Source: Psychromonas sp. B3M02 (GTDB taxonomy: Bacteria > Pseudomonadota > Gammaproteobacteria > Enterobacterales > Psychromonadaceae). Taken from it: 64,000 nt of DNA. Both the position numbers and the translations under genes were made by a program. Under the pieces are notes generated by a model, which was not told where the DNA came from, ran no database searches, and was given only the letters and a program-made list of their open reading frames with translations. The stretch covers positions 1-64,000 of the forward strand of contig NZ_QOCB01000144.1 of NCBI RefSeq assembly GCF_003318165.1. The letters run 5' to 3'. Of the stretch, positions 1 through 64,000 are shown piece by piece (the first letter of the stretch is position 1; the number at the start of each line of letters is the position of its first letter).

Positions 1-17
1 ACTTAGTATGATTGGTA

Positions 18-929
18 TTATTCAGTAAACTCACTCGTCTCAACAGCGGGTTTATTTAATACCGCTTGAATTTCTTTGAGTTTGTTTTGAATCTTAGTGA
101 GGTTATCAGGACCAAATCTCAGCATTAATTTTTGCGCGTCATTTAATGCTTCCAAACTAGGATCATCAAAAAGATACATCACAGAAGGGGAGTGCAATGA
201 GATAGGCTGTTTAATCACAGGTACACTTAATGCAACATCAATAGCATTATTTAAAACGTCATGGAACTCGGAGCCAGGGCGCGCTATTTCAGAATAAGAC
301 TCATCTATTAATGGTTTGTACGTTTGATAAGCCTCGACAAATTTTTCTGAATCTAGGGAGTCAATGTAATTAGCGTAGTTATCATAACGCTGGTAGCTCT
401 TTTTAGAGACAAATGTTTGTCCGGCTTTTGTATCGATAACAAAGGGTAAAATAGGCGGAAGCAATGGACTAAAGCTAGCGATAAAGTCGCCTCGACTAAA
501 GTTATCAATAAATACAACCGTGCTATTAATAATACCATTTTGTAGCATACGATTATTCATTAGCTCAGGCTGGCTGAACTCCTGCATGGATAACAGCACT
601 TCAGGATCTGATTCAACTAATGCTGGTAACTCTACTATTGGTTGTTCATCTACTGTTGGTTCAGTAGTTGAAACGATAGGGGATTGAACAGTTTGCACAG
701 CAGATGCTTGGCCCTGTAACTGTTGTGAACTAGTAGAGGTGTTTTCATTTACCTTTGTGCTTGACCGAGAAAGTAAAGTAGATAAACCTAGTCTTTCAAT
801 TAACTTGTGGTTCTGCTCAGGATAAGTGAAAAAATAGATACTATAACCAAACATAGAAATACAAATTATAATTAATAAAATATTAAACCATGAATACGAT
901 TTTTCTTTTGGGAGATCAGGGTAAGGCAT
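18..929 (-). CDS. Membrane-anchored DUF3014-type protein
   Basis: A 303-residue protein with a short cytoplasmic N-terminus, one hydrophobic segment at about residues 16-35, then a Ser/Thr/Gln-rich linker (about 55-100) and a folded domain to the end. The C-terminal domain, with its paired Leu-Pro motifs (LLPPILPFV near residue 155) and the late RFGPDN stretch, resembles the DUF3014 family. That family is of unknown function and is common in gammaproteobacteria. Most of the protein should lie in the periplasm. The start at 929 has a GGAG-like ribosome site upstream. No operon partner is visible because the gene ends at the window edge. The family assignment is from memory of the pattern; the topology is read from the sequence. 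Confidence 0.75.
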   Translation of the reverse strand: MPYPDLPKEKSYSWFNILLIIICISMFGYSIYFFTYPEQNHKLIERLGLSTLLSRSSTKVNENTSTSSQQLQGQASAVQTVQSPIVSTTEPTVDEQPIVELPALVESDPEVLLSMQEFSQPELMNNRMLQNGIINSTVVFIDNFSRGDFIASFSPLLPPILPFVIDTKAGQTFVSKKSYQRYDNYANYIDSLDSEKFVEAYQTYKPLIDESYSEIARPGSEFHDVLNNAIDVALSVPVIKQPISLHSPSVMYLFDDPSLEALNDAQKLMLRFGPDNLTKIQNKLKEIQAVLNKPAVETSEFTE

Positions 930-1179
930 GTGTTATTTACTCCATTTTAAAGTAGTTAACATGTTGAAGTAAGCATTTAAATCAACGACAGATTCACTAT
1001 ATCTGAATTTAAAGATAGTTTATGCACCTATTTTACTTAAGCGTATAAATTAATTGAGATAAATACAGTTAAACCTGTTTAAAAAATAGCATTAAAAAGC
1101 ATTTTTAATTAAAATATGAATCAATATTGTGCAATGCGTTTAATAATTCGGCAAGCGACAAAATATATGTAAATAAAGT

Positions 1180-1208
1180 TTGACGACAAGACTGCAACTC
1201 AGTAATAT
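1180..1208 (+). promoter_or_regulatory. Sigma-70 promoter of the tRNA operon
   Basis: TTGACG at 1180-1185, a 17-nt spacer, TAATAT at 1203-1208, followed by a G/C-containing discriminator (CTCGCCT) and preceded by an A/T-rich stretch like an UP element. This layout is typical of stringently controlled stable-RNA promoters. Transcription would start near 1215 and pass first through the decayed tRNA-Pro copy at 1253. Confidence 0.7.
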
Positions 1209-1252
1209 CTCGCCTCGTTGACAGGCATTAAGCGTTTCAACAATAAAACAGT

Positions 1253-1343
1253 CGGTGGTTAACGTAGATTGATAGCGTATCTCCGGTGTTTTGGATGAAA
1301 GTTGGACCAGAGGGTTCTGACCTTTGATTCTAAAACACGAATA
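1253..1343 (+). pseudogene. Decayed tRNA-Pro copy
   Basis: The first 30 bases match the intact tRNA-Pro at 1351 at 24 of 30 positions (acceptor 5' strand, D-arm). The similarity continues into the flank upstream of both copies. The motif GGACCAGAGGGT of the anticodon-stem 3' side is retained, but about 20 extra bases lie before it and the T-arm and acceptor 3' strand no longer pair. It is best read as a tandem duplicate of tRNA-Pro that has degenerated. It sits immediately behind the operon promoter, so it is probably still transcribed as leader RNA. Confidence 0.65.
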
Positions 1344-1350
1344 AAATAGT

Positions 1351-1427
<77 letters not shown>

Positions 1428-1474
1428 CATTTGAATACAATGAGAAATCGTTGTAAGGTATAAATCCTGCTTTT

Positions 1475-1551
1475 GCGCCCTTAGCTCAGCTGGATAGAGC
1501 AACGGCCTTCTAAGCCGTAGGCCACAGGTTCGAATCCTGTAGGGCGTACCA
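1475..1551 (+). tRNA. tRNA-Arg(TCT)
   Basis: A 77-nt cloverleaf with encoded CCA. The anticodon stem ACGGC/GCCGT encloses the loop CTTCTAA, giving anticodon TCT, which reads AGA. It occupies the place of argX in the enterobacterial Arg-His-Leu-Pro cluster, although there the anticodon is CCG. Confidence 0.94.
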
Positions 1552-1568
1552 TTTTTAAAAAGTTTAGT

Positions 1569-1645
1569 GGCGGATGTAGCTCAGTTGGTAGAGCCCCGGA
1601 TTGTGATTCCGGTTGTCGCGGGTTCAAACCCCGTCATTCGCCCCA
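1569..1645 (+). tRNA. tRNA-His(GTG)
   Basis: A 77-nt cloverleaf with anticodon GTG in the loop ATTGTGATT. It has the extra 5' G (position -1) opposite C73 that is diagnostic of tRNA-His, and an encoded CCA. The T-loop reads GGTTCAAACC. Confidence 0.95.
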
Positions 1646-1681
1646 TTTTTTAAATCTTAGTTTGACAATGTTTAAGTTGAT

Positions 1682-1766
1682 GCGGAAGTGGCGGAATTGG
1701 TAGACGCGCTAGATTTAGGTTCTAGTATCGCAAGGTGTGAGAGTTCAAGTCTCTCCTTCCGCACCA
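1682..1766 (+). tRNA. tRNA-Leu(TAG)
   Basis: An 85-nt class II tRNA with a long variable arm, acceptor GCGGAAG/CTTCCGC and encoded CCA. The anticodon stem CTAGA/TCTAG with loop TTTAGGT gives anticodon TAG, which reads CTA. Confidence 0.95.
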
Positions 1767-1826
1767 TTTAAACAACAATATCAATTAGTTAATTTTAATC
1801 CCTGACTAATTAGATATTAACAATTT

Positions 1827-1890
<64 letters not shown>

Positions 1891-1903
<13 letters not shown>

Positions 1904-1948
1904 CATTAAGAAAACCGCTTTATGCTTAAACGCAAAAGCGGTTTTTTT
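1891..1948 (+). repeat. Left copy of tRNA-Pro 3'-end/terminator direct repeat
   Basis: This 58-nt stretch (end of tRNA-Pro plus terminator) recurs at 8127-8184 with 52 of 58 positions identical by my alignment. Copies of a tRNA 3' end flanking an accessory segment are the usual trace of site-specific integration. No integrase gene is visible between the copies. Confidence 0.7.
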
Positions 1949-1949
1949 T
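1911..1949 (+). terminator. Rho-independent terminator of the tRNA operon
   Basis: Stem AAAACCGCTTT with AAAGCGGTTTT around a 13-nt loop, ending in a run of eight T. It lies 8 nt after the second tRNA-Pro. Confidence 0.85.
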
Positions 1950-2161
1950 CGCCCAAAATATACAAGTTATTACTCATCTAACTTTCATTTTAATGAATAT
2001 CCATTACTTTTAGTTTCCTCAATCTAGCCCCTAAAAATTCAGTTTTTAGTGTTTGTGACCAACTTGTGACCAAATTGCGACCAAATATAATTTATATAGC
2101 AATTATTGAGCTTCCTAGTTTAAATTAATCAGAAAATTTACAGGTGGCATGGTACTGGATT

Positions 2162-2280
2162 ATTTGTATGGTATGGAAAAACTTCACAAGCTTGCAAACG
2201 CCACAAATATTGTGGCGTCTTTAATATTACCCTCATAGATTTCAAACAAATTGAGGATAATAACCATGGGTCAATTAGCT
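2162..2280 (+). repeat. Dispersed repeat A with hairpin
   Basis: About 119 nt that recur, diverged, at 6051-6168. Both copies share an opening ATTTGT..TATGGAAA, the TTCACAAG block, an 8-bp inverted repeat CGCCACAA/TTGTGGCG (2199-2206 and 2210-2217), then a TTGAGGATAA-like purine stretch and AATTAGCT. In this copy the GAGGAT acts as ribosome site for the broken gene at 2266. Confidence 0.6.
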
Positions 2281-2772
2281 TACTTACCAAGCACGCCATC
2301 AATTACTAACAACTACCTATTTATTGAGCATTCATTTCCTGAACTTTATCGTTTAAGCCAGGAGGTTGAAAAATACTATTCTATCGACCATTCTTGTTGC
2401 TTACTTTAAGCTCGACTATATGTTGAGTTATGATGTCATGAAGTCGGTGAAAAGCTTCATTTAAAGCCACCAGTCTCAGGGGACTTGAACAGTAAAATAA
2501 AACAAATTTCTATGAGCAAAAAAGTGCCTACCTATATCATTGATACATTAAATAACCTGCGTGTAGAAGGTAATAAAAGTGCTCATATAACACAAGACTT
2601 TCAAGGTGTGTGGAGTTGTGAATATTCAATTAGTGAATACAAGTTAGGTAACCTAATGAGAAGTTTATTAGAGATAACACAATATATTTCTTTTAAACTC
2701 AATTTGCAAAATGAAACAGAGCAATCAGGTTGGAATAGTAATACACGTTACACTATCTTCTGCAAGATCTAG
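2266..2772 (+). pseudogene. DUF4145-like gene broken by two stop codons
   Basis: One continuous reading frame starts at an ATG behind a GAGGAT ribosome site, is interrupted by TAA (2407-2409) and TGA (2431-2433), and then stays open to 2772. Across the stops the frame reads sensibly (FPELYRLSQEVEKYY, then LYVEL, then a helix with LRVEGNKSAH). The pattern of an N-terminal aromatic/Leu helix and a later N(K/E)xxH motif resembles DUF4145 domains, which also occur at the N-terminus of type I restriction HsdR subunits. The 3' part alone (2485-2772) could start at an internal TTG, but nothing suggests it is a separate gene. Protein length would be 168 codons. The domain call is tentative; the two in-frame stops are seen directly. 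Confidence 0.6.
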
Positions 2773-3028
2773 TAAGTTAAGTATTCCGTTAAAAAACAAA
2801 TGCTTAGCATTAATGGGGATGACCGATCTATTTTTGAATACCAAACTATCTTTACTTTAGCTCCTCATTTTCTATAAACTAAAGCAATGACTGTAAACCC
2901 ATATTGGATCCTCCTTTTATCGTATTTTTTAAGAAAAATCAGGCTGCTAAAAATTGCGGTATGTGCAAGAGTTAATTTTATTTCAGGTGATATAGAAAAG
3001 TTATAATTACATTAGAAGTTGATTTTTT

Positions 3029-3565
3029 ATGAATATTAAAAACCCTAAAAGTATTGAGACAAGAAGATGCCTCACACAAGCACTTTTGATTATCATGAAA
3101 AAGAAGAATATTCAGGATATTACTATTTCGGAGTTGTGTTCAAAAGCGGGGGTCTCACGTACAGGCTTTTATCGAAATTTCAATTACAAGGAGGATTTAA
3201 TTTACGAACATATGAAGTTTATTTATAGTGAATATACTAATTGCTTAACGAGTAAAAAAAATCTCTCTTCATTTGAGGCTTCTGAAAGTTTCTTTCGCTA
3301 TTTTCTTCAATATAAAGATTTTTTGTCGTCTTTAATCAGATCTAATATTCAAACTTTATTGCTAGATATATTTGTTGAAAACCTTAAAGATATGGAAAAT
3401 CTATTGGGGATCAATAAAGGGCAAGAGATAGACAATTTATTACACAGACAGTTCACGGCTGGTGGTTTATATCAATTATTGATTACCTGGGTGAAAAATA
3501 ACTGTGAACCTGACATTAAAGTTATGGCGAAGGCTGTGGAAAATATCAATGCATATAAGTTATAA
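3029..3565 (+). CDS. TetR/AcrR-family transcriptional regulator
   Basis: A 178-residue protein with the N-terminal TetR helix-turn-helix at about residues 29-58 (ITISELCSKAGVSRTGFYRNF). The all-helical C-terminal half is expected to bind a ligand and dimerise. It probably represses a nearby gene. The convergent dehydrogenase/decarboxylase genes at 3797-5611 are the obvious candidates, but no operator is evident. It is A/T-rich like the rest of the accessory segment. The family call is firm; the target is unknown. Confidence 0.85.
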   Translation: MNIKNPKSIETRRCLTQALLIIMKKKNIQDITISELCSKAGVSRTGFYRNFNYKEDLIYEHMKFIYSEYTNCLTSKKNLSSFEASESFFRYFLQYKDFLSSLIRSNIQTLLLDIFVENLKDMENLLGINKGQEIDNLLHRQFTAGGLYQLLITWVKNNCEPDIKVMAKAVENINAYKL

Positions 3566-3796
3566 CTCTCCGTCTTGCTGTCATTTTTCTTTGAAGCTAT
3601 GTAGGGCATACTTATTCAAGTAAGGAATACGTTTAAACAAAATACCAGTCATATCAAGCATACCGCTCAAGGTGCTTAAAATAACAGCATCCTAAAGTCA
3701 AAATAAAGTTGAACACTCAAAATATTTATAGATGAAGATTTCATATAAATTAAGTTAATATTCAAAACCTTTATTTTAACTTTAGCGTTAATTTAT

Positions 3797-4636
3797 TTAA
3801 GCTTGGTAACTCGTTGTTCCAGTAAAACCGGCAGTAACCTCAATGGTGGCATTATTGACGTAATAGTTTTCCACAATTTCAACTGCCATTGTTGCAACAC
3901 ACTTTACGTCACCAGGCTCTTTAGGGAAAATTGCGGCTTCTTTCCACTGATCTGCTGCAACATCACGAACCTGTTCTACGAGTTTGGTATCAAAATAACC
4001 AGGAAGAATTGAATTAACCCTTACTCCACCAGGCGCAAGATTTACTGCCATTTCTTTGGTCAATCCTAATAAACCAGCTTTGCTAGAAGCATAACCACAA
4101 TTAAAACCCGGAGAGTGCCTTTTATTTGCTGAAATTGAAGATATAAAAATAATCGCTCCTCTTTCTCCATGCTCATTTGGTTCATTTTTCATCATTTGAA
4201 ATGCTGCTAACCTAGCTGCATCAAAATTCCCTACCAAATTGATATTAATATCAGACATGAATGCATCTAGAGAACCGGGACCCTCATTTGTATATTGCCA
4301 GTTTAACGGGCCGCCTGACTGCATGCTTTCGGGGGTTGGTGCCATTGGCAAAGCCCATGTAAGCCCTCCTCCTCCTGCACAAGAAAGAAGAACATTCACT
4401 TTTCCCCAAGTATCCATTACACCTTTTACAGCATCTTGTAGCTCATTTGTTTTAGTCATATCAGCTTTGTAAAATATGACATTTGCTCCAAATTCATCTG
4501 AAAGAGTACTTCCTTTTTCTTCATTAATGTCAGTGACCATTACTTTTGCACCTTTGCTAAGGAACAATTTCACACTAGCTAACCCCATACCGGAGCAGCC
4601 GCCAGTAATCCAAATAACTTTGTCTTTTATATCCAT
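3797..4636 (-). CDS. Short-chain dehydrogenase/reductase (SDR)
   Basis: A 279-residue classical SDR. The Rossmann motif TGGCSGMG is at residues 11-18, Asp near 37 (VTDIN) fits NAD(H) preference, and the catalytic Ser (FISSIS) and YxxxK (YASSK, about 183-187) are present, as is the late PG motif (ILPGYFDT). It should interconvert an alcohol and a ketone; the substrate is not deducible. An insertion near residues 95-130 is longer than in minimal SDRs. It lies downstream of an SDR remnant and an acetoacetate-decarboxylase-like gene on the same strand, which suggests a small catabolic operon for a beta-keto or beta-hydroxy compound. Confidence 0.85.
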   Translation of the reverse strand: MDIKDKVIWITGGCSGMGLASVKLFLSKGAKVMVTDINEEKGSTLSDEFGANVIFYKADMTKTNELQDAVKGVMDTWGKVNVLLSCAGGGGLTWALPMAPTPESMQSGGPLNWQYTNEGPGSLDAFMSDININLVGNFDAARLAAFQMMKNEPNEHGERGAIIFISSISANKRHSPGFNCGYASSKAGLLGLTKEMAVNLAPGGVRVNSILPGYFDTKLVEQVRDVAADQWKEAAIFPKEPGDVKCVATMAVEIVENYYVNNATIEVTAGFTGTTSYQA

Positions 4637-4639
4637 CTT

Positions 4640-4815
4640 AAAAATACCTTTTATTGCTTTTTGGACGGGTTAAACCACCATCGGCAGAAAGGAGTGACCG
4701 GTTATATATCCCGCATCACCAGAGGCCAAGAATAATGGCGCTCTGGAAATTGTATGCTCTTGAAAAAGTGCTAGTCTGTATTCGAACAACGAGGGCTCAA
4801 GTTGTTGAACATACA
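4640..4815 (-). pseudogene. Remnant of a second SDR gene (C-terminal part)
   Basis: Between the two intact genes the minus strand reads APLFLASGDAGYITGHSF, which is the typical C-terminal SDR segment preceding the DGG motif. The expected DGGLTRP is present, but in a shifted frame, ending at a TAA just before the start of the intact SDR. The 5' portion is missing: upstream residues run straight into the decarboxylase stop. It is therefore a frameshifted, 5'-truncated fragment of about 55 codons, consistent with an earlier three-gene operon that has partly decayed. Confidence 0.6.
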
Positions 4816-4819
4816 TAAA

Positions 4820-5611
4820 CTAATTATCAAGATAGTCATGCACCAACTCAGCCTGACCTAGAATCCAATCGTATTTCATATACACAGAACCAATAACTTC
4901 TTTTACTGGAATGACACGCCCAGAATCGAGTTTGAGATTACCTTTAAACTCAACATCAACAGCCCGCATATCTTTTAAATTAAAAGAACCTTCTTTTACT
5001 ATTGGCGTATTTATTTCTAGCACATCCCAGCCATTACCAGTTGCATTTGGAATTGCTTTAAAGACCATCATATTTCCCTGAAGATCCATTAAGTTGGGAT
5101 CAACGGCCACACTATCTTCTTTTTCTTTAACGTCGATATCGAACAATAGCGTTTCATGGCGAGACATTTGTATTCTGGTATCATTAACACCAAACTGACC
5201 TTTTACATTAAATATCGCTTCACGTTTAGGATATCCATAATGCATTTGCCCTGTTAGCGTTGGCGAGGTATTACTTTCAGGCTCGAGCGAACCTAAGTAG
5301 AGTTGTGAGGCATATTCACCCTGAATAGTATCTTCACCCTCACCAAATATTGCAGGAATAGATATTACCGTTTCCCAGTAAGGTCTTATTTTTTTATCTT
5401 TTGATTCAAATCTGTTAACACGAAGTAAAACAACATCTTCGTATCCTGAAATAAATTGAAACCCTTCCGGTAATATTCCATTCAAAGCCTCTTTTTCAGT
5501 TTTGAATGCAATCAAATAATTCTCCGAATCAGGAAAAGGATAATCGGGCGCTGTAAAAACCGACGTTATTTCCTCTGGAATATAAACGCTCTCGCCATGA
5601 CTTTTTTTCAT
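4820..5611 (-). CDS. Acetoacetate decarboxylase-family protein
   Basis: A 263-residue protein with the hallmarks of the acetoacetate decarboxylase fold: an N-terminal Pro-rich segment, the conserved acidic stretch before the active site, and GYPKRE at about residues 124-129. The Lys there corresponds to the Schiff-base lysine of the clostridial enzyme. Length is normal for the family (about 245-265). Members decarboxylate acetoacetate to acetone, or act on related keto acids. Co-direction with the SDR suggests handling of one beta-keto compound, but the natural substrate cannot be read from sequence. Confidence 0.82.
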   Translation of the reverse strand: MKKSHGESVYIPEEITSVFTAPDYPFPDSENYLIAFKTEKEALNGILPEGFQFISGYEDVVLLRVNRFESKDKKIRPYWETVISIPAIFGEGEDTIQGEYASQLYLGSLEPESNTSPTLTGQMHYGYPKREAIFNVKGQFGVNDTRIQMSRHETLLFDIDVKEKEDSVAVDPNLMDLQGNMMVFKAIPNATGNGWDVLEINTPIVKEGSFNLKDMRAVDVEFKGNLKLDSGRVIPVKEVIGSVYMKYDWILGQAELVHDYLDN

Positions 5612-6050
5612 AATTCATTCCTTAATCTAAATAGTTGAATTGACGTGACCCGAGTTTATCTTTTCTGGTCTGGACATTTTGTTTCGAGTCGACAAGTTCA
5701 TATGCTACTGCTTAATGGTTCGGATAAACATGGTAAGAAAGATAATTGCAACAATAGGTACAAATTTGTTTTTATTACAATTAAAAGTCTCTCTAAGTTT
5801 ATCTGATTACTGCCGCCGCTTAACCAGCTTTAGCAAACGCAATAGTATTACGCAGTTAGGAGACTCGTATAGTACAAATAGGGGAGCTTATTTTGAACAT
5901 ACTTAAGTTGATAAAAGTAGCGATTAGTTAAAACATAAGAATGTGCGTATGTGAGCATTATTATTGAATTTTAATTTATGTTTTCCAAAGAGAGGGATGC
6001 TCGCTAAATTCTTAAAATACTTTTTCTAACTTTATTGGTTACACTCTGTT

Positions 6051-6168
6051 ATTTGTCTTGTATGAAAACCTTCACAAGTGTTGTAAACGCCACAAAAAAT
6101 TGTGGCGTGATTACATTGCCTCATAAACATTAATCATATTAAGGCTAATCTCCAAGAGGTAATTAGCT
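6051..6168 (+). repeat. Dispersed repeat B with hairpin
   Basis: Diverged copy of the repeat at 2162-2280. It keeps TTCACAAG, AAACGCCACAA...TTGTGGCGT with an 8-bp stem (6088-6095 and 6100-6107) and a loop that differs by one base, and AATTAGCT at its end. No gene follows in this copy. A shorter relative of the 3' part (CGTAGATTAAAATAACTTGAGGGTAATA) can be seen near 8029-8075, after the VWA gene. Confidence 0.55.
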
Positions 6169-6514
6169 GGGCATTTTATTATTGAAATTACTCCAAAATG
6201 ACTAAGATTTAGCGCTGTGTGTAAACTGTGCTCAAATAAATTTTGTATTATTAAAAACTCAAATATGTTTTAACCTATGCTTACAAATTTTTTGGGTGTA
6301 GAAAAGCCACCATAAAATTGGTGCTTATGAAGACAACCACTGCAACGTCTAAATATGATTTGTTAGATATTTAGACTTTTTCATATGCTTAATTCATTTC
6401 AATGCTAATTTGGTTAATTAATTCTCTTTTCTTTGATGTTTTTGTGTCATTGGGTTTACTTATTGATTTCATTGTGTTCTTATGTTTTTTTGATTTTTTA
6501 TATACAAGGAAGTA
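6169..6514. other. Non-coding part of the 5612-6514 gap
   Basis: The 900-nt gap between the decarboxylase gene and the VWA gene holds repeat B, an isolated terminator-like hairpin at 6347-6381 and an A/T-rich promoter region before the VWA gene. I see no convincing coding sequence. A 75-codon open frame at 5679-5906 has no ribosome site and no recognisable pattern. Confidence 0.5.
6347..6381 (+). terminator. Orphan intrinsic terminator hairpin
   Basis: A perfect 10-bp stem GTCTAAATAT/ATATTTAGAC around a 10-nt loop, followed by TTTTTC. No protein gene lies directly upstream on the plus strand. It may end a small RNA starting in or after repeat B, or be left over from a deleted gene. Confidence 0.55.
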
Positions 6515-8014
6515 ATGATGAAAACATTTTTTAAACTGACTTCAGTCGCTGTATTAGTTGGATCTTTGGCTGCTTGTGACAGTTCATCAAGTAGTAGCAC
6601 TCAAGAAGATGATGTTATTAGCAAACAAGTCAATATTTCTGGTTACTTAGTTTACCCTGAAAGTATTAGTGAAAGTGCAGCTTCGAAATCCGCTGTACAA
6701 CGAAGTACAACTTGTTCTGACATTCCCACTGGTTACACTGCACTATCAAGTGCAACAGTCTATTTAACAAGTGCTAATGGCGATATTTTAAAAGATGATA
6801 TTACAACAGACTCATGCGGCTCATTCGATGTGTCCGTTGATACTGATATTGCAGAACAAATGACATTGTTAACAGCTGAAAAAGATGGATTTAAAGCAAT
6901 AAAATCTAATATTGATAACTTTTTAGAAGACAGTGAATTAAAAGTGGCATCAACCATCTCCAGTGATGCGTCATATTATTTCTCAGGATTAAGACAATTA
7001 TCAGATAATGAAATTAACGTTGTCATTACTGATTCAGAATCTTACAAAGCAGTTATAGGGATAGAGCCATCAGCATTTACTGTTGAAAAAAATAATAGTG
7101 AAATAACGCTTAGCAGTTTAGTTGGCTCTCAAAGTGTTACTGATAATGAAGCTTCAATTCTCATTTCATTGGATTCAAGTGGTTCGATGTCTAGTTATGT
7201 TTTTGATGAAGATGGTAATTACACTGTAGATGGAGATGGTAATTATCAATCAAGATATTCGGTAGCTGCCGCAGCGGCACATCAATTTGTAGAGACAACA
7301 AAAGATAACGATGAAGAAGCAAGTTTTTCGATGGTTCTTTTTTCAGACGATGTATATTCGCTCACTGATGATTACATCAATGCTAGTTTATCATTAGAAA
7401 ACTCTGAGGGTGAAACAATAGAATTTGTTAGTGAAAGAGAAAATGGTTTCATTGAAGATAGTGCGACGGTACATACTTTAATTGATATATATAACCCTCA
7501 CTCAGAGATGTATTTTTATTCATCTTCACCAGAAATTGCAAGGTATGACGGTAGAGAAGATAACATTGCTTTGATTAATACATATTATCCATTTAGTGGC
7601 GGAACTGCCTTTTATGATAGTTTAGATGTAGGCCTTGATGAGTTTGATGAATCAATTACAAATCCACAAATTATAGTATTGACTGATGGTGCTGATAATA
7701 GCAGCTCTGCTTCATACACTGACGTAATTACAAAAGCACAAGAGAAAAATATACCAATTAGTGTGCTAGCAATAGGTAGTGGAATCTCATCGTTTTATTC
7801 TTCACGAATGGAAACAATTGCAACAGAAACGGGGAGTCAATATTTAGAAGTCTCGGATGTAACTGATCTTTCAGGTTTCTTTGATGGTCTGTCGACACAA
7901 ACATCTTTTAATTATAACGGTACTTTGAGCGAACCATTGGTAACAGGGGATGTAATACAAGTAACCGTAGAGATCAACGGAGAAAGTACCTCGCGTGAGT
8001 TAACTATTAATTAA
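6515..8014 (+). CDS. VWA-domain lipoprotein
   Basis: A 499-residue protein with a lipoprotein signal (hydrophobic residues 8-19, lipobox LAAC) and a Ser-rich spacer, so it should be lipid-anchored at the cell envelope. Residues about 55-130 form a small beta-rich domain with paired Cys (TTCSDIP, DSCGSF). A von Willebrand factor A domain follows. Its MIDAS motif DSSGSMS is near residue 217, a Thr-containing GGTAFYDS near 362 and LTDGADN near 388 complete the metal site. Inside the VWA domain is an Asp/Gly-rich insert (DEDGNYTVDGDGNYQ) that looks like paired calcium-binding loops. A short beta-rich tail ends the protein. ATG codons at 6515 and 6518 both follow AAGGA. The role is probably metal-dependent adhesion or envelope protein interaction; no partner gene is adjacent. 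Confidence 0.8.
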   Translation: MMKTFFKLTSVAVLVGSLAACDSSSSSSTQEDDVISKQVNISGYLVYPESISESAASKSAVQRSTTCSDIPTGYTALSSATVYLTSANGDILKDDITTDSCGSFDVSVDTDIAEQMTLLTAEKDGFKAIKSNIDNFLEDSELKVASTISSDASYYFSGLRQLSDNEINVVITDSESYKAVIGIEPSAFTVEKNNSEITLSSLVGSQSVTDNEASILISLDSSGSMSSYVFDEDGNYTVDGDGNYQSRYSVAAAAAHQFVETTKDNDEEASFSMVLFSDDVYSLTDDYINASLSLENSEGETIEFVSERENGFIEDSATVHTLIDIYNPHSEMYFYSSSPEIARYDGREDNIALINTYYPFSGGTAFYDSLDVGLDEFDESITNPQIIVLTDGADNSSSASYTDVITKAQEKNIPISVLAIGSGISSFYSSRMETIATETGSQYLEVSDVTDLSGFFDGLSTQTSFNYNGTLSEPLVTGDVIQVTVEINGESTSRELTIN

Positions 8015-8126
8015 AGTTAAATATATTCTCGTAGATTAAAATAACTTGAGGGTAATAGCCATTGGGCATGTTGATTGCCCAAATAAAGTAAATGCTTCAA
8101 ACCAAAGCGTTTTTAGTTCATGCCTT

Positions 8127-8184
8127 CTACCAGCGACTACATTAAGTAAACCGCTTTCTGCTTAAACGCAGAAGCGGTTTTTTT
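8127..8184 (+). repeat. Right copy of tRNA-Pro 3'-end/terminator direct repeat
   Basis: It matches 1891-1948 at 52 of 58 positions, including the ACATTAAG spacer and the terminator hairpin (ACCGCTTTCTGC/GCAGAAGCGGT followed by seven T). Weak similarity extends upstream into a degenerate T-arm (AGTTCATGCC against GGTTCGAATCC). The hairpin is still intact and has kept pairing through a compensatory change, so it can act as a terminator for the VWA gene. Confidence 0.7.
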
Positions 8185-8477
8185 GTTTAAGTATTATTAA
8201 TAGTTAAAGGGTTCAGCAGATGCTAAATTCTCGCCTATCGATTACAGTTTTTGCTATTCTAATTCCTGAGCCATCAAGGAGTACGTGATTATCGCTTTCG
8301 CTATATTCATCAATTTTGCGATTTCAGATATCTACTCATGATAAAAGCGCGCTTCGCCAATATTATTATGGCATCCGTTACTTTGTTCTAAATAGGCATG
8401 AACAAAATTCAAAACTCTATTCAGCTAAATTAACCCACTAAACCAGACACCAAGCATTTACCAGTGAGTCACAAAGC

Positions 8478-8630
8478 TCCTTAAAGGTGTTATTGTGATA
8501 TAAATACAATTTAAAGTTCCTTTTAAGGTGTTTTATGGATTCTTATTTGTTTTTCTTTTAATGTATGTAATAATCCTTTTAAGGATTTTAATTTCTTAAA
8601 TTGAATATAAACAATCTTTTAAGGTGTCTT
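8478..8630 (+). promoter_or_regulatory. Operator-like repeats before the hipB-type gene
   Basis: Four versions of a CCTTTTAAGG-type motif: TCCTTAAAGGTGT (8478-8490), TTCCTTTTAAGGTG (8517-8530), ATCCTTTTAAGGAT (8573-8586, an inverted repeat) and TCTTTTAAGGTGT (8615-8627). The last contains the hipB ribosome site. HipB-type antitoxins repress their own operon by binding several inverted repeats, so this is the likely operator array. The copy at 8517 is followed by an ATG and an eight-codon open frame (8535-8561), which mirrors the true gene start. Confidence 0.6.
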
Positions 8631-8966
8631 ATGGTATTTGGTGACTTAACACCACATGCTATCGCTGCGGAACTTGGTGATAGGATTAGAACTGCTCGGC
8701 TTAATGCTAACCTCACTCAAAAAGCCGTTGCCCAAAAAGCGGGGGTGTCGCTTAAGGCCGTGACCAATTGTGAAAAAGGCAAGTCAACGCTTGAGTCTAT
8801 GGTCGCTATCCTCATCGCGCTTGAAATAACTGAACAATTAGACGCCTTTATCCCTAAACAAGAAATATCGCCAGTTCAGCTTATCGAATTAAAAGGGAAG
8901 GAACGCAAAAGGGCTGCTAGCCCCACTAAGCATAAATCGGCAAAAGAGGAGACTCCAGAATGGTAA
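8631..8966 (+). CDS. HipB-like antitoxin, XRE-family DNA-binding protein
   Basis: A 111-residue protein with an HTH of the XRE/Cro type (residues about 13-65: LGDRIRTARLNANLTQKAVA, KAGVSLKAVTNCEKGKS). The C-terminal tail is charged and Lys-rich. Start at the ATG 8631, behind AAGGTG, is preferred over an in-frame TTG at 8601 that has no ribosome site. It overlaps the downstream hipA-type gene by 7 nt, so the two are translated together. It should neutralise the kinase toxin and repress the shared promoter. Confidence 0.85.
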   Translation: MVFGDLTPHAIAAELGDRIRTARLNANLTQKAVAQKAGVSLKAVTNCEKGKSTLESMVAILIALEITEQLDAFIPKQEISPVQLIELKGKERKRAASPTKHKSAKEETPEW

Positions 8967-10279
8967 CTGAAGTCATTAAAGTCAAATACAAAGAGCACGA
9001 TGTAGGCGCTGTCAGTTATAACACTGATACACAAACGGGGGCATTTGAGTATTTTCCAAACTTTATCAAAACAGGTATAGAGTTATCACCTATCAAAATG
9101 CCACTAGCAACAAAAGTATATTCATTTCCTCACCTTGATCCCGCCACCTTTAAAGGCTTGCCTGGACTGATAGCTGATTCATTACCTGATGATTTTGGTA
9201 ACGCCGTAATGAACGCGTGGATCGCCAGCCAAGGCAAACTAACCAGTGATATTACGCCTTTACAACGTCTACAGTACACAGGCACACGCGGAATGGGCGC
9301 ATTAACATACTCTCCCGCGACAAGAAGAAAAAACCTCAATGCCTCGCAACCTATCGATATCGAATCTCTTCTTTCAATTGCCCAAGAGATATTAGATAAA
9401 CGCGCTCAATTTGAAGTGCAACTAACCGATAGCGGACAAGAAAACAAAGAAGCAATGATGTCTTTAATGTCGGTTGGTATGAGTGCTGGTGGGGCTAGGC
9501 CTAAAGCGGTGCTGGCATTTAATAAAGATTTTACACAAGTTCGTTCAGGCCAAACTGATGCACCCGATGGCTTCAAACATTATCTCATGAAGTTTGATGG
9601 GGTGAATGAGCATAATAAAAACCAAGAAACCTTCGGTGACCCGATGGGTTATGGCGCAATGGAATACACATATTATTTGTTAGCGAAGCAATGTGGCATC
9701 GACATGATGCCATGTCATTTACTCAATGAAGGTAAACGAAGACACTTCATCACTGAAAGGTTTGATCGCAAGGGGAATGACAAAATTCACGTTCAAACAC
9801 TGAATGGCCTTGAACATGTAAGCTACAAGCAAATAGGCTCATATTCCTATGCAGAACTATTCAGTACCGCTAGGAAGTTAAAGCTAAGCCCTGACGATGC
9901 AATGCAATTATTTAAGCGAATGGTGTTTAATGTCATTGCTCGAAATCATGATGATCATGCCAAGAACTTTGGCTTTTTGTTAGATCAACATAATCAATGG
10001 CAGCTAGCCCCAGCTTATGACCTTGCATACAGTTACAAGCCTGACAGCCATTGGGTAAGCAAACATTGGATGACACTAAACGGAAAGCAAGATAACTTCA
10101 CAAGAGATGATTTTTATAGCTTTGAGAAACTGAGTCCCATCTTTAATAAACGCAAGATAGATGAAGTCTTAAACCATACTATCGAAGTCGTATCACAATG
10201 GGAGCAACTCGCATCAGAACAAGAGGTGCCAAGCTTACTCATCAAAGAAGTCAGTAAGAATTTAAGAGTTATGCTGTAA
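8960..10279 (+). CDS. HipA-like serine/threonine kinase toxin
   Basis: A 439-residue HipA-family protein. The N-terminal HipA_N subdomain has GLPGLIADSLPDDFGN near residues 64-79. The motif GMSAGGARPK at about 172-181 corresponds to the regulatory loop that carries the autophosphorylated Ser in E. coli HipA. The kinase core keeps ARNHDDHAKN near 324-333 (catalytic loop) and APAYDL near 350 (metal site). E. coli HipA phosphorylates glutamyl-tRNA synthetase; the target here is unknown. All catalytic motifs are present, so the toxin looks functional. The pair sits just outside the tRNA-Pro-flanked segment. Confidence 0.88.
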   Translation: MVTEVIKVKYKEHDVGAVSYNTDTQTGAFEYFPNFIKTGIELSPIKMPLATKVYSFPHLDPATFKGLPGLIADSLPDDFGNAVMNAWIASQGKLTSDITPLQRLQYTGTRGMGALTYSPATRRKNLNASQPIDIESLLSIAQEILDKRAQFEVQLTDSGQENKEAMMSLMSVGMSAGGARPKAVLAFNKDFTQVRSGQTDAPDGFKHYLMKFDGVNEHNKNQETFGDPMGYGAMEYTYYLLAKQCGIDMMPCHLLNEGKRRHFITERFDRKGNDKIHVQTLNGLEHVSYKQIGSYSYAELFSTARKLKLSPDDAMQLFKRMVFNVIARNHDDHAKNFGFLLDQHNQWQLAPAYDLAYSYKPDSHWVSKHWMTLNGKQDNFTRDDFYSFEKLSPIFNKRKIDEVLNHTIEVVSQWEQLASEQEVPSLLIKEVSKNLRVML

Positions 10280-10521
10280 CAACATATATTGTAAAAATAA
10301 GATGTTTGTAACGTATTAACGCTGAAAGCCGCATAAATAATGTGTATGTTTACATTAGTCTCCTATGTGCCATGTACTTACTCTACTTCAACATGCTTAA
10401 ATAAACTGAGGTCGACTTGCTAGCTTGATTTATAGGGCTTATTTTTAAACATTTAAAATAGGCACCAACACCTTAATGAATTAGACTAAAATAATTCATA
10501 AATACACAATAAGCCTTGATA

Positions 10522-11124
10522 ATGCCCTCTGCCATCAACCATCTCAAAAAAACTATTGAAAAGTACTATCCAATATCTCTTGTTGCATGGAAGGCGTACC
10601 AGCAATGTTTAACGTTAAAACATCTCAATAAAGGAGACATACTGTATAAAGCTGGAGAAATACCTACGAGATTTGCATTTATTCATAAAGGGCTAATGCG
10701 CGCTTATGTCACGGATGAAGAAGGGAATGAATTTAATAAAAACTTTTTTTGTGAAGGGCGTTTTCCTGCTTCAATGACCGCATTAATCAAAAGTGAGATC
10801 AGTTTTTTAGCTGTTGAAGCATTAGAAGATTGTGACATTATCGAAATAGATTTTTTAAAATTTAGAAAGGCTTTATTTACAACTCCAGATCTAATGGCAT
10901 TCCATATTCATTACCTTGAAACACATTGGTTATTAGAGAAAGAAACAAAAGAGATTGGTTATTTACAATTTGAAGCGAAACAGCGTTATCTGACATTCTT
11001 AAAAGATTACCAAACTATTTTATCGCGACTACCTCAATTTCATATTGCCAGTTATTTAGGCATTACACCCACACAATTGAGCAGAATAAAAAAGTCATTA
11101 AATGAGGCTTCTCAACATATGTAA
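10522..11124 (+). CDS. Crp/Fnr-family transcriptional regulator
   Basis: A 200-residue protein with an N-terminal cyclic-nucleotide-binding-type beta barrel (KGDILYKAGEIPTRFAFIHK) and a C-terminal winged helix with recognition helix ASYLGITPTQLSRIKK. It resembles the Crp-like regulators common in Bacteroidetes and scattered in proteobacteria rather than Crp or Fnr: there is no Fnr Cys set and no typical Crp cAMP pocket motif. Start at ATG 10522; a TTG two codons upstream is unlikely. It precedes the nitroreductase operon by 60 nt and may control it. Confidence 0.82.
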   Translation: MPSAINHLKKTIEKYYPISLVAWKAYQQCLTLKHLNKGDILYKAGEIPTRFAFIHKGLMRAYVTDEEGNEFNKNFFCEGRFPASMTALIKSEISFLAVEALEDCDIIEIDFLKFRKALFTTPDLMAFHIHYLETHWLLEKETKEIGYLQFEAKQRYLTFLKDYQTILSRLPQFHIASYLGITPTQLSRIKKSLNEASQHM

Positions 11125-11184
11125 ATGAATTACATAAATGCCGTCAGTACACTAAGTCCATTCAGTCAAACAGAGGAACTTTAA

Positions 11185-11811
11185 ATGGACTTTATTCATG
11201 CACTCAATTGGCGTTATGCCGTTAATCAATTTTCAGATAAAAAATTAAATCAAGCGCAAGTAAGTGGTTTGATAGAAAGCGTACGCTTAAGTGCAAGCGC
11301 ATACGGGCTTCAACCATATCGCTTATTTATTATAGAAAGTGAAGCCGTTAAACAGAAGCTTTTACCTTACAGCTTTGGGCAAAATAAAGTTGCCAATAAC
11401 TCCCACCTTTTTGTGTTCGCTCATAAAACAACCATTACGCAAGATGATATTTCAACATTTATCTCACAAGTCGCTAGCAGTCAAAATAGGACTGCTTTGG
11501 ATTTAAAAGGATATGAGCAAGTAATTATTAATGATCTTCTAACAAAGACGAAAGATGAGAGAATCAATTGGTCCTCTCAACAAGCTTATATCGCACTTGG
11601 AAAGCTACTAAGTTGCGCCGCTATTAATAAAATTGATGCTTGCCCCATGACAGGGTTTGATAACCATGGCATTAACCAAGTACTTGGATTAAATAAACTT
11701 GGTTTAAATGCCGAAATATTATGCCCTGTAGGTTATAGAAGTACGATGGACACTACTTCAATTAGAGCGAAATACCGTCAATCCATCGAAGAGTTGGTTA
11801 CCATCATATGA
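11185..11811 (+). CDS. NfsB-like nitroreductase family oxidoreductase
   Basis: A 208-residue flavin (FMN) oxidoreductase of the NfsB type. The N-terminal FMN-phosphate site RYAVNQFSDKK, the SAYGLQPYRLFII segment, and the C-terminal CPMTGFD and CPVGYRS motifs are all present. Such enzymes reduce nitroaromatics and quinones with NAD(P)H. A strong AGAGGAA ribosome site precedes it. Its last codons overlap the next gene by ATGA, so it is translationally coupled. Confidence 0.85.
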   Translation: MDFIHALNWRYAVNQFSDKKLNQAQVSGLIESVRLSASAYGLQPYRLFIIESEAVKQKLLPYSFGQNKVANNSHLFVFAHKTTITQDDISTFISQVASSQNRTALDLKGYEQVIINDLLTKTKDERINWSSQQAYIALGKLLSCAAINKIDACPMTGFDNHGINQVLGLNKLGLNAEILCPVGYRSTMDTTSIRAKYRQSIEELVTII

Positions 11812-12260
11812 ATATATTATGGTTTTTTGCATTATTTGCAGGCAGTTGTATTGCTATTCAAGCAGCGATGAATGCGAGATTAGGTCAGCTATTCAACAGT
11901 GCTTTGTTAGCGACTAGTTATGTATTTTTTACCAGTTTTTTACTCGTCATTACCATCGCATTATTAGTGAATAGCAAAAGTCTTATCCATCAGTGGCAAC
12001 AAATATCTTTTAGTATCGTACCTTGGTATTTGTGGTTATCGTGTGTGTTAAGTGTAATTGGTGTGGGAAGCATGTATTGGCTTATTCCGAAAATGGGAGT
12101 GGGATCAGTGATGAGTTACTCTTTAACTGGACAGCTAATTTTAGCACTCATCATCAGTCACTTTGGCCTCTTTGATAGCCCACAAAAATTAATATCTAGT
12201 ACCAAATTGGTCGGTGCTTTGTTATTAATCATCGGCATAACATTAGTGAATAAGGAGTAG
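11808..12260 (+). CDS. Small DMT-family membrane protein (DUF606/YdcZ-like)
   Basis: A 150-residue, very hydrophobic protein with about five membrane segments. The start FAGSCIAIQAAMNARLGQ is characteristic of the DUF606/YdcZ group of small drug/metabolite transporters. These half-size proteins probably act as dimers. It overlaps the nitroreductase gene by 4 nt, and its 3' end carries the ribosome site for the acetyltransferase gene. The transported substrate is unknown. Confidence 0.8.
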   Translation: MNILWFFALFAGSCIAIQAAMNARLGQLFNSALLATSYVFFTSFLLVITIALLVNSKSLIHQWQQISFSIVPWYLWLSCVLSVIGVGSMYWLIPKMGVGSVMSYSLTGQLILALIISHFGLFDSPQKLISSTKLVGALLLIIGITLVNKE

Positions 12261-12261
12261 C

Positions 12262-12924
12262 ATGTCAGAATTATTGTATAAAAATTTAAATAACCTAAGT
12301 GCTTTTTGGCAAGCTTTATCGGCTGAGAAAATTGAAGAAGATAAATATCTTCATGCTCACTGGCCACATAAAATTTGGTGTGAGGATTTTTCACTTGTTG
12401 ATAGCCAGCAATGGAACGATAAAGTACATGTCACCTTGAATAAACCAATTTCATTCCAGCATGTAAAAGTTAAAGTTCAATTAACGGCCATGTATTTAGA
12501 GTTGGAGGAGTCAATAGGGCAAACACACGATCAAGTATCGACTGTACGTTCTGATGAGGGTCTAAAACAATGGAGTGAAGCCTGCAGTAACGCATTTGGT
12601 TACGACATTGATAAACAGAGTATTAACCCGCTTATCGATGATAAAAACGCTACAGTTTTAGCCTTTGAAGTGAATAGTAATATAGCGGGTACAGCCATAC
12701 TCTATCAATCACATAAAACAATGGGAATACATCAAATAGGCGTATTACCCCAATTTCAAAGATGCGGTATTGGCAAAGCCATCATGCTACATCTTATCGC
12801 TATAGCAAAACATAGGGGATGCGATGTTATGACATTGCAATCGTCTCAAGCAGGTAAAAATATGTACATCAATATGGGGTTTAAAGCATTAGCTGAATTG
12901 TATCATCTGGAGGGTAAACGTTAG
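12262..12924 (+). CDS. GNAT-family N-acetyltransferase
   Basis: A 220-residue protein whose second half is a GNAT domain: beta-strand with AGTAILYQS, then the acetyl-CoA loop QFQRCGIGKA near residues 164-173, then LQSSQAGKNMYINMGF. The first about 100 residues are an additional, poorly recognisable domain. It starts 1 nt after the stop of the previous gene, behind AAGGAG. Together with the nitroreductase, exporter-like protein and Crp-type regulator it forms a small, possibly detoxification-related unit; the acceptor substrate is not known. Confidence 0.82.
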   Translation: MSELLYKNLNNLSAFWQALSAEKIEEDKYLHAHWPHKIWCEDFSLVDSQQWNDKVHVTLNKPISFQHVKVKVQLTAMYLELEESIGQTHDQVSTVRSDEGLKQWSEACSNAFGYDIDKQSINPLIDDKNATVLAFEVNSNIAGTAILYQSHKTMGIHQIGVLPQFQRCGIGKAIMLHLIAIAKHRGCDVMTLQSSQAGKNMYINMGFKALAELYHLEGKR

Positions 12925-12976
12925 ATTAGAGTTCTCATGCATGATTCATGTGATTATTTTATAGGAAGAGAGGTTA

Positions 12977-13006
12977 ATACCTATTAAAAGATAACTTAAT
13001 AGGTAT
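12977..13006 (+). terminator. Hairpin after the acetyltransferase operon
   Basis: An 11-bp stem ATACCTATTAA/TTAATAGGTAT with an 8-nt loop lies in the gap before the methyltransferase-HNH gene. There is no immediate T-run (TTTTTT comes about 10 nt later), so termination is possible but not certain. Confidence 0.4.
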
Positions 13007-13121
13007 AAGTTGCTATTTTTTATGGTAAATTCGTGTTATATAAATAAATTGTAATAATTTTCTATTTATTTAATTGGTAAGCCAGTTGCAATAAATAAAT
13101 TACCTTAAAGCGAAAGTAGTC

Positions 13122-14867
13122 ATGCCTAATAGTTTTTATAACCGAAATGCACAGCAATTGGCTGACATGTACCTTTCAAAAACCTTTGAACAAGTCCATG
13201 ATTGTTGGCTTAGCTATCTGACGCCTATTTTGAATAAAAAAGAGGCGCGCATTTTAGATATCGGTGCAGGGGCTGGGCGAGATAGCCAATACTTTGCAGA
13301 ACAAGGCGCAGCTAATAATATCTCAGTCACAGCGATCGAGCCTGCATTAATGTTAGCGGAGCTTGGTAAAAAACATACGCAAGGTTTGAACATAAACTGG
13401 TTACAAGATTCACTTCCCGACCTCAGCGTTGTTACGCGTAAAGAGATCAGCTTTGACCTTATCTTATTGAGTGCAGTTTGGATGCATATTCCTGATGCAC
13501 AACGCGCACGTTCATTGCGAAAACTGGCTAATTTATTAAAGCCTGGTGGCCTATTAGTTATTTCATTACGTCATGGTGAAAGTGGCGATGAACGTAATAT
13601 GTATGAAGTATCTAGCGATGCTTTAGTACAAATGTCTACAAAGCTCGGCCTATCTCCGTTATTAATCACAGATAAAAAGCCCGATGCGATCGGCAGGGCT
13701 GATGTGTTATGGCAAACGGTTGTATTAAAACTACCAGATGATGGTAGTGGCGCATTTCCATTTATTCGTCATGTCGCATTGAATGATGGAAAATCTGCAA
13801 CGCACAAACTAGCGTTAATGCGCGTGTTATTACGGATAGCAGATGGTCAACCAGGTGCAGTTATAAGACGAGAAGACAATAGAGTTATTTTACCTGTTGG
13901 ATTAGTGGCTCTTTACTGGGCACATCAATATAAAGATTTAATCGATAAACATCAGTTATATCAAACCCCTAATAAAAATAGAAACATGGGCTTCATGAAA
14001 GAAGATGGCTGGCATAAATTAACACACCTGTCATCATCAGATTACCGAATCGGGAACCTATTTCAAGGAGAGCAAGCAATAGCAATGCATAAAATGCTAT
14101 CTGCAAGTGTCGCTAACATCAAAAACATGCCCTGTAAGTATATTACTTTCCCTAATAGTTCTGAAAGTGTATTCGAAGTGAGCAGTAAATGTGTACGCGC
14201 TAAAGACAGTTTATTTTTAGACTTAACTACCTTAAAACATTGGGGCGAATTTTCATTACCTGAACATCTATGGATTGCTTTTAGCCGTTATGCCTGTTGG
14301 ATTGAACCTGTATTAGTTTCAGAATGGACGAAAACCATGGCGGGTTATCAAGGCAATCGCCAATATAAAGACCCAGAGCAACAATATAAATTAGTGAATG
14401 CATTGAATTGGTTAGAAGCAAAGCGCAGTACCACTGAAGTCCGAAACCGTTTTGAAACGCTAAAAAAACAGAATAATAACCAACACAACTGTGTTTGGAC
14501 AAATAAAACCTTAAATAAACAATACGCAATTGATCATTGCATGCCATTTGCACGTTGGCCTAATAATGACCTATGGAATTTATTACCTAGCGATGTTACT
14601 GCGAACGGACAAAAGAGCGATCGTTTACCTACAGAACATAAGATGAAAAATGCGAAAACACGTATTACAAACTGGTGGCAAGATGCATGGTTAACTGATG
14701 ATTCAATCGATGTTAATCGTGAAATGAATCAACAGCGTTTTTTCGCTGAAGCGAATATCGCCTTACCAGGGTTAGCAGCCAGTAATAATTCAGTCGATGA
14801 TCTTTTTGAAGCTTTGTTATTACAAAGAGGGCGTTTGAAAGAGATGCAGCAGTTGAGAGAGTGGTGA
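13122..14867 (+). CDS. SAM-methyltransferase fused to an HNH nuclease
   Basis: A 581-residue protein. Residues about 1-200 are a class I SAM-dependent methyltransferase: motif I LDIGAGAGRDSQYF near 46-59, an acidic residue at the end of strand 2 (IEP), and FDLILLSAVWMHI. The middle (about 205-450) is not recognised. It may be a DNA-recognition or scaffold domain. The C-terminal part holds an HNH-type nuclease motif: CVWTNKTL near 454, DHCMPFARWPNNDLWNLLP at 470-488 and a following N..KSDRLP. The domain order, a modification domain joined to a nuclease, is reminiscent of restriction-modification. The methyltransferase lacks an obvious (N/D)PPY motif, so DNA need not be the substrate. The gap to the next gene is 50 nt, so it likely heads the ABC-3C-like operon. 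Confidence 0.75.
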   Translation: MPNSFYNRNAQQLADMYLSKTFEQVHDCWLSYLTPILNKKEARILDIGAGAGRDSQYFAEQGAANNISVTAIEPALMLAELGKKHTQGLNINWLQDSLPDLSVVTRKEISFDLILLSAVWMHIPDAQRARSLRKLANLLKPGGLLVISLRHGESGDERNMYEVSSDALVQMSTKLGLSPLLITDKKPDAIGRADVLWQTVVLKLPDDGSGAFPFIRHVALNDGKSATHKLALMRVLLRIADGQPGAVIRREDNRVILPVGLVALYWAHQYKDLIDKHQLYQTPNKNRNMGFMKEDGWHKLTHLSSSDYRIGNLFQGEQAIAMHKMLSASVANIKNMPCKYITFPNSSESVFEVSSKCVRAKDSLFLDLTTLKHWGEFSLPEHLWIAFSRYACWIEPVLVSEWTKTMAGYQGNRQYKDPEQQYKLVNALNWLEAKRSTTEVRNRFETLKKQNNNQHNCVWTNKTLNKQYAIDHCMPFARWPNNDLWNLLPSDVTANGQKSDRLPTEHKMKNAKTRITNWWQDAWLTDDSIDVNREMNQQRFFAEANIALPGLAASNNSVDDLFEALLLQRGRLKEMQQLREW

Positions 14868-14917
14868 TGTTTTCTGCTTTTTAATAATAATTATTTATAC
14901 AATAGGTAATCAAATAG

Positions 14918-15835
14918 ATGATCCATACTGATATTGGCCCTTTAGATGGCGATAAGTGGGAAGGCTTAATCCAATCTGTATTTAAACAAAAATACGATAC
15001 CTATCAAGATATGGTGGCTTCTCCTGGTGATCTTGGTATTGAAGGCTTTGTAATCAACGAGGGGATTATGATCCAATGTTATTGCCCTGATGAGCATTAC
15101 GATACTAAGACACTTTATGAGAAACAGCGCGACAAAATCACTGCGGATATAAAAAAATCATCAACTAATGAAACAGAAATATTAAAGCATATTGGTGATA
15201 CTAAGATCTCGCAATGGTTATTTATAACGCCAAGAATAGCAAAACATGAAATACATGCTCATGCTCGAGTTAAAGAAAAAGAAATTAAAGCAGCTGAAAT
15301 TTCCTTTATATCAAATGATATTCAAATACTTGTAAAAGACCTCGGACATTATATTCAAGAAATCAGGCAACAGCAGATTATTAATGGTGTACAGCTGAGT
15401 TTTTCTAGTGCTAATGGCGAAGTTATAACTGAACCAGAACTAACTACCGAATATGATGTAAACATTCAAGATAAGAATAGAGTCCGTAGTTTTATTAGAG
15501 ATACTTACAAACCCCAAAATCACTCTCGCCTTAATGATCTAACTAAAAAATTCTATCTGGATGGCTATGAGATTTTGAGACGTATCTTTAATCAATCTCC
15601 AGAGTTATATGAACGTATTGCAAAGTTAGTTAATAACTTTGAAGCTGATGTCGAAGAAGTATCTATGTCTTGGGAAGATAGTCCACAAAAGTTAGTGACA
15701 CGCGTTCAAGAAATGCTAATTGAACGATTTGGAAAAGATGCTCATATATCAACAATTGAACATGAGGATTTAGTTTCTATTACCAAGCATATGGTGGCGA
15801 AGTGGATTGCAGAATGCCCTATGAGGATTGAATAA
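14918..15835 (+). CDS. Putative effector of ABC-3C/Lamassu-like system, Mrr/PD-(D/E)XK-like
   Basis: A 305-residue protein. Its first 70 residues follow the Mrr/restriction-endonuclease-like pattern: helix (KWEGLIQSVF), then GDLGIEGF, then a strand MIQCYCP. The classical third residue, the Lys of QxK, is replaced by Tyr/Cys. A conserved-looking YEKQRDKIT helix follows and may supply the basic residue. The C-terminal two thirds are helical and unrecognised. It overlaps the next gene by 1 nt (TAATG). In ABC three-component systems the first gene commonly encodes the effector, so this is inferred to be the nuclease or other toxic arm activated by the ATPase complex. Confidence 0.6.
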   Translation: MIHTDIGPLDGDKWEGLIQSVFKQKYDTYQDMVASPGDLGIEGFVINEGIMIQCYCPDEHYDTKTLYEKQRDKITADIKKSSTNETEILKHIGDTKISQWLFITPRIAKHEIHAHARVKEKEIKAAEISFISNDIQILVKDLGHYIQEIRQQQIINGVQLSFSSANGEVITEPELTTEYDVNIQDKNRVRSFIRDTYKPQNHSRLNDLTKKFYLDGYEILRRIFNQSPELYERIAKLVNNFEADVEEVSMSWEDSPQKLVTRVQEMLIERFGKDAHISTIEHEDLVSITKHMVAKWIAECPMRIE

Positions 15836-16287
15836 TGAGCAAGTTAAGCTTTTGTCGTAAGAAGTCAGCAGTAGTCCCCGAATTACGACCAATGTACAAA
15901 GTGGCAAAAATATTATTGATTTTAAAGCTTGGGTGCACAGGAGGGAAAGTTAGCTTATTAAAAATGCATCTATTCAACTGGGCGATGCTAGATCCACAGC
16001 GTTTACAGGCGTTAAAACTTTCAGCTGAAAAGAAAGAGTTATTAATAGGTGTTTGGGGTATAGACCCTTCGTTAAATATGGCGCTTAACTATGCTACTTC
16101 CGAAGGTTTACTTAGAATAACGTCAAATGGTTCATATCAATTAACAGGTAAGTCAGAACATTTTATTTTGGAAACTAAACTTTTGGAATTATTTGATACG
16201 GAAACTGAAGAACTAAATAACATAGCAAAAAAAATAACAGAAACAATGGTGAGTCAAGCAGCTAAAAGGTGGGTAGATGAAGTTTAA
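15835..16287 (+). CDS. Putative middle component of ABC-3C/Lamassu-like system
   Basis: A 150-residue protein placed between effector and ATPase, overlapping both (1 nt upstream, 11 nt downstream). It contains a winged-helix-like segment (VSLLKMHLFNWAML, LNMALNYATSEGLLRI, SYQLTGKSEHFI) that matches the size and predicted fold of the middle component of ABC three-component systems and of LmuC in Lamassu. In those systems it bridges the SMC-like ATPase and the effector. The sequence alone would not identify it; gene order and fold pattern together do. Confidence 0.6.
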   Translation: MSKLSFCRKKSAVVPELRPMYKVAKILLILKLGCTGGKVSLLKMHLFNWAMLDPQRLQALKLSAEKKELLIGVWGIDPSLNMALNYATSEGLLRITSNGSYQLTGKSEHFILETKLLELFDTETEELNNIAKKITETMVSQAAKRWVDEV

Positions 16288-18370
16288 TCAATTATTTGTA
16301 AAACTCTCAGGTTCAGACAATCAAGAGTATGGATATCGAATACCATTTAGCTCTGGCCTGAATATTATTCGAGGAGACAACTCATCAGGAAAGAGTACAT
16401 TCGTGAATTCTTTAATTTATGCACTTGGTATGGAAGAAATCATTGGTTCGAAGGGTAATACTAGTCTACCTTATGCGCTGAAAAATAAATTTGATTTAGA
16501 TGGCGTTAATATACTAGTTCATAATTCTGTAGTGTATTTAGAGTTAGAAAATAGATTAGGTACAGTTATTACGCTAAAGCGAGTGATTAAATCTGATGAT
16601 ATTGATACCAAGTTGATTCAGGTTCTAGAAGGTGCGTACTTAACCGATAATTCTTTAACTAATATAAAAAGCCAATATACTTTTTTGCATGATGCTGGTT
16701 CTGCACAAGACGAGGAAAGAGGATTTTTTGCGTACCTAGAAAGCTTCTTAGGTTTAAAATTACCATCCCTATCTGATAATAAAGGTAAAGAGACTAAACT
16801 ATATCTACAATCTGTTTTTTCTGCTTTGTTAGTCGAACAGAAACGTGGGTGGACTGATTACATCGCTAATATTCCATATTACGGAGTAAGTGGTATGAGA
16901 GAGAAAGTGGGAAGCTTTTTACTCGACTTGGATATATTTAGGAGTGCTAAGAGTCTTAATGATTTGCAATTGCAGCGTTCTAAAATTATGTCCGATTGGT
17001 CTGAGGTAGCTACTGAAGTTAAAATTATAGTAGAGGGAAACTACTTATCGGTGTCGGGAATTAGTAAAATACCGCCTATAGATTTTGATCCAAAGCTAGT
17101 TTCTATTGTAGAAAGCAAAGGTGCCGAAACTCGGTCTCTTGAAGCTATAAAAGAAGACATAAAACATGAGATGTTTGAGGTTATTCAAAATGAAAAGGCT
17201 GAACTGTCTGATGAATCAACCGCTCTAGTTACAAGCATTGAATCAGTACAAAATAGAATTGATGAACTATTGAACATGCAAAGTATGTGCAATAGTCAAA
17301 TCAAGATAGATGAGTCACAACTTAGTCAATATTTTGAAAGCCTGAAAAGCATAGATAAAGATTTAAAAGCTAATAAATTAACAGAAAAACTTGTTAAATT
17401 TGGAGCAGATGAAGCTGAATTAGATTTTGCAAAGGGAAAATGCCACACCTGTTTAAATCCTATAGACGACATTTTAATATCTCCTGATAGCATGGCAATG
17501 CCAATGTCACTCCAAGAAAATATTACTCACCTACGCAATCAAAAAAAGATGATTGAGTCTTTACTTAATGGACTACAAAAAAATATAGAAAGAAATAAAG
17601 GACAACTGTTAACTATAAACCGAGAAGTAGTTAAATTCAGGAAAGAATTAATTTCATTGAAACGAGATATCAAATCAACAACTCATATTAAAGAAATAGA
17701 TATTAGAAGAAAAATTACATTAGAAAATAGACAAGTGGAGCTAAGTAAACTTGATTCGAAGTTGAAAAGTAGTCTTGAAATTCTAACTACTTTAGCTTTA
17801 GATTATAAAAAGTTAAACGCTACTATTACAGATTTATCTAAGTTCGGCTTTACTTATAAAGACAAAAATAAAATAAATGAATTTGCTAATGAATTTAGAA
17901 CATTAGCAACAACGTTTGGTTACCGTAGTGCAAAAGTTGATGATATAGAAATAAAACCTGAAACTTTGCTTCCTTATTTACAAGACCTTGAGTTAAGAGA
18001 GCAAATGGATACGCCGTCCGAATATAAGAAAAAGTTTGGTGAAAGTAGTACAGATATTAAGTCAGATTCATCTGCAAGTGATTTTGTAAGGCTAATTTGG
18101 TCTTATTTGATATCTCTATATAAAGCATCTTCTAAGTGTGGAGGAAATCATCCAGGTATGATTTTATTTGATGAACCTGCGCAACATTCAATGAGTACCA
18201 AAAGTGTCAATAAGATGCTTAATCTATTATCTACAACACAGGGATTGCAGAGTATTGTCGCAGCATCATTTGATGAAAATGACGAAACTTATGCATCATC
18301 AGTTGCAGGATTAAATGCAAATAACTTTAAACTTGAGCGTTTACCTAGAAAAATTGTAGCTAAAATATAG
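16277..18370 (+). CDS. SMC/Rad50-like ABC ATPase of ABC-3C/Lamassu-like system
   Basis: A 697-residue ATPase. Walker A RGDNSSGKST is near residues 32-41 and Walker B MILFDEPAQHSM near 628. Between them two long coiled-coil stretches flank a CHTC motif near 388, like the zinc-hook/hinge apex of Rad50 proteins (only one CxxC, so dimerisation would complete the site). The ATPase signature region before Walker B (SDSSASDFVRL) is divergent. Such ATPases sense aberrant or invading DNA and release the effector. It is much more A/T-rich than the suf genes nearby, as expected for a mobile defence gene. Confidence 0.8.
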   Translation: MKFNQLFVKLSGSDNQEYGYRIPFSSGLNIIRGDNSSGKSTFVNSLIYALGMEEIIGSKGNTSLPYALKNKFDLDGVNILVHNSVVYLELENRLGTVITLKRVIKSDDIDTKLIQVLEGAYLTDNSLTNIKSQYTFLHDAGSAQDEERGFFAYLESFLGLKLPSLSDNKGKETKLYLQSVFSALLVEQKRGWTDYIANIPYYGVSGMREKVGSFLLDLDIFRSAKSLNDLQLQRSKIMSDWSEVATEVKIIVEGNYLSVSGISKIPPIDFDPKLVSIVESKGAETRSLEAIKEDIKHEMFEVIQNEKAELSDESTALVTSIESVQNRIDELLNMQSMCNSQIKIDESQLSQYFESLKSIDKDLKANKLTEKLVKFGADEAELDFAKGKCHTCLNPIDDILISPDSMAMPMSLQENITHLRNQKKMIESLLNGLQKNIERNKGQLLTINREVVKFRKELISLKRDIKSTTHIKEIDIRRKITLENRQVELSKLDSKLKSSLEILTTLALDYKKLNATITDLSKFGFTYKDKNKINEFANEFRTLATTFGYRSAKVDDIEIKPETLLPYLQDLELREQMDTPSEYKKKFGESSTDIKSDSSASDFVRLIWSYLISLYKASSKCGGNHPGMILFDEPAQHSMSTKSVNKMLNLLSTTQGLQSIVAASFDENDETYASSVAGLNANNFKLERLPRKIVAKI

Positions 18371-18504
18371 ATTCTGTAATCACCGCTAATTAATTACTCC
18401 ATGTAATAAGTATTTTGGTATTGGGGCTTCAACTTTAGACTATTATTAGAGTTAGGATTTTTATTGATTTTGACAAAAATAATCTAACTGCACTAAGGTT
18501 TTAA

Positions 18505-19375
18505 ATGGATTTAACGACACAAGTTTTTAACGCACTATCTCTGTACTGGTATATTCTGCCACTTTTTATTTTACCTGTTGTATTAAAGTCGGCTTGGTTT
18601 AAAGGCATATTAGGTGAATTTTTGGTTAACTTATTACTCACCAAATTTTTACCAAAAGAGCGCTATACCTTAATTAAAAATGTCACTTTACCAACGGACG
18701 ACGGAACAACTCAAATTGATCATATTGTGGTGTCTGAGTTTGGCTTGTTTGTGATTGAAACTAAAAATATGAAAGGCTGGATTTTTGGCTGTGCCAATCA
18801 AAAGCAATGGACGCAAAAGATTTTCAAATACACGGGTAAATTTCAAAACCCACTTCATCAGAACTATAAACATACGCAAACATTAGCGAGTTGTTTATCA
18901 ATACCAAATGAACTGATTTACTCTGTTGTGGTTTTTGTTGGTGATAGTACTTTTAAAACCAAAATGCCTGAGAATGTTACCTACGCGAGAGGATGTGTGG
19001 AGTACATTAAATCTAAGCAAGCCGTGCACTTTACGAAAGAAGAAGTTAGTAGCCTTATTGCTGAGATTGAAGAGGGGCGTTTGACACCTAGTTTGAAAAC
19101 AAACTTAGCGCATAATAAACATGTGAAAACTATTGTTGAAAGCAAAGCGGAGCCCAGAGAAATAACCAAGCAAGTATATGAAAGTAAAGTAAAGTAAAGT
19201 AGAGCCTAAAGAAATGCTTAATCAGGGGCTTGAAATACAAGAGGGCGTAGAAAAATCCTGCCCCAAGTGCGGATCTGAAATGGCATTAAGACAAGCCCAA
19301 AAAGGTAAGTATGTTGGTAATCAATTTTGGGGATGTACTAATTTTCCAAAATGTAGAAAAGTGATAAACCTATGA
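18505..19375 (+). pseudogene. NERD-domain nuclease with topoisomerase-type zinc finger, frameshifted
   Basis: Residues 1-230 run to a TAA at 19195-19197. They contain an N-terminal hydrophobic segment (about 11-30) and a NERD nuclease-related domain with the PD-(D/E)XK signature TQIDHIVV and VIETKN (about 70-90). The stop lies inside four tandem AAAGT units (19181-19200). In the +1 frame the sequence continues with KVEPKEML, then a C4 zinc finger (CPKCG ... GCTNFPKC) ending at TGA 19373-19375, which is the usual C-terminal partner of NERD. With two repeat units instead of four the whole gene would be one open frame, and the peptide ESKVEPKE would echo ESKAEPRE just upstream. So it is a recent repeat-expansion frameshift, perhaps reversible. 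The N-terminal product may still be made. Confidence 0.75.
19181..19200 (+). repeat. AAAGT pentanucleotide tandem repeat (4 units)
   Basis: Four perfect AAAGT units within the NERD coding region, exactly where the reading frame is lost. Removing two units restores the frame into the zinc-finger part. Removing one or adding one does not give an open frame, because the repeat itself then contains an in-frame TAA or joins the wrong frame. Confidence 0.9.
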
Positions 19376-20196
19376 TTAAAAATGCATTCACTAAGTATAT
19401 TAAAGCAACTAATATCACTGGAAGCCAAAAAGCAAATTCGTATATTAAAGCGCTTGATATTTTAAGTTTGCTTATTGAACACGAGCCGTTTGGTTTTAAT
19501 GATTGTAAAGATATTTGGAAGGTAGAATCTATTGAACGCCTGTATCAGCTTTATGTTTTCGTTTTGCAACAGAGTAAAAATAAAGATAATAATTTATGGG
19601 TAATTCATAATGTTCCTAAAAGTTATTTAGCTAATGGTTTTTGTTCTGCAGCATTAAAGTCTTTTATGACATTTTTGGTTGAATTCAAGTATGAGAAACG
19701 TTTACTGGATAATGTGAACGAAGAAGGTACTCAGATTCCAATTACTTTAAAATACCCAAGTTGTTTACTAGATGGCTTTGAGTATGCCGAAGGGCGTGAT
19801 GTTGTTAGAGAAGTAAACGTTCGAACTAACCAAAATGTATTTAGAAAAGTAATACTTGATATTTATAATCAATCTTGTTGTATTACGGGTATAAATATAC
19901 CAGAAGTAAATAGAGCGAGTCATATTGTGCCTTGGGCTGAAGATAAAACAATGCGCTTAGATCCTACTAATGGTCTTTGTTTATCAGCAACCTACGACGC
20001 TGCATTTGATAATCATTTAATTAGTTTAGATGATGATTACCGAATAATTATAAGTAAAAATATCAAGGACTATTATACTTCGAACAGTGTAAATGAGTAT
20101 TTTATTAAAAAACAAGGGATGCAAATAGACTTACCAAATACCTTCAAACCTAATAAGCATTTTTTAGACATTCATCGTAATAGTTGTTGTTTATAA
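19372..20196 (+). CDS. HNH endonuclease
   Basis: A 274-residue protein with a C-terminal HNH domain: CCITGIN near 170, SHIVPW at 182-187, RLDPTNGLCLS, then DAAFDNHLISLDDD. This is the restriction-type HNH arrangement in which SHI..W supplies the first His and NGL..S...D the rest. The first 110 residues are helical and unrecognised, perhaps for target recognition. Its ATG overlaps the stop of the zinc-finger end of the NERD gene (ATGA at 19372-19375). The two are therefore translationally coupled when the NERD frame is intact. The frameshift upstream may reduce its expression. Confidence 0.78.
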   Translation: MIKNAFTKYIKATNITGSQKANSYIKALDILSLLIEHEPFGFNDCKDIWKVESIERLYQLYVFVLQQSKNKDNNLWVIHNVPKSYLANGFCSAALKSFMTFLVEFKYEKRLLDNVNEEGTQIPITLKYPSCLLDGFEYAEGRDVVREVNVRTNQNVFRKVILDIYNQSCCITGINIPEVNRASHIVPWAEDKTMRLDPTNGLCLSATYDAAFDNHLISLDDDYRIIISKNIKDYYTSNSVNEYFIKKQGMQIDLPNTFKPNKHFLDIHRNSCCL

Positions 20197-20208
20197 ATGA
20201 GCTCATTA

Positions 20209-20239
20209 ATATAAATAATTACTAATCAATTATTTATAT
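20209..20239 (+). terminator. A/T-only hairpin after the HNH gene
   Basis: A perfect 12-bp inverted repeat ATATAAATAATT/AATTATTTATAT with a 7-nt loop, 13 nt after the stop codon. There is no T-run, so it may serve as a weak terminator or 3' mRNA end. Confidence 0.4.
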
Positions 20240-20377
20240 CAGAAATTATAGTTGTAAGAAATTTTGTTAATAGTTTAAAACTTAGTTATATGACAATTGT
20301 GAACTGCAAAGTGCTATAAGATAAAGTACAAGCTTTAGAGCAAAGTAGAAGTGTGACAAAGATATCTAGTATCATTT

Positions 20378-20416
20378 TAAAGTAAGGCTTTTTTATTAAG
20401 ATAAAACCTTACTTTA
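20378..20416. terminator. Hairpin between the defence cluster and sufE
   Basis: Stem TAAAGTAAGG/CCTTACTTTA with an internal 19-nt loop, 22 nt beyond the sufE stop. It is placed to end the leftward suf transcript and could work in both directions. Confidence 0.5.
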
Positions 20417-20437
20417 TAAAATCGATTCTAAATTAAT

Positions 20438-20848
20438 TTACACTGCTGCTTGTGCGATGTTTTGGATACGGCTTACGATTGAGCGTAAACCATTACCGCG
20501 AGTTGGGCTGAGGTGTTTTTCTAGGTCTAAGGCTTGGAAGTAAGCTGAGATATCAAAATCTATAATCTGTTTTGGCGTTTTATGGTCAAATGCGGCTAAT
20601 ACTAAACCAAGTAAGCCACGAACGATGATGGCATCGCTGTCGACGGAGAAAGTCAGTAAATCGCCTTCAGTACCAGGTTGTATCCAAACATTACTTTGAC
20701 AGCCTTTTACTAGGCGTTCTGTAGTATGCCATTTATCGTCGAAAGCGGGCAGTTGCTTTCCTAAATCGATAATATATTTATATTTATCTTCCCAGTCGTC
20801 GAAAAATGTTAAGTCTTCAATGATCTCTTCTGTAGTTGGTAATGACAT
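20438..20848 (-). CDS. sufE: SufE, sulfur acceptor for SufS
   Basis: A 136-residue SufE protein. The acceptor Cys is in VKGCQSNVWI near residue 50, and LLGLVLAAFD and the C-terminal RGNGL motif are typical. It accepts persulfide from SufS and raises its activity in Fe-S cluster assembly. It is the last suf gene, 118 nt after sufT, on the same strand. It may share the operon transcript or have a promoter of its own in that gap. Confidence 0.93.
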   Translation of the reverse strand: MSLPTTEEIIEDLTFFDDWEDKYKYIIDLGKQLPAFDDKWHTTERLVKGCQSNVWIQPGTEGDLLTFSVDSDAIIVRGLLGLVLAAFDHKTPKQIIDFDISAYFQALDLEKHLSPTRGNGLRSIVSRIQNIAQAAV

Positions 20849-20966
20849 GGAACCTCTAATATTTATACTTTATAGACAGGGTAAAAAAAATCGCTCTTAA
20901 CTAGTTTATAAAACAACTACCTAAGTGCGATTTATTATATTGGATTATGTGCATGGGTGAAAGAGC

Positions 20967-21497
20967 TTAGAAGAAAAGCCCTGATTCTAATTGTGCTTCT
21001 TCACTCATCATCTCTCTTGACCAAGGTGGATCGAACAAGAGTTCAACTTTTACATGGTCAACATTGGGTACTTTGGCAACACGATATTCAACGTCGCTGA
21101 CGAGTACTGGGCCCATACCACAACCGGGTGCGGTTAAGGTCATGTCGATAGAGACGGTTTTGTTACTTTGCTCTACTGACACTTTATAGATTAAGCCTAG
21201 AGAGACTAAGCTAATTGGGATCTCTGGGTCGTAGATACCATCTAATGCTTGCCATACCTGATCTTCATCAATCTCGCTTTTACCAAGGTCTTCAAACTCT
21301 AAGACTTCAGATTGCTGGCCAATCGCTGATGCATCGGTGCCATCGATGCGCAACATGTTGCCCATCCAAGTCACTGTATAGTTACCACCGAGGCTCTGAT
21401 TAATGGAGATGAACTCTCCTTCAGGAATGATGGTTGGCTCTCCTGTTGGGACTCTACGCGCTGCACAAGCGCGTTGTGTTACTACCATTTTTTGCAT
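20967..21497 (-). CDS. sufT: SufT-like Fe-S assembly/maturation protein (DUF59)
   Basis: A 176-residue protein with a MIP18/DUF59 domain: DGIYDPEIPISLVSLGLIY, then TLTAPGCGMGPVL and the FDPPWSREMMSEEA end. The leading 70 residues with GEFISINQSLGGNYTV are characteristic of SufT of suf operons. SufT proteins help mature Fe-S clusters, notably under high demand. It starts 3 nt after the sufA stop, so it is co-translated with it. Confidence 0.9.
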   Translation of the reverse strand: MQKMVVTQRACAARRVPTGEPTIIPEGEFISINQSLGGNYTVTWMGNMLRIDGTDASAIGQQSEVLEFEDLGKSEIDEDQVWQALDGIYDPEIPISLVSLGLIYKVSVEQSNKTVSIDMTLTAPGCGMGPVLVSDVEYRVAKVPNVDHVKVELLFDPPWSREMMSEEAQLESGLFF

Positions 21498-21500
21498 CAG

Positions 21501-21851
21501 TTAGCTCACATTAAAGCTTTCGCCGCAGCCACATTCAGCTACAACGTTAGGGTTGTTATATTTAACAACTTGATTAATACCTTCGGTAACAAGGTCAATC
21601 TCTGTGCCGGCTATCATCATCATTGATTTCGCTGCAACAGCAATATCAAAATCAGAAAATTTGATAATAATATCGTCTTCAGCTGGCTGGTCTTCGATTT
21701 CAAGTACATAAGCAAAGCCTGTACAGCCACTTACTTTGGTACTGAGTCGTATGACACTGTCAGGCTTATTGGCCATTTGTGCTGAAAAGTATTTTTCTGC
21801 GGCATCAGTTAATAAGATGTTCGCTGTTGGGTCAAATACAGATACGGTCAT
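21501..21851 (-). CDS. sufA: SufA/IscA-type Fe-S carrier
   Basis: A 116-residue A-type carrier with the three conserved cysteines: SGCTGFAY near residue 43 and CGCGESF at the C-terminus. It carries [2Fe-2S]/[4Fe-4S] clusters from the SufBCD scaffold to targets. It lies 8 nt after sufS within the leftward suf operon. Confidence 0.92.
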   Translation of the reverse strand: MTVSVFDPTANILLTDAAEKYFSAQMANKPDSVIRLSTKVSGCTGFAYVLEIEDQPAEDDIIIKFSDFDIAVAAKSMMMIAGTEIDLVTEGINQVVKYNNPNVVAECGCGESFNVS

Positions 21852-21859
21852 TAAAACTC

Positions 21860-23077
21860 CTAAGACAACATTGTTTTTGCTTTGTTGAGTGCAACAAATA
21901 AAGCATCAATATCATCGAATGTATTATAAATAGAGAAAGAAGCGCGTGCAGTACCCGGCACGTTAAAGCGCGACATTAAAGGTTGTGCACAAAGGTCGCC
22001 CGTTCTGATTGCTATGCCTTGCTGGTCAAGCAAGAAGCCAAGGTCGGCAGGGTGCCCTTGCTCTAGTACGAAACTGAGTACACCGATCTTGTTTTTAGCG
22101 TTACCAATGATAGTTAAGCCTTCAAAGGCCTCTGCTTGTTCAGTTGCGTAAGCAAGTAGGGCATTTTCATGGGCTAATACGGCTTCTTGGTCAAGTTCAC
22201 TAAACCAACGTACTGCTTCACCCATGGCTATTGCGCCACCGACATTGGGTGTACCTGCTTCAAATCGGTAAGGGAGCACGTTCCAAGTGGCATCTTGTAA
22301 TGTCACTGTCGCGATCATCTCGCCGCCAGTGCGCCATACAGGCCAACTTTCAAGAACGGATGTTTTGCCCCACAGTACACCGATGCCCATCGGGCCGTAG
22401 ATTTTATGTGCTGAAAATGCATAAAAATCACAACCGATATCTTGTACATCTGCCCAACCATGTGCCGCACCTTGTGCGCCATCAACTAAGACTAAAGCAT
22501 TCACTTTTTTTGCTTTTTCTGTCATTGATTTAACGGGGTTGATCGTACCAAGCACGTTGGATACATGCGGGAAAGCAACGAATTTTGTGTTGTTATTAAG
22601 CAGACTTTCATAGGCCGCTTGATCCAGTTCACCCGCATCGGTAACAGGGACGGTACGCAAAGTTGCACCGGCTTCTTTACAGGCATGTTGCCATGTTACT
22701 AAGTTGGCATGGTGATCCATTTCCGTTGCAATCACTTCATCACCTGGTGACAGTAAAGTCCGTAAACCGTTGGCTACAATATTAATACTTTCTGTGGTGC
22801 CGGTTGTCCAAATCACTTCTTCACGCTTTGGCGCATTGAGAAACTGCTGGATAAGATCACGTGCATTTTCAAAACCACGTGTTGCTTGATCGGCCAGAAA
22901 ATGTGCACCACGGTGCACATTTGAATTACTGTTCGAGTAATAATCAACCATCGCATCAATCACACATTGTGGTTTTTGTGTGGTCGCTGCGTTATCTAAA
23001 TACACCAGTGGCTTTCCATTGACTTGACGCTTTAGAATTGGAAATTGTTCGCGAATAGCTAATACATCAAAACTCAT
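21860..23077 (-). CDS. sufS: SufS cysteine desulfurase
   Basis: A 405-residue group II cysteine desulfurase that yields persulfide sulfur for SufE/SufBCD. The PLP Lys is in FSAHKIYGPMG near residue 224, and ATTQKP near the N-terminus is conserved. The active-site Cys is in RTGDLCAQPLM near 362. The two residues before Cys are Asp-Leu where E. coli SufS has His-His, a notable variation. The start at 23077 (MSFDVLAIREQFP) has a GAGAG ribosome site. An upstream ATG at 23140 would overlap sufD and add a non-conserved 21 residues. Confidence 0.92.
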   Translation of the reverse strand: MSFDVLAIREQFPILKRQVNGKPLVYLDNAATTQKPQCVIDAMVDYYSNSNSNVHRGAHFLADQATRGFENARDLIQQFLNAPKREEVIWTTGTTESINIVANGLRTLLSPGDEVIATEMDHHANLVTWQHACKEAGATLRTVPVTDAGELDQAAYESLLNNNTKFVAFPHVSNVLGTINPVKSMTEKAKKVNALVLVDGAQGAAHGWADVQDIGCDFYAFSAHKIYGPMGIGVLWGKTSVLESWPVWRTGGEMIATVTLQDATWNVLPYRFEAGTPNVGGAIAMGEAVRWFSELDQEAVLAHENALLAYATEQAEAFEGLTIIGNAKNKIGVLSFVLEQGHPADLGFLLDQQGIAIRTGDLCAQPLMSRFNVPGTARASFSIYNTFDDIDALFVALNKAKTMLS

Positions 23078-23088
23078 TAAACTCTCAC

Positions 23089-24348
23089 TTAGTTTACTTT
23101 CATGGTAGAGAAGCGTGCTCGGATAATTGGACGAATCCATTCTGCGAGTACTTTATTTGGCATTAAATCAATTAATTCATTAATGAAACCAAAGTTTAAG
23201 ATCACGTTGGCTTGTGCGCGATCGATGCCTCTCGTTTGTAAGTAATACAAAGCTTGTTTATCCACTTCTGCAGACGTTGCACCATGAGCACAACGTACAT
23301 CATCAGCATAAATTTCTAATTCTGGTTTTGTATTGATTTCAGCTGTTTTAGATACCAGTAAGTTACGGTTATTCAATTCCGCTAATGTTTTTTGCGCATC
23401 ACGGTGAATATGGATTCTGCCGTTAAAGACTGCTTTAGCACGACCACCGACGATACAACGTACGTTTTCTTCTGTGGTGCCGTTTGGCATCGCATGCTCA
23501 ACCGTTGCATGCAGATCAAATAGCTCGTTATTATCTAGCAAATAGATTGCATTGAGTTTTGCATCGACAAATTCACCTGAGTGAATGATGTCAGTGTCTA
23601 AACGTGATAAATCACTACCAAATGCCACGATAGTGCTGTGCATAGTTGAATGATCTAACATGTTGAAGTGACAACCACCCACAGAGACATTAGTACCGGT
23701 TTGTAACGCAAAACGGTAATGCTCTAAGTGTGCTTTTGGTGATACAAAGTATTCAACGAAAGCGGTATTTAGTGTTTCACCTTCAGCTTGAACATCTTCA
23801 ATCACTGCAAGCTCTGCCCCTTCACCTAGTGTTACTTGAACACGTGTGTGAGATTCAGCACCTTGGCTTAATAGTGAGCTAATACGAACAGGTTGTTCAA
23901 TTTTTACACCGGCTTCAACATTCACGATCACAACGTCTTGTGCTAATGCATCATTCACTAAACCGAATAAGTGACGATCTGGCTTCACTTCAGAGAAGTC
24001 AGCAACTGCTTGCGATTGTTGTGCCGCTGCTAGCTCACTACCTAAGGTTACTGTTAATCCTGTTGGTAATGTGTCGCTTAATTGGCTTTTATCTAATTTG
24101 CCATTTTTAAAGACTAATTCAATAGCAGATAAGTCGGCAATGGCTAATGGTGTTAAGTCACTCACTACGTCAAGCTGTGTTGCTTTAGTGCTTTGGATTG
24201 CACGCAGTGGGGTGTAACGCCACGCTTCTGTTTTACGAGTCGGCCATTTCGTTGTTGATAACAATTCAAGTGCACGGCTACGTTTGGGATTTAACCAATC
24301 GTCAATTTTTTGCCCTCTTGAGATGGCACTTTCTAACCATTCGCTCAT
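23089..24348 (-). CDS. sufD: SufD scaffold subunit
   Basis: A 419-residue SufD. The N-terminal RKTEAWRYTPLRAI motif is diagnostic, and the C-terminal region with CAHGATSAEVDKQALYYL and TRGI (conserved Cys and His) follows. It forms the SufBC2D scaffold on which clusters are built. It lies 3 nt after sufC and 11 nt before sufS. Confidence 0.93.
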   Translation of the reverse strand: MSEWLESAISRGQKIDDWLNPKRSRALELLSTTKWPTRKTEAWRYTPLRAIQSTKATQLDVVSDLTPLAIADLSAIELVFKNGKLDKSQLSDTLPTGLTVTLGSELAAAQQSQAVADFSEVKPDRHLFGLVNDALAQDVVIVNVEAGVKIEQPVRISSLLSQGAESHTRVQVTLGEGAELAVIEDVQAEGETLNTAFVEYFVSPKAHLEHYRFALQTGTNVSVGGCHFNMLDHSTMHSTIVAFGSDLSRLDTDIIHSGEFVDAKLNAIYLLDNNELFDLHATVEHAMPNGTTEENVRCIVGGRAKAVFNGRIHIHRDAQKTLAELNNRNLLVSKTAEINTKPELEIYADDVRCAHGATSAEVDKQALYYLQTRGIDRAQANVILNFGFINELIDLMPNKVLAEWIRPIIRARFSTMKVN

Positions 24349-24351
24349 CTA

Positions 24352-25134
24352 TTAACCCTCAATTTCTTCGTCTTTGTGAGTTTCTAACCAAGCGTAACCT
24401 TGAGATTCTAGCTCTAGTGCTAGTGAAGCGTCACCGCTTTTCACGATTTTACCGTCAGCTAATACGTGAACAAAATCAGGTTTGATGTAATCAAGTAGGC
24501 GTTGGTAATGCGTTACTACGATAAAGCTACGGTCAGGAGAACGTTGGCTGTTAACGCCTTCAGCTACCATTTGTAGTGCATCGATATCTAAACCTGAATC
24601 GGTTTCATCTAAAATACACAGTCTTGGCTTAAGCAGTAACATTTGCATTAATTCGTTACGTTTCTTTTCACCACCAGAGAAGCCTTCATTCACGCCACGC
24701 TTTAAGAACGCAAGCGGTAAGTTAACTTGTTTACAGGCTTCTTTTGCTTGCTTTAGTAGCTCAGAAGAAGTGATCGGCTCTTCACCGTTTGCTTCACGGA
24801 TAGCATCAACAGACGCTTTTAAGAACTCTAAGTTACTGACACCTGGGATTTCAACAGGGTATTGGAAGGCAAGGAATAGGCCTGCTGCAGCACGCTCTTC
24901 AATTTCCATCTCTAGCAAATCTTTCCCGTCGAAGGTGATTGTACCGCTATCTACTTCGTAACCTTCACGTCCAGATAAAACATAACCCATAGTACTTTTA
25001 CCAGCACCGTTTGGACCCATGATTGCATGAACTTCACCTGGTTTAATATCAAGATCAAAACCTTTGATTATTTGCTTTTCTTCAATGCTTGCGTATACAT
25101 CTTTAATTGTTAATAAACTTTTGTTGTCTGACAT
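24352..25134 (-). CDS. sufC: SufC ATPase
   Basis: A 260-residue ABC-type ATPase. Walker A GPNGAGKST is near residue 39, the signature is FSGGEKKRNE, and Walker B is LCILDETDSGLD, with the SufC-specific sequence after it. ATP hydrolysis drives conformational change of the SufBC2D scaffold. It is soluble and has no membrane partner. Confidence 0.95.
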   Translation of the reverse strand: MSDNKSLLTIKDVYASIEEKQIIKGFDLDIKPGEVHAIMGPNGAGKSTMGYVLSGREGYEVDSGTITFDGKDLLEMEIEERAAAGLFLAFQYPVEIPGVSNLEFLKASVDAIREANGEEPITSSELLKQAKEACKQVNLPLAFLKRGVNEGFSGGEKKRNELMQMLLLKPRLCILDETDSGLDIDALQMVAEGVNSQRSPDRSFIVVTHYQRLLDYIKPDFVHVLADGKIVKSGDASLALELESQGYAWLETHKDEEIEG

Positions 25135-25145
25135 CTTAATAATCC

Positions 25146-26588
25146 TTAACCTACAGAGCCTTCAAGGCTAATCTCTAATAATTTACTTGCTTCAACGGCA
25201 AATTCCATTGGCAGCTCTTTGAATACTTCTTTACAGAAACCATTGACGATCATTGATACTGCTTTTTCAGGATCAAGGCCGCGTTGGCGACATAGGAACA
25301 TTTGCTCGTCACTTACTTTTGACGTTGTTGCTTCGTGCTCAACAATGGCAGAAGGGTTGCGGCTTTCAATGTATGGGAAAGTATGTGCACCACATTTATC
25401 ACCGATTAACAGTGAATCACATTCTGTAAAGTTACGTGCGCCATCGGCTGTTGGTGCCATTTTTACTAAACCACGGTAACTGTTATTACTGCGGCCTGCT
25501 GAGATACCTTTAGTAATGATTGTTGACTTGGTGTTTTTACCAAGGTGGATCATTTTTGTACCTGTATCGGCTTGTTGTCTGCCACGTGTTAACGCTACTG
25601 AGTAGAATTCACCGACACTGTCATCACCTTTCAGGATACAGCTTGGGTATTTCCAAGTAACGGCAGAACCCGTTTCAACTTGTGTCCAAGAGATCTTCGC
25701 TTTGGTGTGGCAAATACCACGTTTAGTAACGAAGTTGTAAATACCACCTTTACCGTTCTCATCACCTGGGTACCAGTTTTGAACTGTCGAGTATTTAATT
25801 TCTGCATTATCCATCGCGATAAGTTCTACAACCGCGGCGTGTAATTGGTTTTCATCACGCTGAGGTGCTGTACAACCTTCAAGGTAGCTTACGTGACTGC
25901 CTTCATCGGCAATGATAAGCGTACGTTCAAACTGACCGGTATTTTGTTCGTTAATACGGAAGTAAGTCGATAGCTCCATTGGGCAACGTGTGCCTTTAGG
26001 AATGTAAACGAATGAACCATCAGTAAATACAGCGCAGTTTAATGCTGAGTAGTAGTTATCTTTACGGCCAACCACACTACCAAGATATTTTTTAACCAGC
26101 TCAGGGTATTCAACAATTGCTTCAGAAATAGGGCAGAAGATAACACCTGCTTCCTGTAGTTTTTCTCGGAATGTAGTCACTACTGATACAGAGTCAAACA
26201 CCGCATCAACAGCAATACCCGCAAGCATTTGTTGCTCGATAAGAGGGATACCTAATTTTTCATAGGTACGCAGTAATTCAGGGTCAACCTCGTCTAACGA
26301 CTTTGGTTTATCTTTCATACTTTTAGGTGCAGAGTAGTAAGAGATAGCTTGAAAATCTACTTTAGGGTAGTCAACTAAAGCCCAGTCAGGCTCTTCCATT
26401 TTCAGCCATTCTCTGAATGCACCAAGACGCCATTCCAGCATCCACTCTGGTTCATTTTTCATTTTAGAAATTCGCGTAATAACACTTTCATCTAAACCTG
26501 GTTCAAAGGTTTCTGACTCAATATCAGAAATAAAACCAGCTTCATATTCTCTTGCTAGTGCTTCATCTATCTCTACTTGCACTGTCAT
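25146..26588 (-). CDS. sufB: SufB scaffold subunit
   Basis: A 480-residue SufB of normal length. Characteristic stretches include [36 protein letters not shown], the Cys-containing [12 protein letters not shown] near residue 400 and the conserved [15 protein letters not shown]. It is the main scaffold for nascent Fe-S clusters together with SufC and SufD. It is the first structural gene after iscR, 57 nt downstream. Confidence 0.95.
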
Positions 26589-26645
26589 ATAAAACTCACT
26601 CTTTGTCGGGGGGAGGATGGTAATAATCGTTTTATCTTTTGCTAA

Positions 26646-27122
26646 CTAACCAATCATTTCGCTAGTTGGGATAGTAAATAATTGACTATCAATTCTTTGT
26701 TCAGTTTTATTGTTTTGTTCATCATGTTGACGCATCAAATCACCTAAACTGATCTTACTTAAAAAATCATGTATTTGGTCACTTAAGTCACACCATAAGT
26801 AGTGAGTTAAGCAAGTGACACCATTTTTACAATCTGCACTTTTTTTACATCCGGTTGCGTCAATGACTTCATTAACCGCATCCATAATCTGCGCTACAAA
26901 AATATCGTCAATTGAACGACCTAATTGATAGCCTCCACCTGGTCCTCTTACACTCTTTACTAAAGAGACACGGCGAAGTTTAGAAAATAACTGCTCAAGA
27001 TAAGATAATGAGATACCTTGGCGTTCTGAAATATCTGATAATGACACTGGGCCTTGTTCTGGATGTAATGCAAGATCAAGCATTGCAGTTACGGCATAAC
27101 GGCCTTTTGTTGTTAAACGCAT
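26646..27122 (-). CDS. iscR: IscR-type Rrf2 regulator of the suf operon
   Basis: A 158-residue Rrf2-family regulator. It has the N-terminal winged helix ([18 protein letters not shown]) and the cluster ligands Cys92, Cys98, Cys104 and His107 at exactly the spacing and numbering of E. coli IscR. With its [2Fe-2S] cluster it should repress its own promoter at the type-1 site found at 27193; as apoprotein it can act at type-2 sites. Here it heads a suf operon rather than an isc operon, an arrangement known in bacteria that rely on Suf. Confidence 0.93.
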
Positions 27123-27192
27123 AAGCTATCCAATTCAGTCAATTATTCTTGAGTAGTAATGATACATAAAACCTACTGTTTTAATCAAGTAT

Positions 27193-27217
27193 TTACTTGA
27201 CTATTTTAGTCGGATAT
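27193..27217 (-). promoter_or_regulatory. Type-1 IscR binding site in the iscR-suf promoter
   Basis: Minus-strand ATATCCGACTAAAATAGTC followed by AAGTAA matches the E. coli type-1 IscR consensus (ATASYYGACTRWWWYAGTCRRSTAT) at 23 of 25 positions. Just downstream TTGATT, an 18-nt spacer and TATCAT form a plausible promoter. The site would let holo-IscR block transcription when clusters are plentiful. Confidence 0.8.
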
Positions 27218-27303
27218 CCAAAAAGTTATTTAGATCATTGCGTTATATATTATTATAGACTGCTGGTAGGTCGCCGATGAGGGTAAATTAACACCATTTA
27301 AAA

Positions 27304-27322
27304 GGTAATTATTATCATTTCA
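27304..27322 (-). promoter_or_regulatory. Possible Fur box upstream of iscR
   Basis: The minus strand TGAAATGATAATAATTACC agrees with the 19-bp Fur consensus at 14 of 19 positions and shares the ATGATAAT core with the boxes of the siderophore locus. It lies about 180 nt before iscR, far from the predicted promoter, so the link to suf is uncertain. Confidence 0.4.
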
Positions 27323-27489
27323 CTATCACTTTATTTATTTTAAGTCTGAACACATTGTTTGCGCGGCATTTTAGCGAATTATGAGGGCTTTATAAAGGAA
27401 TAATCTAAGACTGGAGGTGCAGCCGTATATTAGTGGGAAATAGTGAGTAGGGGGGCTAAATTATTGGAATGGACGTTGAAGATAAAAGC

Positions 27490-27522
27490 AAAAAAGGTGA
27501 ATCATTGCTGATCCACCTTTTT
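27490..27522. terminator. Terminator of the siderophore receptor gene
   Basis: Inverted repeat AAAAAGGTG...CACCTTTTT around a short loop, 31 nt beyond the receptor stop. The T-run on the minus strand fits the leftward receptor transcript. Confidence 0.7.
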
Positions 27523-27552
27523 ATTAGGTTATGTGTGACTTAATAAGTGTAT

Positions 27553-29580
27553 TTACATACGGTAAGTTAAGTTCAAACCTACTGTACGGCTTTGACCTAC
27601 AGAAGCACGGTAGCCACCGTTAATTAAGTAAACGACATCTTCGTCTGTTAAGTTAGTGATGTAACCACTGATTAATAGGTCGCCAATAGTATAATCAACA
27701 CTTGTGCCTATGATGGCGTATTCACCTGCTTTGTAGTCTTCTGTGTTATCTAAGTCAGAGTAGTATTCACTGACGTAGGTCACATCCGCACCTAGGGTTA
27801 AGTTTTCACCCACGTATTGCGTTAATGCAAGTGATGCATTGAAGTCTGGTGCATTAGATAGTTCGTTACCAGCAAAGCTGTCATCGCTATCTACTTCGGT
27901 TTTCAATAAACCAATGGCAGGACGAACTTCTAAGCTATCCGTTAACCAATGTGATAATTCTACTTCTAAGCCCATAGTATGTGATTCATCGACATTAGTG
28001 ATTTTGTAATCAGAGATACCTTGGTAGTCTTCGTAGTCATTGTAGAAAATCGCGGTATTGATGGTTGTGCTGTTATTAAAGGCTGTTTTAGCACTGAACT
28101 CATAAGCAGTCACAGACTCACTTTCGTAAGTGTAAACCTCAGAAGCGCCGTCGTAGTTATAGTAACCAAGACCACCTGAGTTGTAACCTTGACGTACCGA
28201 TATGCCGAATGTTGTGTCTTCAACAGGGCTGTAAGTGAAGGCTAATTTAGGTAAAAGGTAAGTGTCTTGTATGTCATTATCTACTTCATTAGTTACATAA
28301 GTATTAGAGTATTCTCTATGCTGCTTTTCACGTTGAACACGAGCACCAGCAGTTACTGTGAATTGGTCATCAATGTAATAGTTCATTTCACCGAATACAC
28401 CTAAACGTGTTTCATCGGTTTTACCTTCTGTAGATGCAGTTTCGCTGGACACTGTATTTTCACGGTCAGCGGCCATGATCCCAACGAAACCATCGATTTG
28501 TGAATCAGTGGGTGTGAAGGTTAATTGGCTCTCAATTTTAGCGGTTTTATCTTTAAAATTATAAGTTTGTTCACTTGGGTATTGATCAAATATATTTCTT
28601 TGACTGTTGTATGATATTAGCGTTTTACTGGTTACTTGACTGTTAATTTTGTAGTTAATTTCAGTAGAAACATTATATACATCAGAGTCTTGAATACGAG
28701 TGTTGTAACTGTAGTTCCTGTCTTGGTATTCGTTGTAATTCGTACCGAGTGTGAGCGTTTCGTCTTCATAACCTGTACCACCATCCCAGTTTGCCCAGTT
28801 TAAGTAGTTACCATCGGCTTTACGGTAGTTGGTTGTCAATTTGATTGATAGGTCTTCGTTGAATGCTGGTTCCCACAATAACTTACCGCGGAAGTTTAAA
28901 TTTTGTGAATCTTCAGGATCAACTGGAATACTGTCACCGTCATAAGTAATGTAACTTTGACCATCGGTACCATCGAAGGCAAAACGATAAGCTAACTCAT
29001 CATTAATTGGACCAGACGCCATTAAGGCAACGTTTTTCATTACGTTACCGTTTTCGTAAATTTCTGCACCACCGCGAATAGCATATTCAGGCGCAAACGT
29101 TGGATCGTTAGTTTTAACTGAAACAGCGCCCCCAATTGAGTTTTCACCTTGAGTTGTTGATTGAGGGCCACGCAGTACTTCTACTTGTTGAACATCCCAA
29201 ACACCTGAACCACTAAAGTTATAGCCAGTAAATGCATCAGAAACGCCATCAACATTGGTATCAACACGCTGACGAGCACCGCTTCGTATTGCATAGAACC
29301 CCGTTGCAGCACCACTACCGTTAACACCACGGATATTGACACTACCAAAACCAGAAGTCACAACATTGGGGGCTTTAATGACCACATCATTAACCGTTTT
29401 TGCACCCGTATGATCGATATCTTCACCGTGTATAACGGTGACTGCGGTGGTGGTATCTTTGATATCGCGATCCATTTTTTCACCTGTCACAATCATCACT
29501 TCTGTGTGTGAAGGTTCTTCTGCCATGACTTGTCCGCTTAACGCGAGCATAATGCCTGCATATACTTTGCAATGCTTCAT
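27553..29580 (-). CDS. TonB-dependent outer-membrane siderophore receptor
   Basis: A 675-residue receptor. It has a signal peptide (residues 1-20, ending VMAEE), a TonB box (EVMIVTG), a plug domain (SVNIRGVNG, VEVLRGPQSTTQGENSIGGAVSV) and a 22-strand barrel rich in aromatic/Asn pairs. The start at 29580 (MKHCKVY) has AGGAA at the right distance; the ATG 15 nt upstream does not. The chain ends in Tyr-Arg-Met rather than the usual aromatic residue. Divergence from the AraC-type gene across a Fur box, and the neighbouring fes and fep genes, make it the likely importer of the ferric catecholate made by this locus. Confidence 0.88.
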   Translation of the reverse strand: MKHCKVYAGIMLALSGQVMAEEPSHTEVMIVTGEKMDRDIKDTTTAVTVIHGEDIDHTGAKTVNDVVIKAPNVVTSGFGSVNIRGVNGSGAATGFYAIRSGARQRVDTNVDGVSDAFTGYNFSGSGVWDVQQVEVLRGPQSTTQGENSIGGAVSVKTNDPTFAPEYAIRGGAEIYENGNVMKNVALMASGPINDELAYRFAFDGTDGQSYITYDGDSIPVDPEDSQNLNFRGKLLWEPAFNEDLSIKLTTNYRKADGNYLNWANWDGGTGYEDETLTLGTNYNEYQDRNYSYNTRIQDSDVYNVSTEINYKINSQVTSKTLISYNSQRNIFDQYPSEQTYNFKDKTAKIESQLTFTPTDSQIDGFVGIMAADRENTVSSETASTEGKTDETRLGVFGEMNYYIDDQFTVTAGARVQREKQHREYSNTYVTNEVDNDIQDTYLLPKLAFTYSPVEDTTFGISVRQGYNSGGLGYYNYDGASEVYTYESESVTAYEFSAKTAFNNSTTINTAIFYNDYEDYQGISDYKITNVDESHTMGLEVELSHWLTDSLEVRPAIGLLKTEVDSDDSFAGNELSNAPDFNASLALTQYVGENLTLGADVTYVSEYYSDLDNTEDYKAGEYAIIGTSVDYTIGDLLISGYITNLTDEDVVYLINGGYRASVGQSRTVGLNLTYRM

Positions 29581-29618
29581 ATTTCCTGATTCCATTTAAT
29601 GTTGTTTTTATGTTTGTT

Positions 29619-29651
29619 GTTAATGATATTGATTCGCATTAATGATAAGGT
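29619..29651. promoter_or_regulatory. Fur box between receptor and AraC-type gene
   Basis: GTTAATGATATTGATTCGC (29619-29637) matches the Fur consensus at 14 of 19 positions. An overlapping GCATTAATGATAAGG extends it. It sits in the 102-nt divergent intergenic region, so iron repression of both genes is likely. Confidence 0.65.
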
Positions 29652-29682
29652 AAATACTTTCAAGTTCACAGCATAATAGGTT

Positions 29683-30747
29683 ATGCAAAATGGCTATTTG
29701 GTTATGGAAAAAAATAATATGAAGTTTCAAGGAAAGTTAAAGCAGGCTTTACCTAAAGGTACTTTTATTCGAACAATGGGGGGTTTAAGGCAAAAAACCA
29801 TCTTTTCTGATAGCCATTCTATTAGCAGTAATCCTACTAATAAGAAACAAAGTTTAGCATTAATAGAGGGGGATCTTATATCTTACCAAGCAGACAATAG
29901 CTTTATTCTGCATGGTGGAAAAACCAAAGAGTTAGTTGATTTTCAAGTACTTGCGACCGCTAAAAAATCGCTTTGTATTACCATCTTGTTAGAGGGTAAG
30001 TTAGATTTTGGTTATGATGACTTGAACTTTTTATATGATGCGATTGAGCAACCGCGGGCTGTGATCGTAAGCCTAACTCGCTCTGTGAGCTTTCGCCGTA
30101 CCCTCTATAAAAATAATCAAGTGACTAAGCTTAATCTTATTTTACCGCATGAGTGGATTGCACAACGTATCCTGTCGGACGACAATTTTAGCCAATTAGT
30201 CAATCAGCATTTGGCGCACTTTGAGCTTCAAATCAATGCTGAAATAATAGCGTTGACCAGTGACATTATAAAATCAAGCAAGCCAACGTCGCATATTGAA
30301 CAGATGAATCTTGAATCGTTAACCCAACAATTATTGCTTCAAGTCTTTGTGCAACTAAATGATGCCACTCAGGCTCTTAATCAGTTCGAGTGCGGTCATT
30401 CAGCTCATGAATCGTTACAATACGATCCAGTATTGGATAAATTAGTCTCTTATATAGAGGCTAATTTAGATCAGGATATGTCGGTTAGCGATTTAGCTAA
30501 ATTTTCAGCAATGAGTATCTCTAGTTTGCAGCATAAGTTTAAAAACTCTATGGGAGTCAGTGTATTAAGTTATATTCGTCGTCGTCGTTTAAATATTGCT
30601 AAACAATTACTAGAAGCCGGTTCAATATCTATTTCTGAAGCCGCTTACAATGCTGGTTATCGTCATCCTTCCAATTTTACTAGCGCATTTAAAAAAGTGT
30701 TTGGCATACCGCCGCAGGATCTCATGCTTAAAACCGATCAGGTTTAG
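29683..30747 (+). CDS. AraC-family regulator (PchR-like) of siderophore uptake
   Basis: A 354-residue protein with a C-terminal AraC double helix-turn-helix (about residues 255-350: MSVSDLAKFSAMSISSLQHKF, then SISEAAYNAGYRHPSNFTSAFKKVFG). The N-terminal ligand-binding half resembles regulators such as PchR that sense a ferric siderophore. The start is uncertain: ATG at 29683, 29704 or 29719 are all in frame, and 29719 has the best upstream purine run. It should activate the receptor gene when the siderophore is present. Confidence 0.85.
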   Translation: MQNGYLVMEKNNMKFQGKLKQALPKGTFIRTMGGLRQKTIFSDSHSISSNPTNKKQSLALIEGDLISYQADNSFILHGGKTKELVDFQVLATAKKSLCITILLEGKLDFGYDDLNFLYDAIEQPRAVIVSLTRSVSFRRTLYKNNQVTKLNLILPHEWIAQRILSDDNFSQLVNQHLAHFELQINAEIIALTSDIIKSSKPTSHIEQMNLESLTQQLLLQVFVQLNDATQALNQFECGHSAHESLQYDPVLDKLVSYIEANLDQDMSVSDLAKFSAMSISSLQHKFKNSMGVSVLSYIRRRRLNIAKQLLEAGSISISEAAYNAGYRHPSNFTSAFKKVFGIPPQDLMLKTDQV

Positions 30748-30812
30748 TTATCTAAATGACAAGTTATCTTATTCTTTATTAACATCTCTGTTAAAAATCA
30801 TAAAGGTTATTA

Positions 30813-32126
30813 ATGAACAACGCATTATCCTTAGACAATCTATTAACACAGTTTCATCTTTCAAGTAATGCCATCGGTTCATCTCGATGGTGGAATAATC
30901 TCACTAAAAGTGCAGCAGCTCCCTTTATCAAAGCCCAACAGGATGGCTGCTGCAGGGTGCTATTCATATGGCGTGACCCCGAGGGCGAACAGTATTCATC
31001 ATTAACAAGTTCAGTTATTTTAAATGTTAATGGACTGACTCATCATAATACTTGGCAACCTAGCTGCTTAGTGCGGTACAAGGAGAGTGATGTCTGGTTT
31101 GCTTGCTTAACGATCGATGCTAAGTGGCGTGGTAGTTATTGTTTTATTCCAATTCAACACCATCAATCCCCAGCGCTTACTAAACAGCGCTGCGACGGCA
31201 GCAGAGCAGCACAACGTCGTTGGTGGTTAGAAGTGGTCAAACAGCAGCAGGTGGATCCATTAAATTCAGGTTCGTCAATTGCCTCCGGTTGGGGACTGAG
31301 TTCGCCATTACATTTACCCAATGCACCAGAAGAATTAGGGTGGAATGAATGGGATCAAGGAACACTTAATAATTTGCCTATCGCTGAAAACATCCTTGTG
31401 AATTGGCCTGCTACCGAGCTCAACCGTGAACGACAATGTACTATTTTTTCAACGGCGGCGGGCAGTGCGCCTTTGGTTATTTTATTGGATGGAGAAAAAT
31501 GGGGGGCCGATACGGGCACCTTATCGGTACTGCAATATTTAACTAATATTAATCAAATTAACGCAGCACATTATTTATTAATTCCATCTATTGATAATAA
31601 AACACGTTGGCAGGAGTTAAGCTGTTATCAACCTTTTTGGCAATCGATCACTGAGCTTTTGTTACCGCAAGTGGAAGAGCAGCTATCGCAAAGGGGTCAA
31701 TCAGTCACAGAATATCTTGTCGCAGGACAAAGTCTAGGTGGGTTATCTGCTGTGTACGCGGGGATATATTTTCGACAGTATTTTAGTAAAGTGATCTCCT
31801 TATCTGGTTCATTTTGGTGGCCTGAAATTGAAAGAATGCAAGACCCCGACGCATTTAAAGTCGCCAATCCTGAGTGGGATAAAACAGCACCCAAAAACAG
31901 TTTGGCTGACCGGGTATCAAATAGTGAGATTAGTGTGGCTGGCTTAGATATTTATCAGACAGTTGGCAATGCAGAGAAGCAGTTACGTGTTTATAACGAC
32001 TTACATTATAAAATTTTTAAGGAAAAAGGGGCCAATATAACTTACCAGACAGTGGAGGGGGGCCATGACTGGTTATCATGGCGTTCATCGTTAATGAATG
32101 GTTTAGTTACCTTGTTACCCGCATAA
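30813..32126 (+). CDS. fes: Fes-like ferric-catecholate esterase
   Basis: A 437-residue enterochelin-esterase family protein. The N-terminal domain with VLFIWRDPEGEQ is typical of Fes. The alpha/beta hydrolase part carries LLDGEKWG, the nucleophile elbow GQSLGG near residues 304-309 and the catalytic His in GGHDW near 416. It acts in the cytoplasm, cutting ester bonds of the imported ferric trilactone so that iron is released. It follows the AraC-type gene by 65 nt and has an AAAGGT ribosome site. An ester-linked, serine-containing siderophore fits the serine code of the NRPS. Confidence 0.9.
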   Translation: MNNALSLDNLLTQFHLSSNAIGSSRWWNNLTKSAAAPFIKAQQDGCCRVLFIWRDPEGEQYSSLTSSVILNVNGLTHHNTWQPSCLVRYKESDVWFACLTIDAKWRGSYCFIPIQHHQSPALTKQRCDGSRAAQRRWWLEVVKQQQVDPLNSGSSIASGWGLSSPLHLPNAPEELGWNEWDQGTLNNLPIAENILVNWPATELNRERQCTIFSTAAGSAPLVILLDGEKWGADTGTLSVLQYLTNINQINAAHYLLIPSIDNKTRWQELSCYQPFWQSITELLLPQVEEQLSQRGQSVTEYLVAGQSLGGLSAVYAGIYFRQYFSKVISLSGSFWWPEIERMQDPDAFKVANPEWDKTAPKNSLADRVSNSEISVAGLDIYQTVGNAEKQLRVYNDLHYKIFKEKGANITYQTVEGGHDWLSWRSSLMNGLVTLLPA

Positions 32127-32148
32127 GCTTGATTTTATTAATTTAAAA

Positions 32149-32991
32149 TTAATTCGCCGTTTTTCTTCCTCGTGGAATAATGAGCGGCGTATTAGAAACA
32201 GGATCAGCTAAAATTAAACAGGATAAACCAAATACTTGTTGGATAATTTCTTCGGTTACAATCTCATTAGGTGCACCTGTAGCAATAACTTGGCCTGACT
32301 TTATCATGATTAAATGATCTGCATAACGACATGCATGATTCAAATCATGTAATACCGCAACCAATGTATGCCCTTGAATTTGATTAAGATCTTGGAATAG
32401 ATCCATTAACTCGATTTGATGTGCAATATCCAAGTAAGTGGTGGGCTCATCTAATAACAGTAGTGATGTTTCCTGTGCTAATGCCATTGCCACCCATACT
32501 CGTTGACGTTGCCCGCCTGATAATTGATCCACGTTAAGCTCTGCATAATCTATTACGCCAGTCGCTTGCATCGCTAATTCAACGGCATTTTGGTCTGCTT
32601 CAGACCATGGTTGAAACCATTTTTGATGCGGAAATCGGCCCCGTGAGACTAAGTCAATGACCTTAATACCATCGGGAGCGATCGCTGATTGCGGTAATAA
32701 ACCTAACTTCTTCGCCACCTCACGTGTTGATTGGTGGTGAATATTCTCTCCATTTAATAAAATCTCACCGGATTGCGGGACTAATAAACGGCTTAAAGCG
32801 CGTAATAGGGTGGATTTACCGCATCCATTGGGGCCTACAATTACGGTAAATTTACCGTGAGGAATATCAACGGAGAGGTCTTTGGCAATCACGTTTTGTT
32901 CGTAGGCTAGGGTGACTGATTGGGTAGATAGCGCCGCTTGTTTTGTCTCTGCTGTATTTACAGCGCTTAGCTGAGAGGATTGTTGTGTCAT
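32149..32991 (-). CDS. fepC: FepC-like ferric-siderophore ABC ATPase
   Basis: A 280-residue iron-siderophore import ATPase. Walker A GPNGCGKST is near residue 54, RGRFPHQ is the FepC/FecE-type Q-loop region, the signature is LSGGQRQR and Walker B LLLLDEPTTYLD. It powers transport of the ferric siderophore from periplasm to cytoplasm. It overlaps the upstream permease gene by 1 nt and is the last gene of the leftward fepB-D-G-C operon. Confidence 0.92.
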   Translation of the reverse strand: MTQQSSQLSAVNTAETKQAALSTQSVTLAYEQNVIAKDLSVDIPHGKFTVIVGPNGCGKSTLLRALSRLLVPQSGEILLNGENIHHQSTREVAKKLGLLPQSAIAPDGIKVIDLVSRGRFPHQKWFQPWSEADQNAVELAMQATGVIDYAELNVDQLSGGQRQRVWVAMALAQETSLLLLDEPTTYLDIAHQIELMDLFQDLNQIQGHTLVAVLHDLNHACRYADHLIMIKSGQVIATGAPNEIVTEEIIQQVFGLSCLILADPVSNTPLIIPRGRKTAN

Positions 32992-33977
32992 TATTTACCT
33001 TCTCGAATAATTAAATAAACCAGGTATAGGCCACCTAAACTAATGGTGACAAGGCCGACAGGCAAGGTCGCGTTTTGCATACTATGTTGAGCAATAAAAT
33101 CAGCACTCATAAGTAATAACGCACCGACTAGCGCAGAACCCACTAGGGTAATATGTTTTTGTGGATGTAATCGACGTGCTATTTGTGGAGCCGCTAGTGA
33201 AATAAAAGAGATAGGGCCTGTAATTGCTGTGGCAACTGCCGTTAAAGAGACGCCAATTAACATGATGATTAAGCGTGTTTTATTGACTGAGATACCTAGT
33301 GCAGCGGCTGTATCATCGCCCATTTCTAACAATTTCATGCGCGTATTAAGCAGGAGTGCTAAGCCCATTAAAGCGACAATTAATAGCGTTGCCGGCATGA
33401 TCCGTAACCAAGTCATGCCATTAAGTGATCCCGCGCTCCAAAGTGCTGCGGTCATTGCCGTTTCTAATGATACGGTCAGCGATAGCCATTGATTAAAGGC
33501 GGTTAAGGTCGCACTGATCGCAATGCCTACGATAATCAGCCTAAAACCTGAATGGCCATCTCGATAAGCAAATAGGTAGACTAAAATAGCGGCGCATAAA
33601 CCACCTATGATTGCCCCAACAACACTGTACCAGTAGATATTTCCAAAGAGGGCAATGGCGATCAGTACCCCAGTAAATGCACCTACGTTAAAGCCTGTAA
33701 TGTCGGGACTACCGAGTGGGTTTCTCACTAAGGATTGAAAAACCGCACCACTTATAGCGAGTGCTGCACCAATGATTATTGCAGAGAATAATCTTGAAGC
33801 ACGCCATTGCCAGACGACTATCGATTGATATTTGTCTGCTTCGCCGCTGATTAATTGCCAAATATCTTGTAGGTTATTGGCAATATCATCACCGATGAAC
33901 AAGGTAAAATAAACTAAAGTTAATGCGGTAGCTAATACTAAGGTTTTGCTTAGTAGATTTTTTGTCATGGCGCTCAT
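32991..33977 (-). CDS. fepG: FepG-like ferric-siderophore permease
   Basis: A 328-residue FecCD-type permease with about nine to ten membrane segments. The family motifs SGAVFQSLVRNPLGSPD near the N-terminus and GPISFISLAAPQIARRL near the C-terminus are present. It should pair with the FepD-like permease as the transmembrane channel. Genes overlap by 4 nt on the 5' side and 1 nt on the 3' side. Confidence 0.9.
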   Translation of the reverse strand: MSAMTKNLLSKTLVLATALTLVYFTLFIGDDIANNLQDIWQLISGEADKYQSIVVWQWRASRLFSAIIIGAALAISGAVFQSLVRNPLGSPDITGFNVGAFTGVLIAIALFGNIYWYSVVGAIIGGLCAAILVYLFAYRDGHSGFRLIIVGIAISATLTAFNQWLSLTVSLETAMTAALWSAGSLNGMTWLRIMPATLLIVALMGLALLLNTRMKLLEMGDDTAAALGISVNKTRLIIMLIGVSLTAVATAITGPISFISLAAPQIARRLHPQKHITLVGSALVGALLLMSADFIAQHSMQNATLPVGLVTISLGGLYLVYLIIREGK

Positions 33978-35002
33978 AAACTACTGGCTCCTTTCCGACG
34001 TACCAGATAGATAAGAATAGGTGCGCCAATAAAGGCGGTGACGATAGATACTCTTAATTCACCGACGACCAGTAAACGACCAATAATATCGGCAATCAGC
34101 AATAAGCACGGAGTGAGGATGAAACTGAATGGGATTATCCAGCGTTGATCTGGGCCGACCATCCAACGTGCAATATGCGGCATCATTAAACTAACAAACC
34201 CTATTGGACCGGCTGCGGCGGTGGCTGCACCACATAATAAGGTGATGGTAATTAACCCAATGATCTGAACTCGTATAGGATTACTTCCTAAGGTTGCTGC
34301 TAACGCGTCACCTAAACCAAATGCATTTAATGCAGGTGTAATGCTTAAGGCCAATAAACACCCAACAATAACTATCGGCGCAATATACAAGGGCACTGAC
34401 AAGGTACGAATATCTAAACTGCCTACTGTCCAAAACCGTATTTGATCAAAGGCGAGTGGGTTAAATAAGATTAATGCTGAACTTAGCCCAGCAAACACAG
34501 CGCCTAAGGCGATACCTGCTAAGGTTAACTTAAGTGGATCAACTTTACCGGCACTGAGGCTACCAATGGCAAAGATGAGTAAACTGGCGACTAATGAGCC
34601 TAGTGCGGCATAAATGAAAAACGCGCTAAACTGCGTTGCGCCTAAAAAGACTACGGCGATGGCAACGGCTAAACTCGCGCCTAAATTGATGCCCAGTATG
34701 CCTGGGTCAGCGAGTGGGTTTCTGGTAATTGCTTGAATTAATGCGCCTGACGTACCCAAGGCCATTCCTACAAATAAGCCGTTTAAGGTTCTTGGTAAGC
34801 GACCCTCAAAGATGATGGTACTGGTTAACCCCGTTTGATCGGAGAATAGCACCTGATAAATATCATTGATGGATATAGGTTTAGCCCCAATGCATAGGCT
34901 AGCAACAATGATTAGAGCTAACAATAGGATGCAAAGGATTAACCACTGATAACGACTCGTTACACTGTTTTGTGTTTGGCCATTAATCATTGTTGTTGCC
35001 AA
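33974..35002 (-). CDS. fepD: FepD-like ferric-siderophore permease
   Basis: A 342-residue FecCD-type permease. Motifs are GALIQAITRNPLADPGILGIN and GPIGFVSLMMPHIARW, with multiple hydrophobic segments. It is the partner of the FepG-like protein. Its start overlaps the fepB-like gene by 20 nt, which implies coupled translation. Confidence 0.9.
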   Translation of the reverse strand: MATTMINGQTQNSVTSRYQWLILCILLLALIIVASLCIGAKPISINDIYQVLFSDQTGLTSTIIFEGRLPRTLNGLFVGMALGTSGALIQAITRNPLADPGILGINLGASLAVAIAVVFLGATQFSAFFIYAALGSLVASLLIFAIGSLSAGKVDPLKLTLAGIALGAVFAGLSSALILFNPLAFDQIRFWTVGSLDIRTLSVPLYIAPIVIVGCLLALSITPALNAFGLGDALAATLGSNPIRVQIIGLITITLLCGAATAAAGPIGFVSLMMPHIARWMVGPDQRWIIPFSFILTPCLLLIADIIGRLLVVGELRVSIVTAFIGAPILIYLVRRKGASSL

Positions 35003-35996
35003 AGAGCGTTTGTAATCGTTTCAATAAATTGCTGGCACTGTAATAATCGAGCCTAAAAGTATCGCTACCCACTGCGTATACTTGTTTGTTCTGAACCGCT
35101 GGATTTGATTGTAAAAAAGGATTGTCTAATACTTGTTGTTGTGTCGCTTTTTCAGCTGAAAATAACAGAATGGATTTTCCTGTTACGGCATCTGCGAATC
35201 GCTCGCCTTTAGCAATAATAATATCATTGCGAACGCCCATACTGATATCGCCTTTGATCGACTCAGGGACAGTGGCAAGGGTGAAGCCCAAGGTTTCAAG
35301 TAAGCGGCCTTGAGCTGATTGGCTTGTCCAAATACTGGCACCACTGTCATCTAGCGTATAGACCATGGCGGTAGTGGGTTGGGCGGGTAAGGTAATATTT
35401 TGTTTAGTTTGTTCGACTTGTTGTTGAAATGAATTGATCACTGACTCGGACTGAGTTTCTAATCCAAAGAGGTTTCCGAAGGTTTGTGCTAGTTGGATCC
35501 AGCTTTTATCATCGTAACGAATCACCAGTGTTGGCGCGATATCTTTAAGTTGATCGTATAAACGCATTGCGGAATCAGCGCCAGTTGCTGAAATAATGAT
35601 CACATCGGGTTGCGCTTTGATGATGGCTTCGGCATTGGGCTCACTTTGATATAACGCTTTTACACCACGTTGCTCTGCAATCGTGTCCCATTGACGCATA
35701 AATCCTTTTTCTGAAGCGACATTAGTGTTGGGCATCGTTGCTCCTGAAGCCACTATAGGGGCATCTATTGCCAACAAGGTGCCTGATAGGGTAACACTGG
35801 TAGAGACAATACGCTTAGGCGGTTCCTCAATAGTCACTAACCCTTGTGAGGTCATGATACTTCTTGGCCAGCCAGAAGGGGATTTTTCTATTTGATCTAG
35901 TGCTAATGTTGAATTGGATGTTTGAGAATCATCACAACTTGCTAATACAAGCCCGATGAAAAAAATCAAGAAAGGGCGGACAAGCAATCGGATCAT
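34983..35996 (-). CDS. fepB: FepB-like ferric-siderophore binding lipoprotein
   Basis: A 337-residue periplasmic binding protein of the FepB/BtuF type. The signal ends in a lipobox (VLASC), so it is predicted to be a lipoprotein, unlike soluble E. coli FepB. The binding fold shows PPKRIVSTSVTLSGTLLA and QPDVIIISATG. The start at 35996 follows AAGGTG; a GTG three codons upstream overlaps that ribosome site. It is the first gene of the importer operon and lies behind a Fur box. Confidence 0.88.
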   Translation of the reverse strand: MIRLLVRPFLIFFIGLVLASCDDSQTSNSTLALDQIEKSPSGWPRSIMTSQGLVTIEEPPKRIVSTSVTLSGTLLAIDAPIVASGATMPNTNVASEKGFMRQWDTIAEQRGVKALYQSEPNAEAIIKAQPDVIIISATGADSAMRLYDQLKDIAPTLVIRYDDKSWIQLAQTFGNLFGLETQSESVINSFQQQVEQTKQNITLPAQPTTAMVYTLDDSGASIWTSQSAQGRLLETLGFTLATVPESIKGDISMGVRNDIIIAKGERFADAVTGKSILLFSAEKATQQQVLDNPFLQSNPAVQNKQVYAVGSDTFRLDYYSASNLLKRLQTLFGNNND

Positions 35997-36051
35997 GTGT
36001 AACACCTTGAAAAAAATAAAACGATTATATAGATAAATTCATTAATTTTGT

Positions 36052-36070
36052 ACTAATGATAATCATTAAT
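36052..36070. promoter_or_regulatory. Fur box before the fepB operon
   Basis: ACTAATGATAATCATTAAT matches the Fur consensus at 15 of 19 positions and is centred 65 nt before the fepB-like start. Confidence 0.75.
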
Positions 36071-36085
36071 ATTAACGCAGGGGAT

Positions 36086-36817
36086 CTAATCATTTATTAA
36101 GGTGGTAACTGATCGCTCACACAAACTAAACTGACAAATAAACTGGCGACCCATGTACATCGTATCAGATAAATATTGGCATAAAACTAAGGTCAGCTGT
36201 TTTGTAGTAAAATCCAGCTTGGTCACCTTGGCTGCATGAAAATCAATATAGTGGCCAAACTCTTTAAATATCGCTTTATATAAGCTCTCTTTTGCTGAAA
36301 AAATTAACGTGACTGCCTGCTCAAAGCTTATATGAGGTAGCATCATTTGGTATTCATCTGCTTCAACAACAATGTTATCCACTAAGCAATGTGCATCGGC
36401 GGTAGATAACCAATGTTCAATATCGATGCCTAAAAAATGTATGTTTTGTGACTTAGTGGCGACACACCGTGCTATGTTGTTTGAGTGGGAGATAGAGCCA
36501 AGCAAACCCAGAGGCCATATTGGTGCTTTGTGCTGGTCAATTTCAATATTTATGCCTTCATACCCTAACTCTTTCATGGCTATTTTAGCTAAATAACGAC
36601 CTGCTAAAAATTCACTTTTACGCTTTGCCACTGCATTTTGCAATGCAGTGGGCATTGCAATATTAAGGATCTTGAATTGGTTATTATTAAAACGAGTTGA
36701 GTCAAAATGACAACTGGCTAATACTAAATGCCCTTGAATTTGTATCGATACAGAGTCTGTATCGATACAAACAGGGTTATCTAGTGACAGGTTATTGGCA
36801 CATTTTAGAATGAACAC
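36086..36817 (-). CDS. entD: EntD-like phosphopantetheinyl transferase
   Basis: A 243-residue PPTase of the EntD/PcpS group. It has LLGSISHSNN, the magnesium-binding FLGIDIEHW and the SAKESLYKAIFKEFG motif. It attaches phosphopantetheine to the ArCP of the EntB-like protein and to the two PCP domains of the NRPS. It is the last gene of the entC-E-B-A-D operon, 8 nt after entA. Confidence 0.88.
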   Translation of the reverse strand: MFILKCANNLSLDNPVCIDTDSVSIQIQGHLVLASCHFDSTRFNNNQFKILNIAMPTALQNAVAKRKSEFLAGRYLAKIAMKELGYEGINIEIDQHKAPIWPLGLLGSISHSNNIARCVATKSQNIHFLGIDIEHWLSTADAHCLVDNIVVEADEYQMMLPHISFEQAVTLIFSAKESLYKAIFKEFGHYIDFHAAKVTKLDFTTKQLTLVLCQYLSDTMYMGRQFICQFSLCERSVTTLIND

Positions 36818-36825
36818 TGATAACC

Positions 36826-37596
36826 TTATTTACCCAAGGTTGCACCACCATCAATAACAATATCCTGCAATGTTATATGGTTGGCTTGTGAGGAGCATAG
36901 GAAGACAATGGTTTCAGCGATATCTTCTGGTGTTGCTAACTTTCCCAGTGGGATACCTGGTTTAAACTGTTCAGGAAATCCATTAATGGTGCTTTTTTCA
37001 CCGGTTTCATTTTGCCATAGCGACCATTGCATCGGCGTTTGTGTTGACCCCGGCGATACTACATTACAACGAATACCGTATTCAGCAAGTTCAATACCCG
37101 CCACCATGGTTAAATTGGTTAATGCGGCCTTTGATGCACTGTATGCTGCCATTGACATACGAGGCATATGCGTTGCATTTGACGAGACACTGACAATGGC
37201 GCCTGTATTAGCAGCCTTCATCACTGGAATCGCTTGTTGCATCACATTGAATGCGCCAGATACGTTAACATCAAAAGTACGTTGCCATTGTTTACTACTT
37301 AACTCCGTTATTTTGCCCATCTGTAAGATACCTGCCACATTCACTAATGCATCAACATTGCTTTCTGTTTCCAATAGCGACTGGCAAATCTCTTTCACAG
37401 CTTGCTCATTACTAATATCTAACGTGACCTGTTTGATTTGGCTGTGAGGGTGAGCAAACTGTTGATCAAAGCCAATCACATTAGCCCCCAATTGTAGGAA
37501 CATTTCTGCTGTAGCCGCACCAATACCTTGGTTAGCACCTGTTACCCACACTGTTTTATTGAGCCATTGCTGAGAATTCGCCGATTGTGCTGCCAT
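36826..37596 (-). CDS. entA: EntA, 2,3-dihydro-2,3-dihydroxybenzoate dehydrogenase
   Basis: A 256-residue SDR. The nucleotide motif TGANQGIG is near residues 19-26, Ser in SVSSNATH and YSASK form the catalytic set, and the C-terminus IDGGATLGK is as in EntA. It oxidises 2,3-dihydro-2,3-dihydroxybenzoate to 2,3-dihydroxybenzoate with NAD. It starts directly after the entB stop. Confidence 0.92.
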   Translation of the reverse strand: MAAQSANSQQWLNKTVWVTGANQGIGAATAEMFLQLGANVIGFDQQFAHPHSQIKQVTLDISNEQAVKEICQSLLETESNVDALVNVAGILQMGKITELSSKQWQRTFDVNVSGAFNVMQQAIPVMKAANTGAIVSVSSNATHMPRMSMAAYSASKAALTNLTMVAGIELAEYGIRCNVVSPGSTQTPMQWSLWQNETGEKSTINGFPEQFKPGIPLGKLATPEDIAETIVFLCSSQANHITLQDIVIDGGATLGK

Positions 37597-38487
37597 TTAA
37601 GCCTGTCCTTCTTGACCTGATGATTGGGAGATAACTTGCCAGAAACCATCCACACTGGGTGCTTTAGCTAGATCTACAAAGGTGGCATTGATACCTTGTT
37701 GTTGCCATTTAGCAATTAGCGTCATGACTGCAACAGAATCTAATCCAAAATCCATCAGATTGTCGTCATCCTGTAGCTCATCAGCGTCTTCAATAAAGGG
37801 CGCTATTTGAGCGCGTAAACTTGATTTGGTGAAGGCAATATGATGTTCAGTGCTTACAGGTGTATTGATAAGGTGATCTTTACTGACCACTCTGCCGGCA
37901 TTTCTAGCAATATAGTTGAGCGCTAATAAGTGGTCTTCTCGACTGAAGTCGGCAATACCATCGGCCACTATAAAAGGTTTTATGTCATTCATAAATGCAT
38001 CAACACCGGTTTGCATGACGCCGATATGACCATAAATACCGCAGATAAGCAGTTGATCACGTGATGAGTTATCCATCATCTCTTTAAGCGGTGAGCGATA
38101 GAATGCACTGTATCGCCATTTAGTTAACACGATATCGTCTTGATCTGGGCATAACGCATCAATGATAGGTTGCTTCCCTGGATGCTCTGGTAGACCTTTT
38201 CCCCACATATCATTGAGTAATGCGCGGTCACCCTCTGGTTGTTGTTGAGGCTGTGCGGTGTAATACACTGGGATATTGTTGGTTTTACAATACTGTTTAA
38301 GCTCCGCAATATGCTTTACGACTTGGTCGATTAAGGGATTATCTTGACCGTAAAATTCGACAAAATATTGTTGCATATCATGAATTAATAACGCTGATTT
38401 ATGGGGTTCAAAAGGCCAAGATACTTTATTGGTTGGGATCTCTTCTGACGTTGGTAATGTATAAGCGGCAAGTGATTTAATAGACAT
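37597..38487 (-). CDS. entB: EntB, isochorismatase with aryl carrier domain
   Basis: A 296-residue bifunctional protein. Residues about 1-205 are isochorismatase (LLIHDMQQYFV, LTKWRYSAFYRS, GIYGHIGVM). The C-terminal aryl carrier domain has the phosphopantetheine Ser in MDFGLDSVAVM near residue 249. It converts isochorismate to dihydro-DHB and then carries activated DHB to the NRPS. Confidence 0.93.
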   Translation of the reverse strand: MSIKSLAAYTLPTSEEIPTNKVSWPFEPHKSALLIHDMQQYFVEFYGQDNPLIDQVVKHIAELKQYCKTNNIPVYYTAQPQQQPEGDRALLNDMWGKGLPEHPGKQPIIDALCPDQDDIVLTKWRYSAFYRSPLKEMMDNSSRDQLLICGIYGHIGVMQTGVDAFMNDIKPFIVADGIADFSREDHLLALNYIARNAGRVVSKDHLINTPVSTEHHIAFTKSSLRAQIAPFIEDADELQDDDNLMDFGLDSVAVMTLIAKWQQQGINATFVDLAKAPSVDGFWQVISQSSGQEGQA

Positions 38488-38497
38488 AATTATCCTG

Positions 38498-40177
38498 TTA
38501 TTCAGTAAGTTGTAGAGAAGTTAGTGCGCGTAAAGCACGTTTGTCGATTTTACCTACGGCGGTTTTGGGTAAATTATTAACAAAGGTAATACGATCTGGA
38601 ATTTTGTAAGAGGCAACACCTTGCTCTCTTAAGAAGCGGCGAACATCTCTGGCTTTTATTTCTGATTTGTTAATGATGTAAGCGCAACTGCGTTCGCCTA
38701 ATACGGGATCTTCCATGGCCACTAATGCAACGTCTGAGATAGCTGGAAGCTGTAACATCAGCTCTTCTACTTCTTGCGCATCAATTTTTTCGCCACCCCG
38801 GTTTATTTGGTCTTTATTACGGCCCATTACAATTAAATAGCCAGTTTCAGTTTGTTTTACTAAATCACCGCTACAATAAAAACCGTGTTCATCAAAAGCT
38901 CGGCTATTAGCAATAGGGGCGTTGTAATAACCTCTGAAGGTATAGGGACCACGTGTCCATAGCGCGCCGACTTCTCCCTGTTTAACCGGGTTACCTGATT
39001 CATCGAGTATTTTAACCTCATCACAAGGTGACATAGGTTTACCTTGCGTATGGGTGATATGCCATTGGTTGTCAGTAAAGTGGGTGTAATTGACTAACCC
39101 TTCAGCCATGCCAAACACTTGTTGTAATTTGCACCCCAATACAACACTGACTTTTTCTGCGATGGTACTGCTTAACTTAGCGCCACCGACTTGAATAAGC
39201 GTGAGTGTATTAAGTTTGGATAGTTGATTGGTTTGATCATCAGCGACTGCATTTATCCAGAGGTGCAATGCAGGTGGCACTAATGAAGTCATATTGACTT
39301 TATGCTGCTTGATTAATTCAAAACAAGTGGTTGGGCTTGGATCGGGCGCGGTAACAACCGTACCGCCGGCAAAAAATACGCCCAGTGCACCTGGCGAACT
39401 CAAGGTAAAGTTATGTGGTGCTGGGAGGGCGCATAGGTAAACGCAATCTGAGTTAAGTTGACAGATCACAGCACTTTGTCTAATGCTGTAATAGTAGTCA
39501 TTATGTGTGCGAGGAATCAATTTTGGAGTGCCGGTACTCCCGCCAGATAGTTGGAAGAAAGCAACCTGATCCGCTGCTGTTTGCAGCGTAACTTTGTCCG
39601 CATAGCTGCCATCTAACAACAATGATTTTTGCTCATCAAGCCAGTGCATATCAGCGAGTAGCTTCGTTATTTCATTATCTGACTGAATAGGTGACACTAA
39701 TAAAGCTTGGCTGTTGTTTGTGCCATACTGCGCTAATGTTGTGATTAAGGTGTTTTGCTGCTCTTCGGTGGTTAATAAAGGATGCTCTGTTGATAAGATA
39801 TATAAAGCAGGATTGAGTTGCTGAGCAAATGCCGTTAACTCATGAACGCTATGATTAAATAACGCATTCACTGTGGCGATACCGCATTTTAGTAAAGCAA
39901 AATACACAATATAAAATTCAGCACTATTTGGTAATTGCACTAGTGCTGTCGATCCTGCTGGGATCGCTTTTAATGCTATTTCGCGAGCAAGTTGATTACT
40001 GAGTGCTTCAATTTGTTGGTAAGTGAACTCTCTGTTGTGACAAATAATCGCTGTTTTATGGCCATTTTCCGTCAGTTGTCCATCGATAATATGTGTTAAG
40101 GGTTGATTGTTCCAGTAGCCTTTTTTAACGTATTCTTCTGCAAATTGTTCAGGCCATGGCGTAAATTGAATTGTCAT
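38498..40177 (-). CDS. entE: EntE, 2,3-dihydroxybenzoate-AMP ligase
   Basis: A 559-residue stand-alone adenylation enzyme. It has QLSGGSTGTPKLIPRTHNDY, the aryl-acid-type pocket after LCALPAPHNF, and the hinge GRNKDQINRGGEKI. It activates DHB and loads it on the EntB carrier domain. Its ATG overlaps the entC stop (TAATG). The length is slightly above the usual 535-545, because of an insert near residue 150. Confidence 0.92.
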   Translation of the reverse strand: MTIQFTPWPEQFAEEYVKKGYWNNQPLTHIIDGQLTENGHKTAIICHNREFTYQQIEALSNQLAREIALKAIPAGSTALVQLPNSAEFYIVYFALLKCGIATVNALFNHSVHELTAFAQQLNPALYILSTEHPLLTTEEQQNTLITTLAQYGTNNSQALLVSPIQSDNEITKLLADMHWLDEQKSLLLDGSYADKVTLQTAADQVAFFQLSGGSTGTPKLIPRTHNDYYYSIRQSAVICQLNSDCVYLCALPAPHNFTLSSPGALGVFFAGGTVVTAPDPSPTTCFELIKQHKVNMTSLVPPALHLWINAVADDQTNQLSKLNTLTLIQVGGAKLSSTIAEKVSVVLGCKLQQVFGMAEGLVNYTHFTDNQWHITHTQGKPMSPCDEVKILDESGNPVKQGEVGALWTRGPYTFRGYYNAPIANSRAFDEHGFYCSGDLVKQTETGYLIVMGRNKDQINRGGEKIDAQEVEELMLQLPAISDVALVAMEDPVLGERSCAYIINKSEIKARDVRRFLREQGVASYKIPDRITFVNNLPKTAVGKIDKRALRALTSLQLTE

Positions 40178-41382
40178 TATGAAAGTACCATCGTCTGTGC
40201 TGATTGTTGTGTTTCGTTAGCGGCATTAAAACCAAGTGCGCTTAACATGGTATTTAGTTTTGCTTCCGTTTCATTGAATTCTGCGGCTGGATCAGAGCCT
40301 TCTACTATGCCTGCTCCTGCATAGAGGCGAATGGCATTTTGTTGGATCACTCCACAGCGAATAGTGACGACCCATTCTCCATTGCCTTGAGAATCCATCC
40401 AACCAACAGCGCCACAAAATTGTGCGCGTTCATAGCCTTCTAAATGTTGGATAGTTGCTTTTGCTAAATTCGCTGGTGTCCCGCAAATTGCTGGGGTAGG
40501 GTGAAGCGCATAAGCGAGATCAAGTGCCGAGGTATTTTCTGACGTTAAAGTGCCATCAATCTTAGTGGATAAATGGATCATGGCAGAGGTTTCGATAATT
40601 GAAGGAGCTTCTGGATTGTTAATCTCACTGCAAAAGGGCTGGAGGTGTTGATAAACGGCATCGGCCACTAATTTATGCTCGAAACGGTCCTTGGTACATG
40701 ACCATAACTCATCAGAAAGTGCGTCGTTTTGTGTCGCTATTGCGGTGCGTTTTCTTGATCCCGCTAACGGGTTACTACTGACTTGATTACCCTGTTTTTT
40801 AACTAACAATTCTGGACTGGCTCCCACTAAGGTACTGCCATTGGATTGTGGAATTGAAAAAACATAGGCAGAAGGGTTTTGCTGATATAAAACGCGCGCC
40901 ATGCGTTGCGCATTTAAAGTGCCAGATGTTTGTACATCGATGGCCCTAGATAAAACAACTTTATCTAATTGTGTATTTTTTGAGAGCGATAAGGCCTTAT
41001 TAACTGCCCCTTTGAAATGTTGTTCACCAGTCACTTGTGATAATGAAATTAGTTTAGTGCTATCGATTTCCTGAGTCTCAGTACCGTCACTAAAATGTTC
41101 GGAAAATGTACTGCTATTTGGAATAAAGAACTCGGTTTTTTGATTGATATCGAAGGGAATTGAACCAATCGCAATAGGGTTTTCATGGCCATTTTCTTTT
41201 AGTTTTTTTAAATGACTTTTAACAGAGATTATAAATTCAGACGTATCCAATCCCTCATTTGAAAGTGTCTTTTTCACACCCTCCGCTGTCAATATTTTGT
41301 GTGGAGAGGTAAAAATGAACTCCATTTTAGCTTGCTTGGTTTTCTGTTTAATATTTTTTTGATCAATGTTTTCAGTATTCAT
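40177..41382 (-). CDS. entC: EntC, isochorismate synthase
   Basis: A 401-residue chorismate-binding enzyme. It has KVVLSRAIDV, SNPLAGSRKR, LHPTPAICGTP and the metal-site IRCGVIQ..AIRLYAGAGIVEGSDP. It converts chorismate to isochorismate, the first step toward DHB. It is the first gene of the leftward biosynthetic operon and is divergent from the exporter gene across a Fur box. Confidence 0.93.
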   Translation of the reverse strand: MNTENIDQKNIKQKTKQAKMEFIFTSPHKILTAEGVKKTLSNEGLDTSEFIISVKSHLKKLKENGHENPIAIGSIPFDINQKTEFFIPNSSTFSEHFSDGTETQEIDSTKLISLSQVTGEQHFKGAVNKALSLSKNTQLDKVVLSRAIDVQTSGTLNAQRMARVLYQQNPSAYVFSIPQSNGSTLVGASPELLVKKQGNQVSSNPLAGSRKRTAIATQNDALSDELWSCTKDRFEHKLVADAVYQHLQPFCSEINNPEAPSIIETSAMIHLSTKIDGTLTSENTSALDLAYALHPTPAICGTPANLAKATIQHLEGYERAQFCGAVGWMDSQGNGEWVVTIRCGVIQQNAIRLYAGAGIVEGSDPAAEFNETEAKLNTMLSALGFNAANETQQSAQTMVLS

Positions 41383-41571
41383 TAGTAGGTTCCCCTGTAA
41401 ACTGAATGCTTATTTTTAAAATCAACGGCTCTCGTAAATTATTAATAAATATAAATAAAGTTGAACTTAGCCAGTTGCTCTGTTACTAAGTTCCCTATTT
41501 GTTTTTTATTTAAAAAATGATGAGTGCATTTAAAATGCTAGCATGGTTTTTAATAACAGATCAATGCAATT

Positions 41572-41590
41572 AATAATTATTATCATTTGC
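41572..41590. promoter_or_regulatory. Fur box between entC and the MFS exporter
   Basis: Read on the minus strand the sequence GCAAATGATAATAATTATT matches the Fur consensus at 15 of 19 positions. It lies in the 305-nt divergent region and can serve both promoters. Confidence 0.72.
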
Positions 41591-41687
41591 GATCGAAATT
41601 GTTTTGTGTGTACAATCGACTTCTTTTTTGACGAATGGCTATATAAATATTTGTCTTTTTATTTGATTTTTTTCTCAGGATGAGTCT

Positions 41688-42938
41688 ATGACTTTAGAAA
41701 ATAGCACAGTAAAGCCAACCACTAATTGGGTCGTTAGGTTAGCTTTTTTGATCAATATTATTTCTCTCGGTGGTTTCATGATGGTAGTGCCGTTAGGGCC
41801 TGATTTAGTCAAGAGTATTAACTTAAATCCAGCGCACATTGGTTACTTGATTGGTGGGGCGATGTTTGGGTCTGCCGTGTTGACTTGGTTATTAGCTGAC
41901 CACCTTGATAAATATGATCGGAAATCAGTATTGGTGTTATTTTTATTATTAAGAGGGCTGTGCTTAATTGCTTGTGGTTTTGCGACCACGCCGATAGCTT
42001 TGATAATATTATTCACCTTATCAGGGAGCTTTACTGGACCAGCTTCATCGGTATTAATGGCTGCTGTAATTGATGTGACGCCACCACCCAACCGTGGCAG
42101 AGTGATGGCCTTTATTGGTAGTGCTTTTTCTATCGCAGCTATTTTAATGGTGCCATTGTCGTTGCTGGTTTCTTTGTATTTTTCATGGCAAATTAACTTT
42201 TGGATTTTTGGTGGGTTAGGCCTAGTGTTAGCGGTTTTATGCGTGATGGCTTTCCCAACCATGACCTCACACATTCAATCAGGTGGCAAGGCAAAGCAAA
42301 AAGCAGTGTCGGTGTTATTTGCACAATCCAAAGTTAAAATTGCTTTATTGGTTGTTGCGATTCAAATATTGGCGCATTTTCTGATCATTAGTAACTTCTC
42401 TGCTTATTTCCAGTTTAACCTTTCCTTTCCTCGAGAACATATGTCTGCATTGTATTTTGGGGGCGGTGCTGCCAGTTTTATTGCTCTGCAATTTACTGGG
42501 AAATTATTTGATAAAGGCATTCGCCACCAACTGCATATTGTTAGTGCACTGTTGGTGGCTTTATCGCTCTATCTTATTTTTATTGAGACACCACAAGTCA
42601 ATGCTTTATTTGTACTTTTTGCGCTCATGATGACGGTGAGTACGGTACGAATGAGCGCTACAACTAGCATCATTAGTCACTTACCATCACCACCGCAACG
42701 AGCGGCATTTATGTCGATTAATAATAGTGTCAGTAATGTTGCTTCTGGAGCCGCTGGTTTTTTATCTGCGGCATTATTAACGACAACCGCTGACAATAAA
42801 ATTGTTGGTATGGATTGGGTGGCGATGTTGAGTATCTTCCTTACTGTTGCTGCCCCATTAGTATTATGGCGGTGGGTAAATCATGATTCGCTCATTATAC
42901 CCAATAACAATCAAGCACCTCCGATAGCTAAAAGTTAA
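41688..42938 (+). CDS. MFS transporter, probable siderophore exporter
   Basis: A 416-residue major facilitator with about 12 membrane segments and the loop 2-3 motif DHLDKYDRKSVL (a version of the MFS motif A). Its place between the Fur box and the mbtH/NRPS genes suggests export of the finished catecholate, as EntS does. It is not closely recognisable as EntS, so the symbol is omitted. Confidence 0.82.
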   Translation: MTLENSTVKPTTNWVVRLAFLINIISLGGFMMVVPLGPDLVKSINLNPAHIGYLIGGAMFGSAVLTWLLADHLDKYDRKSVLVLFLLLRGLCLIACGFATTPIALIILFTLSGSFTGPASSVLMAAVIDVTPPPNRGRVMAFIGSAFSIAAILMVPLSLLVSLYFSWQINFWIFGGLGLVLAVLCVMAFPTMTSHIQSGGKAKQKAVSVLFAQSKVKIALLVVAIQILAHFLIISNFSAYFQFNLSFPREHMSALYFGGGAASFIALQFTGKLFDKGIRHQLHIVSALLVALSLYLIFIETPQVNALFVLFALMMTVSTVRMSATTSIISHLPSPPQRAAFMSINNSVSNVASGAAGFLSAALLTTTADNKIVGMDWVAMLSIFLTVAAPLVLWRWVNHDSLIIPNNNQAPPIAKS

Positions 42939-42946
42939 TTCAATAA

Positions 42947-42974
42947 GATAAGAGGAAACTATTTTCCTCTTATC
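42947..42974 (+). terminator. Hairpin after the exporter gene
   Basis: A 12-bp perfect stem GATAAGAGGAAA/TTTCCTCTTATC with a 4-nt loop, 9 nt after the stop. It lacks a following T-run. It separates the exporter transcript from the mbtH/NRPS unit, which has its own Fur box. Confidence 0.55.
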
Positions 42975-43058
42975 AATCAACACAATGTCGTTCTGACACC
43001 CACTCATATTAATACGTGCTTATGCCAATGTAGGGATAATTGTATTTAAAAACTAAAT

Positions 43059-43077
43059 GATACTAATAATCATTAAT
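43059..43077. promoter_or_regulatory. Fur box before the mbtH-NRPS operon
   Basis: GATACTAATAATCATTAAT matches the Fur consensus at 15 of 19 positions, about 90 nt before the MbtH-like gene. Confidence 0.68.
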
Positions 43078-43168
43078 GTTAGTGGTGATGTGTGACATTA
43101 AACAATGATCATCAATGATTTATTTGATGGTTTAACAATTAAGCCAGTTAAGGCTTTAAGGATAAAAA

Positions 43169-43351
43169 ATGCAAAATGAATATATCAATCCATTTGATAA
43201 TACTGACCACCAATTCTTTGTATTAATTAATGATAAACAACAGCAAAGTCTATGGCCCACTTTCACAGCAGTGCCAAAGGGCTGGCAAGTTTTGTTTGGG
43301 CCTGATCAACGAGAAAAGTGCATTGCATTTCTATTATCGGAGCCGTCTTAG
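43169..43351 (+). CDS. MbtH-like NRPS helper protein
   Basis: A 60-residue protein of the MbtH family (NPFDNTDHQFFVLIND, SLWPTF, VPKGWQVLFG), with the conserved Trp and Pro residues. MbtH proteins bind adenylation domains and are often needed for their activity. It has an AAGGAT ribosome site and lies 105 nt before the NRPS gene, like ybdZ before entF. Confidence 0.92.
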   Translation: MQNEYINPFDNTDHQFFVLINDKQQQSLWPTFTAVPKGWQVLFGPDQREKCIAFLLSEPS

Positions 43352-43456
43352 TCGGTCAGTATTTTTGATTTTAATTAAAAAATAAACCTGATCAACGGCT
43401 AGCGAATAAGCGTTATTCGCCATCATTTTTAACATCAATAATTAAAGGATGTCATT

Positions 43457-46400
43457 TTGCCAAACACTACTTCACCTGAAATTTCGATTAATCAATCATT
43501 TCCTATTGTTGGACCTCAATTGGGCATTTGGTTAGCGGACCAGTTAGCGATTAAGCATAATACTTTTGCTGTTGCTCAATATGTTGAGTTATCTGGGAAG
43601 ATTGAATTCGATGTACTTAATAAAGCGATTCAACTAGGCATGAAAGAAGCTGATACCGTACATACTGTTTATGAAAACAATATAGAAGGGAGCATACAGA
43701 CAATTAACTCGAGTCAAAAAATCGATATTGAAAGTGCTGATTTTGTCGATCTCTCTAGCGACTTTGATGCTTGTGACCAAGCCATTAAGTTAATGCAGGC
43801 TGATATTGAACAAGCACCGAGAGCTGATGTGTTAACAGATCGCTTCCGACATATTGTATTTAAATTACCCGTTGTTAATGGTGAAACGCGTTGGTTTTGG
43901 TATCAGCGTTACCATCATTTGATGTTAGATGGTTTTAGTTTTACAGCGCTCACTCAACGTATAAGTCATATTTATACTGCTTTGTTATCAGCTCAAGAGA
44001 CCGGGCCTTCACCTTTTACTCCTTATCAGGCGGTGATTGAAGAGTATATTGCCTATGATAAAAGCGATAAAAAATCTAAAGATAAACAATTTTGGCAAGA
44101 CTATTGTCAACAAGACGTTATACCTACTTCTTTATCTTATCGTCCATCAAGTAGCCCTGATGGATTAAATACGGAGGTTATCAGAGCACAATTTAGTGTG
44201 CCAGACACCATTACTGGACTGATTGAGCAGCATGCTCATTTTACAGTGGCCGATATTGCCAGTACCGCTGTGTTTATTTACCTTGCAAAGCTAACTGGGC
44301 AGGAGACTCAATGTATTGGTTATCCATTGATGAGAAGGATGGGGTTTCAGGCGTTAACCACACTGGGCACATCAGTGAATGTTTTGCCATTAATGGTGAC
44401 AGTAAAGTCGAAATATACCTTTGAACATTGTATTAAGTTATTAACACAGCAGATTAAAAAGATCAGACGTCATCAACAATATGAAGCAGAGCAAATACAG
44501 CGGGATCTAGGGGAAGCGGGCGGCAAAGAACGCCTTTATAGCGCGACCTTAAACTGTAAATTATTTGATTACCAACTGGATTTAGCGGGGGTAAAAGGTG
44601 TCACTCATCAAGTTGCTACTGGTCCAATAGAAGACATTGAATTTGGTGTGTATGTACAACAAGGTAAGTTAAGCATTGAGTTGTCTGCAAATTCAGGGCG
44701 ATATAACCAAGCCGAGTTGCAATTACACGGGCAACGTTTAATACATTTATTATCTCAGTATGCTGAAAATGCTGAAGCTAATATTGAACAAACTATAGGT
44801 GATTATTCGTTAGTCACTGCTACAGAAGTCCAACAGTTAGCTGTTTGGTCAAATGGCCCAAGGATAGATACCCGTTGTTATGGGCCTAGCATTGTGTCGC
44901 TATTGGTTAAACAAGCTCAGCATGCTGGTGAACAGAGTGCACTTGTGTATCAGGGAGAGTCATTAAATTTTGAACAGTTATATAAACGTGTTAATCAATT
45001 AAGTCGTTTACTGCTTTCTCATGACGTTCAAGCGGGTGATTTAATTGCCGTTGCAGTCCCTCGTAGTATTGATTCAATTATTGCCATTTTCGCAATTATG
45101 AATATAGGCGCGGTCTATTTACCTTTAGACTTAGGACATCCGGCTGAACGCTTAGCCATGATGTGCGAAGATAAAGTCCCCAGCCTTGCACTGAGTACTA
45201 TAGAACATCAACACCTGTTACCTAATACTATCTTGAGCCTTTGCCTTGATGACCAACCGACATTAACCGTACTTGAAGCCTGTTATGATACTCCGCTACC
45301 CGCGAATAAGTGTCATGTAACTCAACAAGATCTGGCCTATGTCTTTTATACTTCTGGATCAACAGGACGTCCGAAGGGAGTGATGGTGTCACATGGCGCA
45401 TTGATTAATCTTGTCGCGGCATTACAGGACAAGGTGTATTCCAGTATTGAGTTCAATGAGAAGCAACTTAATGTCGCATTAACTGGCTCTCTCTCTTTTG
45501 ATACTTCTTGGGACCCCATTATTTTAATGGCATTAGGCCATACCTTACACATCTATTCTGACCAGGTTAAACAAGATGCTTTTTCATTACTAGATTCAAT
45601 ACAAACAGATAAAATAGACACGCTAGCAGTGGCACCATCGTTAGCAACCCAGTTGGTACAAGCTGGATTATGTGAGACGCAAAGACACCAACCTAAATTA
45701 ATGGATATTTGTGGTGAACCTGTGCCACCTTCTCTTTGGGAAGCATTGCGGTCTTCCTCTATTGCTTCTCATAATATTTACGGGCCCACTGAGTTTACTG
45801 TTTATGCAACCAGTGAACAAATATCAGATAAAACGCCAGAGGTGGAGATAGGTAAACCCTTTGCGAATACATGTGTTTATATTCTTGACCAAAATCTACA
45901 ACCTGTGCCGATAGGTGTGAATGGTGAGTTATATTTAGCGGGAGATAATATGTCTTCGGGTTATTTAAATAGACCCGATATTACAGCAAGCCGGTTTGTT
46001 GCTAACCCTTTTATGGAAGGCGATGTGATGTATATGACGGGGGATATTGCACGTTGGTCTGCACAGGGGCAATTAATGTTTGTTGGGCGTTGTGATAACC
46101 AGGTGAAAATACGAGGTCATCGCATTGAATTAGGAGATGTAGAAGCTGCTTTATCATGTTTACCGCTCACGAAAGAGGTCGCCGTTATCGCAGAGGTAAC
46201 CGAGGCGAGTCAGCGTTTATTAGCTTATTGTACTTTGAATGAGCATCAATTAGGCTGCGAAACAGAGGTGGTGGATGCAGTTTTAACACAGCTATCTGCT
46301 GTATTACCCAATTATATGGTGCCATCTATTGTCTCTATTTTAACGGAGATGCCGCTCACCGTGAGTGGTAAAATTAATAAAAAAGCCTTACCTAAACCAG

Positions 46401-49400
46401 TGCTGTTGAGCCAAGGTAAGTTATTACCAAACACCGATCAAGAGCGCATTTTATGTGAACAAATGGCGCTAGTGCTCAAGCTTAATCGTGTTAGCTTAGA
46501 GGATGATTTTTTCAAATTAGCGGGGGATAGTATTAGTGCCATGCGCTTAAGCATTGCATTACATAAACAAGGTTACGAATTAAAACCACAAACCATTTTT
46601 AAAGAGAGAACCGCTGAAAAAATGGCGCCCTGTATGTGTAAAATAGCCTCTCCATTAACAATTACACAGCAAGTTTATGATGAACAGTTAGATAAGAGCC
46701 GAACTAGAGCGGAAATATTAACGAATTTGTTAACTAGTGAAGAATTACAACTATTGGCTCAGCATTACGGTGAGCAGGTGGATATTTTGCCGGCTTTACC
46801 TTTACAAGCAGGGTTGTTATTCCACGCTCAACTTGCGGCACAAGATAGCCTATATAGTTTTACCACCAAGCTAAGGCTACAGGGAGCCGTTGATACTCAG
46901 CGACTGCAAGATGCTATTGCTACTTTGATCGTGAGCTATCCGCAATTAGCCGCGCAGTTTGATGTGCAGTTAACAGGTAAAACCTTGCAAATTATTCCGG
47001 ATATGACGTTAGTGTCAGCGAAGCAATATGCGCCACTTAAGGTATTTGATTTCAGTGAATTTAGCGAGGAAGAAAAGCAATCAGCATTATATTCTTTGGA
47101 AATGGACGAAGCATATAAAGTTTTTGAGCTTGATAATAGTGTTTCTCAACCGAACAATTCGTCATCACTATTGTTTTTTAATCTAGTTAAGATGGCTGAG
47201 CAACACTATCAATTATTGATTACTGCCCATCATTTAATTATTGATGGTTGGTCTACACCTATCCTATTACAGGCTTTATTTGATGCTTATGCTGGTAATG
47301 AAGGAGCTGCGAATCAGTTAACAACTGCTTATCAAGATGTGGTTATGGAGATGGCTGCACGTTCAACAAAAGAGGCAGAAAAGGCTTGGAAGGCGGCACT
47401 CATTGGTGTCACACCAACTATGATCTATGCAGAGTCAAACTCTGATGTACAGGAGTTAAAAACCAGTTTAGATAGTCAGTTAAGCGCTGATATAGCACGC
47501 TATTGCCAACAATATGGTATTACGTTAAATACCCTGATACAGGGTGTTTGGGGAGTACAATTGGGGTCAATGTGTGGGCGCGATCAGGTGGTTTTCGGTA
47601 GCCCTGTTTCTGGTCGTTTCAGCGATGTACAAATTGATCAACAAATCGGCTTATTCAGTAATACTTTGCCTGTAGTGATTAATTTTAATCACGACCAACC
47701 GCTACTGACGCAGTTACGCGCGTTACAGACTCAGCAAATTAATTTAATGTCTCATGACGGGCTAGGATTAGGGGAAATTCAGCGTATTGCAGATGTTAAT
47801 AATCTATTTGATACCTTATTGGTGGTTGAAAATTATCCCGCTGATCAGAAACTACTCAATGAAAGATACAGAGATTTGCGTATCAATAACGTTGAAAATA
47901 GAGGATATACCCATTATCCGTTAACGATATTAGTATTACCAGGCGACAATATTCGGATATTGTTTGAGTATCGAGACGTGGTGAGTCAACCTGAACAATT
48001 GGCACAGCGATTTATCCAAATTTTAACGCAAATAATCAATAACCCTGAGCTTAAAGTACCAGCATTAGATTTACACACTGAGCAGGATCGTAAAGTGATT
48101 ACTCAAGCTAATCAAACCAAGGTCTCGATACCAGATAATTCATTACGGGATTTGCTACAGTCTCAAGCTGAGCAAACACCTCAGCGTGTTGCGTTGAAAG
48201 ATAATCTGCAATCACTAACTTATCAACAAATGCGTGCAAAAGTCAGTGATGTTGCTAAAGGATTACAGCAAGCAAAAAGTAGTAATACGCTTGAAAATCG
48301 TATTGAATTTATTGCGGTTGCCGTCCCTAGAAGTTGTGAGTTAAGTATTGCTTTACAAGCAGTGATTGAAGTCGGTGGTGCTTATCTACCTTTAGATAGC
48401 AGTTACCCTGATGAGCGCTTAGCTTTTATGCTTGAAGATGCAAAAGTGACGACTCTGATTACTACAAGCGCGCAACTTTCAAGGTTTTCAAAACAGGCAT
48501 TTAACGACATTGCATTGAATATAATCTTGATAGAGTCGTTACTTGAACAGCCATTAGAGACTGATGTTTTGCAAGATAAAGCGATAACCAAGATTAAGGC
48601 GACTGATCCTGCATACGTCATTTATACCTCTGGTTCTACGGGCAAACCAAAAGGCGTTGTTGTTTCTCATCAAGCCATTGTTAACCGCTTATTATGGATG
48701 CAAGATGCTTATCAGTTGGTTGCTGAAGATGTTGTTTTACAAAAAACACCTTCTAGTTTTGATGTCTCAGTGTGGGAGTTTTTCTGGCCGTTGATTGAAG
48801 GAGCCTGTTTATTCATGGCAGATCCTGATGCACATCGAGACCCTCAAGCCATATTAGATACTATTATTTCAGAAAACATTACAACCTTGCATTTTGTTCC
48901 TTCGATGTTAGCCACCTTTGTTGAGCATGCAGCAAGTTCCGATCAGTTATCAGCGATGAACGCGACATTAAAACGTGTTTTTTGTAGTGGAGAAGCCTTA
49001 CCCGTTGGATTGGTTGAGCAATTTGAATCAATCAGCGATAAACCATTACATAATTTGTACGGTCCAACCGAAGCTGCTGTTGATGTTACTTATTTTCCGG
49101 CTAATGAAGCAACTAAAAATCAACTAACTGAAGTGCCAATTGGTTTACCTGTTTGGAATACAGAATTACGTATTTTAGATCAGCAGCTGAGACCAGTAGG
49201 CATCGGTTGCATCGGGGAGTTGTATTTAACGGGTCAGCAATTAGCAAATGGTTATTTAAATAGGCCTGATATTACCGCGGATCGTTTTGTTGCTGATATA
49301 CAGGGTGATGGCCAACGCATGTACCGCACTGGCGATATTGCTAAATGGACTTCAGATGGCAATGTGGTGTATTTAGGGCGTACTGATGATCAACTTAAAA

Positions 49401-50734
49401 TCCGCGGTTTACGTGTTGAGATAGGGGAGATTGAACAGGCGTTATTAACCTTTAAAGAGATCAAAAAAGTCACAGTGGATGCACGTGTTTTACAGCAACT
49501 ATCATCCAATCAACCGCTTCAAGATAATCGACAGCTGGTGGCTTATTATATTGCTAGTACTGAATTGAATACACAAGCGCGCTTAAGCCATGCTCAAATA
49601 TTAAGTGCATTGTCTGAGGTGTTACCTTCACACATGATACCTATTGCGTTAATCGAAGTTAGTGAGTTTCCATTGAGCGCTAACGGTAAGCTCAGCAAAA
49701 AAGCTTTACCAGACCCGCAACAAAAGCAATCTAGCTCGGGAAGAACACCTACAGCTGGTATTGAGCAAACTATTGCTCAAGCCTTTAAAAAGTTATTAAA
49801 CGTGAGTGATATATCTGCGCAAGATAGCTTCTTTAATTTAGGTGGTCATTCATTAATGGCGATGAAATTAGCCGCTGAATTAAGAGCCCGTTTAGGCCTG
49901 CCTGTTTCAGTTGGGCAGATCATGGTGTCGCCTACTATCGAGGGATTAGCTTCGGTGTTAGTTGATGAAACTTTACGCAATGACCCTGAAAAAGCGGGTT
50001 TCGGGCATATTCTACCTATTCGACAAGGGCAAGGTACACCGCTGATCTGTATCAATCCGGGGTCAGGGTTCTCGTGGCAATATACGGGACTTCCAAAATA
50101 CCTTGAAGGAAATTACCCAATAATAGGTTTACAGTCTCCTCGACCTAATGGTGCTGTTGCTGTCAGTGAAAATATGGGAGCTGCCGTTGAGCATTATTAC
50201 AAAGCATTGAAAGGTGTACAACCAGAGGGGCCTTATCGTTTCTTAGGCTATTCGTTTGGTGGTACAGTTGCTGTTGCGTTAGCCGCAAAACTTGAGAAGC
50301 AAGGAGAACAGGTCTCCTTTGTGGGGTTATTAGATACCTATCCGTCAGAAGGGCAAGAGTGGAAACGTCCTACAGAAGCAGAAGCAAGGGAGGAAGTGGA
50401 ACGCGAAAAACGTCAATTCTTTGCTGCTGCTGAAAATGATATGTCAGATAAAATAGGCCTCGCAGAACAAGACAAAATGTTCAATGATATTGTGGCTAAC
50501 TATGATGATACGGTGCGTTTACTCGCTAAAGCAACTACACAACCTTATTCAGGGAAAGTGCATCTATTTGTTGCAGAAAAAACCTTACCCGATGGTTGGG
50601 ATGAAGTTAAATCATGGGCTCCTTTTGTTAAAGACCTGACGAAATATAGGCTGCCATTTTCACATGATGATATTTTATCAAGCGAAGCGTTATTAAAGAT
50701 TGGGCCAAGGGTGTCTGGTTTACTCTTTAATTAG
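43457..50734 (+). CDS. Two-module siderophore NRPS (C-A-PCP-C-A-PCP-TE)
   Basis: A 2425-residue synthetase. Module 1: condensation (HHLMLDGF near 152), adenylation (YTSGSTGRPKG near 631), carrier with Ser1025 in LAGDSI. Module 2: condensation (HHLIIDGWS near 1257), adenylation (YTSGSTGKPKG near 1723), carrier Ser near 2131 in GGHSL. A thioesterase ends the chain (GYSFGG near 2263, then DTYP and a late His in FSHDD). By manual alignment to GrsA, A2 gives DVWHFSLVDK, the exact EntF serine code. A1 gives about DTDADCIVYK, with acidic residues at 239 and 299, pointing to a basic amino acid. No epimerase domain is present. The size is near DhbF, twice EntF. The start is a TTG behind AAAGGATG. Predicted product: cyclic trimer of DHB-(basic residue)-Ser. 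Confidence 0.92.
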   Translation: MPNTTSPEISINQSFPIVGPQLGIWLADQLAIKHNTFAVAQYVELSGKIEFDVLNKAIQLGMKEADTVHTVYENNIEGSIQTINSSQKIDIESADFVDLSSDFDACDQAIKLMQADIEQAPRADVLTDRFRHIVFKLPVVNGETRWFWYQRYHHLMLDGFSFTALTQRISHIYTALLSAQETGPSPFTPYQAVIEEYIAYDKSDKKSKDKQFWQDYCQQDVIPTSLSYRPSSSPDGLNTEVIRAQFSVPDTITGLIEQHAHFTVADIASTAVFIYLAKLTGQETQCIGYPLMRRMGFQALTTLGTSVNVLPLMVTVKSKYTFEHCIKLLTQQIKKIRRHQQYEAEQIQRDLGEAGGKERLYSATLNCKLFDYQLDLAGVKGVTHQVATGPIEDIEFGVYVQQGKLSIELSANSGRYNQAELQLHGQRLIHLLSQYAENAEANIEQTIGDYSLVTATEVQQLAVWSNGPRIDTRCYGPSIVSLLVKQAQHAGEQSALVYQGESLNFEQLYKRVNQLSRLLLSHDVQAGDLIAVAVPRSIDSIIAIFAIMNIGAVYLPLDLGHPAERLAMMCEDKVPSLALSTIEHQHLLPNTILSLCLDDQPTLTVLEACYDTPLPANKCHVTQQDLAYVFYTSGSTGRPKGVMVSHGALINLVAALQDKVYSSIEFNEKQLNVALTGSLSFDTSWDPIILMALGHTLHIYSDQVKQDAFSLLDSIQTDKIDTLAVAPSLATQLVQAGLCETQRHQPKLMDICGEPVPPSLWEALRSSSIASHNIYGPTEFTVYATSEQISDKTPEVEIGKPFANTCVYILDQNLQPVPIGVNGELYLAGDNMSSGYLNRPDITASRFVANPFMEGDVMYMTGDIARWSAQGQLMFVGRCDNQVKIRGHRIELGDVEAALSCLPLTKEVAVIAEVTEASQRLLAYCTLNEHQLGCETEVVDAVLTQLSAVLPNYMVPSIVSILTEMPLTVSGKINKKALPKPVLLSQGKLLPNTDQERILCEQMALVLKLNRVSLEDDFFKLAGDSISAMRLSIALHKQGYELKPQTIFKERTAEKMAPCMCKIASPLTITQQVYDEQLDKSRTRAEILTNLLTSEELQLLAQHYGEQVDILPALPLQAGLLFHAQLAAQDSLYSFTTKLRLQGAVDTQRLQDAIATLIVSYPQLAAQFDVQLTGKTLQIIPDMTLVSAKQYAPLKVFDFSEFSEEEKQSALYSLEMDEAYKVFELDNSVSQPNNSSSLLFFNLVKMAEQHYQLLITAHHLIIDGWSTPILLQALFDAYAGNEGAANQLTTAYQDVVMEMAARSTKEAEKAWKAALIGVTPTMIYAESNSDVQELKTSLDSQLSADIARYCQQYGITLNTLIQGVWGVQLGSMCGRDQVVFGSPVSGRFSDVQIDQQIGLFSNTLPVVINFNHDQPLLTQLRALQTQQINLMSHDGLGLGEIQRIADVNNLFDTLLVVENYPADQKLLNERYRDLRINNVENRGYTHYPLTILVLPGDNIRILFEYRDVVSQPEQLAQRFIQILTQIINNPELKVPALDLHTEQDRKVITQANQTKVSIPDNSLRDLLQSQAEQTPQRVALKDNLQSLTYQQMRAKVSDVAKGLQQAKSSNTLENRIEFIAVAVPRSCELSIALQAVIEVGGAYLPLDSSYPDERLAFMLEDAKVTTLITTSAQLSRFSKQAFNDIALNIILIESLLEQPLETDVLQDKAITKIKATDPAYVIYTSGSTGKPKGVVVSHQAIVNRLLWMQDAYQLVAEDVVLQKTPSSFDVSVWEFFWPLIEGACLFMADPDAHRDPQAILDTIISENITTLHFVPSMLATFVEHAASSDQLSAMNATLKRVFCSGEALPVGLVEQFESISDKPLHNLYGPTEAAVDVTYFPANEATKNQLTEVPIGLPVWNTELRILDQQLRPVGIGCIGELYLTGQQLANGYLNRPDITADRFVADIQGDGQRMYRTGDIAKWTSDGNVVYLGRTDDQLKIRGLRVEIGEIEQALLTFKEIKKVTVDARVLQQLSSNQPLQDNRQLVAYYIASTELNTQARLSHAQILSALSEVLPSHMIPIALIEVSEFPLSANGKLSKKALPDPQQKQSSSGRTPTAGIEQTIAQAFKKLLNVSDISAQDSFFNLGGHSLMAMKLAAELRARLGLPVSVGQIMVSPTIEGLASVLVDETLRNDPEKAGFGHILPIRQGQGTPLICINPGSGFSWQYTGLPKYLEGNYPIIGLQSPRPNGAVAVSENMGAAVEHYYKALKGVQPEGPYRFLGYSFGGTVAVALAAKLEKQGEQVSFVGLLDTYPSEGQEWKRPTEAEAREEVEREKRQFFAAAENDMSDKIGLAEQDKMFNDIVANYDDTVRLLAKATTQPYSGKVHLFVAEKTLPDGWDEVKSWAPFVKDLTKYRLPFSHDDILSSEALLKIGPRVSGLLFN

Positions 50735-50772
50735 TTGAGCGATCAGTAGTTTGATGAGTAACTGACTATTTA

Positions 50773-50810
50773 AGGCGATAATATAATTATAATATTATCG
50801 TCTTTATTAG
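50773..50810 (+). terminator. Terminator after the NRPS gene
   Basis: Stem GGCGATAATAT/ATATTATCGTC followed by TTTATT, 40 nt after the NRPS stop. Confidence 0.6.
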
Positions 50811-50901
50811 TTTAAAGAGGGGTTATTGATATAGATAAGAACGCTTTATTTTAGATACTTGTCAATCTATTTGCATTAAAAAATAGAATAAAAAACATAA
50901 A

Positions 50902-50917
50902 TTATACGATCGTATAA
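50902..50917. promoter_or_regulatory. Perfect palindrome, putative TetR operator
   Basis: TTATACGATCGTATAA is a perfect 16-bp palindrome, 332 nt before the TetR gene in a 500-nt gap otherwise without features. Its core ACGATCGT recurs at 57153-57160 upstream of the operon that faces this regulator. Confidence 0.5.
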
Positions 50918-51248
50918 ATAAATCAGTATAAATTCTTGAACGTGTGCATAGTTTCGTTGTAATCTCTTTTTTAATCTTTAATTGATCGATTTAACCATTA
51001 ATATTATGAAGTGTCTTATGGGCAAATAGGGGCGTTCGACCGCTATTCCAGCTCGGAATGATAATATTGAAATCATAGCGATAAACTCATCAATTTTAAC
51101 TTCATATTGAGTGCTATTATGTAAATTAAGCTAGATTGCTAATTGAACTATATGGACTAAATCACCTTTAGTTTCATCTGTTAACGTTAACTTTAATGCT
51201 GTTAGGCTATTATCTCTTTATCCCCAATAAACAAGTGAATGATTGATT

Positions 51249-51866
51249 ATGCGAATTAAAAAATTTGACCGAATAGAGCCCGATGAACGCAAATCTTTGA
51301 TGGTACAGGGCGTTATAAGAAGTTTAATTGCGGATGGGTATGCAGGACTATCTGTGCGTAAGATAACCAAAGAGGCGAATGTCTCACAAGGTTTAGTGAA
51401 TCATCATTTTGGTTCTATCAATGCGTTAATTATTTATGCTTATCAATCTGTTTCTGAACAGTTTATGGCGCAAATTGAAGATAGACTTCAAGCTTGTGAT
51501 GGCGATGCTTCCGCGCAGTTAGATGCGTTTTTCCGTACTCATTTTGATATTGAATCTTTCGATCAAAATCTTTTAAAGCCTTGGTTAGTGTTTTGGAGTT
51601 TAATTCGAGACTCAGAAGGAATGGCTGACGCCTATGAAACAGCAAATGGACGGATAGAAGTTATTTTAAAAGCATTGCTAAATGAAATAAAACAAGATGA
51701 AAATTTACAGGATACCAATGTGTCACTAGCGACTCAGGGATTAATGGCATTGTTAGATGGTCTTTGGGTTAGACAATGTTTAGCACCACAACATATCTCT
51801 TTGCATAATTCACTAAGTGTCTGTAGAAACTGGGTCAAAGGCTTTAAAGCAGGTTTGTACACTTAA
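51249..51866 (+). CDS. TetR-family regulator (BetI-like)
   Basis: A 205-residue regulator with an N-terminal HTH (residues about 22-52: LSVRKITKEANVSQGLVNHHFGS) and a C-terminal domain like that of BetI-type TetR proteins (FDQNLLKPWLVFWSLIRD, LMALLDGLWVRQCL). Start at ATG 51249; a TTG two codons upstream lacks support. It is convergent with the aminotransferase/transporter operon and is its probable repressor, given the shared ACGATCGT motif in front of both units. The inducer is unknown. Confidence 0.82.
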   Translation: MRIKKFDRIEPDERKSLMVQGVIRSLIADGYAGLSVRKITKEANVSQGLVNHHFGSINALIIYAYQSVSEQFMAQIEDRLQACDGDASAQLDAFFRTHFDIESFDQNLLKPWLVFWSLIRDSEGMADAYETANGRIEVILKALLNEIKQDENLQDTNVSLATQGLMALLDGLWVRQCLAPQHISLHNSLSVCRNWVKGFKAGLYT

Positions 51867-51874
51867 TTTTTGTA

Positions 51875-51910
51875 TAAAAAAGCAGAAGGGGGAATAACCA
51901 CCTTCTGCTT
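51875..51910 (-). terminator. Terminator between the TetR gene and the transporter operon
   Basis: Perfect 10-bp stem AAGCAGAAGG/CCTTCTGCTT with an 11-nt loop, followed on the minus strand by six T. It ends the leftward operon and lies only 9 nt past the TetR stop, so it may serve both genes. Confidence 0.82.
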
Positions 51911-51935
51911 ACACTGGCTATTATCCATTGTGGTA

Positions 51936-52691
51936 CTAAGGCGCGATATTAGTCCCAAAGTATTTGATTGATAATTCGTTGTAATGGTCAGATGCTACTA
52001 CCTTTTTAATCGCAGTACTTAATTTAGCTTCAAGCTCAGTATCTTCTATACGAACACCTGCTGCGACACCTTTACCTAGCATCTCTTCATACTCTACTGT
52101 ACCGTAATATTTCAGGCCTTCTTTGTTTTTATTAAAAAAGTCTGTTGCTGGAATATCATCGGCAATCATAAAGTCGATACGGCCTGCTAACAGGTCTGAG
52201 TTAACAGCATCTTGTGTATCGTAATAGCGGATGTTAGTGAATTTCCCTGCTTTTTCTTTAATGTAAAACGCAGCAATCGTAGAGGTTTGAACACCGATTA
52301 TTTTTCTTTTTAATGTGTCTTTATCTAGCGCAAACTCTTGTTCATCAAGACCAACGACTGCTGGTAATGTATTGTAATAAGGTGCAGTGAATAGCACTTT
52401 TTTAGCGCGTTCATCGGTGACCGTCATTGATGCAAAAATAACGTCTATTTTTTTGCTTTGTAGTGAAGGGATGATACCGTCCCAGGCGACTTCTTTGATT
52501 TCACAGTCGAATGTGGCTTCTTTACAGATATCGGCAATTAGATCTATTTCAAACCCTTGCCAAGTACCATCCGATGACTTAGTTGCAAAAGGTGGGTAAG
52601 GTTCTGCTGCTACACCAAATTTAATTGTGTCGGCAGCGTGTGCTGAAATAGCAGTCAATGCCATAGAAAGTGCTAATAGTGCTTTTTTCAT
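51936..52691 (-). CDS. Periplasmic amino-acid binding protein (HisJ/ArgT-like)
   Basis: A 251-residue class II solute-binding protein with a signal peptide (ends AISAHAAD). The sequence FGVAAEPYPPFATKSSDG, the paired Cys of CKEATFDCEIKEV (the disulfide of LAO/His-binding proteins) and the DVIFASMTVTDERAKKVLFTAPYY block are typical for basic or polar amino-acid ligands. It delivers substrate to the permease pair at 53644-55046. It is the last gene of the operon, and the aminotransferase-ATPase fusion is the first. Confidence 0.88.
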   Translation of the reverse strand: MKKALLALSMALTAISAHAADTIKFGVAAEPYPPFATKSSDGTWQGFEIDLIADICKEATFDCEIKEVAWDGIIPSLQSKKIDVIFASMTVTDERAKKVLFTAPYYNTLPAVVGLDEQEFALDKDTLKRKIIGVQTSTIAAFYIKEKAGKFTNIRYYDTQDAVNSDLLAGRIDFMIADDIPATDFFNKNKEGLKYYGTVEYEEMLGKGVAAGVRIEDTELEAKLSTAIKKVVASDHYNELSIKYFGTNIAP

Positions 52692-52738
52692 TTTCTTCTT
52701 CCTTGTTGTAGTTATAAATATCTGATTAATAGAGTTTA

Positions 52739-53635
52739 TTAAGCTTCTGCATGTAATTTAATTGCTTTATTCTTTTTGTTATTGGCTAATACTGAAACAA
52801 AGCCACTGACTGCAATCATCATTGCACCCATGATTAAAAAGTTGTTAGGTTCACTTCCCCAAATAAGATAAGAGAAAATAAATGCCCAAATAAGTCCGGT
52901 GTATTCAATCGGGGCCAGTACAGTTGCTTCAACATGCTCAAAACTAGCAAATAGAAAATACTGTCCTGCTGCCCCAATTACGCCAGTAATTATCATCACC
53001 AGAATCGCTGTGCTATCAAACGCAGTAAATGTCCAAGGCAAGCTGACACCTGTGATCACGATAAATGTAAAGTTTGCCGCCACCATCTGCACGAAAATAC
53101 TGGCTTTGCCTGATAATTTTCTCAATAAGATGTACGTGTAAGCCCATAACAGCGCTGAGAAGAGCGCATAACATACTGATAGAGCTTGGCTAGTAAAACC
53201 TGGGCGCGAAGCAATCAGTACCCCAATAAATCCAATAAACACACTGGTCCATTGCAGTTTTGTTGGCTTCTCATTCAGCAATAAAACCGCTAATACCACG
53301 ACGATGATCGGCGCTGAATAATAGATGGTGGTCATCTGCGCTAAACTTAACTCTTTACCTGATAAGTAATAAAATACCCAAGCAAAAGCAGCGACTAAAC
53401 TGCGCCACATCAGTGGCTTAATGACAGGTGATTGTAATGTTTCTTTAATAACTGCTTTACGACCAATCACTAGGCAGACAAATAACGCGGCAAGACTGCG
53501 CCAAAACAACAGTTCTGCAACACCAAAATCAGCGACCATCCATTTCATGACTGCATCTTGAATTGAAAAAATACCGTATGCACCAAAGCAAAGTAAAATA
53601 CCTTTGTTGATTGATTTACTGTTTACTGACATCAC
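52739..53635 (-). CDS. EamA/DMT-family transporter
   Basis: A 298-residue protein with ten predicted membrane segments in two EamA repeats (first around LLFWRSLAALFV, second near LAPIEYTGLIWAFIFS). Proteins of this group export metabolites or amino acids. Its place between the importer permease and binding-protein genes is unusual: an exporter within an importer operon suggests that a product made from the imported amino acid is released. Confidence 0.85.
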   Translation of the reverse strand: MMSVNSKSINKGILLCFGAYGIFSIQDAVMKWMVADFGVAELLFWRSLAALFVCLVIGRKAVIKETLQSPVIKPLMWRSLVAAFAWVFYYLSGKELSLAQMTTIYYSAPIIVVVLAVLLLNEKPTKLQWTSVFIGFIGVLIASRPGFTSQALSVCYALFSALLWAYTYILLRKLSGKASIFVQMVAANFTFIVITGVSLPWTFTAFDSTAILVMIITGVIGAAGQYFLFASFEHVEATVLAPIEYTGLIWAFIFSYLIWGSEPNNFLIMGAMMIAVSGFVSVLANNKKNKAIKLHAEA

Positions 53636-53643
53636 TCTCTTCC

Positions 53644-54327
53644 TTATCTTTTCATTGGGATGCGTTTTTCAAATTGTGCAAATGCCACTTCAATCAAGTA
53701 GGTTGCAATAATATAAATCGCAGCGACCAATAACAGCGGTTTATACACTTCAAAGGTCATAGAGCGAATTTGGTTTGCTGCGCCTAATAGGTCAACCACA
53801 GCAATGGTTGAGGCTAGCGCGGTAGATTTTAATAACAGCACGGTTTCACCTGCTAACGTTGGTGCTAATTGGTATAGTGCTCTTGGTAATCGAACGCGTA
53901 ATAGGGCTTTAGTTTCTGTCATGCCATAAGCTCTTGCTGCTTCCACTTCACCTTTAGGCACGGCTAATAACCCTCCGCGAATAATCTCTCCTAAATAAGC
54001 TGCCGTTGAGATAATCAATGCAAAGGCTACGTACCAAAATCCATCGCGTAGGTAGGGCCATAAAAAGTGACCTCGAATGCCTGGGACTTGTGAGAATAAG
54101 GTCCCTAATCCGTAGTAATAGATATAGATTTGTACTAATAACGGTGTACCACGTACCACACTTGTAAATAAGAAAGCCGGGTAAGCAATCACGCGATATT
54201 TTGATAACCGCGCCAACGCAACACCAATAGCAGAGATAAAACCAAAAATTAAACCTATGATTAATAACGCTAAGGTAACTTGTAACCCTTCATAAATGAG
54301 ATCTGAATATTCAATTAAGACGTCCAT
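53644..54327 (-). CDS. Amino-acid ABC permease (HisM-like)
   Basis: A 227-residue polar amino-acid permease with about five membrane segments and the EAA-type coupling loop (GEVEAARAYGMTETKALLRVRLPRA). It pairs with the HisQ-like protein encoded 8 nt upstream. Confidence 0.88.
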   Translation of the reverse strand: MDVLIEYSDLIYEGLQVTLALLIIGLIFGFISAIGVALARLSKYRVIAYPAFLFTSVVRGTPLLVQIYIYYYGLGTLFSQVPGIRGHFLWPYLRDGFWYVAFALIISTAAYLGEIIRGGLLAVPKGEVEAARAYGMTETKALLRVRLPRALYQLAPTLAGETVLLLKSTALASTIAVVDLLGAANQIRSMTFEVYKPLLLVAAIYIIATYLIEVAFAQFEKRIPMKR

Positions 54328-54335
54328 GTTTACTC

Positions 54336-55046
54336 CTAGTGTTTTGGTTGCCAGCGGCGTAAATGAATTTCAAGTTTGCGTAACAGATAACTAGAAATAA
54401 GCGTGATTAAGTAATAGATAACAGCAACTGAAACAAAGAACAGTAAGTATTCACGGGTAGAACCACCTGCTTGTTTCGCTGTGTATAACAGCTCGTTAGT
54501 GCCTATTACACTGATTAGGGCACTGTCTTTTATTAAGTTAACCCATAAATTTGATAATCCAGCTAAGGCATGAGGCGCCATGATCGGTAAAGTAATTCTA
54601 AAAAATACTTTACGTTGGCTCATACCATAAGCTGAACCCGCCTCTGCTTGACCGGAGTGTACGGCTAAAATAGAACCACGAAATATCTCTGAGGCATAAG
54701 CGCCTTGTACTAATCCAAGTACGATAATTGCCACGGGTAAACCGGCAACTTCCACATAGCCATATCCTAAGTAGTCAAATAGCGCATTAATTAAACTGCT
54801 GCCACCATAGAAAAACAGCAGTATCAGTAATAATTCAGGTACCGCTCGACATACTGTGGTGTAACCACGGGCAAAGGATTGGCAAAAAGGATTACCATAT
54901 AGTTTGGCTAGGGCGGTTAATAAACCAATCAAAATACCCACGATAAATGCGCCAACGGATATTTGTAAGGTGACCCAGGTGCCGCTTAATAATGCGGGGC
55001 CCCAGCCACCTTCACCAAACCCGAGTAATTGCATTGCTTCATCCAT
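54336..55046 (-). CDS. Amino-acid ABC permease (HisQ-like)
   Basis: A 236-residue permease of the same family. The N-terminal GTWVTLQISVGAFIVGI and the coupling loop GQAEAGSAYGMSQRKVFFRITLP are visible. It lies 14 nt after the fusion gene and forms the membrane channel with the HisM-like subunit. Confidence 0.88.
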   Translation of the reverse strand: MDEAMQLLGFGEGGWGPALLSGTWVTLQISVGAFIVGILIGLLTALAKLYGNPFCQSFARGYTTVCRAVPELLLILLFFYGGSSLINALFDYLGYGYVEVAGLPVAIIVLGLVQGAYASEIFRGSILAVHSGQAEAGSAYGMSQRKVFFRITLPIMAPHALAGLSNLWVNLIKDSALISVIGTNELLYTAKQAGGSTREYLLFFVSVAVIYYLITLISSYLLRKLEIHLRRWQPKH

Positions 55047-55060
55047 AAAAACTCTCCCTG

Positions 55061-57082
55061 TTAGCGATTATGCTGAGCATTGATAAATTGACGGAATCGC
55101 TCACTTTGTGGATTGGTAAATATGTCATTTGGTTTGCCTTGCTCTTCAATCACGCCTTGATGTAAGAAGGCAATATGCGAAGAAACATCGCGGGCAAATG
55201 CCATTTCATGCGTCACTAACATCATGGTACGGCCTTCCTCGGCTAAGGAGCGGATCACTTTTAATACCTCTCCCACTAGTTCAGGATCTAAAGCTGATGT
55301 TGGTTCATCAAAGAGCATCGCTTTTGGTTCAACAGCCAGTGCGCGTGCAATGGCAACACGTTGTTGTTGACCACCGGATAAGAAACCTGGATATTCATCA
55401 CGTTTATGTGCCATACCAACTCGCTCTAATAATCCTTCAGCGCGCTCTATAGCGACGGAGCGAGATTCACCAAATACATGAATGGGTGCTTCGATTAAGT
55501 TTTCTAATACGGTACGGTGTGGCCAAAGGTTAAAGTTTTGAAACACCATTCCCAGACGTGAACGGATATCTAAGAGCTGTTTTTGGTCTGTAACAAAAGG
55601 TTGTCCTTTGTGATCAATATCAGTATTGATACCTTCGCCATTAACGTAGATAAGTCCTTTATTTGGTACCTCTAACATATTGATACAGCGTAATAAGGTA
55701 CTTTTACCTGAGCCTGACCCACCAATTAACGAGATAACTTCACCTTCACGGGCACATAAAGAAACACCTTTTAAGACTTCGTGGTCGCCAAAGCTTTTAT
55801 GCAAGTCAACCACTTCAATAACTTTCTTAGGTAAGATAATTTTAGATTTTTTAATACTTTCAAGAGGTGATGTTTGTTGCTCTTGATTGCTTGCTACCGT
55901 GATAGTGCCTTCAACAACATCCGTGATGAACTGTGTAATACGTTTACAGGCCTCAGTTAATTCCGCTTCACTGACTGAGAAAGAGAGGCGAACAAATCCT
56001 TTGGTGCAGGTACCAAAAGCTTCTGCGTCTAATGTCGCCACGCCGGTATGCTTGTATAATCCCCATGTAAAGTCTTTAGCTGACATATTTAATTCACGAA
56101 TATCAACCAATACAAACATGCCGGCATCGGGTGCGACGAGTTTAATAGAAGGACAATCCTTGAGCATATCCATGACTAGATAACGGCGATTTTTATAGAC
56201 TTCAAGCATTGATGTACTAATGGTTTTATGGTGCTCTAAGGCGGTAATTGCAGCCTGTTGTACAAAACCAGGTAACCCGTAAAACATATTTAAGGTGAGG
56301 TTTTCAATATGGCCGATCATCGTTGGGTTAGCTATCATCCAACCTGAGCGCCAGCCTGTCATCGCATGAGATTTAGAAAGACTAGACAGGGTGATGGTGC
56401 GATCTTGCATCCCCTCTAATTCACGAATGGAGATCACCTCTTTGCTAAAACTCAGTGCTTGATAGACTTCATCTGAAACCACCCACAGGTCAAACTCTTT
56501 AGCGACTGCTGCAATCTCTTCCAGTTCGTCACGATCCATTACACGGCCAGTAGGGTTGTTAGGATTTGCAAAAAAAATTGCTTTGGTTTTTTCAGTTACC
56601 AGAGTACGTAACGCGCTGTGACTGATGCGGAAATGATCATCGGTTAAGGTCGGCACCGGCACTATCTTAGCGCCAGTTGATTTTAAGGTTGCTTCATAGG
56701 TGACATAGGAAGGGTCAATCACTAAGACTTCGTCACCGCTAGTTAATAAACAAGTGGCTGCACAGTACAAACCATTTTGTGTGCCTGGTAAAACTACCAC
56801 ATTTTCCACATTGATTTTGTGCTTCGCTGTTTGGTTATGTACCTCCGCAATTTTTTCACGTAAGGCCATATGTCCACAGGTATCCGTGTAATGCGTATCG
56901 CCTTCTTTAATCGCTCTAATGGCACTATCACATATAACATCAGGTGTATTAAAGTCAGGATCACCGACACTTAAGATAATGGTATCTTCACCTTTTCGTT
57001 GTGCATTAACAGCTTCAAAATGAATATTCCAAGCATCCCCGCCTTGGCTTTTGATCCGATTTACAAATGGTGAGTAATTCAA
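55061..57082 (-). CDS. Fusion of PLP aminotransferase and amino-acid ABC ATPase
   Basis: A 673-residue two-domain protein in one uninterrupted frame. Residues 1 to about 388 are a class I/II fold-type I aminotransferase: SVGDPDFNTP, NPNNPTGRVM, the PLP Lys in SLSKSHAMTGWRSGWM near 236, and the late RLSFSVSE Arg. A polar linker (about 389-417) follows. Residues about 418-673 are a HisP-type ATPase: Walker A GGSGSGKST, signature LSGGQQQR, Walker B AMLFDEPTSALD. The two catalytic sets are complete. The ATPase should drive the HisQM-like permease, so the aminotransferase is physically tethered to the inner face of the importer. Substrate channelling at the membrane is a reasonable inference. Confidence 0.9.
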   Translation of the reverse strand: MNYSPFVNRIKSQGGDAWNIHFEAVNAQRKGEDTIILSVGDPDFNTPDVICDSAIRAIKEGDTHYTDTCGHMALREKIAEVHNQTAKHKINVENVVVLPGTQNGLYCAATCLLTSGDEVLVIDPSYVTYEATLKSTGAKIVPVPTLTDDHFRISHSALRTLVTEKTKAIFFANPNNPTGRVMDRDELEEIAAVAKEFDLWVVSDEVYQALSFSKEVISIRELEGMQDRTITLSSLSKSHAMTGWRSGWMIANPTMIGHIENLTLNMFYGLPGFVQQAAITALEHHKTISTSMLEVYKNRRYLVMDMLKDCPSIKLVAPDAGMFVLVDIRELNMSAKDFTWGLYKHTGVATLDAEAFGTCTKGFVRLSFSVSEAELTEACKRITQFITDVVEGTITVASNQEQQTSPLESIKKSKIILPKKVIEVVDLHKSFGDHEVLKGVSLCAREGEVISLIGGSGSGKSTLLRCINMLEVPNKGLIYVNGEGINTDIDHKGQPFVTDQKQLLDIRSRLGMVFQNFNLWPHRTVLENLIEAPIHVFGESRSVAIERAEGLLERVGMAHKRDEYPGFLSGGQQQRVAIARALAVEPKAMLFDEPTSALDPELVGEVLKVIRSLAEEGRTMMLVTHEMAFARDVSSHIAFLHQGVIEEQGKPNDIFTNPQSERFRQFINAQHNR

Positions 57083-57148
57083 ATTTATCTCCTTTTTAAT
57101 ACACTTTTAATAGGTTTATTTTATTTCTGTATTTTAGATTACTCGTAA

Positions 57149-57164
57149 ATGTACGATCGTTCAA
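57149..57164. promoter_or_regulatory. ACGATCGT motif before the fusion-gene operon
   Basis: ATGTACGATCGTTCAA shares 12 of 16 positions, including the central 8, with the perfect palindrome at 50902. It lies about 70 nt before the fusion gene start, a suitable place for a TetR operator. A second, unrelated palindrome CACCATGATGGTG lies at 57206-57218. Confidence 0.5.
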
Positions 57165-57661
57165 TAGTGATCAGTTAGATGAAAACAGCGATTGATATTA
57201 ACTTCACCATGATGGTGCGACAGGTTGTTTTTTGAATTATCTTGGTGCAGAAGTAAAAGGCTGGAACTGTATATAATCCAACACTTTTTATATAGAGGAT
57301 TAGTGTTAATGAACCATCAAAGTGCATGAGAAATTAATTTATTTTTTCTCAAATAGATAAAGAAAAATGTATCTCAGCCGATAATATTTAAGATCAATAT
57401 AGATAATTCTTAGGTTCTAACACCTTAGAATAACCGACCTTGGTTAATTAAGTGATGCAATATATTGCTCACTCATAACGACAAAATTGCCTTTAAGTAT
57501 CTTTTTTATTACTTTAGTAATATATTTATCGCAGTTTAATCAACCACTTATTTTAAACCTAACACGTTGAGACATTAAGTCGTTAGCAAGGTGATTAAGT
57601 CAGTGTTGTTAATGAGTATGGATAGTTAGTTGTTTAGTGTTAAACAGGATGGAGTCTACTT
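57165..57661. other. Intergenic region before the chemoreceptor
   Basis: Divergent promoter region between the fusion operon and the chemoreceptor. It contains the CACCATGATGGTG palindrome and A/T-rich stretches. I see no coding sequence or RNA gene. Confidence 0.5.
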
Positions 57662-59332
57662 ATGTTACGTTCTTTGAAAGTGCAAATATACCTACTGGTA
57701 TTTATTCCTTTTATGTTAATGGTCGGTATTGGCTTATACAGTGAAATACGCAGTACTAACGCCGTTGAAGAAAAAGTGTCTGAGATGACATTAAACAATA
57801 CGTTAAGATTAGAAAAAAAACGCCTTAAAACCGTTGTTGATACTGCTCATTCTATGATTGAAGAGTATACCGAATTACCTGATGATACTGGCCTTAAAGC
57901 AGCAATAGCCGCACTTAATAAAATACGTTATGACAATGGTACGGGTTATATTTTTACCTATGATTTAAAAGGTGTGCGTTTACAAAGTGGATCCGGGAAA
58001 GGCATTGGTAAGAACTTTTATAATAACCAAGATAAAAAAGGAAATTATATTACCCAAAATGTTATTAATGCGGCAAAGGATGAGACAGGTTACAGCACCT
58101 ATTATTTTGTTAAACCTGGAGAAACTGAGCCTTCTCCAAAATATTCCTATTCTTTATTAATCCCTAAATGGAATATTGTTATTTCAACGGGTTTTTATAT
58201 TGATGATGTAGAAAAAGCACAGCAAGAAGTAGATACGGCTATTGTTGAAGTGGCTGATCAAGCTATCATGGATGCATTGATGTTGTTTCTTTTTGCATTC
58301 ATTGTGGTTGCAATAATTGTATTTATTGCCATTGCTAAGTTGTATAAACCACTTAATAACTTAAGTGTTTCAGTAGGTGGTCTAGCTGATGGAGAAGGAG
58401 ATTTAACGGCAACTTTACCATCAAGCCATATTTCATTATTAGATAATATTGCTCGAGATTTTAATCAGTTCCTAGGCGCTATGGGTGTAGATATTAAAAG
58501 TTTAAAGGGCACCAGTGCACAACTCAATAATATCGCTAGCGAATCTAATCAACAACAAAAACACCTGGAAACATTATCCAATCAACAAAAAGAAGAAACG
58601 GTACAAGTTGCCGCAGCCATTGATCAAATGTCATCTACTTCTAATGAAATTGCCAATACTGCAGAACAAACTCGTTCTTCTGCAAGCGCTGTTGAACAAG
58701 AGATTCAAGGTGTACTGCAGCAAGTAGAACTGTCTAACGAGCAACTTGAAGGGTTAAATGAATTGATGAAAGGGGTAGAAGGATCGATTAATGAACTCGG
58801 TGATAATGTCACCTTAATCCATTCTGTATTGAGCGTTATTCAAGGGATCTCTGAACAAACTAATTTATTAGCATTAAATGCAGCTATTGAAGCTGCGAGG
58901 GCCGGAGAGCAAGGAAGAGGCTTTGCAGTGGTGGCTGATGAAGTAAGAAATTTGGCGAAACGCAGCCAAGACAGTACTGTTGAAATCAAAGATATTTTAG
59001 ATAAATTACAGGATAGTGCAGAGAAAACGGTGCAGGATATGGCTCGTTCTGATCAGCAAAGACAAGTGGTAACAGAAGCGATGGCTAAAATTAGAGAGTT
59101 TATTCATAGCAGTAACCAAGGTATCCAACAATTATCTGAAATGAATGTGCAAGTGGCAACTGCAGCCAGTGAGCAATCCACCGTGTCTTCTGAAATCGCT
59201 GAACGTATTAATGGCATTGCAACACTTGCTGAAGACATTGGTAACAGCTCTACAGAAGCAAGGTCTCAATTTAAAAGCTTAGAAGAACAGTCCGAGCTGA
59301 TTGCAGAGATGACTAAGAAGTTTACGGTGTGA
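57662..59332 (+). CDS. Methyl-accepting chemotaxis protein with Cache sensor
   Basis: A 556-residue chemoreceptor. A membrane segment at about residues 7-27 is followed by a periplasmic single-Cache domain ([40 protein letters not shown]), a second membrane segment at about 200-225, a HAMP linker and the methyl-accepting domain. The signalling tip [21 protein letters not shown] is near residue 398. Start at 57662 follows GGAG. It is likely to sense a small organic acid or similar molecule; no chemotaxis genes are adjacent. Confidence 0.92.
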
Positions 59333-59375
59333 GGTATAGTACTGAATATTAAGCTTATTCTTAAATAATAAACAT

Positions 59376-59412
59376 AAAGGCTGTGTGTAATATTTTTACC
59401 ACAGCCTTTTTT
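59376..59412 (+). terminator. Terminator after the chemoreceptor gene
   Basis: Stem AAAGGCTGTG/CACAGCCTTT with a loop and a T-run, 43 nt after the stop. Confidence 0.8.
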
Positions 59413-60085
59413 ATAGGTGTTAAACGGCATATTGTTCCTTGCAAAGATAACCTTCATAGCGAGCCAGACTCTACTATTAGCTATCAGCACATTCTGAAAA
59501 TCAGTTTTAGATATACGAACAACAATGTATTTGTGTGTTTGTTTAATAACTAAAAGTCACATAACCTTATATATCCTTGCAATTTTATAATACAAATGTG
59601 ACCCAGTTTTATAATAAAATAGATCTTTAATGTGTGATTAATTGAAGGGTGGTTTGTAATAAATAGTAATGGGCTTAGCTGATAGTTTGGACATTGATTA
59701 TTTTTCTGATGGCGATTAATAATGGCAAAAACCTCACTAATAATAATTCTCTTTTTCAAACCTTTGTTGAAAATTATAAAACAAGTATAAGTCTTATTTT
59801 GTTGGTCTACCTCTCTAAAATAGACGCTAAGCTACTGTGAATAGGCGTTATGTTTTTTTGTCAATCTGTTTACAGATCTAATTTCTTAGCGATTTTCTGT
59901 TGAAACTGAGATCTACTTAAGACTTTCTAACAAACTTAAACACCCTGAATAAAAACTTGAGGTAGGCTTATTAGTAACAAAAAAAGAGCTGCATGCACTG
60001 AGTTAGCGTGAATAAATAGTTACTTTTTAACACGCAGACTATTATGCATTTGTCATATTATTAAATGTTATAAATAAGGGTTCCA
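59413..60085. other. Intergenic region before the alginate lyase
   Basis: About 670 nt of A/T-rich sequence with scattered stop codons on both strands. It should contain the alginate lyase promoter. I see no supported gene. Confidence 0.5.
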
Positions 60086-61657
60086 ATGAAACACGGAAAA
60101 TTAAATTTATTATTAAGCACTTCAATTGCTGTTGCTTTATCGGGTTGTGCAACAACTGATGAGCCAGTTGGTCCAATTAACTTATCAGGTACTTCGGCAC
60201 CGCTGGTAGTGGTTGAAGCGACATCAAGCACGCATGATGGTAATGGCCCTGATCGTCTAATTGATGGTGATACGTCAACGCGCTGGTCTGCTAGTGGCGA
60301 TAACTCTTATGCAGTTTTAGATTACGGTCAAGTTGCTGAATTTGATGCCGTTCGTATTGCATTTTCTAAGGGTAATGAACGTGCAAGTACCTTTGATATC
60401 CTAGTGAGTGAAGATGGTAATACTTGGACGACTGTACTGGAAGGTGAAAAATCATCTGGCAAGATTACATCGATAGAACGTTTTCCATTTACAGCCGTGA
60501 AAGCACGTTATATTAAGTATGTTGGACACGGTAACACTAAAAACATGTGGAACAGCCTGACAGAGTTTTATGCCGTGAACTGTAGCATCAATACTTGTCT
60601 TGCTAATGAGTTTGCAACGAGTGCTACGATTGAAGCTAACCAAGTTGAAATTGAAGCAGCTAAAGCCAAAAAAGCGGAAGAAAAAGCAAGAATGGCTGCA
60701 TTACGTAAAGGTGACTTTGGTACACCTGTACCACTTAAATGTGATTCAGCAGTATCAGATTGTAGTAAGAAAACATGGTGGGATGTGCCACTTAAATCGC
60801 CAGTTATTCCAGCAGTACCAAAAGCCGGTAATAAACCAGGTGAAAACTTCGACTTAACTACTTGGTACTTATCACAACCTTTTGACCATGATAATAATGG
60901 TAAACCTGATGATGTTAACGAATGGTACTTGAACCAAGGTTATGAACAACCTGAATTATTTTATACAGGTGAAGATGGTGGTTTAGTGATTAAAACCTTC
61001 ATCAAAGGTACGCGTACTTCTAAAAATACAAAATACACTCGTACAGAAATGCGTGAAATGTTACGCCGTGGTGATAAATCTATCTCTACTAAAGGTGTGA
61101 ATAAAAATAACTGGGTATTCGGTAGTGCACCTGAAGCTGATTTAAAAGCAGCTGGTGGTATAGATGGTGTAATGGACGTAACAATGAAAGTCGACCATAC
61201 CACAACAACCGGTGAAGCAGGTCAAGTAGGTCGTTTCATTATCGGTCAAATACATGACCAAGATGATGAGCCAATTCGCCTTTACTACCGTAAATTACCA
61301 AATAAAGATACAGGTTCTGTTTACTTCGCACATGAAAACACCTTGGAAGGTTCTGATAATTACTACAGCCTAGTTGGTGATTTAAGTGGTGAAGTAGAAG
61401 ATGGTATTGCACTTGGTGAAGTATTCTCATACCAAATCAAAGTGGAAGGTAACACCATGACTGTGACGTTAAAGCGTGATGGTAAAGATGATGCGGTACA
61501 AGTGGTTGATATGAGTGAGAGTGGGTATGACCAAGGTGGTCGTTACATGTACTTTAAAGTTGGCGCATACAACCAAAATAACACTGGTGATGCAGAAGAT
61601 TATGTACAAGCTACTTTCTACAAAATTAAAACATCACATGATCAATACACTAAATAA
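60086..61657 (+). CDS. CBM32-PL7 alginate lyase lipoprotein
   Basis: A 523-residue lipoprotein (lipobox LSGC near residue 21). Residues about 35-165 are an F5/8C-type carbohydrate-binding domain (CBM32: DRLIDGDTSTRWSASG, ARYIKYVGHG). A charged Lys/Ala/Glu linker (about 185-205) leads to a polysaccharide lyase family 7 domain from about 255. It contains the three PL7 motifs: RTEMRE near 330, QIHD near 392 and YFKVGAYNQ near 498, with the catalytic His and Tyr. It should cleave alginate by beta-elimination at the cell surface. It has its own terminator and no adjacent alginate genes. Confidence 0.9.
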   Translation: MKHGKLNLLLSTSIAVALSGCATTDEPVGPINLSGTSAPLVVVEATSSTHDGNGPDRLIDGDTSTRWSASGDNSYAVLDYGQVAEFDAVRIAFSKGNERASTFDILVSEDGNTWTTVLEGEKSSGKITSIERFPFTAVKARYIKYVGHGNTKNMWNSLTEFYAVNCSINTCLANEFATSATIEANQVEIEAAKAKKAEEKARMAALRKGDFGTPVPLKCDSAVSDCSKKTWWDVPLKSPVIPAVPKAGNKPGENFDLTTWYLSQPFDHDNNGKPDDVNEWYLNQGYEQPELFYTGEDGGLVIKTFIKGTRTSKNTKYTRTEMREMLRRGDKSISTKGVNKNNWVFGSAPEADLKAAGGIDGVMDVTMKVDHTTTTGEAGQVGRFIIGQIHDQDDEPIRLYYRKLPNKDTGSVYFAHENTLEGSDNYYSLVGDLSGEVEDGIALGEVFSYQIKVEGNTMTVTLKRDGKDDAVQVVDMSESGYDQGGRYMYFKVGAYNQNNTGDAEDYVQATFYKIKTSHDQYTK

Positions 61658-61681
61658 TATAAACATTATTTAATTATCAAT

Positions 61682-61706
61682 AAAGCCAGCTTTTGCTGGC
61701 TTTTTC
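61682..61706 (+). terminator. Terminator after the alginate lyase gene
   Basis: Stem AAAGCCAGC/GCTGGCTTT with a TTTT loop and a T-run, 25 nt after the stop. Confidence 0.88.
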
Positions 61707-61887
61707 GTTTCTGCCTCTCGTTAGTTGTTTTTATCTACTCTATAATGCAAAAATTAATAAACAACACTACGCTATTTGTTTATCTTAGGTGTTTTTTCAT
61801 ATTTCATTAGACTGTTTTTTATATAGTCCAAATGTATTCAATAACTCAGTACCCACCCACTATAATAATCAACGATGGAATCCCTTT

Positions 61888-63360
61888 ATGAGCAAAGGAA
61901 AATTTGTTAGCGGTAATATTTTTAATCATATTATTGTTATGTCTTCTACCAATGCAATTGGTTTAACTGCACTGTTTTTAGTTGATTTAGCAGATCTCTT
62001 TTTTATTAGTTTATTAGGGCAAACCGAATTAGCGGCTGCGGTTGGTTATGCAGGGACTATCGCTTTTTTTACTACTTCTATTAGCATTGGTGTATCGATT
62101 GCCATGACTGCGTTAGTGTCACGATCAATTGGTCAACAAGATAGAGACAAAGCGCGTCGATATGTCATTAATATACTGGTCTCAGGCTTCATTGTTAGTT
62201 CGATTATTGCGGCAATCATTTGGTATTTTACCCCCGAGTTAGTGACGCTGATCGGTGCGCGTGATGAAACACATGATTTGGCTGTTGAATATTTGAGAAT
62301 TCTATTACCCTCTTTACCTATTTTATGTGTCGCTATGAGTGCTGGGGCTTCTTTGCGCTCTGTTGGTGATGCGAAGTTAGCCATGTATTCGACATTAGCT
62401 GGTGGGGCGGTTAACGCTATCTTAGATCCTATCTTTATCTTTGCTTTTGATATGGGGTTACATGGTGCAGCATTGGCATCTGTTATCTCACGCTTTGCTG
62501 TGGCAGGTTTTGCTTTGTATGGTGTAATTCGTATTCACCAACTAATGGGGCGGTTTGATTACAAGTTATGGTTGGCCGATCAACGAGATATTCTTAAAGT
62601 TGCAATCCCTGCTATCAGTACCAATATTGCTACCCCGTTAGGCAACGCTTATGTCACTTTAATGATAGCTTCTTTTGGTGATGCTTATGTTGCTGGTTGG
62701 GCTATTGTTGCACGCTTAATGCCAGTTTCTTTTAGTATGATTTTCGCTATGTCAGGCGCAGTAGGGCCTATTATCGGGCAAAATTTCGGTGCATTGTTGT
62801 ATGACAGAGTGCGTTTAACCAGTAAACGAGCATTACAATTTACAGCGTGTTACGTACTTGTTGTGTCTTTTATTATTTACCTGTTACAAAATCAGGTGAT
62901 TTTATTGTTTAGTGCGCACAGTGAAGCCGCTGATATGGTTGCATTTTACTGTACTTGGCTATCTGTTACCTTTGTGTTTAACGGGGTCATATTTATCGCC
63001 AATGGTACTTTTAATAATTTAGGTTACCCAAGTACTTCGACCATTATGAACATAGGAAAAGCAACTATTGGTACAGTACCATTTGTGTACTTTGGTGGCA
63101 TGTGGTTTGGTGCCTTTGGGGTAGTTGCAGGTCAAGCAGTTGGTGCTATTTTATTCGGTATTATTGCTTGGTTTTGGTCTCAACGTATCCTTAATAAACT
63201 AGGCCCTAACGAAGGTTGTGAGCAACATGATGAAGTGAAATTGACTCCAAGTTTGCCCTTGCCTCCTTTTAGTTCGAATCGTGGTTTTATATACGATGAA
63301 CCAGATAACCTTAATCAGAAACCGATGCCATCAGAAAATTGTAGTCAACAAAAAAAGTAA
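61888..63360 (+). CDS. MATE-family efflux transporter
   Basis: A 490-residue MATE transporter with twelve hydrophobic segments. The family pattern DLADLFFISLLGQTELAA near the N-terminus, the GDAKLAMYSTLAGGAVNAILDP region and the second-half equivalent (NNLGYPSTSTIMNIGKA) are visible. It uses a cation gradient to expel drugs or metabolites. The start at ATG 61888 follows TGGAA. An upstream GTG at 61789 would add 33 residues without family resemblance. The hydrophilic C-terminal tail is longer than usual. Confidence 0.88.
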   Translation: MSKGKFVSGNIFNHIIVMSSTNAIGLTALFLVDLADLFFISLLGQTELAAAVGYAGTIAFFTTSISIGVSIAMTALVSRSIGQQDRDKARRYVINILVSGFIVSSIIAAIIWYFTPELVTLIGARDETHDLAVEYLRILLPSLPILCVAMSAGASLRSVGDAKLAMYSTLAGGAVNAILDPIFIFAFDMGLHGAALASVISRFAVAGFALYGVIRIHQLMGRFDYKLWLADQRDILKVAIPAISTNIATPLGNAYVTLMIASFGDAYVAGWAIVARLMPVSFSMIFAMSGAVGPIIGQNFGALLYDRVRLTSKRALQFTACYVLVVSFIIYLLQNQVILLFSAHSEAADMVAFYCTWLSVTFVFNGVIFIANGTFNNLGYPSTSTIMNIGKATIGTVPFVYFGGMWFGAFGVVAGQAVGAILFGIIAWFWSQRILNKLGPNEGCEQHDEVKLTPSLPLPPFSSNRGFIYDEPDNLNQKPMPSENCSQQKK

Positions 63361-63373
63361 CCTCAGAAAAGAA

Positions 63374-63413
63374 AAGCCTATATAGCTAACTAGGTGGTTA
63401 GCGATATAGGCTT
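63374..63413. terminator. Hairpin after the MATE gene
   Basis: Stem AAGCCTATAT-GCTAAC with GTTAGC-ATATAGGCTT, interrupted by one mismatch, loop of six. No T-run follows, so termination efficiency is uncertain. Confidence 0.5.
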
Positions 63414-63950
63414 GATTAATAAGCACCCAAATATTGGGACAAATAATTACATCACTATCTTCAATCTATTAACAAGATATCCTCTATTTTATGACCTACC
63501 CACTAATCAACTACCTGACTATTTTCGCTCTAATAAATCTTAAATTAAATCAAAATAAAACGATAATTATAAATAATATCAACGCTTTATATTGTTTAGT
63601 TAATTAGTTTATTTAGCATAGTTAAATTTGACTTTTGGCACCTATTGATTGGTTTTCATTTAGTATAGACTGAAGTTTAGCGCTAACTTTTGTAGCTAGT
63701 TTTTATATGTGGATTCGTTTCACTTATAAATAGCTATTTAATCACCCAGCACATTTGCTATGTGCGTAGCATATGTTAGCAAGTTAGATTAATGAAAAGC
63801 ATGGATTTCATTTTTTATAACGTCTGTATGAAATGGGTTAATGAATTATTACGCAAAGGGCTTTTAGCCTGATTTAAAATATAAATATTACAGAGACGTA
63901 ATGATTGTTTAGTTAATCAAACAGCTCTTAAAAAATGGAATTAAAATAAG
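63414..63950. other. Intergenic region at the right end
   Basis: About 540 nt of A/T-rich sequence without a supported gene. It should include the promoter of the partial gene starting at 63951. Confidence 0.5.
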
Positions 63951-64000
63951 ATGAAGAGCCTCAAATATAAAATATTTTTATTATTTGTTTCGATACTGCT
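63951..64000 (+). CDS. Start of a membrane protein, cut by the window end
   Basis: ATG followed by 15 complete codons giving MKSLKYKIFLLFVSIL, a short basic start and then a hydrophobic segment. This is the usual start of a chemoreceptor, sensor kinase or diguanylate cyclase. The rest is outside the window, so the identity cannot be fixed. Confidence 0.45.
   Translation, partial: MKSLKYKIFLLFVSIL

Follow-up and report, generated by a model that had tools for sequence, protein, structure and literature searches.

The 581-residue protein encoded by a single open reading frame of Psychromonas sp. B3M02 (positions 13122-14867 of the window, forward strand, ATG start; the window is the whole 64,000-nucleotide stretch of DNA that was analysed) is tentatively interpreted, with slightly less than even confidence, as the fused version of a modular, restriction-like unit of defence that combines a constant SAM methyltransferase with an exchangeable DNA nuclease. 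The gene would be self-contained, and we hold with the same caution that its place before a Lamassu operon in a defence island is incidental. Its features are as follows.

13122-14867, forward strand: methyltransferase-HNH fusion gene (581 aa; 343 relatives in genome contigs)
13122-13730, forward strand: class I SAM methyltransferase "head", residues 1-203 (Pfam, Foldseek, tree and DNA junctions)
13254-13283, forward strand: motif I, LDIGAGAGRD, residues 45-54 (unchanged or almost unchanged across the 116 fusions)
13470-13490, forward strand: motif-IV region SAVWMHI, residues 117-123 (W120 in 116/116, H122 in 115/116; no (N/D)PPY)
13731-14411, forward strand: basic, mostly α-helical domain, residues 204-430 (pI 9.0; candidate DNA-binding or recognition domain)
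14412-14864, forward strand: HNH_4 nuclease, Cas9-HNH-like, residues 431-581 (Pfam, fold search and conservation)
14532-14615, forward strand: HNH signature DHCMPFARWPNNDLWNLLPSDVTANGQK, residues 471-498 (D471, H472, N486, N495 and K498 in 115/116)

The three-part architecture of methyltransferase, uncharacterized middle domain and HNH nuclease that a preliminary description of this DNA had proposed is borne out by Pfam, with a middle domain of about 227 residues in place of the claimed 250. Methyltransf_25 covers residues 44-143 (E 4e-14) and HNH_4 covers residues 464-503 (E 2e-6), each above the curated cut-off, with no Pfam family reaching its cut-off between them. The middle region is predominantly all-α and confidently modelled; an AlphaFold structure of the protein built from a 51-member alignment reached pLDDT 91. 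The nearest solved folds of the methyltransferase domain are small-molecule and tRNA enzymes (UbiG, METTL6, CmoM and FPP-methyltransferase; Foldseek), and none of the 50 listed matches for the fusion is a DNA methyltransferase. Because the methyltransferase dominated the full-length search, the C-terminal half was modelled separately (pLDDT 92, pTM 0.91), and its matches are weak and mainly to Cas9-type HNH domains. The middle domain found no counterpart in the PDB, nor any in the viral set (BFVD) beyond HNH proteins; it is homologous to the N-terminal part of the separate HNH_4-type partners discussed below. No PADLOC model covering the fusion was found. The PADLOC mad2 profile matches the SAM core alone (6.5e-17), and membership in MADS was rejected, as this match is generic and no MADS gene set occurs among the neighbours scanned.

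Both active sites are strongly conserved across 116 non-redundant fusion proteins. The SAM-site residues Gly48, Gly52, Arg53, Asp54, Glu73 and Asp96 occur in all 116 and Asp46 in 115, and the five HNH residues listed above, each in 115 of the 116, are conserved far beyond chance; loss of HNH conservation had been named beforehand as a finding that would count against the enzyme, and by this measure the catalytic residues of the nuclease in the window are intact. The preliminary description had also remarked that an (N/D)PPY motif was not evident, and indeed the motif-IV region reads LSAVWMHI. Neither (N/D/S)PP(Y/F/W) nor a C5 PCQ-type motif is present in the fusion protein, and no target-recognition domain is visible in it. 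As a result of the missing motif, identity as a DNA amino-methyltransferase was rejected. Of the proposal that this is a self-contained modify-and-cut enzyme, then, the conservation of both sites stands and the expectation of a DNA-type motif does not, and on the sequence evidence it would still be the best reading.

The modular nature of the unit is most apparent from its two-gene forms. In these, a methyltransferase of approximately 200 residues, up to 76% identical to that of the fusion, is often followed directly by a separate HNH gene (L134, L135, L137, L138, L139, L143, L144, L148, L149 and L196), at a spacing of -1 to +17 bp, with one at +80 bp. The partners in L137, L139, L144, L148, L149 and L196 are of the HNH_4 type and are homologous to residues 204-581 of the fusion (hhalign 98.8%, E 9e-17), and the fusion is thus the two-gene unit joined. 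The HNH_2-type partners in L134, L135, L138 and L143 showed no match to the fusion half by profile comparison. Instead, their N-terminal 140 residues match a sulfur-binding domain (SBD; PDB 8h0l, 1.6e-40) and their C-terminal part an HNH endonuclease (PDB 6yex, 1e-34), which places them with the phosphorothioate-dependent restriction enzymes. A third kind of partner, an HKD helicase (HKD-SF2; PADLOC mREase_IV), follows the methyltransferase in L146 and L199.

That these arrangements interchange is evident from both the tree and the DNA. A tree of 143 methyltransferase domains requires at least 10 changes of the fused state on well-supported branches. Within one genus, the methyltransferases of L138 and L139 are identical at 196 of 204 positions (96%) and are followed by unrelated nucleases, SBD-HNH and HNH_4, respectively; the upstream flanks share 88-89% DNA identity, which ends between +601 and +613, the end of the methyltransferase. 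Likewise, the methyltransferases of L149 (two genes) and L155 (fusion) agree at 189 of 204 positions, with DNA identity that begins near -240 and ends near +600, and L134 and L135 carry methyltransferases that are 96% identical beside SBD-HNH partners that are only 43% identical. Residues 1-203 are, by the tree and these junctions, the module held constant between fused and two-gene forms. Taken together, the upstream region and methyltransferase appear to form the constant piece and the nuclease the replaceable one, and this pairing of the same methyltransferase with swapped, unrelated DNA nucleases is what appears to be new here.

The nuclease half, for its part, is seldom found alone. Residues 204-581 are present at full length in 28 copies among 149 relatives, every one attached to the methyltransferase (one of them, in G065, bearing an in-frame stop), no full-length copy stands by itself, and the C-terminal pieces that lack a methyltransferase are short remnants or distant HNH matches; methyltransferase-only reading frames, on the other hand, are common. 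Such a pattern would be expected if the nuclease were harmful without its methyltransferase, although a fused gene cannot easily drop its front half and fusion as such accounts in part for the lack of nuclease-only copies. Distant relatives of this half that lack the methyltransferase do occur in cyanobacteria, Deinococcus and Hymenobacter, and in L233 an HNH_4 partner lies in a dnd locus without it, so that any such protection is not universal. On Nostoc and Hymenobacter plasmids (L225 and L227), these relatives are preceded by a small protein, annotated as DNA-binding in L227, that may be a different partner. An instance of the opposite loss is seen in L136 (G021), where a gene at 8586-9359 encodes 257 residues in which residues 1-220 are joined to the last 32 or so, the nuclease having been deleted and the methyltransferase kept, upstream of an MzaC-like (Z1) gene and associated genes.

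These features suggest a mechanism in which the methyltransferase would methylate host nucleic acid, be it DNA or DNA bearing another modification, the basic all-α domain would bind DNA, and the HNH domain would cut DNA marked as foreign by its methylation state. Methylation would thereby shield self DNA and, as proposed, explain the absence of the nuclease half where its methyltransferase is missing; the unit would presumably act against phages. Self-marking is favoured since a constant methyltransferase serving unrelated nucleases is hard to reconcile with a private protein contact, and a shared substrate, DNA, is the easier explanation. The partners, namely SBD-HNH, the HKD-SF2 helicase and Dnd-associated HNH proteins, belong to the modification-dependent type of DNA nuclease, and the methyltransferase-only copies found in prophages, including those of E. 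coli, are as expected of a protective orphan methyltransferase. Against self-marking, a DNA-methyltransferase motif and target-recognition domain are absent, the fold relatives act on small molecules or tRNA, and the methyltransferase half, with a pI of 6.9, is close to neutral, such that nucleic-acid binding is not obvious. Methyltransferase-only genes of E. coli phage and prophage genomes (L038, phage phi458, 2917-3519, and the viral loci L120-L128) lie convergent with a PAPS reductase-like gene, as read by eye, and are candidate anti-restriction genes.

A broader formulation, possible but on balance doubtful, is that of a restriction-like class in which a constant methyltransferase head that is not of the DNA type recombines with fused HNH_4, separate HNH_4, SBD-HNH or HKD-helicase nucleases, self being recognized through a methyl mark readable by any of them and placed, perhaps, on an unusual acceptor connected with phosphorothioate or otherwise modified DNA.

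A constant head joined to variable effectors is also the architecture of CBASS and Thoeris. Lamassu is built along the same lines (PMC10586767). By this analogy, the methyltransferase may instead sense infection, through a fall in SAM or a substrate made or modified by the phage, and release the nuclease for local DNA destruction or abortive infection, an alternative that we consider rather unlikely. It would accord with the resemblance of the methyltransferase to small-molecule and tRNA enzymes, and with Arg130 and Arg133, which are invariant across 51 aligned fusions and, together with Lys134, variable among the methyltransferase-only proteins, as would fit a contact between the halves. However, a single signal would call for a domain common to the partners, and none is recognizable between SBD-HNH and the fusion half; moreover, the catalytic methyltransferase residues are all kept, and a pure sensor leaves the common methyltransferase-only copies unexplained.

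The unit has a possible connection to phosphorothioation: one type of partner is an SBD-HNH, and the methyltransferase has Dnd genes as neighbours in L039, L145, L148 and L196 and Ssp genes in L231 and L106, the last of these loci carrying a fusion. In L148 (7792-16942), the genes run in one direction as methyltransferase, HNH, dnd_rel_methyl, DndB, DndC, DndD and DndE; in L106 (9965-17490), the fusion adjoins the SspD, SspC and SspA genes; and in L145, the HNH beside the methyltransferase and Dnd genes looks split. This link is suggestive. Only two of the eight dnd loci among relatives carry the methyltransferase. Dependence on host phosphorothioation was rejected: dndC and sspD are absent from the host genome, and dndC from the sampled fusion-bearing relatives, so the fusion does not need it. 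Assignment of the middle domain as an SBD was likewise rejected for want of both profile and fold support, the window protein giving no profile match to the SBD-HNH alignment and no SBD appearing among the fold matches listed.

The same neighbourhoods bear on a further alternative, that the methyltransferase marks foreign or already modified DNA (phosphorothioated, for example) for destruction by a modification-dependent nuclease. The partners are type IV-like nucleases and Dnd or Ssp genes adjoin the methyltransferase in the six loci above, yet the proposal appears improbable. Of 149 genomes, 8 have dndC, and neither the host nor any sampled fusion-bearing relative is one of them (a weak point, the expected overlap being about 1.5), the fusion half resembles an SBD by neither profile nor fold, and an enzyme of 200 residues with no visible domain for the purpose would have to discriminate its target DNA.

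In genome contigs, the 343 confirmed relatives are found in Gammaproteobacteria and also in Desulfuromonas, Acidobacteria, cyanobacteria and Binatia. Even sampling of 369 gammaproteobacterial genomes gave 17 with the methyltransferase, about six of them with the fusion. It occurs in nearly all sampled members of a Moritella-type genus (family f2; identity about 70%), and its occurrence in the genus of the host is patchy, with decayed copies. The fusion stands alone in hundreds of genomes amid changing neighbours. A co-oriented neighbour lies within 100 bp downstream in 22 of 82 low-GC fusion loci as compared to 17 upstream, a distribution that marks the fusion as mostly a solo gene and led to rejection of a strong operon bias.

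The defence-like setting named in the preliminary description is upheld by what surrounds these genes. MzaC lies beside the fusion in L155 and Dsr2 beside the two-gene form in L135, Dcm-type cytosine methylases are among the neighbours of the methyltransferase, fused or not (PADLOC), and 13 of 105 fusions and 4 of 22 methyltransferase-only genes have mREase_IV (PADLOC; the HKD-SF2 helicase) at most 6 kb away. Further neighbours, read by eye, include WYL-type regulators, RhuM, Vsr and a type I-F cas operon (L158). Near neighbours matched 281 PADLOC families and far neighbours 29, a comparison that counts families and not proteins and is supportive only. In all, the location of the fusion in defence islands beyond background is supported, within the limited statistics of such matched counts. 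In the window itself, a HipA-family kinase gene (8960-10279; Pfam HipA_C 5e-51) lies on the upstream side of the island.

HNH domains also occur in homing enzymes. A housekeeping or selfish gene, made up of an ordinary methyltransferase and a gene-spreading HNH domain and lacking any role in defence, would be conceivable, and would suit the near-universal occurrence in the Moritella-type genus. This is quite improbable given the frequent decay and absence within the host's own genus, the co-localization with defence genes and the repeated pairing of one methyltransferase with unrelated nucleases.

Downstream of the fusion in the window lie three genes that form a Lamassu operon, LmuA-LmuC-LmuB (14918-18370), followed by two further nuclease-type genes.

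14918-15835, forward strand: LmuA, the Lamassu effector (PADLOC 2e-28; neighbour, outside the unit)
15835-16287, forward strand: LmuC, the middle component (PADLOC 9e-22; neighbour)
16277-18370, forward strand: LmuB, an SMC-like ATPase (PADLOC 5e-98; neighbour)
18505-19197, forward strand: NERD nuclease-domain protein (Pfam NERD 1e-32; conserved with congener L153)
19372-20196, forward strand: HNH_2 protein (Pfam HNH_2 6e-12, PADLOC HNH 2e-45; conserved with L153)

The preliminary description had called the three downstream genes ABC-3C-like and, from their close spacing, suggested a four-gene system. The spacing is real and the genes are now identified as Lamassu; membership of the fusion did not hold. 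The fusion and LmuA share a strand across a 50-bp gap that contains no terminator-like site. A similar order recurs in L218, where the fusion lies 45 bp upstream of an Lmu operon of a different subtype from that of the window, and probably in L041, where an ABC-3C-like effector gene adjoins the fusion with an overlapping start (read by eye, with no profile). Of the loci brought up by a search with the fusion, the window alone has LmuA, LmuB and LmuC beside it. A reverse survey that looked for LmuB across 346 genomes of the order found the fusion before one of six other intact Lamassu operons (L218, which, having come from the Lamassu search, gives no unbiased count of the fusion). The intact operons of L216, L217, L219, L220 and L221 have no fusion upstream, nor do those of the plasmid loci L223 and L224, for a total of seven other intact Lmu loci without the fusion versus one with it; that of L217 is nearly the same as that of L218.

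The congener L153 carries the fusion (88% DNA identity to that of the window) and the NERD/HNH_2 pair (89% over window 18467-20194) without a Lamassu cassette, other genes separating the two. Between the same two conserved flanks, the window holds the Lamassu cassette (14869-18466) and L153 a NERD-like gene and a 158-residue gene (L153:10612-12353). This position is an exchange site within the island and Lamassu is an exchangeable neighbour. A 64-bp stretch near the start of the HNH_2 gene (window 19396-19459) recurs right after the fusion stop codon in two congeners (L153:10622-10685 and L152:8753-8816), perhaps as a remnant of an earlier HNH_2 gene. Lamassu also decays in this genus, as L222 (G022:C1:48479-48760) is a broken piece of LmuB that is 65% identical to that of the window.

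A four-gene system in which the fusion is a functional subunit of LmuA-LmuC-LmuB is thus rejected by neighbourhood surveys from both sides and is very improbable indeed, Lmu genes being absent from nearly all fusion loci, the fusion from five of six other intact Lmu loci in the order and from both plasmid loci, the L218 subtype existing without the fusion (L217) and other genes taking the place of Lamassu in L153. That homologs mostly lack the downstream genes counts against the four-gene system and leaves the fusion standing as a defence-type gene.

If the modular self-marking reading is true, hundreds of genomes carry a restriction-like unit that is unnamed in current defence libraries, and methylation that serves SBD-HNH, HNH_4 and HKD-helicase nucleases would be an unrecognized type of self-mark. 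The recombination of the same methyltransferase with unrelated nucleases provides a natural swap experiment. No description of the fusion or of the nuclease swap was found in the literature searched, from which subscription papers were mostly absent, and novelty is provisional to that extent.

Several known systems share parts of this unit. Lamassu or ABC-3C genes adjoin the fusion in the window and in L218, but constitute a separate system of which the fusion is not a regular component. The Cas9 HNH domain (Pfam HNH_4) is the best fold and profile relative of the nuclease part, although the RuvC domain and guide-RNA machinery of Cas9 are not seen in the fusion protein. Nucleases of the HNH, HKD and SBD types beside Dnd genes are described in passages of PMC10853773 that do not mention the constant methyltransferase. 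A methyltransferase and HNH pair heads the Dnd operon of L148, and Ssp genes adjoin in L231 and L106; the host and the sampled fusion-bearing relatives, however, lack dndC and the fusion exists independently. SBD-HNH enzymes of the ScoMcrA/SprMcrA family are phosphorothioate-dependent type IV restriction enzymes (PMC7461809, which mentions no methyltransferase partner). The two-gene form in L134, L135, L138 and L143 uses such an SBD-HNH, whereas the nuclease half in the window is not SBD-like.

The HNH endonuclease 3 of E. coli NILS69 is type IV-like, blocks phage and plasmid, and has its activity limited by methylation (PMC12409345). Limited in this way by neighbouring methyltransferases, it may serve as a working precedent for self-marking, though it differs in comprising three genes, with two methyltransferases on the opposite strand, and is cited here as an analogy. 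Similar in organization are the type II and IIG restriction-modification systems, in which a methyltransferase and nuclease likewise share one operon or polypeptide (here the fusion, or two genes at -1 to +80 bp) and, as within this clade, the nuclease half is not retained once the methyltransferase is missing. The fusion departs from them in having neither a DNA-methyltransferase catalytic motif nor a target-recognition domain, and a constant methyltransferase whose partners bear different DNA-reading domains appears to be a misfit to sequence-matched restriction-modification: in place of a matched pair, one methyltransferase would here serve unrelated nucleases.
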